DNA from: Candidatus Tayloriibacteriota bacterium
GTDB taxonomy: Bacteria; Patescibacteriota; Minisyncoccia; Phycocordibacterales; PALSA-1337
NCBI GenBank assembly: GCA_023269245.1
Contig: JAHFMB010000015.1
Coordinates: 1 to 13,305 of the forward strand
Length of the DNA stretch: 13,305 bases
Reading direction: 5' to 3'
Positions within the stretch are counted from its first letter, which is position 1. Each line of letters begins with the position of its first letter. The position numbers and the translations under genes are program-made. The notes beneath the pieces were generated by a model. It saw nothing but the letters and a program-made list of their open reading frames with translations, searched no databases and was not told where the DNA came from. Of the stretch, positions 1 to 13,305 are shown piece after piece.

Positions 1-305
1 AGCGTTACGGTGTATATGGTATTGATGCGCTTCTCCCCGTCATAGCTAGACTCCGATCCAAAACCTTTGATGAAGACTCCTTTGACTTCATATTCGCCCG
101 GTCCTGAAATAGCAAACGGTTTTTTGTCGCCAAATGTCACCTGATCGACTCCGTTGAAGTCAGGGTGATTGACGCTAGTCAAAACAACGTCCGCACCGAA
201 CTTCGCCGCCTTGAGTTTTGAGTCTTTTGAAACAGGGTTGAATGCGAGCGTTGTGTCGCCAAACTGAATCTTCACAAATTGTCCGCCAAGATAGTTGATG
301 ATCAT
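1..305 (-). CDS. MBL-fold (metallo-beta-lactamase superfamily) protein, degenerate, N-terminal part only
   Basis: Read on the minus strand from ATG at 305, this gives 101 residues beginning MIINYLGGQF and runs off the left edge. The pattern fits the small UlaG-like MBL-fold proteins common in Patescibacteria: an opening beta hairpin, LAFNPVSK at the usual DP position (about 20-27), VVLTSVNHPDFNG at the metal-binding loop (about 40-52), and SGPGEYEVKGV at about 67-77. The canonical HxHxDH loop reads V-N-H-P-D-F here, so the first and last histidines are gone while one His and the Asp remain. The earlier Asp reads as Asn22-less context (FNP rather than xDP). I infer weakened or lost hydrolase activity. 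No Shine-Dalgarno is seen, but a weak -10-like hexamer lies 8 nt upstream. A terminator separates it from the upstream gene pair, so it is probably transcribed separately. The family is fairly sure; function is unknown. Confidence 0.75.
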   Translation of the reverse strand, partial: MIINYLGGQFVKIQFGDTTLAFNPVSKDSKLKAAKFGADVVLTSVNHPDFNGVDQVTFGDKKPFAISGPGEYEVKGVFIKGFGSESSYDGEKRINTIYTVT

Positions 306-313
306 ATGTAGCC

Positions 314-319
314 AGTATG
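314..319 (-). promoter_or_regulatory. Possible -10 element (CATACT) for the MBL-fold gene
   Basis: CATACT on the minus strand matches four of six bases of TATAAT and ends 8 nt before the ATG at 305, which would give an almost leaderless mRNA. No good -35 is visible. The call rests on the same spacing being seen at several other genes in the window. Confidence 0.25.
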
Positions 320-336
320 CTAGCAAATTTCCGCAA

Positions 337-373
337 ATAAAAAAAGGCTCCGCAACTCCCTGAATTGCGGGCC
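337..373 (-). terminator. Rho-independent terminator of the two-gene unit
   Basis: On the minus strand CCGCAA (370-365) pairs with TTGCGG (355-350) around a 9-nt loop. Outer GGC/GCC pairs (371-373 with 346-348) extend the stem past one bulged base. A run of seven T follows on the minus strand. It sits 4 nt after the stop codon at 377 and just before the start of the MBL-fold gene. Confidence 0.8.
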
Positions 374-376
374 TGG

Positions 377-745
377 CTAGTGTGGCCATGGCCATGGTGG
401 ACATTGCGATCCTGGCAGACGCCGGCGCGGGCCGTCCGGAAGTGAGTGGAGTGTCATCCGCTCCCTGCGTGTGGTCGGAAGATGACGTATCGCCATTCTC
501 CGTTTGACTTCCTCGAGCGCCTGTCGTGACTCCGGCGTCTCCGGCTGCCGTACGATCTCGCCGATTGGCGGTAGCGGCTTGCCTTTGACCAGGTGAGCAT
601 ACCATTCCTTGAGGCGCAGTTTTTGAGCCCCTTCGTCTCCATAGAACTGGTGGACATCAGCTACGACCGTCCGACGAACTTCATACGACAGGGTTTTCAG
701 CCACCGCTCGAAGCCTTCGATCGTCCACGGCATAATTCTTCTCAT
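377..745 (-). CDS. Hypothetical protein, second gene of a GC-rich overlapping pair
   Basis: 122 residues starting MRRIMPWTIEGFERW. I do not recognise the family. The first 90 or so residues look like a compact alpha-helical domain (ERWLKTLSYEVRRTVVADVHQFYGDEGAQ, then LRLKEWYAHLV). The last 30 are Arg- and Pro-rich and end in PPWPWPH, so the tail is probably disordered. The ATG at 745 was chosen over an upstream in-frame start because it overlaps the preceding stop as ATGA and has a GGGAGGG Shine-Dalgarno 9 nt upstream, pointing to translational coupling. GC content is visibly higher than in neighbouring genes, and a terminator follows directly. Coding is supported by start signals and organisation rather than homology. 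Confidence 0.6.
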   Translation of the reverse strand: MRRIMPWTIEGFERWLKTLSYEVRRTVVADVHQFYGDEGAQKLRLKEWYAHLVKGKPLPPIGEIVRQPETPESRQALEEVKRRMAIRHLPTTRRERMTLHSLPDGPRRRLPGSQCPPWPWPH

Positions 746-945
746 GTGAGCAGGCCCTCCCGCGCCGTACGAACGCGTTTGTTGAGCTTGAGCTTCCAAC
801 GGAGATCTTTGACAAGCTCCCTTTGCAAGCGTGAACGCCTTTGTTGAGTTCGCTGCGCCGCCACCTTGAGCAAGACGTCCTTGAGCCGTATGGCGCGATC
901 CCACAGAATCTTCCACTGTGTTGATTTCTTTCGTGTTGTCACCAT
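742..945 (-). CDS. Small basic hypothetical protein, first gene of the overlapping pair
   Basis: 67 residues starting MVTTRKKSTQWKILWDRAIR. It is very rich in Arg and Lys and is predicted to be mostly helical, with a heptad-like run in residues 15-55 (LKDVLLKVAAQR, LQRELVKDLRWKLKLNKRV). The basic character would fit nucleic-acid or RNA binding, but that is inference and no family is recognised. The start at 945 follows a perfect AGGAGG with 6-nt spacing; an earlier in-frame start at 993 lacks this. The stop overlaps the next start by 4 nt. A small basic protein followed by a larger coupled partner resembles toxin-antitoxin layout, but no TA family motif is visible. It is divergent from rpsA. 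Confidence 0.6.
   Translation of the reverse strand: MVTTRKKSTQWKILWDRAIRLKDVLLKVAAQRTQQRRSRLQRELVKDLRWKLKLNKRVRTAREGLLT
755..761 (-). promoter_or_regulatory. Shine-Dalgarno (GGGAGGG) for the 122-residue protein
   Basis: GGGAGGG on the minus strand lies 9 nt before the ATG at 745, inside the end of the upstream gene. It decides the start and supports translational coupling. Confidence 0.6.
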
Positions 946-951
946 GTTGTG

Positions 952-957
952 CCTCCT
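952..957 (-). promoter_or_regulatory. Perfect Shine-Dalgarno (AGGAGG) for the 67-residue protein
   Basis: AGGAGG on the minus strand, 6 nt before the ATG at 945. It is the only full-consensus site noticed in the window; most other starts have none. Confidence 0.7.
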
Positions 958-978
958 AACATTGAGATTAGCTCCATC

Positions 979-1007
979 TCGACAAAAAAGCAATTGTAGG
1001 ATATCAT
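979..1007 (+). promoter_or_regulatory. Predicted sigma-70-type promoter of rpsA
   Basis: TCGACA (979-984), a 17-bp spacer, then TATCAT (1002-1007): one mismatch to consensus in each box. The predicted transcript start is near 1012-1014, leaving a leader of about 106 nt before the preferred ATG at 1120. The leader can pair GTCCT with AGGAC (near 1058 and 1080). S1 genes are autoregulated through their leaders in some bacteria, so the leader may be regulatory; that is inference. Confidence 0.6.
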
Positions 1008-1119
1008 CGCTGTGTTCGTTCAGATCTTATCAATTCCGCGTTATCCCGCACTTTATGTCCTACGTAGCAACGGCGAAACAGGACGCATTAATAACCTAAA
1101 AAGCGGAGCGCGAAAACAC

Positions 1120-2337
1120 ATGTTCAAAAAATTAAAAGAGACGTTAGTTGGAAAGGAAGAAGTCAAGGAAACGGTGGCAGCAACAAGCGAAATCTCACCT
1201 GAAAAGGCCGAGAAAAAGTCCAAGCCAGTCGGCGAGGCAAAAAAGAAGGATGATATGGAGCTCACTGACGCACAAAAAGCCAGTGTCATGGGCGGTTTTA
1301 TTGCATCCATGAAGAACCCGCCGATCATTGGCGATCTTGTCGAAGGGCCAGTTATCGCCATCGAAAAGTCAGCAGTTTTCGTTGACCTCGCACCGTTCGG
1401 TACCGGTATTATTTACGGCCGCGAATTTATCATCGCCCGCGATGTTATCAAGAAGATTAATGTCGGCGATGTCATTGCCGCCAAGATCGTCGATACCGCG
1501 CACAAGGATGGTTATTACGAATTGTCCCTCAAGGAAGCCCGCCAAGCTCTCATCTGGAGCGAAGCAGAAGTCGCCATCAAAGAAAAGCGTACGCTTGATC
1601 TCTTGGTCAAAGAAGCCAACAAGGGCGGCCTGATGATTGAATGGCAAGGCATCATCGGATTCCTCCCCGCATCACAGCTCAAGAGCGAACATTATCCCAA
1701 GGTTGCCGATGGCGACAAGGACAAGATTCTAGAAGAATTGAGAAAATTGGTCGGCACCCGTCTCCAGGTTGCCATTATTACTGCTGATCCGAAAGAAGGA
1801 AAGCTTATCTTCTCCGAAAAAGGCCAAGAAACGAAGGAAAAGGAAAAGGTGGTCAGCAAATACGAGATTGGCGATGAAGTTGACGGTCTCGTCACGGGCG
1901 TTGTTGATTTTGGTGTCTTCGTCAAACTCGAGGAAGGTCTCGAAGGTCTTGTCCATATTTCAGAGATCGACTGGGGTCTCGTCGACGATCCGCGCAATTT
2001 TGTGAAGGTCGGCCAAAAAATCAAAGCCAAGATCATCGAGATCAAGGACGGTAAGATCTCCCTCTCATTGAAGCAGATGAAGCCAAACCCATGGAGCGAA
2101 GCCGCCAAGAAGTACAAGAAGGATATGGCAGTCACCGGCGTCATCATCAAGTTCAACAAGCATGGCGCCCTCGCTTCCATTGAGGAAGGCGTTGCAGGAC
2201 TGGTTCACGTCTCCGAATTCGGTTCGGAAGAAAAGTTACGAAAGACACTCGAACTCGGCAAAACCTATCCGTTCAAGATTAGTCTCTTCGATCCGAAGGA
2301 ACAAAAGATGGCACTTGCATACACAGGTACGAAATAA
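1120..2337 (+). CDS. rpsA: Ribosomal protein S1 (four S1 domains)
   Basis: 405 residues from MFKKLKETLV. S1 proteins are OB-fold RNA-binding proteins that help the 30S subunit capture mRNA. A charged Lys/Glu-rich N-terminal segment (1-65) is followed by four S1-like domains at about 69-140, 155-235, 249-319 and 333-402. Domain 3 is the most canonical (IGDEVDGLVTGVVDFGVFVKL, then GLVHISEI, then KISLSLKQ). Domain 4 is close behind (GVIIKFNKHGALASI, GLVHVSEF). Domain 2 is divergent, with GFLPASQL. Four domains is shorter than the six of E. coli and usual for many other bacteria. An in-frame GTG at 1012 would add 36 residues unlike any S1 N-terminus, so ATG 1120 is preferred. A weak GGAG lies 11 nt upstream. 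The gene ends at a strong terminator. Confidence 0.9.
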   Translation: MFKKLKETLVGKEEVKETVAATSEISPEKAEKKSKPVGEAKKKDDMELTDAQKASVMGGFIASMKNPPIIGDLVEGPVIAIEKSAVFVDLAPFGTGIIYGREFIIARDVIKKINVGDVIAAKIVDTAHKDGYYELSLKEARQALIWSEAEVAIKEKRTLDLLVKEANKGGLMIEWQGIIGFLPASQLKSEHYPKVADGDKDKILEELRKLVGTRLQVAIITADPKEGKLIFSEKGQETKEKEKVVSKYEIGDEVDGLVTGVVDFGVFVKLEEGLEGLVHISEIDWGLVDDPRNFVKVGQKIKAKIIEIKDGKISLSLKQMKPNPWSEAAKKYKKDMAVTGVIIKFNKHGALASIEEGVAGLVHVSEFGSEEKLRKTLELGKTYPFKISLFDPKEQKMALAYTGTK

Positions 2338-2360
2338 CCACACGGGATTTCTGTGCACGA

Positions 2361-2387
2361 CAAAAAACACCATAATGGTGTTTTTTG
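2361..2387. terminator. Bidirectional rho-independent terminator
   Basis: A perfect 12-bp inverted repeat (CAAAAAACACCA paired with TGGTGTTTTTTG) with a 3-nt loop. The A run on one side and T run on the other let it act for both rpsA, which ends at 2337, and the convergent minus-strand gene ending at 2400. Confidence 0.9.
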
Positions 2388-2399
2388 TTCATCGCACAC

Positions 2400-4826
2400 T
2401 TAGATGGCGTAATCCCACGAATACCGTACTGTATCTACAACCGAACCACCCTGTAAGACATTATAATCAGCGTAACCGGACCCGCTTCCATAGGGCGGAT
2501 TTGGAAGCACATAATCGCAATTGGGCGCATTGAGCGATCCAAAACCCCCTCTAGCAAGCGTTGAATTTGCAGCTACAGAAAAGGATGAAGGTGCCGACTC
2601 GCTGCCCAGTGGGTGAATACTTGTCCTTACAAAATCCGAACTGACCGACCATGTATTTGAAATAGAAATCGTGGCTTGGAATTGCATATTGCCCCCAACG
2701 CAGCTGCCGATGGCAGTAGCCGACTTGTCCGGGAAATTAACGACCGAATCCACAAACTTCCTCAGTGCCTTAATTGCGCCCGCAACCTTGATGCGAATAC
2801 TGGTAGCCGCAGGATCTGACGGATCGACAAGGGCAACACCATACATTGTTCCATTCTTCGAGATACGGAGTGGGGAGGCGGCCGACGAAGCATTGGTGCA
2901 GTACCCAATGTCAATATCCGCAACTGTTGACTCGCTTGGGTCATAGTAGAGCGACGGGGTGTGCATGGCAGTTTTCGTAAAGCCTGAGGGACATGACTGG
3001 CCGCCTGTCAGCGGGTTATTAACGATAAGCGGATTGGTGCCTCCAAGTCCACATGCGGCAACTTGAGGCCCTGTGCATTCCATGGAGTTATTCATGCCAC
3101 CAAAATCATTCTGCAACCGGGCACTATCCGCCAGCGAGGTAACATCCTTGTAGCAATACCTAAGCGTATAGGCCGGAACAAATCCTGCGCTCGTTGAGAG
3201 ACTGCCGTAGGTGCTGCTCGTCGTGTATCCACTCGGACATGACATGGCTCCTGTCAGCGGATTTGTATAGGTGTGTGTACTGTTCGATGATTGAACAAAC
3301 AAGCCTCCAAAATCAGCCTCGGCTCCTCCGGAAGTACTACTTGGGCGATAACAATAATAGATGCTCGAATTCAAACGCGGAAACGATTTTTGGAGTTGCA
3401 CCGAAGTATATCCGACACCCGATGGGCAGCTGAATCCTCCAGTCAATGGATTTTCTTCTCCAGCTTTTGAACCATATATACCGCCAAAATCGTAGCCGGC
3501 ATTGGTAGCAGTGTTGGACTCGATTGCAATCGCGGTAGGCATCGAAACTCCCGCTTCCTTAACACGCAAACCGATATCAACGTAAGAGGAACCAGTGCAC
3601 TGAGTAACTGCAGTGCCAGTAACCAAATTTCTTTTCTCCACCCTCCACAAACTCATCCATCCGTTGTTTGTCGCCGTATCGTACTGATTACCTCCAAGAT
3701 ACAACGCCGTCGAATCAACCGCGACCGACCATGCTTCGTCTACGTTGGCCGTAGGATCGCTCGTCTGATTCCACAACACTGCACCAGTGCTCAGGTTTCT
3801 CTTTTCCGCGTAAAAAGCCGAATCTTTTGTTCCCGCCAAATATATTCCGGTGCTATCGATGGCGATGTTATTCGATCCGCTGCCTGAACCGACCTGCGCC
3901 CATAACGACGCACCGGTTGTCAAGTCTCTTTTTTCTGTTCGCCATTCGGAACCGGCGTTCGAATCAAAACCAAATATATACAACCCACTCGAATCAATAG
4001 CGGCTCGAAATGCCGAATCATTGCCCGCTGTCGGATTGCTTGTAAGTACGCCAGAGGCGCCAAACCCACTTACTAGAGCACCCGTACTTAGATTCCTCTT
4101 CTCCGTGCGCCAACGGATATCCCCGGCTGTGAGCTGGTCTGTACCTACGACGTAGATTCCTGTTCCGTCGACGGCGACACCACTCGCTCCTTCGTTATTC
4201 GAACTTGGATTGTTCGTGACAACGCCCGATATACCAAACCCGCCTATCAGAGCTCCTGTGGTTGCGTCCCTTTTTTCAATACGCCACTCACTATTCCCCA
4301 GTAAATCATCTTGACCCACAACATACAGTGAGGACCCGCTCACTGCTACGCCCCACGCGTAGGTTTGCGCGCCAGAACCTTGTACGCCCGATATAACACC
4401 ATCAGTATCAAACGCGGACACGAACGCGCCAGTCGCAAGGTCTCTTTTTTCAATGCGCCAACGCGTGACACTTGAACTGACGGATTCATACCCGACTATG
4501 TATATGCCGCTACTATCAACCGCTATATCAAAGGCTTCGTCAGCATAGGTCGACGGCTGTTCAGTCTGTGACCACGATACTACCCCGGTCTGATCGCGCC
4601 TCTCGATGCGCCACCCCACTCCACCTACGCCATATGTGGTTCCAACTGTATAAATACCTCCTCCATATGCGACCGAGTCTTTCACTTTGTATGAGGCGCT
4701 CACATTCACGATATCAGTGCATACTTGAGCAGAGACAATATTGACGGAAAAAAATAATGTGATGACAAACGCTGCTGCCGCATACTTCGCGGCTCTACGC
4801 AGAGCTGTTCGGGTAGTGATATACAT
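2400..4826 (-). CDS. Large exported protein: seven-bladed beta-propeller plus three cysteine modules
   Basis: 808 residues from ATG 4826. A signal peptide is clear: a basic start (MYITTRTALRRAAKY), a hydrophobic core and a VSA-QV cleavage site near residue 33. Residues about 50-411 hold seven copies of a 45-60 residue unit: A(V/I)DSSGIYIVG, a variable loop, WRIEKRDLxTG. The first copy begins with DSVAYGGGIYTVG and the last ends with WRVEKRNLVTG, so the units can close a seven-bladed propeller. Next come three modules with the pattern DFGG, NPLTG, SCPSG, YC(Y/T): cysteines 467/491, 530/558 and 612/643, probably disulfides. A last Ser/Gly-rich domain has Cys at about 709 and 770. An upstream GTG at 4865 would overlap the preceding gene by 22 nt and put 13 residues before the signal peptide, so it is less likely. 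Probably a surface or secreted binding protein; ligand unknown. Confidence 0.85.
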   Translation of the reverse strand: MYITTRTALRRAAKYAAAAFVITLFFSVNIVSAQVCTDIVNVSASYKVKDSVAYGGGIYTVGTTYGVGGVGWRIERRDQTGVVSWSQTEQPSTYADEAFDIAVDSSGIYIVGYESVSSSVTRWRIEKRDLATGAFVSAFDTDGVISGVQGSGAQTYAWGVAVSGSSLYVVGQDDLLGNSEWRIEKRDATTGALIGGFGISGVVTNNPSSNNEGASGVAVDGTGIYVVGTDQLTAGDIRWRTEKRNLSTGALVSGFGASGVLTSNPTAGNDSAFRAAIDSSGLYIFGFDSNAGSEWRTEKRDLTTGASLWAQVGSGSGSNNIAIDSTGIYLAGTKDSAFYAEKRNLSTGAVLWNQTSDPTANVDEAWSVAVDSTALYLGGNQYDTATNNGWMSLWRVEKRNLVTGTAVTQCTGSSYVDIGLRVKEAGVSMPTAIAIESNTATNAGYDFGGIYGSKAGEENPLTGGFSCPSGVGYTSVQLQKSFPRLNSSIYYCYRPSSTSGGAEADFGGLFVQSSNSTHTYTNPLTGAMSCPSGYTTSSTYGSLSTSAGFVPAYTLRYCYKDVTSLADSARLQNDFGGMNNSMECTGPQVAACGLGGTNPLIVNNPLTGGQSCPSGFTKTAMHTPSLYYDPSESTVADIDIGYCTNASSAASPLRISKNGTMYGVALVDPSDPAATSIRIKVAGAIKALRKFVDSVVNFPDKSATAIGSCVGGNMQFQATISISNTWSVSSDFVRTSIHPLGSESAPSSFSVAANSTLARGGFGSLNAPNCDYVLPNPPYGSGSGYADYNVLQGGSVVDTVRYSWDYAI

Positions 4827-4843
4827 AGGTTTTACAAAGACAA

Positions 4844-5188
4844 TTACAAATCCGTCCTCAGCCACATTCTTCCTGACTCAGGACTTGCGGGATCACTGGT
4901 CCGCGTCTCAATAATAAGACCACCACCGGCTTTGATTGGCGCGCTCACTACCCACAGACCATAGTTCATGACGGGATTGCCTGCGGTCGAATCAAGACTA
5001 TTCAAAATAATCCCTCCCTGTTTCGTCTGCACACCATATCCCACATTGAGTGGCGCGTCCGGATTGCCTCCAGGAGCCGTGGTCGCCGGAGCCGTCCATG
5101 TACCTGCTAGAACTGAAATGGCAAACGCTCCAAGAAATATTCCTGTAACGGTTGCGACCTTGGCGATATGTGGTGATATGTGCTTCAT
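4844..5188 (-). CDS. Small exported protein of a Patescibacteria-type family
   Basis: 114 residues starting MKHISPHIAKVATVTG. There is one hydrophobic N-terminal segment (about 9-28, ending SVLAG), either a signal peptide or an anchor. The following TWTAPATTAPGGNPDAPLNVG and later GRMWLRTDL are motifs I associate from memory with exported, pilin-like proteins of CPR genomes (usually PPGGNxxAPxNVG and GxIWLRTD); I could not search this. The family proteins I recall are often longer, so this may be a short or truncated member. Its stop lies 17 nt before the start of the propeller protein, so the two are probably co-transcribed and may act together outside the cell. No Shine-Dalgarno is seen. 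Molecular role unknown. Confidence 0.75.
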   Translation of the reverse strand: MKHISPHIAKVATVTGIFLGAFAISVLAGTWTAPATTAPGGNPDAPLNVGYGVQTKQGGIILNSLDSTAGNPVMNYGLWVVSAPIKAGGGLIIETRTSDPASPESGRMWLRTDL

Positions 5189-5236
5189 ACGTGTTGAATT
5201 ATTAATGTTGCTAATGATACTAAATTACTATAAATA

Positions 5237-5587
5237 TTATTGCGTACCCATGAGTCGGCGGCGCTGTGCATCAGTCATTGTCTTGTCAGGAGCGATTGTC
5301 TTGCTTGATGATGTCATCACCGTCGTCCGTTGTTTGTCGGTGAGCGATGTGTCCGCTACGAGACCCGAAGGTGTAGCCATGATAGCTTGACGCTCAGCGT
5401 CGCTCAATGAAGGCCGCGTAACTACCGCTTGTGGCACAACCGTTGGAGCTATGGTGTCATCGGATGAAAACAACCACCCAAGCACCACGATGACCGCAAC
5501 GACAAAAACCAGCACGATGATCTTCCATACATCATGATGGCCACTCTCTTGTATATATGAATAAAAGCCCCCTGATGTGGTTGCCAT
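5237..5587 (-). CDS. Single-pass membrane protein with three short repeats
   Basis: 116 residues starting MATTSGGFYSYIQESG. One transmembrane helix spans about 21-40 (VWKIIVLVFVVAVIVVLGWLF). The C-terminal part, probably outside the membrane, carries three spaced repeats: LSDAERQAIM (61-70), LTDKQRTTVM (82-91) and MTDAQRRRLM (104-113), joined by Ser/Thr/Pro-rich linkers. I recall similar (L/M)(S/T)DxxRxxI repeats in small CPR membrane proteins near pilus or secretion genes, but this is memory, not a search. The ATG at 5587 is chosen over an upstream TTG at 5641 because an extended -10 promoter ends 10 nt before it, leaving almost no leader. It lies between pth and two exported-protein genes, all on the same strand. 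Function unknown. Confidence 0.75.
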   Translation of the reverse strand: MATTSGGFYSYIQESGHHDVWKIIVLVFVVAVIVVLGWLFSSDDTIAPTVVPQAVVTRPSLSDAERQAIMATPSGLVADTSLTDKQRTTVMTSSSKTIAPDKTMTDAQRRRLMGTQ

Positions 5588-5597
5588 AGCTCGTTCA

Positions 5598-5607
5598 ATT
5601 ATAGCAA
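5598..5607 (-). promoter_or_regulatory. Extended -10 promoter (TGCTATAAT)
   Basis: The minus strand has a perfect TATAAT preceded by TGC, an extended -10. It ends 10 nt before the ATG at 5587, so the transcript would have a leader of about 4 nt. No clear -35 is visible, as expected for extended -10 promoters. Confidence 0.6.
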
Positions 5608-5649
5608 CAAAAATGAGGGTAATTTCTGCACCTGTGGACAACAGCCGTA

Positions 5650-6246
5650 TTATCCGGCATTAAATATGCTCATCGCCTTCTCTCTACTCTCACGGACCAA
5701 GACTTCCACTGCATCCGATACCCTTTTGCCAACTTTTTTCAGCTCCTTGAGCTCTTCATCCTTGAGTTTGCCTAAAATAAATTTCTCGATTTTTTCATCA
5801 CCGTGCGGCGTCTTGGCATTGCCTTGTGCATTTTCCGGCGCAACCCCGATACGAATGCGGACAAAGCCTTCCGTTTTGATCGCTTTGATAATAGACTCCA
5901 GCCCATTGTGTCCTCCCGAACTTCTGTTGTATGAAATACGGATACGGCCAAGCGGCAAGTTGAAATCGTCATAGATGACGACCAATTTCCCTGCTGCCTT
6001 GACGCTTTTGACCAGCTGGGCGATAGCTTTGCCGGAGTTGTTCATGAATGTTTCCGGCTTGATGAATGTGACGCGCTCTGTGCCGATCTTTCCATCGGCG
6101 ATGAGCGCATTTATTTTTTTATTGAATTCAAAATCCCCCTTTCCAAATTCATCATGGATGATATCTGCAATAAAGCGACCGGTATTATGCCGCGTGTTTG
6201 TGTATTCTTCTCCCGGATTTCCGAGCCCTGCGATGATATATGGCAT
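5650..6246 (-). CDS. pth: Peptidyl-tRNA hydrolase
   Basis: 198 residues from MPYIIAGLGNPGEEY. Pth releases tRNA from peptidyl-tRNA that drops off ribosomes and is cytoplasmic. Family landmarks are all present: GLGNPG with Asn10, the catalytic His20 in RHNTG, KPETFMNNSG with Asn69, YDDFNLPLG with Asp93, and GGHNG with Asn114. The length is normal for bacterial Pth. DDFNLP replaces the more usual DDLDLP, a mild variation outside the catalytic residues. An upstream in-frame start at 6318 would add 24 residues that do not fit the family, and the family N-terminus is at 6246. A -10-like TACACT lies 6 nt upstream and no Shine-Dalgarno is seen. It is divergent from lepB. Confidence 0.95.
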   Translation of the reverse strand: MPYIIAGLGNPGEEYTNTRHNTGRFIADIIHDEFGKGDFEFNKKINALIADGKIGTERVTFIKPETFMNNSGKAIAQLVKSVKAAGKLVVIYDDFNLPLGRIRISYNRSSGGHNGLESIIKAIKTEGFVRIRIGVAPENAQGNAKTPHGDEKIEKFILGKLKDEELKELKKVGKRVSDAVEVLVRESREKAMSIFNAG

Positions 6247-6252
6247 GCGAGA

Positions 6253-6258
6253 AGTGTA
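6253..6258 (-). promoter_or_regulatory. Possible -10 element (TACACT) for pth
   Basis: TACACT on the minus strand (four of six consensus bases) ends 6 nt before the pth ATG, the spacing of a leaderless transcript. No convincing -35. Weak on its own. Confidence 0.3.
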
Positions 6259-6301
6259 CAGCGAAATGAAAAAAGAGGAAAGGCGCACCTGAATACGCAC
6301 A

Positions 6302-6339
6302 TGTGTCAGAACATGCAAAAAACTCTTGTGTCAAACATG
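6302..6339 (+). repeat. Direct repeat in the pth-lepB divergent promoter region
   Basis: TGTGTCAGAACATG (6302-6315) recurs as TGTGTCAAACATG (6327-6339), identical apart from one inserted base and 25 bp apart, start to start. The second copy covers the -35 of the lepB promoter. This is a candidate operator pair for a regulator acting on one or both genes, but chance duplication is possible. Confidence 0.4.
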
Positions 6340-6354
6340 ATTTGGTAGTAAAAT
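6326..6354 (+). promoter_or_regulatory. Predicted promoter of lepB
   Basis: TTGTGT (6326-6331), a 17-bp spacer, then TAAAAT (6349-6354), which has five of six -10 consensus bases. The predicted start near 6361 leaves about 15 nt before the ATG at 6376, without a Shine-Dalgarno. Confidence 0.5.
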
Positions 6355-6375
6355 GGACCCATAATCTCTTTTTTC

Positions 6376-6969
6376 ATGGATCAACAACAGACCAACACCG
6401 TTTACCCCGCCCGCCCCTCAAAAACAATACTCCAAAGTTTCCGGGAATGGGTCCATGTCATTATCATTGCGCTCGTCATTGCGCTCCCGGTCCGCTTCTT
6501 TATTGCCGAGCCATTTATCGTCCAAGGAGCATCGATGGATCCAACATTCTCCACCGGCCAATTTCTCATTGTAGACAGAGTAAGTTATCGTTTTGAAAAT
6601 CCGCAACGCGGGGATGTGATTGTGTTTGAATACCCAAATAACCCGAGCATCTACTACATCAAGCGTATTATCGGACTGCCAGGGGAAACGGTCGAAGTCA
6701 TCAGTGGCAAGGTCACCATAAAGAACACCGAGCATCCGGACGGATTCCAGCTCAAAGAGCCTTATATCGATTCGTCCCACATCTCGACAGATTCCTTATT
6801 CGAAAGGCTTGGACAGACTGAGTATTTTGTCATGGGAGACAACCGCGCCCAAAGCGCCGACTCGCGCCTCTGGGGACCACTTCGGAAAGAACTTATTATC
6901 GGCCGCCCGATCATACGGCTTACGCCATTGAGCGCGGTCAGCGTCCTACCGGGAGATTATCAAGAATAG
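6376..6969 (+). CDS. lepB: Signal peptidase I
   Basis: 197 residues. Type I signal peptidase cuts signal peptides from secreted proteins at the outer face of the membrane. A single N-terminal membrane helix (about 25-43, VHVIIIALVIALPVRFFI) leads into the catalytic Ser53 in GASMDPT. The general-base Lys96 lies in YYIKRIIGLPGE, and the final conserved box is GDNRAQSADSR (154-164). Length and single anchor fit the short bacterial form. The start is supported by the promoter 21 nt upstream and by the N-terminal topology. It is first in a run with the HisRS-like gene (10-nt gap) and yqeY. Exported proteins encoded nearby on the other strand are likely substrates. Confidence 0.95.
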   Translation: MDQQQTNTVYPARPSKTILQSFREWVHVIIIALVIALPVRFFIAEPFIVQGASMDPTFSTGQFLIVDRVSYRFENPQRGDVIVFEYPNNPSIYYIKRIIGLPGETVEVISGKVTIKNTEHPDGFQLKEPYIDSSHISTDSLFERLGQTEYFVMGDNRAQSADSRLWGPLRKELIIGRPIIRLTPLSAVSVLPGDYQE

Positions 6970-6979
6970 CACCACCACC

Positions 6980-8215
6980 ATGACAGCCAAAAAAAAGAAG
7001 CCTGCAAAGATTGATGCGAAATTTATCCAGTATGATCATCTCGACAAAATCGGTGAGATTGCCGTCTATTACGGCTTCACCCCGATGAAAAGCCCGGGCA
7101 TCATCAAACAAGATCTTGATGCCGCGAAAGATATACTCGAAGGAGACTATGTCGATGATGAGACAGAGCGCCACGGCAAACTGCCCCTTCATGCCGAAGA
7201 AAAAATTGCTGTGATGCGTATGTATCAGGAGCACGATCTCCAGTCGTTGCCTCAGCCGGTCATGATGTATTTCAAAGATCCCTGCCGCGGCGCTATCAAG
7301 AAAAGCGGGTACCATCGCTACGCTGATTTGGAAATTCTCGGTTCATCAGGCGCCATTGCGGAAGCGACATTGATCCAGGCCGCACGCGTGATGCTTATGG
7401 AGCAGGGATACGGATCCACCGCTGTTGAGATCAATTCCATCGGCGACCGCGACTCTATCGCACGATTCGCCCGCGAACTCACCGCCTACTACCGTAAAAA
7501 TATCAACAGCATGACGCCGGAGTGCCGCCAGTTGATGAAGCGGGATGTGTTTGAATTGCTCGCATCTCACGCACCGGGCGCCCGCGAACTCAATGAACAC
7601 GCGCCACGAGCGATGGATTTTCTTTCTGAAACAAGCAAGCGGCATTTGGAGGAGACCCTTGAATATTTGGAAGCCCTCAAGATTCCCTATACCATCAACA
7701 ACGCCCTCATCGGCAACCGCAAATACTGCACCGAGACTATCTTCACTATCGTCAATACCGAAATCGCAGATAAAAAAGGGAAACTGCAGCGCGTACTCGC
7801 CCTCGGCGTCCGCTACAACGGCCTTGCCAAGCGCCTTGCCATGAAGCGCGACATTCCCGGCGTCGGCATATCACTGTTGGTTCCCGACTCAGACCCTCGC
7901 CTGCGCAAACCCGTCAAGAAGATGCGCCGACCAGTAGCCTCATTTATCCAGCTCGGACTCGAATCAAAGCTTATCTCGCTCGAGATTATCGAGAGTCTCC
8001 GCCAGGTAAAAGTTCCTTTGTATCTTTCATTGGCCAAAGATCGTCTTGGCGCGCAGGTATCGTCGGTCGAGAAGTATCACACGCCGTACATTATTGTCAT
8101 GGGCAAAAAAGAAGCCGTCGAGCGTACTGCCATAGTCCGCAAAACCGAAACGCACGCACAAGAGATTGTAACGCTCGAGCTGTTACCGAAACATATGAAG
8201 AAGATCGCCGATTAG
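6980..8215 (+). CDS. Histidyl-tRNA synthetase-like protein with eroded catalytic motifs
   Basis: 411 residues. HisRS homology is clearest in the middle: VEINSIGDRDSIARF (149-163) matches the VLEINSLGD stretch, and LEYLEALKIPYTIN..NRKYCTETIFTIV matches the LGIPYEID..RGLDYYTRTVFE stretch. A C-terminal anticodon-binding-type domain lies at about 318-405 (VPLYLSLAKDRLGAQVSSVEKYHTPYIIVMG). Catalytic signatures are damaged. The FRYERPQxGRxREF motif 2 reads MMYFKDPCRGAIKK, the His-binding RGLDYYTR reads GNRKYCTE, and motif 3 (GVRYNGLAKRL..GVGISLL) lacks the final GxER arginine. It is therefore probably not an ordinary histidine-charging enzyme; a paralog with a regulatory or other RNA-related role is inferred. 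A basic N-terminus (TAKKKKPAK) precedes the domain. No Shine-Dalgarno; 10 nt after lepB. Confidence 0.8.
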   Translation: MTAKKKKPAKIDAKFIQYDHLDKIGEIAVYYGFTPMKSPGIIKQDLDAAKDILEGDYVDDETERHGKLPLHAEEKIAVMRMYQEHDLQSLPQPVMMYFKDPCRGAIKKSGYHRYADLEILGSSGAIAEATLIQAARVMLMEQGYGSTAVEINSIGDRDSIARFARELTAYYRKNINSMTPECRQLMKRDVFELLASHAPGARELNEHAPRAMDFLSETSKRHLEETLEYLEALKIPYTINNALIGNRKYCTETIFTIVNTEIADKKGKLQRVLALGVRYNGLAKRLAMKRDIPGVGISLLVPDSDPRLRKPVKKMRRPVASFIQLGLESKLISLEIIESLRQVKVPLYLSLAKDRLGAQVSSVEKYHTPYIIVMGKKEAVERTAIVRKTETHAQEIVTLELLPKHMKKIAD

Positions 8216-8235
8216 CGCGGTACCTCACCATACCT

Positions 8236-8241
8236 TATGAT
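8236..8241 (+). promoter_or_regulatory. Possible -10 element (TATGAT) for the yqeY-family gene
   Basis: TATGAT (five of six consensus bases) ends 9 nt before the ATG at 8251, giving a leader of about 2 nt. The -35 position is poor, so read-through from upstream is also possible. Confidence 0.35.
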
Positions 8242-8250
8242 GTTACTTAT

Positions 8251-8733
8251 ATGATTCACAAAACTATCAAAGAGGGAATTACGAGTGCGTTACGCGCAAA
8301 GGATTCACTGCGTCTTGAGGTACTGCGCGGCCTCAATGCGCTCTGCATGAACGAAATGATTGCTGCCGGCGTTACTACTGAATTTCTTTCTGATGACAAG
8401 GTGCTTGCCCTCATCAAACGCAGCGCCAAGCAACGCAAGGACTCGATTGAGCAATTTGAAAAGGGAGGTCGCACCGATCTTGCCGACAAAGAAAAAGCAG
8501 AACTTGTCATACTCAATTCATTTTTACCAGCACTCATGTCCCGTGATGAGATCACCAAGATTGTGGGGCAGCGCATTGCGGCACTCAAGGATGCAGGTAC
8601 ATTTGATGTAAAAGCAGGCGGCCTGCCTGCCGGACAGGCAGGAAAACTCACCGGCATGATTATGAAAGAGCTGTCAGGCAAGGCGGATGGTGCAGATGTG
8701 AAGGCGGTTATTGATGAGGCCCTGAAAAACTAG
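8251..8733 (+). CDS. yqeY: GatB/YqeY domain protein
   Basis: 160 residues, slightly over the usual size of about 150. YqeY proteins match the C-terminal tail domain of GatB, the tRNA-binding part of the Asp/Glu-tRNA amidotransferase; their exact role is not settled. Family hallmarks are AKDSLRLEVLRGLNA (16-30), LSDDKVLALIKRSAKQRKDSIEQFEKGGRTDLADKEKAE (46-84, given here only as landmarks), FLPALMS, and KLTGMIMKELSGKADG (132-147). Residues 123-130 (GGLPAGQA) form an extra segment encoded by a palindromic insertion that keeps the frame; removing these 24 bp restores a normal family alignment (VKAGKLTG). It follows the HisRS-like gene by 35 nt, so both may be translation-related. No Shine-Dalgarno. 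The C-terminus is intact, so the protein should be functional despite the insert. Confidence 0.9.
   Translation: MIHKTIKEGITSALRAKDSLRLEVLRGLNALCMNEMIAAGVTTEFLSDDKVLALIKRSAKQRKDSIEQFEKGGRTDLADKEKAELVILNSFLPALMSRDEITKIVGQRIAALKDAGTFDVKAGGLPAGQAGKLTGMIMKELSGKADGADVKAVIDEALKN
8614..8642 (+). repeat. Palindromic insertion flanked by GCAGG direct repeats, in frame within yqeY
   Basis: CCTGCCTG (8622-8629) and CAGGCAGG (8635-8642) form a perfect 8-bp stem around a 5-nt loop. GCAGG occurs at 8614-8618 and again at 8638-8642, exactly 24 bp apart, so the extra block is eight codons. Short GC-rich palindromes of this kind (often giving PAGRQ- or PAGQAG-like peptides) recur in many CPR genes as I remember them; a genome scan would confirm this. 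Confidence 0.7.
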
Positions 8734-8756
8734 AAACTCCCCTACCCTCTAAAAAG

Positions 8757-8808
8757 TTATCCACACCCACAAGGATTGCTCCGCTCGCATCCCCGCGAGT
8801 TATCCACA
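8757..8808 (+). other. Two perfect DnaA boxes flanking a hairpin
   Basis: TTATCCACA, the high-affinity DnaA box, occurs at 8757-8765 and 8800-8808 in the same orientation, 43 bp apart. A CTCGC/GCGAG hairpin (8784-8799) directly abuts the second box. The AT-rich tract ATTGACTTTATTTATTTTTG follows about 60 bp downstream. The region is non-coding, between yqeY (ends 8733) and the small gene at 8909. It may be a DnaA-binding regulatory site, a DnaA-titrating site or part of a replication origin; dnaA, dnaN and rpmH are not in the window, so the origin idea is weak. Confidence 0.55.
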
Positions 8809-8870
8809 AGTAGCTCGACTATTCAAAAACAGCCCTAGAAATAGACCCTCCATAGCATCTGTTCGTGCTA

Positions 8871-8899
8871 TTGACTTTATTTATTTTTGGTGATAGAAT
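8871..8899 (+). promoter_or_regulatory. Strong predicted promoter of the small gene at 8909
   Basis: TTGACT (8871-8876), a 17-bp spacer, then TAGAAT (8894-8899); each box has five of six consensus bases. The predicted start near 8906 leaves about 3 nt before the ATG at 8909, so the mRNA is probably leaderless. Confidence 0.7.
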
Positions 8900-8908
8900 A
8901 GAGGCTGT

Positions 8909-9169
8909 ATGAAACGTTCTTTGCCACCACAAGGGTCTGACTTGCCCTTGGGCGAGCCGGACGAATTCTCTCTGACGCGAGCGATCGTGCAGGAGAGAAA
9001 ACAGGCTCGAGCTGCCGCCATAAGTCAGCTCAGGGGTTTTGCGGAAGGAGGACCCGTTTCTTCTCTTTCGAACATTGCCTCTTGGCTGCCACATCTTTCG
9101 ATTTGGCGGCGCATGAAAATGGGCGACTCCGTCATACAAATGGAGTACGACCATGGGGAGTGGAGTTAA
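8909..9169 (+). CDS. Small hypothetical protein with its own promoter and terminator
   Basis: 86 residues starting MKRSLPPQGSDLPLGEPDEF. No family is recognised. Residues 19-45 (EFSLTRAIVQERKQARAAAISQLRGF) look like an amphipathic helix rich in Arg, Ala and Gln. The remainder includes SLSNIASWLPHLSIWRRMKMGDS, possibly membrane-associating but too short and charged to call transmembrane. There is no signal peptide. Coding is supported by a near-consensus promoter ending 9 nt upstream and a strong terminator 20 nt after the stop, making a complete single-gene unit. DnaA boxes lie just upstream, so it might be DnaA-regulated (inference). A 128-residue open frame on the opposite strand covers the same DNA but lacks such signals. 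An untranslated RNA from this unit cannot be excluded. Confidence 0.6.
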   Translation: MKRSLPPQGSDLPLGEPDEFSLTRAIVQERKQARAAAISQLRGFAEGGPVSSLSNIASWLPHLSIWRRMKMGDSVIQMEYDHGEWS

Positions 9170-9188
9170 TCCCCCTCCACAAGCATCT

Positions 9189-9226
9189 ACCGCCCGGAGT
9201 TCCATTCTCCCGGCGGTTGCTTTTTT
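9189..9226 (+). terminator. Rho-independent terminator after the small gene
   Basis: ACCGCC (9189-9194) pairs with GGCGGT (9212-9217) and GGAG (9196-9199) with CTCC (9207-9210), with one C-C mismatch between them and a 7-nt loop, followed by six T (9221-9226). It also lies just beyond the convergent histidine kinase gene, which ends at 9236, but has no T run on that strand. Confidence 0.85.
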
Positions 9227-9235
9227 ATTGGCAGA

Positions 9236-10849
9236 TCACGCCTTTGCGAATGGCTCCAATTCCACAATAAATGTTGACCCCTTCCCTTCTCCATCCGATT
9301 CGGCACGAATAGTGCCATGATGTGCGACAATAATTTCTTTTGCTACAAACAACCCCAGTCCCGTTCCTTTTATATTCGTCTTGTTGGCATTGCCTGCGCG
9401 AGTAAACTTGTTGAATAAATGAGGTAGCGTCTCTGGTGCAATACCGATGCCGGTATCTTTGAGCATAAATACAAACTTATGTTTGGCACGATTGAACGAC
9501 AGCGATACACCCACCGAACCGCTCGGCGTATATTTGAGCGAATTATCAATAAGATTGGCGATGACCTGCTTGAGCTTGTCCCGGTCCGCGGTGATGCGAT
9601 AGTCCGTACCAGCATTCTCCGCGCCAAAAAGGAATTTGACCTTGGTAGCCTTGTCAATATTCGGTTTGAGCTCACCTATCACATCCTCGACAAGTGTTTT
9701 AAAATCGATTGTTTCAAATGCGTACTTCATCGTTCCCAGCTCAATGCGCGTCACGTTCAGATAATCATCAACAATGTTCGTCAGTGTATTCGTCGATTCA
9801 AATATGCGCCCAACCGCGTCCTTTGTCTGGCTCGTGATCTTTCCCATATCCCCTTCTAGAATAAGCGACGCATACCCTTTCATGGCTGTCAGCGGCGCAC
9901 GAAGCTGGTGTGTAGCAAATGACACGAACTCAGATTTCTGGCGGTCAAGCTCGGTAAGGCGAGAATTCGCCTTTTGGAGATCGGCTGCGAGGAGTTCAAT
10001 CTTTTCGCGTTGATTAATTTCCTTAATTACACTTCTTATAATTAAAACGCCAAAAATAACCAGAACTACAAAAAGCCCAGCATCTAAAGATCGATCTAGA
10101 AGTGATTCGTCAAAAAGAACTCTCAGAAAAGCAAATATCCATATAACAAAAACAAGGAGTTGAGTGACAATTACTTTTACATTAAACATTCCAAGACGAA
10201 TAATCGCGTATGAGGTAAAAACAATAAATATCAAAATAAAATAAGGTCCATAATTTACAAATTCAGAATGATTTAGAAGTGGCAAAATCAGATTAGCTAA
10301 GCTTCCAAATAGCACTGATATTCCTAAACCCAGTGAAATACTTTTTGCTTGTTGCTTTTCAACAGGATTATATCCTTTGTAACCATCAAAAATATTTCGA
10401 AATGCAATTACAAGTAAAACTGCAAAATAAATCAAAAAAGCTATATAGAGTGCCCCTGGATTAATTGCTGGGATATTATCAGGAAGAAAGTAAACACTCA
10501 CAATATTCAAGTCAGTTGGAACAAAAGCCAGTAATATACACGTCACAATTACAATGACAATATTCAATCGTTTTGCCTCCACTTTCCTTCTTGGAAATAA
10601 AATTGATAACCGATAAAAAAAATATGCAATAAAAATTGGACCAACAATTGTGACTTTGCTCCAAAATTTTATTATAAATACTTCTGTGGAAGTATCTGTC
10701 ATAAAATTAGCCAAAATCCAAAGAAGAGCACCACAAATTAAGAACAAAAAAGTACGATTCACATCACTCCTCCGATTACTCAAATATACGTATCCAGCCA
10801 ATAAGACTGACAACGCCAACGTCATTATTGATAAAGTATTAAAAATCAT
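9236..10849 (-). CDS. Multi-pass membrane sensor histidine kinase
   Basis: 537 residues. The first 275 are about nine hydrophobic segments (near 4-22, 32-50, 59-82, 96-113, 131-152, 170-192, 202-220, 224-245, 256-273), like the N-terminal 7TM-type sensor regions of some kinases. There is no large extracellular domain, so the ligand may be lipophilic or bound within the membrane. A short linker (EINQREKIELLAADLQKAN) leads to HisKA with phospho-acceptor His314 in ATHQLRAPL. A complete ATPase domain follows: N box NLIDNSLKY (432-440), G1 DTGIGI (465-470), F box LFNKFTRAG, G2 GTGLGL (495-500). HQ replaces the common HE after the histidine. DNA for the kinase half is host-like in composition, while the sensor half is AT-rich, changing near 10015. 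Last gene of a speD operon, starting 2 nt after its neighbour. No response regulator is in the window. Confidence 0.93.
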   Translation of the reverse strand: MIFNTLSIMTLALSVLLAGYVYLSNRRSDVNRTFLFLICGALLWILANFMTDTSTEVFIIKFWSKVTIVGPIFIAYFFYRLSILFPRRKVEAKRLNIVIVIVTCILLAFVPTDLNIVSVYFLPDNIPAINPGALYIAFLIYFAVLLVIAFRNIFDGYKGYNPVEKQQAKSISLGLGISVLFGSLANLILPLLNHSEFVNYGPYFILIFIVFTSYAIIRLGMFNVKVIVTQLLVFVIWIFAFLRVLFDESLLDRSLDAGLFVVLVIFGVLIIRSVIKEINQREKIELLAADLQKANSRLTELDRQKSEFVSFATHQLRAPLTAMKGYASLILEGDMGKITSQTKDAVGRIFESTNTLTNIVDDYLNVTRIELGTMKYAFETIDFKTLVEDVIGELKPNIDKATKVKFLFGAENAGTDYRITADRDKLKQVIANLIDNSLKYTPSGSVGVSLSFNRAKHKFVFMLKDTGIGIAPETLPHLFNKFTRAGNANKTNIKGTGLGLFVAKEIIVAHHGTIRAESDGEGKGSTFIVELEPFAKA

Positions 10850-10851
10850 GA

Positions 10852-11763
10852 TTATTTTCTATGTTGTACAACATGATAATGTTGCGAATCAATTCTTCGC
10901 CTTTCAATAATCCGTGCTTGTTTGACTATACGAGTAAAATGATGTAACAAGGGGTTCACATTTTTTGAATGATCAAATCCCATAATTGCACCTTCCGGTA
11001 AATCATCAATTATATGTTCTATCAAAGAGATTGAATACCTTCTACCTCGAAAATTTTTGTCAATCGCAAGACCCATAAAATAAAACGCCAATTTCTTGCC
11101 ACATTCAACTGGATAATTTTCTTGAAAATAATCCTCACTTATCCATGGCGTATTAGAAAAATCATTAGTAACCAACCCTATACCAATAATGAATCCTTCG
11201 GGAGGCTTTAATAGATATTTCCGTACTGATGTGCTTTTTAAAACACTAAAAAAGTGTTCCTTGTCTAGACTTTGTTTACATGGTGTTATCTTATTGACTG
11301 GTTCAAAGGTTTCGCCATAAATTTCCCAAAGCCGATTCATTTCTGTAATATCTGAGACAACGAAATCTAGTTTAATATCTACAGAACTCATGTCTGATCT
11401 AATTTTGGAAATTCGTAACCGCCTAAAGAAAAAAAATATTGAGATTAAAAGGATCAAGAATACAAGTATATAAATATATATCGGTAAATTCGACCCAAAA
11501 AACACTATGTATGCATACGGCATCATTCTACCAAATAAATGTACATAGACACCTGACAGCGCCGTTGAGTTCCAGGTAAATTTACCTTTAAAGTTTAACG
11601 AGTGAACGTCTGACCATTTTAATTTTCGTGCCGTTCCATAAATAAGCAGAAAATAACCAAGATAAAAAGGAATAAAAGAAACAAAATAAACAAAGATAAA
11701 AACACGAGCATCGAGATTGTGCATCACTATAAGGCTATTGAGTGTGTCTGATATGAATTCCAT
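10852..11763 (-). CDS. Membrane-anchored GNAT-like acyltransferase-related protein
   Basis: 303 residues. The N-terminal third has about three membrane segments (21-43 VFIFVYFVSFIPFYLGYF, about 74-90, 94-113), then a basic stop-transfer RRLRISKIR. From about 130 the chain reads as a soluble cytoplasmic GNAT-like domain: a first strand and helix (DFVVSDITEMNRLWEIYGETF), GFIIGIGLV as a central strand, and FYFMGLAIDKNFRGRRYSISLIEHII (227-252 region) at motif A, the CoA-binding strand-loop-helix. In ordinary GNATs the loop is R/QxxGxG/A; here RGRRYS replaces RGKGIG, so acetyl-CoA binding is uncertain and acyl-ACP or another donor is possible. Function is inferred. It lies between speD (6-nt gap) and the sensor kinase (2-nt gap), so it is surely co-transcribed; the SpeD product is a natural candidate substrate. 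Confidence 0.7.
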   Translation of the reverse strand: MEFISDTLNSLIVMHNLDARVFIFVYFVSFIPFYLGYFLLIYGTARKLKWSDVHSLNFKGKFTWNSTALSGVYVHLFGRMMPYAYIVFFGSNLPIYIYILVFLILLISIFFFFRRLRISKIRSDMSSVDIKLDFVVSDITEMNRLWEIYGETFEPVNKITPCKQSLDKEHFFSVLKSTSVRKYLLKPPEGFIIGIGLVTNDFSNTPWISEDYFQENYPVECGKKLAFYFMGLAIDKNFRGRRYSISLIEHIIDDLPEGAIMGFDHSKNVNPLLHHFTRIVKQARIIERRRIDSQHYHVVQHRK

Positions 11764-11769
11764 GTGATG

Positions 11770-12156
11770 CTAAGCAATATTTTTCTTAGGATATTGTTTT
11801 CCGCGAACAACAAAATTTGATTCAATATCCACCAATAAAAACGTGTCCCTAATGAAGTCTGTAATCATCTTGACATCTAAATTGTTTTGGCATGTATAGA
11901 CATCTGCACTCACAAAGCGTCTCGCTGGAAAAGTGTGGATACTTATATGACTCTCTTGTATAACAACAAAACCGCTCCATCCCCCAGGATCTTTTATATT
12001 ATTACCAGGAGCATAAAAGACTTGGGCATCAGATAATGATCTCATACCTAAATCAGCGACAAGTTGGTTTAGAAAACTTAAAACTATGTCTTTGTCATTA
12101 AGCTTCCGATTATCACCACCATAGCCATCAATCATTAAGTGTTCTCCGAAATGCAT
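11770..12156 (-). CDS. speD: AdoMet decarboxylase family proenzyme (SpeD)
   Basis: 128 residues, the normal size of the short prokaryotic form. The family is self-cleaving and pyruvoyl-dependent. The cleavage site is clear: Glu68-Ser69 in QESHISIHTFPARRFVSADVYTC, where Ser69 becomes the pyruvoyl group, with His74 and Cys89 at the places of T. maritima His68 and Cys83. The expected reaction makes decarboxylated AdoMet for spermidine synthesis. However, relatives of SpeD that decarboxylate L-ornithine or L-arginine have been reported in bacteria and archaea, so substrate cannot be assigned from sequence alone. No spermidine synthase lies nearby. It starts the operon with the GNAT-like and kinase genes. 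An extended -10 ends 6 nt before the ATG, so the mRNA should be leaderless. The gene sits in the AT-rich island. Confidence 0.92.
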   Translation of the reverse strand: MHFGEHLMIDGYGGDNRKLNDKDIVLSFLNQLVADLGMRSLSDAQVFYAPGNNIKDPGGWSGFVVIQESHISIHTFPARRFVSADVYTCQNNLDVKMITDFIRDTFLLVDIESNFVVRGKQYPKKNIA

Positions 12157-12162
12157 GAAAAT

Positions 12163-12171
12163 ATTGTATCA
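12163..12171 (-). promoter_or_regulatory. Extended -10 promoter (TGATACAAT) of the speD operon
   Basis: TACAAT on the minus strand (five of six consensus bases) is preceded by TGA, an extended -10. Six bases separate it from the ATG at 12156, so transcription should start at or within a base of the A of ATG: a leaderless operon mRNA. No -35 is evident. Confidence 0.55.
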
Positions 12172-12220
12172 TGTATTTACCTATGGTGGGAATCTGTTTT
12201 TACAGTACCATTGAATACGG

Positions 12221-12248
12221 TTCAGAATGCGCAAACATTCATTAATAT
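12221..12248 (+). promoter_or_regulatory. Weak promoter for the kinase-less sensor, with a small inverted repeat
   Basis: TTCAGA (12221-12226), a 16-bp spacer and TAATAT (12243-12248) each match four of six consensus bases. The ATG follows 5 nt later. GAATG (12225-12229) and CATTC (12236-12240) form an inverted repeat inside the spacer and could be an operator shared with the divergent speD operon. Speculative. Confidence 0.3.
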
Positions 12249-12253
12249 AACGT

Positions 12254-13180
12254 ATGTCCCTCCACGTAATACCAATTATTGTAATTTTTACTAATATTTG
12301 TCTCGGGGCTTTTGTGTACTCACAGGGCCCAGGCAACACGAGTAATAAAATATTTTCGTTATTATGTTTTTTTGCTGCACTTTGGAACGCTTCGAACTTT
12401 TTTGCTGATACATTCGTATCAATATTTTGGCTTCAAACAACTTTTGCAATTGGAGCGATATTTATTTCTATTGGATTGGTGTGGGTTCATATAGTTTCTG
12501 GCACCCCAGCTAGACATAAGAAAATACATATGATTATTCTGTTCGGTTTATTGTTTGCTTTAATATCATATACACCAAATCTTATTGCCAGATCAATCAG
12601 CGAAACAAGCTCGAGTAATGTCTTCTATGGTAGTCTAGGATGGGGTCTGTTTCTATATGCAATTTATTATTTCACGTATTGCTTTTTGATTATTAAAAAG
12701 TTGATTGAAACACGACGAAATAACAGCAACCAAAGAAACCGTACCCAAATAACAAACATCTTAATCGGTACAATAATTGTACTTGTAGTAATAACAATCA
12801 CAAGTTTCGTCGCTCCGTATTTTTTTTCATTATTTATTTCAAGCACATTCGATAGTCTTGGTCTTTTGATTTTTTTAATTTTTCTTACCTACACAATAGT
12901 AAAATACCACTTTTTTAATATCAAAATTATAGCTATAGAGATAGCCACTTTCAGTCTATGGACTATCATCTTAGGAAAATTATTGCTTTCCAAAACTTCC
13001 GATGAACTCCTCCTCACAACAAGCCTCCTGGCAATCAGCATCATTTTCGGCATCCTCATCATTCGCAGCACGCTCCACGAAATTGAGCAGCGCGAACATA
13101 TTGAAAAACTTACATCTAATCTGCAAACGGCGTACAAAACTATAGGCGAAAAAGACCCGCCAAACCGAGCTACCCCTTGA
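12254..13180 (+). CDS. Kinase-less membrane sensor paralogous to the neighbouring histidine kinase
   Basis: 308 residues, with about eight or nine membrane segments laid out like the first 290 residues of the kinase encoded at 9236-10849. The match is strongest at the end: IIFGILIIRSTLHEIEQRE (263-281) against VIFGVLIIRSVIKEINQRE, with QRE at 279-281 versus 280-282. Just after LTSNLQTA the homology stops. The tail KTIGEKDPPNRATP is unrelated and the HisKA and ATPase domains are absent. The stop overlaps the end of the convergent gene by 11 bp, as expected if a deletion removed the kinase half. It may be a decaying gene, or a stand-alone receptor or decoy working with the intact kinase. DNA from about 12990 is less AT-rich than the rest of the gene. 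Confidence 0.8.
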   Translation: MSLHVIPIIVIFTNICLGAFVYSQGPGNTSNKIFSLLCFFAALWNASNFFADTFVSIFWLQTTFAIGAIFISIGLVWVHIVSGTPARHKKIHMIILFGLLFALISYTPNLIARSISETSSSNVFYGSLGWGLFLYAIYYFTYCFLIIKKLIETRRNNSNQRNRTQITNILIGTIIVLVVITITSFVAPYFFSLFISSTFDSLGLLIFLIFLTYTIVKYHFFNIKIIAIEIATFSLWTIILGKLLLSKTSDELLLTTSLLAISIIFGILIIRSTLHEIEQREHIEKLTSNLQTAYKTIGEKDPPNRATP

Positions 13181-13305
13181 GTTCAGCCACCTTGGCCATA
13201 ATCGCGTTCGCTTCCTGTTTGCACTGCTGGGCCAAGAGCTCAGAGGCTCCATTCAATGCTCCGGGATCTATAGATGGCATGACAGGCTCTCCAAATGACA
13301 CCGTT
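13170..13305 (-). CDS. C-terminal end of a protein, possibly a PlsC-type acyltransferase
   Basis: Only the last 44 or so codons are inside the window, read on the minus strand to a TAG at 13172-13170. The peptide runs TVSFGEPVMPSIDPG to AIMAKVAELKG. V(x)FGEPV followed by a Leu/Ala-rich closing helix resembles the C-terminus of 1-acylglycerol-3-phosphate acyltransferases (PlsC), but 44 residues without the HxxxxD motif cannot prove it. It is convergent with the sensor gene and overlaps it by 11 bp. Host-like composition suggests it lies outside the AT-rich island. Confidence 0.55.
   Translation of the reverse strand, partial: TVSFGEPVMPSIDPGALNGASELLAQQCKQEANAIMAKVAELKG

Follow-up and report, generated by a model that had tools for sequence, protein, structure and literature searches.

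The window, the whole stretch of 13,305 nucleotides analysed here, carries the following features:

8251..8733, plus strand: yqeY, the flank on the kinase-core side (PF09424, E 2.6e-35)
9239..10024, minus strand: kinase core, residues 276-537, HisKA and HATPase_c (domain matches, identity comparisons, GC3)
10025..10849, minus strand: kinase sensor half, residues 1-275, 7TM region and linker (PF16927, identity profile, GC3, trees)
10852..11763, minus strand: membrane GNAT (GNATm), 303 aa, with a helical N-terminal part (residues 1-126) and a GNAT domain (residues 124-303) (family alignment, AF2 model, fold search)
11770..12156, minus strand: SpeD-family pyruvoyl decarboxylase, 128 aa (PF02675, E 3.3e-23; PDB alignment, motif, quick tree)
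12254..13180, plus strand: divergently oriented, kinase-less paralogue of the 7TM sensor, 308 aa
13170..13304, minus strand: last 44 codons and stop codon of the next gene, which the window end truncates (translation)

A sequence-only reading had described a SpeD-GNAT-kinase operon with gaps of 6 and 2 nt and a divergent kinase-less paralogue, and this arrangement was confirmed. The kinase matches PF16927, HisKA and HATPase_c, all above cut-offs, which identifies it as a 7TM histidine kinase; no response regulator adjoining it was seen in the window.

The trio is also present in one congener (G562; L003/L232), where SpeD, GNATm and the kinase follow the window's order with gaps of 18 and 1 nt; the absence from every related genome that would have spoken against the sequence-only reading is therefore not observed. 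In G385 (L002), a Taylorbacteria relative, the gene order is again that of the window, with PvlArgDC, a pyruvoyl enzyme from another family, in SpeD's place, and PvlArgDC, a GNAT and a 7TM kinase also occur together in three further families (G206, G228, and G327). PF16927 was found in 11 of 12 chosen genomes, in 8 of them as a single copy sited in the enzyme cassette or near SpeD. Upstream of the same kinase core, congeners carry a histidine decarboxylase, a FeeM/LuxI-like GNAT with a methyltransferase, a BioF-like synthase, a CoaBC-like gene, or others; phylum-wide, 40 7TM-kinase neighbourhoods were viewed, picked by us mostly from the upper half of the matches listed. Decarboxylase, GNAT, and 7TM kinase thus recur together, and the sensor half tracks the enzymes (see below), so that the linked synthesis-and-sensing unit of the sequence-only reading stands, whereas its suggested product, decarboxylated AdoMet, has become less likely.

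The GNATm family has 47 members including the window's own, with 33 invariant columns over 30 alignment rows, and its GNAT fold is found in the predicted model (AF2, fold search). The family is scarce: the genus has it in 2 of 34 genomes, the order in 2 of 197 and the phylum in 12 of 379, counts that include the window's genome each time as well as N-terminal-only matches, and viral contigs scanned with the GNATm alignment contained no relative. Small proteins like the N-terminal membrane part occur without a GNAT domain in other loci. The GNAT superfamily has a Q/R-x-x-G-x-G/A loop; the corresponding loop is similar in the distant members P0041, P0043, and P0023, and reads RGNxYS in many others. 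The suggested kinship with AHL synthases is reflected in the fold search, where the GNAT domain is structurally like FeeM and LasI but equally like many further GNATs, generic ones matching GNATm as well or better (1wwz, 14.8). GNATm differs from LuxI/FeeM-type synthases by its N-terminal membrane part, and neither Pfam Autoind_synth (PF00765) nor FeeM matches it at E ≤ 1. Acyl carrier protein had no match in 8 of 8 genomes, another difference, which makes a LuxI-like acyl-ACP donor unlikely.

In the PDB alignment, Ser69, His74, and Cys89 of the window's SpeD align with T. maritima Ser63, His68, and Cys83; T. maritima Glu72, which we take to contact the ribose, is Ala in the window, and the motif reads HTFPxR here and HTWPE in T. 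maritima. The protein scores 73.9 bits against NCBIfam TIGR03330 (cut-off 75.65), and in a quick tree it does not group with the SpeD of T. maritima and Aquifex (SH-aLRT 83-84). Its PF02675 domain has in place the self-cleavage Ser and the catalytic His and Cys, roles described in the available part of Li et al. 2023 (PMC10407285), where SpeDC ornithine decarboxylases are marked by a diagnostic Gln, Thr, Phe, and Tyr set and SpeDA arginine decarboxylases do not conserve the AdoMetDC Pro. The window's SpeD resembles SpeDA and SpeDC as so described: it is a CPR SpeD homologue that keeps the pyruvoyl, His, and Cys positions in a genome (83% complete) where spermidine synthase was not found. It differs in retaining the Pro that Li et al. 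describe for AdoMetDC (Pro77; Ala in some relatives, namely L080, L081, and P0124), and its ESHISIHTFPARRFVSADVYTC lacks the Gln-Thr-Phe-Tyr pattern of L083-type rows, whose equation with the SpeDC set is our own reading. The main text of that paper (PMC10407285) mentions neither histidine kinases nor acetyltransferases.

A kinase lies within five genes in 5 of 6 HTFPxR-type SpeD loci (L078 is the miss) and in 3 of 65 others (Fisher p 2.5e-5), the motif having been picked after viewing the window and L003, both excluded from this count. The survey, drawn from 79 rows, entered 73 places, 71 of them with an ORF (on the opposite strand in L092 and L107), and left out the fused-frame G154, G283, G134, and G375:C18, the window, and the second piece of G015.

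One alternative is polyamine homeostasis, in which a polyamine precursor comes from SpeD, excess polyamine is acetylated by the GNAT, and the kinase reports the level with no exported signal. We regard this as unlikely: Spermine_synth (spermidine synthase) has no match in G000, G206, and G327 (G385 and G228 each carry one elsewhere in the genome), congeners combine the same core with a histidine decarboxylase, a FeeM-like GNAT, or BioF-like or CoaBC-like enzymes, and the sensor half changing along with some of these would be left unexplained. A similarly small chance attaches to a true AdoMet decarboxylase whose product, decarboxylated AdoMet or an aminopropyl derivative, is acylated by the GNAT in LuxI-related chemistry with another second substrate. 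The retained Pro speaks for such an enzyme, as does L082, whose SpeD belongs to the window's motif class and lies next to a weak Spermine_synth match (7.3e-6), which fits AdoMetDC; against it stand PvlArgDC, which fills the role in G385, G206, G228, and G327, the Glu72 replacement, the separation from T. maritima-type enzymes, and the spermidine synthase not found. Because PvlArgDC replaces SpeD in relatives, agmatine is favoured over decarboxylated AdoMet as the putative product.

Considerably less probable is envelope modification, with enzymes that decorate lipids or the wall, a structural product, and a kinase that monitors the envelope. It would accommodate the membrane part of GNATm, the PlsC-like proteins in many fetched stretches (Pfam-confirmed only in L232), and the LPG_synthase_C proteins adjoining related loci, but chemically different enzymes, LuxI/FeeM-like and BioF-like synthases among them, hold the same place before the same core.

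Co-exchange of the sensor half with the enzymes is a stronger result than recurrence of the unit, and lay outside the scope of the sequence-only reading. Among 19 congeneric kinases (169 pairs), median identity is 71% (62-87) in the core and 23% (12-76) in the sensor half. The window's core shares 69-81% identity with those of 18 congeners and 48% with that of G577. The comparison with G385 shows the opposite of the pattern seen with most congeners, the sensor half being 52.4% and the core 36.9% identical; in sensor half and GNAT the window matches another family, in the core its own genus. GC3 steps from 0.215 in the sensor half to 0.511 in the core at the junction inside the kinase gene. The sensor tree unites the window, G562, and G385 in one clade (support 100/99), which the core data reject (p-AU 2.4e-9).

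Across 16 loci that we labelled after viewing the genes, sensor identity was 40.3% in same-enzyme pairs versus 22.3%, as high in 1 of 20,000 label shuffles and again in 1 of 20,000 with the two BioF-like loci merged. The core gave no signal (same-enzyme difference -2.0, with 16,727 of 20,000 shuffles as high). This test omitted G587, G591, and G563, whose upstream genes are cut by a contig end, and G577, which has no sensor half; among pairs outside it, the G563 sensor half is 76% identical to that of G592, and that of G591 44% to that of G582. Mapped onto the sensor tree, the enzyme labels required 9 changes, a number that none of 500 shuffles reached (their mean was 17.3); on the core tree they required 16, and 105 of 500 shuffles needed no more than that. 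As in comQXPA/agr-type loci, the sensor part varies with the enzyme genes while the core is conserved. The exceptions are the CoaBC-like and BioF-like groups, in which a conserved sensor was expected: sensor halves are only 20-28% identical among three loci of the former and 24% between two of the latter. The sensor tree also keeps G228 and G327 (PvlArgDC and GNAT) outside the clade of the window and scatters the Methyltransf_20 loci. These two exceptional groups, and the large divergence that an identity of about 22% among most sensor halves represents by itself, would suit a recombination hotspot with cargo genes beside merely fast-evolving sensor halves, a very improbable reading given that sensor likeness follows enzyme type across genus and family borders, as the core does not, and that GC3 breaks within the kinase gene.

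We instead consider it reasonably likely that signal synthase and receptor form a cassette at this locus, one that has been exchanged as a whole onto a resident kinase core. SpeD, or PvlArgDC in relatives, would decarboxylate an amino acid, with arginine as the most likely substrate and agmatine as the product, and the membrane-anchored GNAT would acylate the resulting amine at the membrane. The acylated product would leave the cell, where it could serve between cells, or remain in the membrane, and the 7TM half of the same-operon kinase would sense it and switch the conserved core. Synthesis genes and sensor half would be inherited and exchanged jointly, displacing the earlier pair before the resident core. 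The decarboxylase and GNAT genes, which are linked to the kinase, would make its ligand; the window's genes probably make a small amine-based chemical signal, beside a half-gene for the matching membrane sensor.

The variety of maker-sensor pairs before the same kinase engine suggests an exchangeable chemical language. More tentatively, with the chances slightly against it, this one chromosomal place may import modules with their cognate sensor half-gene, splice the latter in frame onto the resident core, and leave displaced kinase-less receptors behind (12254-13180); the modules would comprise pyruvoyl decarboxylases with or without a GNAT, a LuxI/FeeM-like GNAT with a methyltransferase, a BioF/CqsA-like synthase, and a CoaBC-like decarboxylase. 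If so, the amine branch, in which SpeD or PvlArgDC works with a membrane GNAT, would represent acyl-amine signalling of a new class.

ComQXPA and agr are loci in which a linked signal maker and receptor kinase co-vary to form communication groups, the varying signal being of one chemistry, a modified peptide. Such polymorphic quorum-sensing loci (PMC4408185, PMC4008528) resemble the present case, where the linked putative maker and receptor kinase vary together too; they differ in that here the sensor half changes along with enzymes for small molecules, which come from several families. For CPR genomes, the available part of Bernard et al. 2020 (PMC7567580) gives 51 CqsA-kinase and 18 LuxI-kinase neighbours, in which a synthase homologue likewise adjoins a sensory kinase, as the FeeM/LuxI-like and BioF-like genes do beside 7TM kinases here. 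The available passages describe neither a cassette of pyruvoyl decarboxylase and membrane GNAT nor an exchange in which sensor half and synthase move jointly, and the main text has no words beginning with decarboxylase, acetyltransferase, polyamine, histidine kinase, recombin, swap, or horizontal.

With joint exchange of maker and receptor, the sequence by itself would predict the enzyme product that a given sensor reads, and orphan 7TM kinases could be tested directly for their ligands in E. coli. The locus would also be a natural series of chimeric kinases, with sensor halves swapped by evolution at one junction. Patescibacteria are an abundant group with few cultured members, believed to live on other cells, and to our knowledge very little has been learned about their sensing of kin or hosts.

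The divergent 7TM gene that has no kinase part probably encodes a displaced receptor. Its linker and that of the kinase are alike as proteins, but the best piece in the DNA comparison is an exact match of 10 nt, and among the inverted pairs listed a single one has its two arms in the linker ends, with 14 nt at 86% (9948-9961 / 13158-13171); because the DNA likeness is so limited, we do not propose an inversion switch. GC3 is 0.298 in the body of this gene and 0.524 in its terminal linker (12989-13177), and its match to NCBIfam LIC10906_fam (E 2.5e-7) is under the family cut-off. The next gene overlaps its end; by eye only, that fragment resembles a PlsC-type acyltransferase end, and a search of the fetched ORFs with it gave no match. 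The gene upstream of SpeD in G562 matches PF01553 (E 9.4e-16). On the opposite flank, yqeY recurs in 11 of the 19 further stretches that were fetched, and in 8 it is one of the listed neighbours of the kinase.

The sensor kinase of the window is made up of a sensor half (7TM region and linker, residues 1–275) and a core (HisKA and HATPase_c, residues 276–537), and the two parts appear to have different histories. The core was present in 20 of 34 genomes of the genus, the window's included (E ≤ 1e-60), and the other 19 cores are 69–81% identical to the window's, save that of genome G577 (48%), which has a core without a sensor half. Among 19 genus kinases (169 usable pairs), identity was 62–87% in the core (median 71) and 12–76% in the sensor half (median 23). 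The break in the window's kinase is sharp: compared with 16 other congeners in 40-residue windows, mean identity was 18–35% up to residue 280 and 57–87% in windows that begin at residue 261 or beyond. The same comparison with genome G385, of the same order and another family, gave 28–72% in the sensor half and 18–55% in the core. Like the window, 11 of the 19 other fetched stretches contain yqeY. Elsewhere in the window, positions 6980–8215 encode a 411-aa protein in which Pfam recognises an anticodon-binding domain alone (PF03129).

Composition agrees with this two-part history. GC3 was 0.511 in the kinase core and 0.48–0.61 in the six other window genes measured; it was 0.215 in the sensor half, 0.276 in the membrane GNAT (GNATm) and 0.302 in SpeD. 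Within the kinase-less 7TM gene, GC3 was 0.298 in the body and 0.524 in the terminal linker, and both limits of the GC-poor stretch (∼10.0 to 13.0 kb) lie inside a sensor gene. The sensor half was lower in GC3 in 17 of 17 other genus kinases measured (median difference 0.24, a few at 0.01–0.02). Using GC3 lessens the influence of codon preferences in membrane proteins, though perhaps not completely.

The genes upstream of the conserved core vary among genomes.

Genes upstream of the conserved kinase core
SpeD and GNATm: window, G562
FeeM-like GNAT and methyltransferase: G586, G589, G573
Pyruvoyl histidine decarboxylase (PF02329, 1.5e-42), immediately upstream of the kinase: G592, locus L275, 7003–7854
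BioF/Kbl-type synthase, directly upstream: G572
BioF/Kbl-type synthase, with an acetoacetate-decarboxylase-like and a PEMT/ICMT-like gene intervening before the core: G581
CoaC-like flavoprotein, CoaB-like and transglutaminase-like: G580, G568, G574
Methyltransf_20: G576
HAD: G582
EamA: G575
Shikimate_DH-like: G588
NifS-like end, contig-cut: G590

The sensor half in G592 falls short of PF16927; its histidine decarboxylase is a third pyruvoyl amine-maker family at the kinase locus.

Sensor halves and enzymes appear to go together. Across 16 labelled loci, sensor halves of same-enzyme pairs were on average 40.3% identical (n = 7) vs 22.3% for other pairs (n = 113), a difference equalled in 1 of 20,000 label shuffles; for the core of the same loci, enzyme type had no effect (16,727 of 20,000 shuffles as high). 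Merging the two BioF-like loci, themselves 24% identical, again gave 1 in 20,000. The signal comes from the SpeD plus GNATm and FeeM plus methyltransferase groups, and is absent from the CoaBC-like group (sensor halves 20–28%). The sensor tree (38 rows) places the window, G562 and G385 in one clade (100/99), joined by G206 (96/92); G228 and G327 are paired elsewhere despite carrying PvlArgDC and a GNAT as well, and Methyltransf_20 rows are dispersed. In the core tree, the window and G562 fall within their own genus (100/99), G562 grouping with G580 and G590, of other enzyme types (100/100), and G385 lies elsewhere. In tests of clades chosen once the initial trees had been inspected, core data rejected the window–G562–G385 clade (p-AU 2.4e-9) and sensor data rejected the clade of the genus (p-AU 1.6e-34). 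With 26 of 38 rows labelled, the sensor tree required 9 changes of enzyme label, below every one of 500 shuffles (mean 17.3, minimum 14), and the core tree 16, a count that 105 of 500 shuffles reached or undercut (mean 17.3). The stronger finding is that the putative maker and the sensor half were probably exchanged together on a resident kinase.

The SpeD–GNATm–kinase unit recurs in G562 (locus L003), of the same genus, and in G385 (locus L002) SpeD's place is occupied by PvlArgDC (PF01862, 1.9e-29), a pyruvoyl arginine decarboxylase of another family. PvlArgDC, GNAT and 7TM kinase also occur together in G206, G228 (PvlArgDC divergent) and G327 (with two genes in between, one of 251 aa and one on the opposite strand). 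The sequence-only reading of a signalling system, whose genes are real, seems in view of this recurrence and the sensor–enzyme association to have guessed the kind of system correctly.

Patescibacteria PvlArgDC genes are of two kinds (L133–L143, L017–L019). Seven lie near the Pfam model (E 1e-52 to 1e-64), and no kinase stands within five genes of any of them. Seven are divergent (E 1e-20 to 1e-28), three of them with GNAT and 7TM kinase, one (L142) near another kinase and three without. In L142, L089, L081 and L019, an LPG_synthase_C-type acyltransferase (by Pfam in L019 and L089, by similarity in L142 and L081) shares a stretch with a histidine kinase and with genes for PvlArgDC or a SpeD-family protein; these loci may represent a second amine-plus-GNAT family of signalling systems. 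A membrane protein recurs in L142, L089, L082 and L081 together with a protein of ∼92 aa (fused in L081).

Decarboxylated AdoMet had been proposed as a product of SpeD. The window's SpeD keeps all three processing and catalytic positions and, compared with Li et al. 2023 (PMC10407285), retains the AdoMetDC-typical Pro and lacks the pattern of SpeD-derived ornithine decarboxylases; Trp70 and Glu72 of T. maritima SpeD are replaced by Phe and Ala. The same study shows SpeD homologues turned arginine or ornithine decarboxylases, CPR included, and took a missing spermidine synthase as one sign of this. Spermidine synthase had no match in the window's genome (G000) and matched in 5 of 11 searched genomes, among them G385 and G228. 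In a quick tree, all rows with the window's HTFPxR motif (18 of 62) lie on one side of a single branch (SH-aLRT 83), separate from the T. maritima and SpeDC-like groups, and in fetched loci a kinase lies within five genes of 5 of 6 such genes vs 3 of 65 others (Fisher p 2.5e-5). Because PvlArgDC exchanges with SpeD, agmatine would be the most economical product and seems more likely than decarboxylated AdoMet; L082, where a SpeD of the window's motif class adjoins a weak Spermine_synth match, points in the opposite direction. Across one family (f61), many genomes carry the SpeD domain inside open frames of ∼430–480 aa, apparently fusions.

GNATm is rare despite the unit's recurrence, matching 12 of 379 phylum-sample, 2 of 34 genus and 2 of 197 order genomes, the window's counted each time. 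Apart from those of the window's genome, G206, G228 and G327, the phylum-sample matches (eight) lie chiefly over the N-terminal membrane part. In G101 and G130 that part forms a small protein of its own, encoded in line with a ThiF protein, a methyltransferase and a 7TM kinase (Pfam run: G101). Among the best 120 of 1912 SpeD hits, six SpeD and GNATm homologues on contigs of equal size (6403, 5114, 43238, 761713, 6051, 5258) hint at further linked pairs. In the record of P0040, a GNATm homologue, the precomputed annotation includes an acyltransferase domain (PF01553), which may reflect fusion to the PlsC-like neighbour.

The divergent kinase-less 7TM protein matches several sensor halves of the genus (best G572, 1.4e-33; the window's own, 8.8e-24), so its gene did not arise from the window's kinase by recent duplication. 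A second, divergently oriented sensor-like gene also occurs elsewhere, at full length in L274 and L278 and cut before the ATPase domain in L279 (PF16927 and HisKA only) and L273 (HisKA only). A putative decoy role is possible; we read the gene as a probable displaced receptor.

Kinases with PF16927 are present in 165 of the 379 genomes of the phylum sample. Among 40 neighbourhoods of our own selection, with upstream genes scanned in part, the upstream row contains LuxI/FeeM-like GNATs (L188, L192, L219; L199 weak, below cut-off), ThiF-like proteins, methyltransferases (L193, L195, L202, L209, L217, L220, L221; below cut-off L191, L211) and single cases of DUF362, DDAH, hydrolase, aminotransferase, nitroreductase and HAD; upstream genes had no match in L194, L197, L200, L210, L213 and L214. 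Acyl carrier protein had no match in 8 genomes. LuxI and CqsA homologues adjoining kinases in CPR are already known from Bernard et al. 2020 (PMC7567580); the literature searched, with few subscription papers among it, yielded no description of the amine cassette or of maker and sensor being exchanged jointly. A protein of ∼500 aa without family assignment recurs in L198, L201, L206, L218 and L241 and, with a ThiF-like protein, adjoins the 7TM kinase; a nitroreductase or homologue is present at L198 (Pfam), L201, L241 and, weakly, L218. By their sensor halves, L198, L201 and L241 group in a single clade (100/100).
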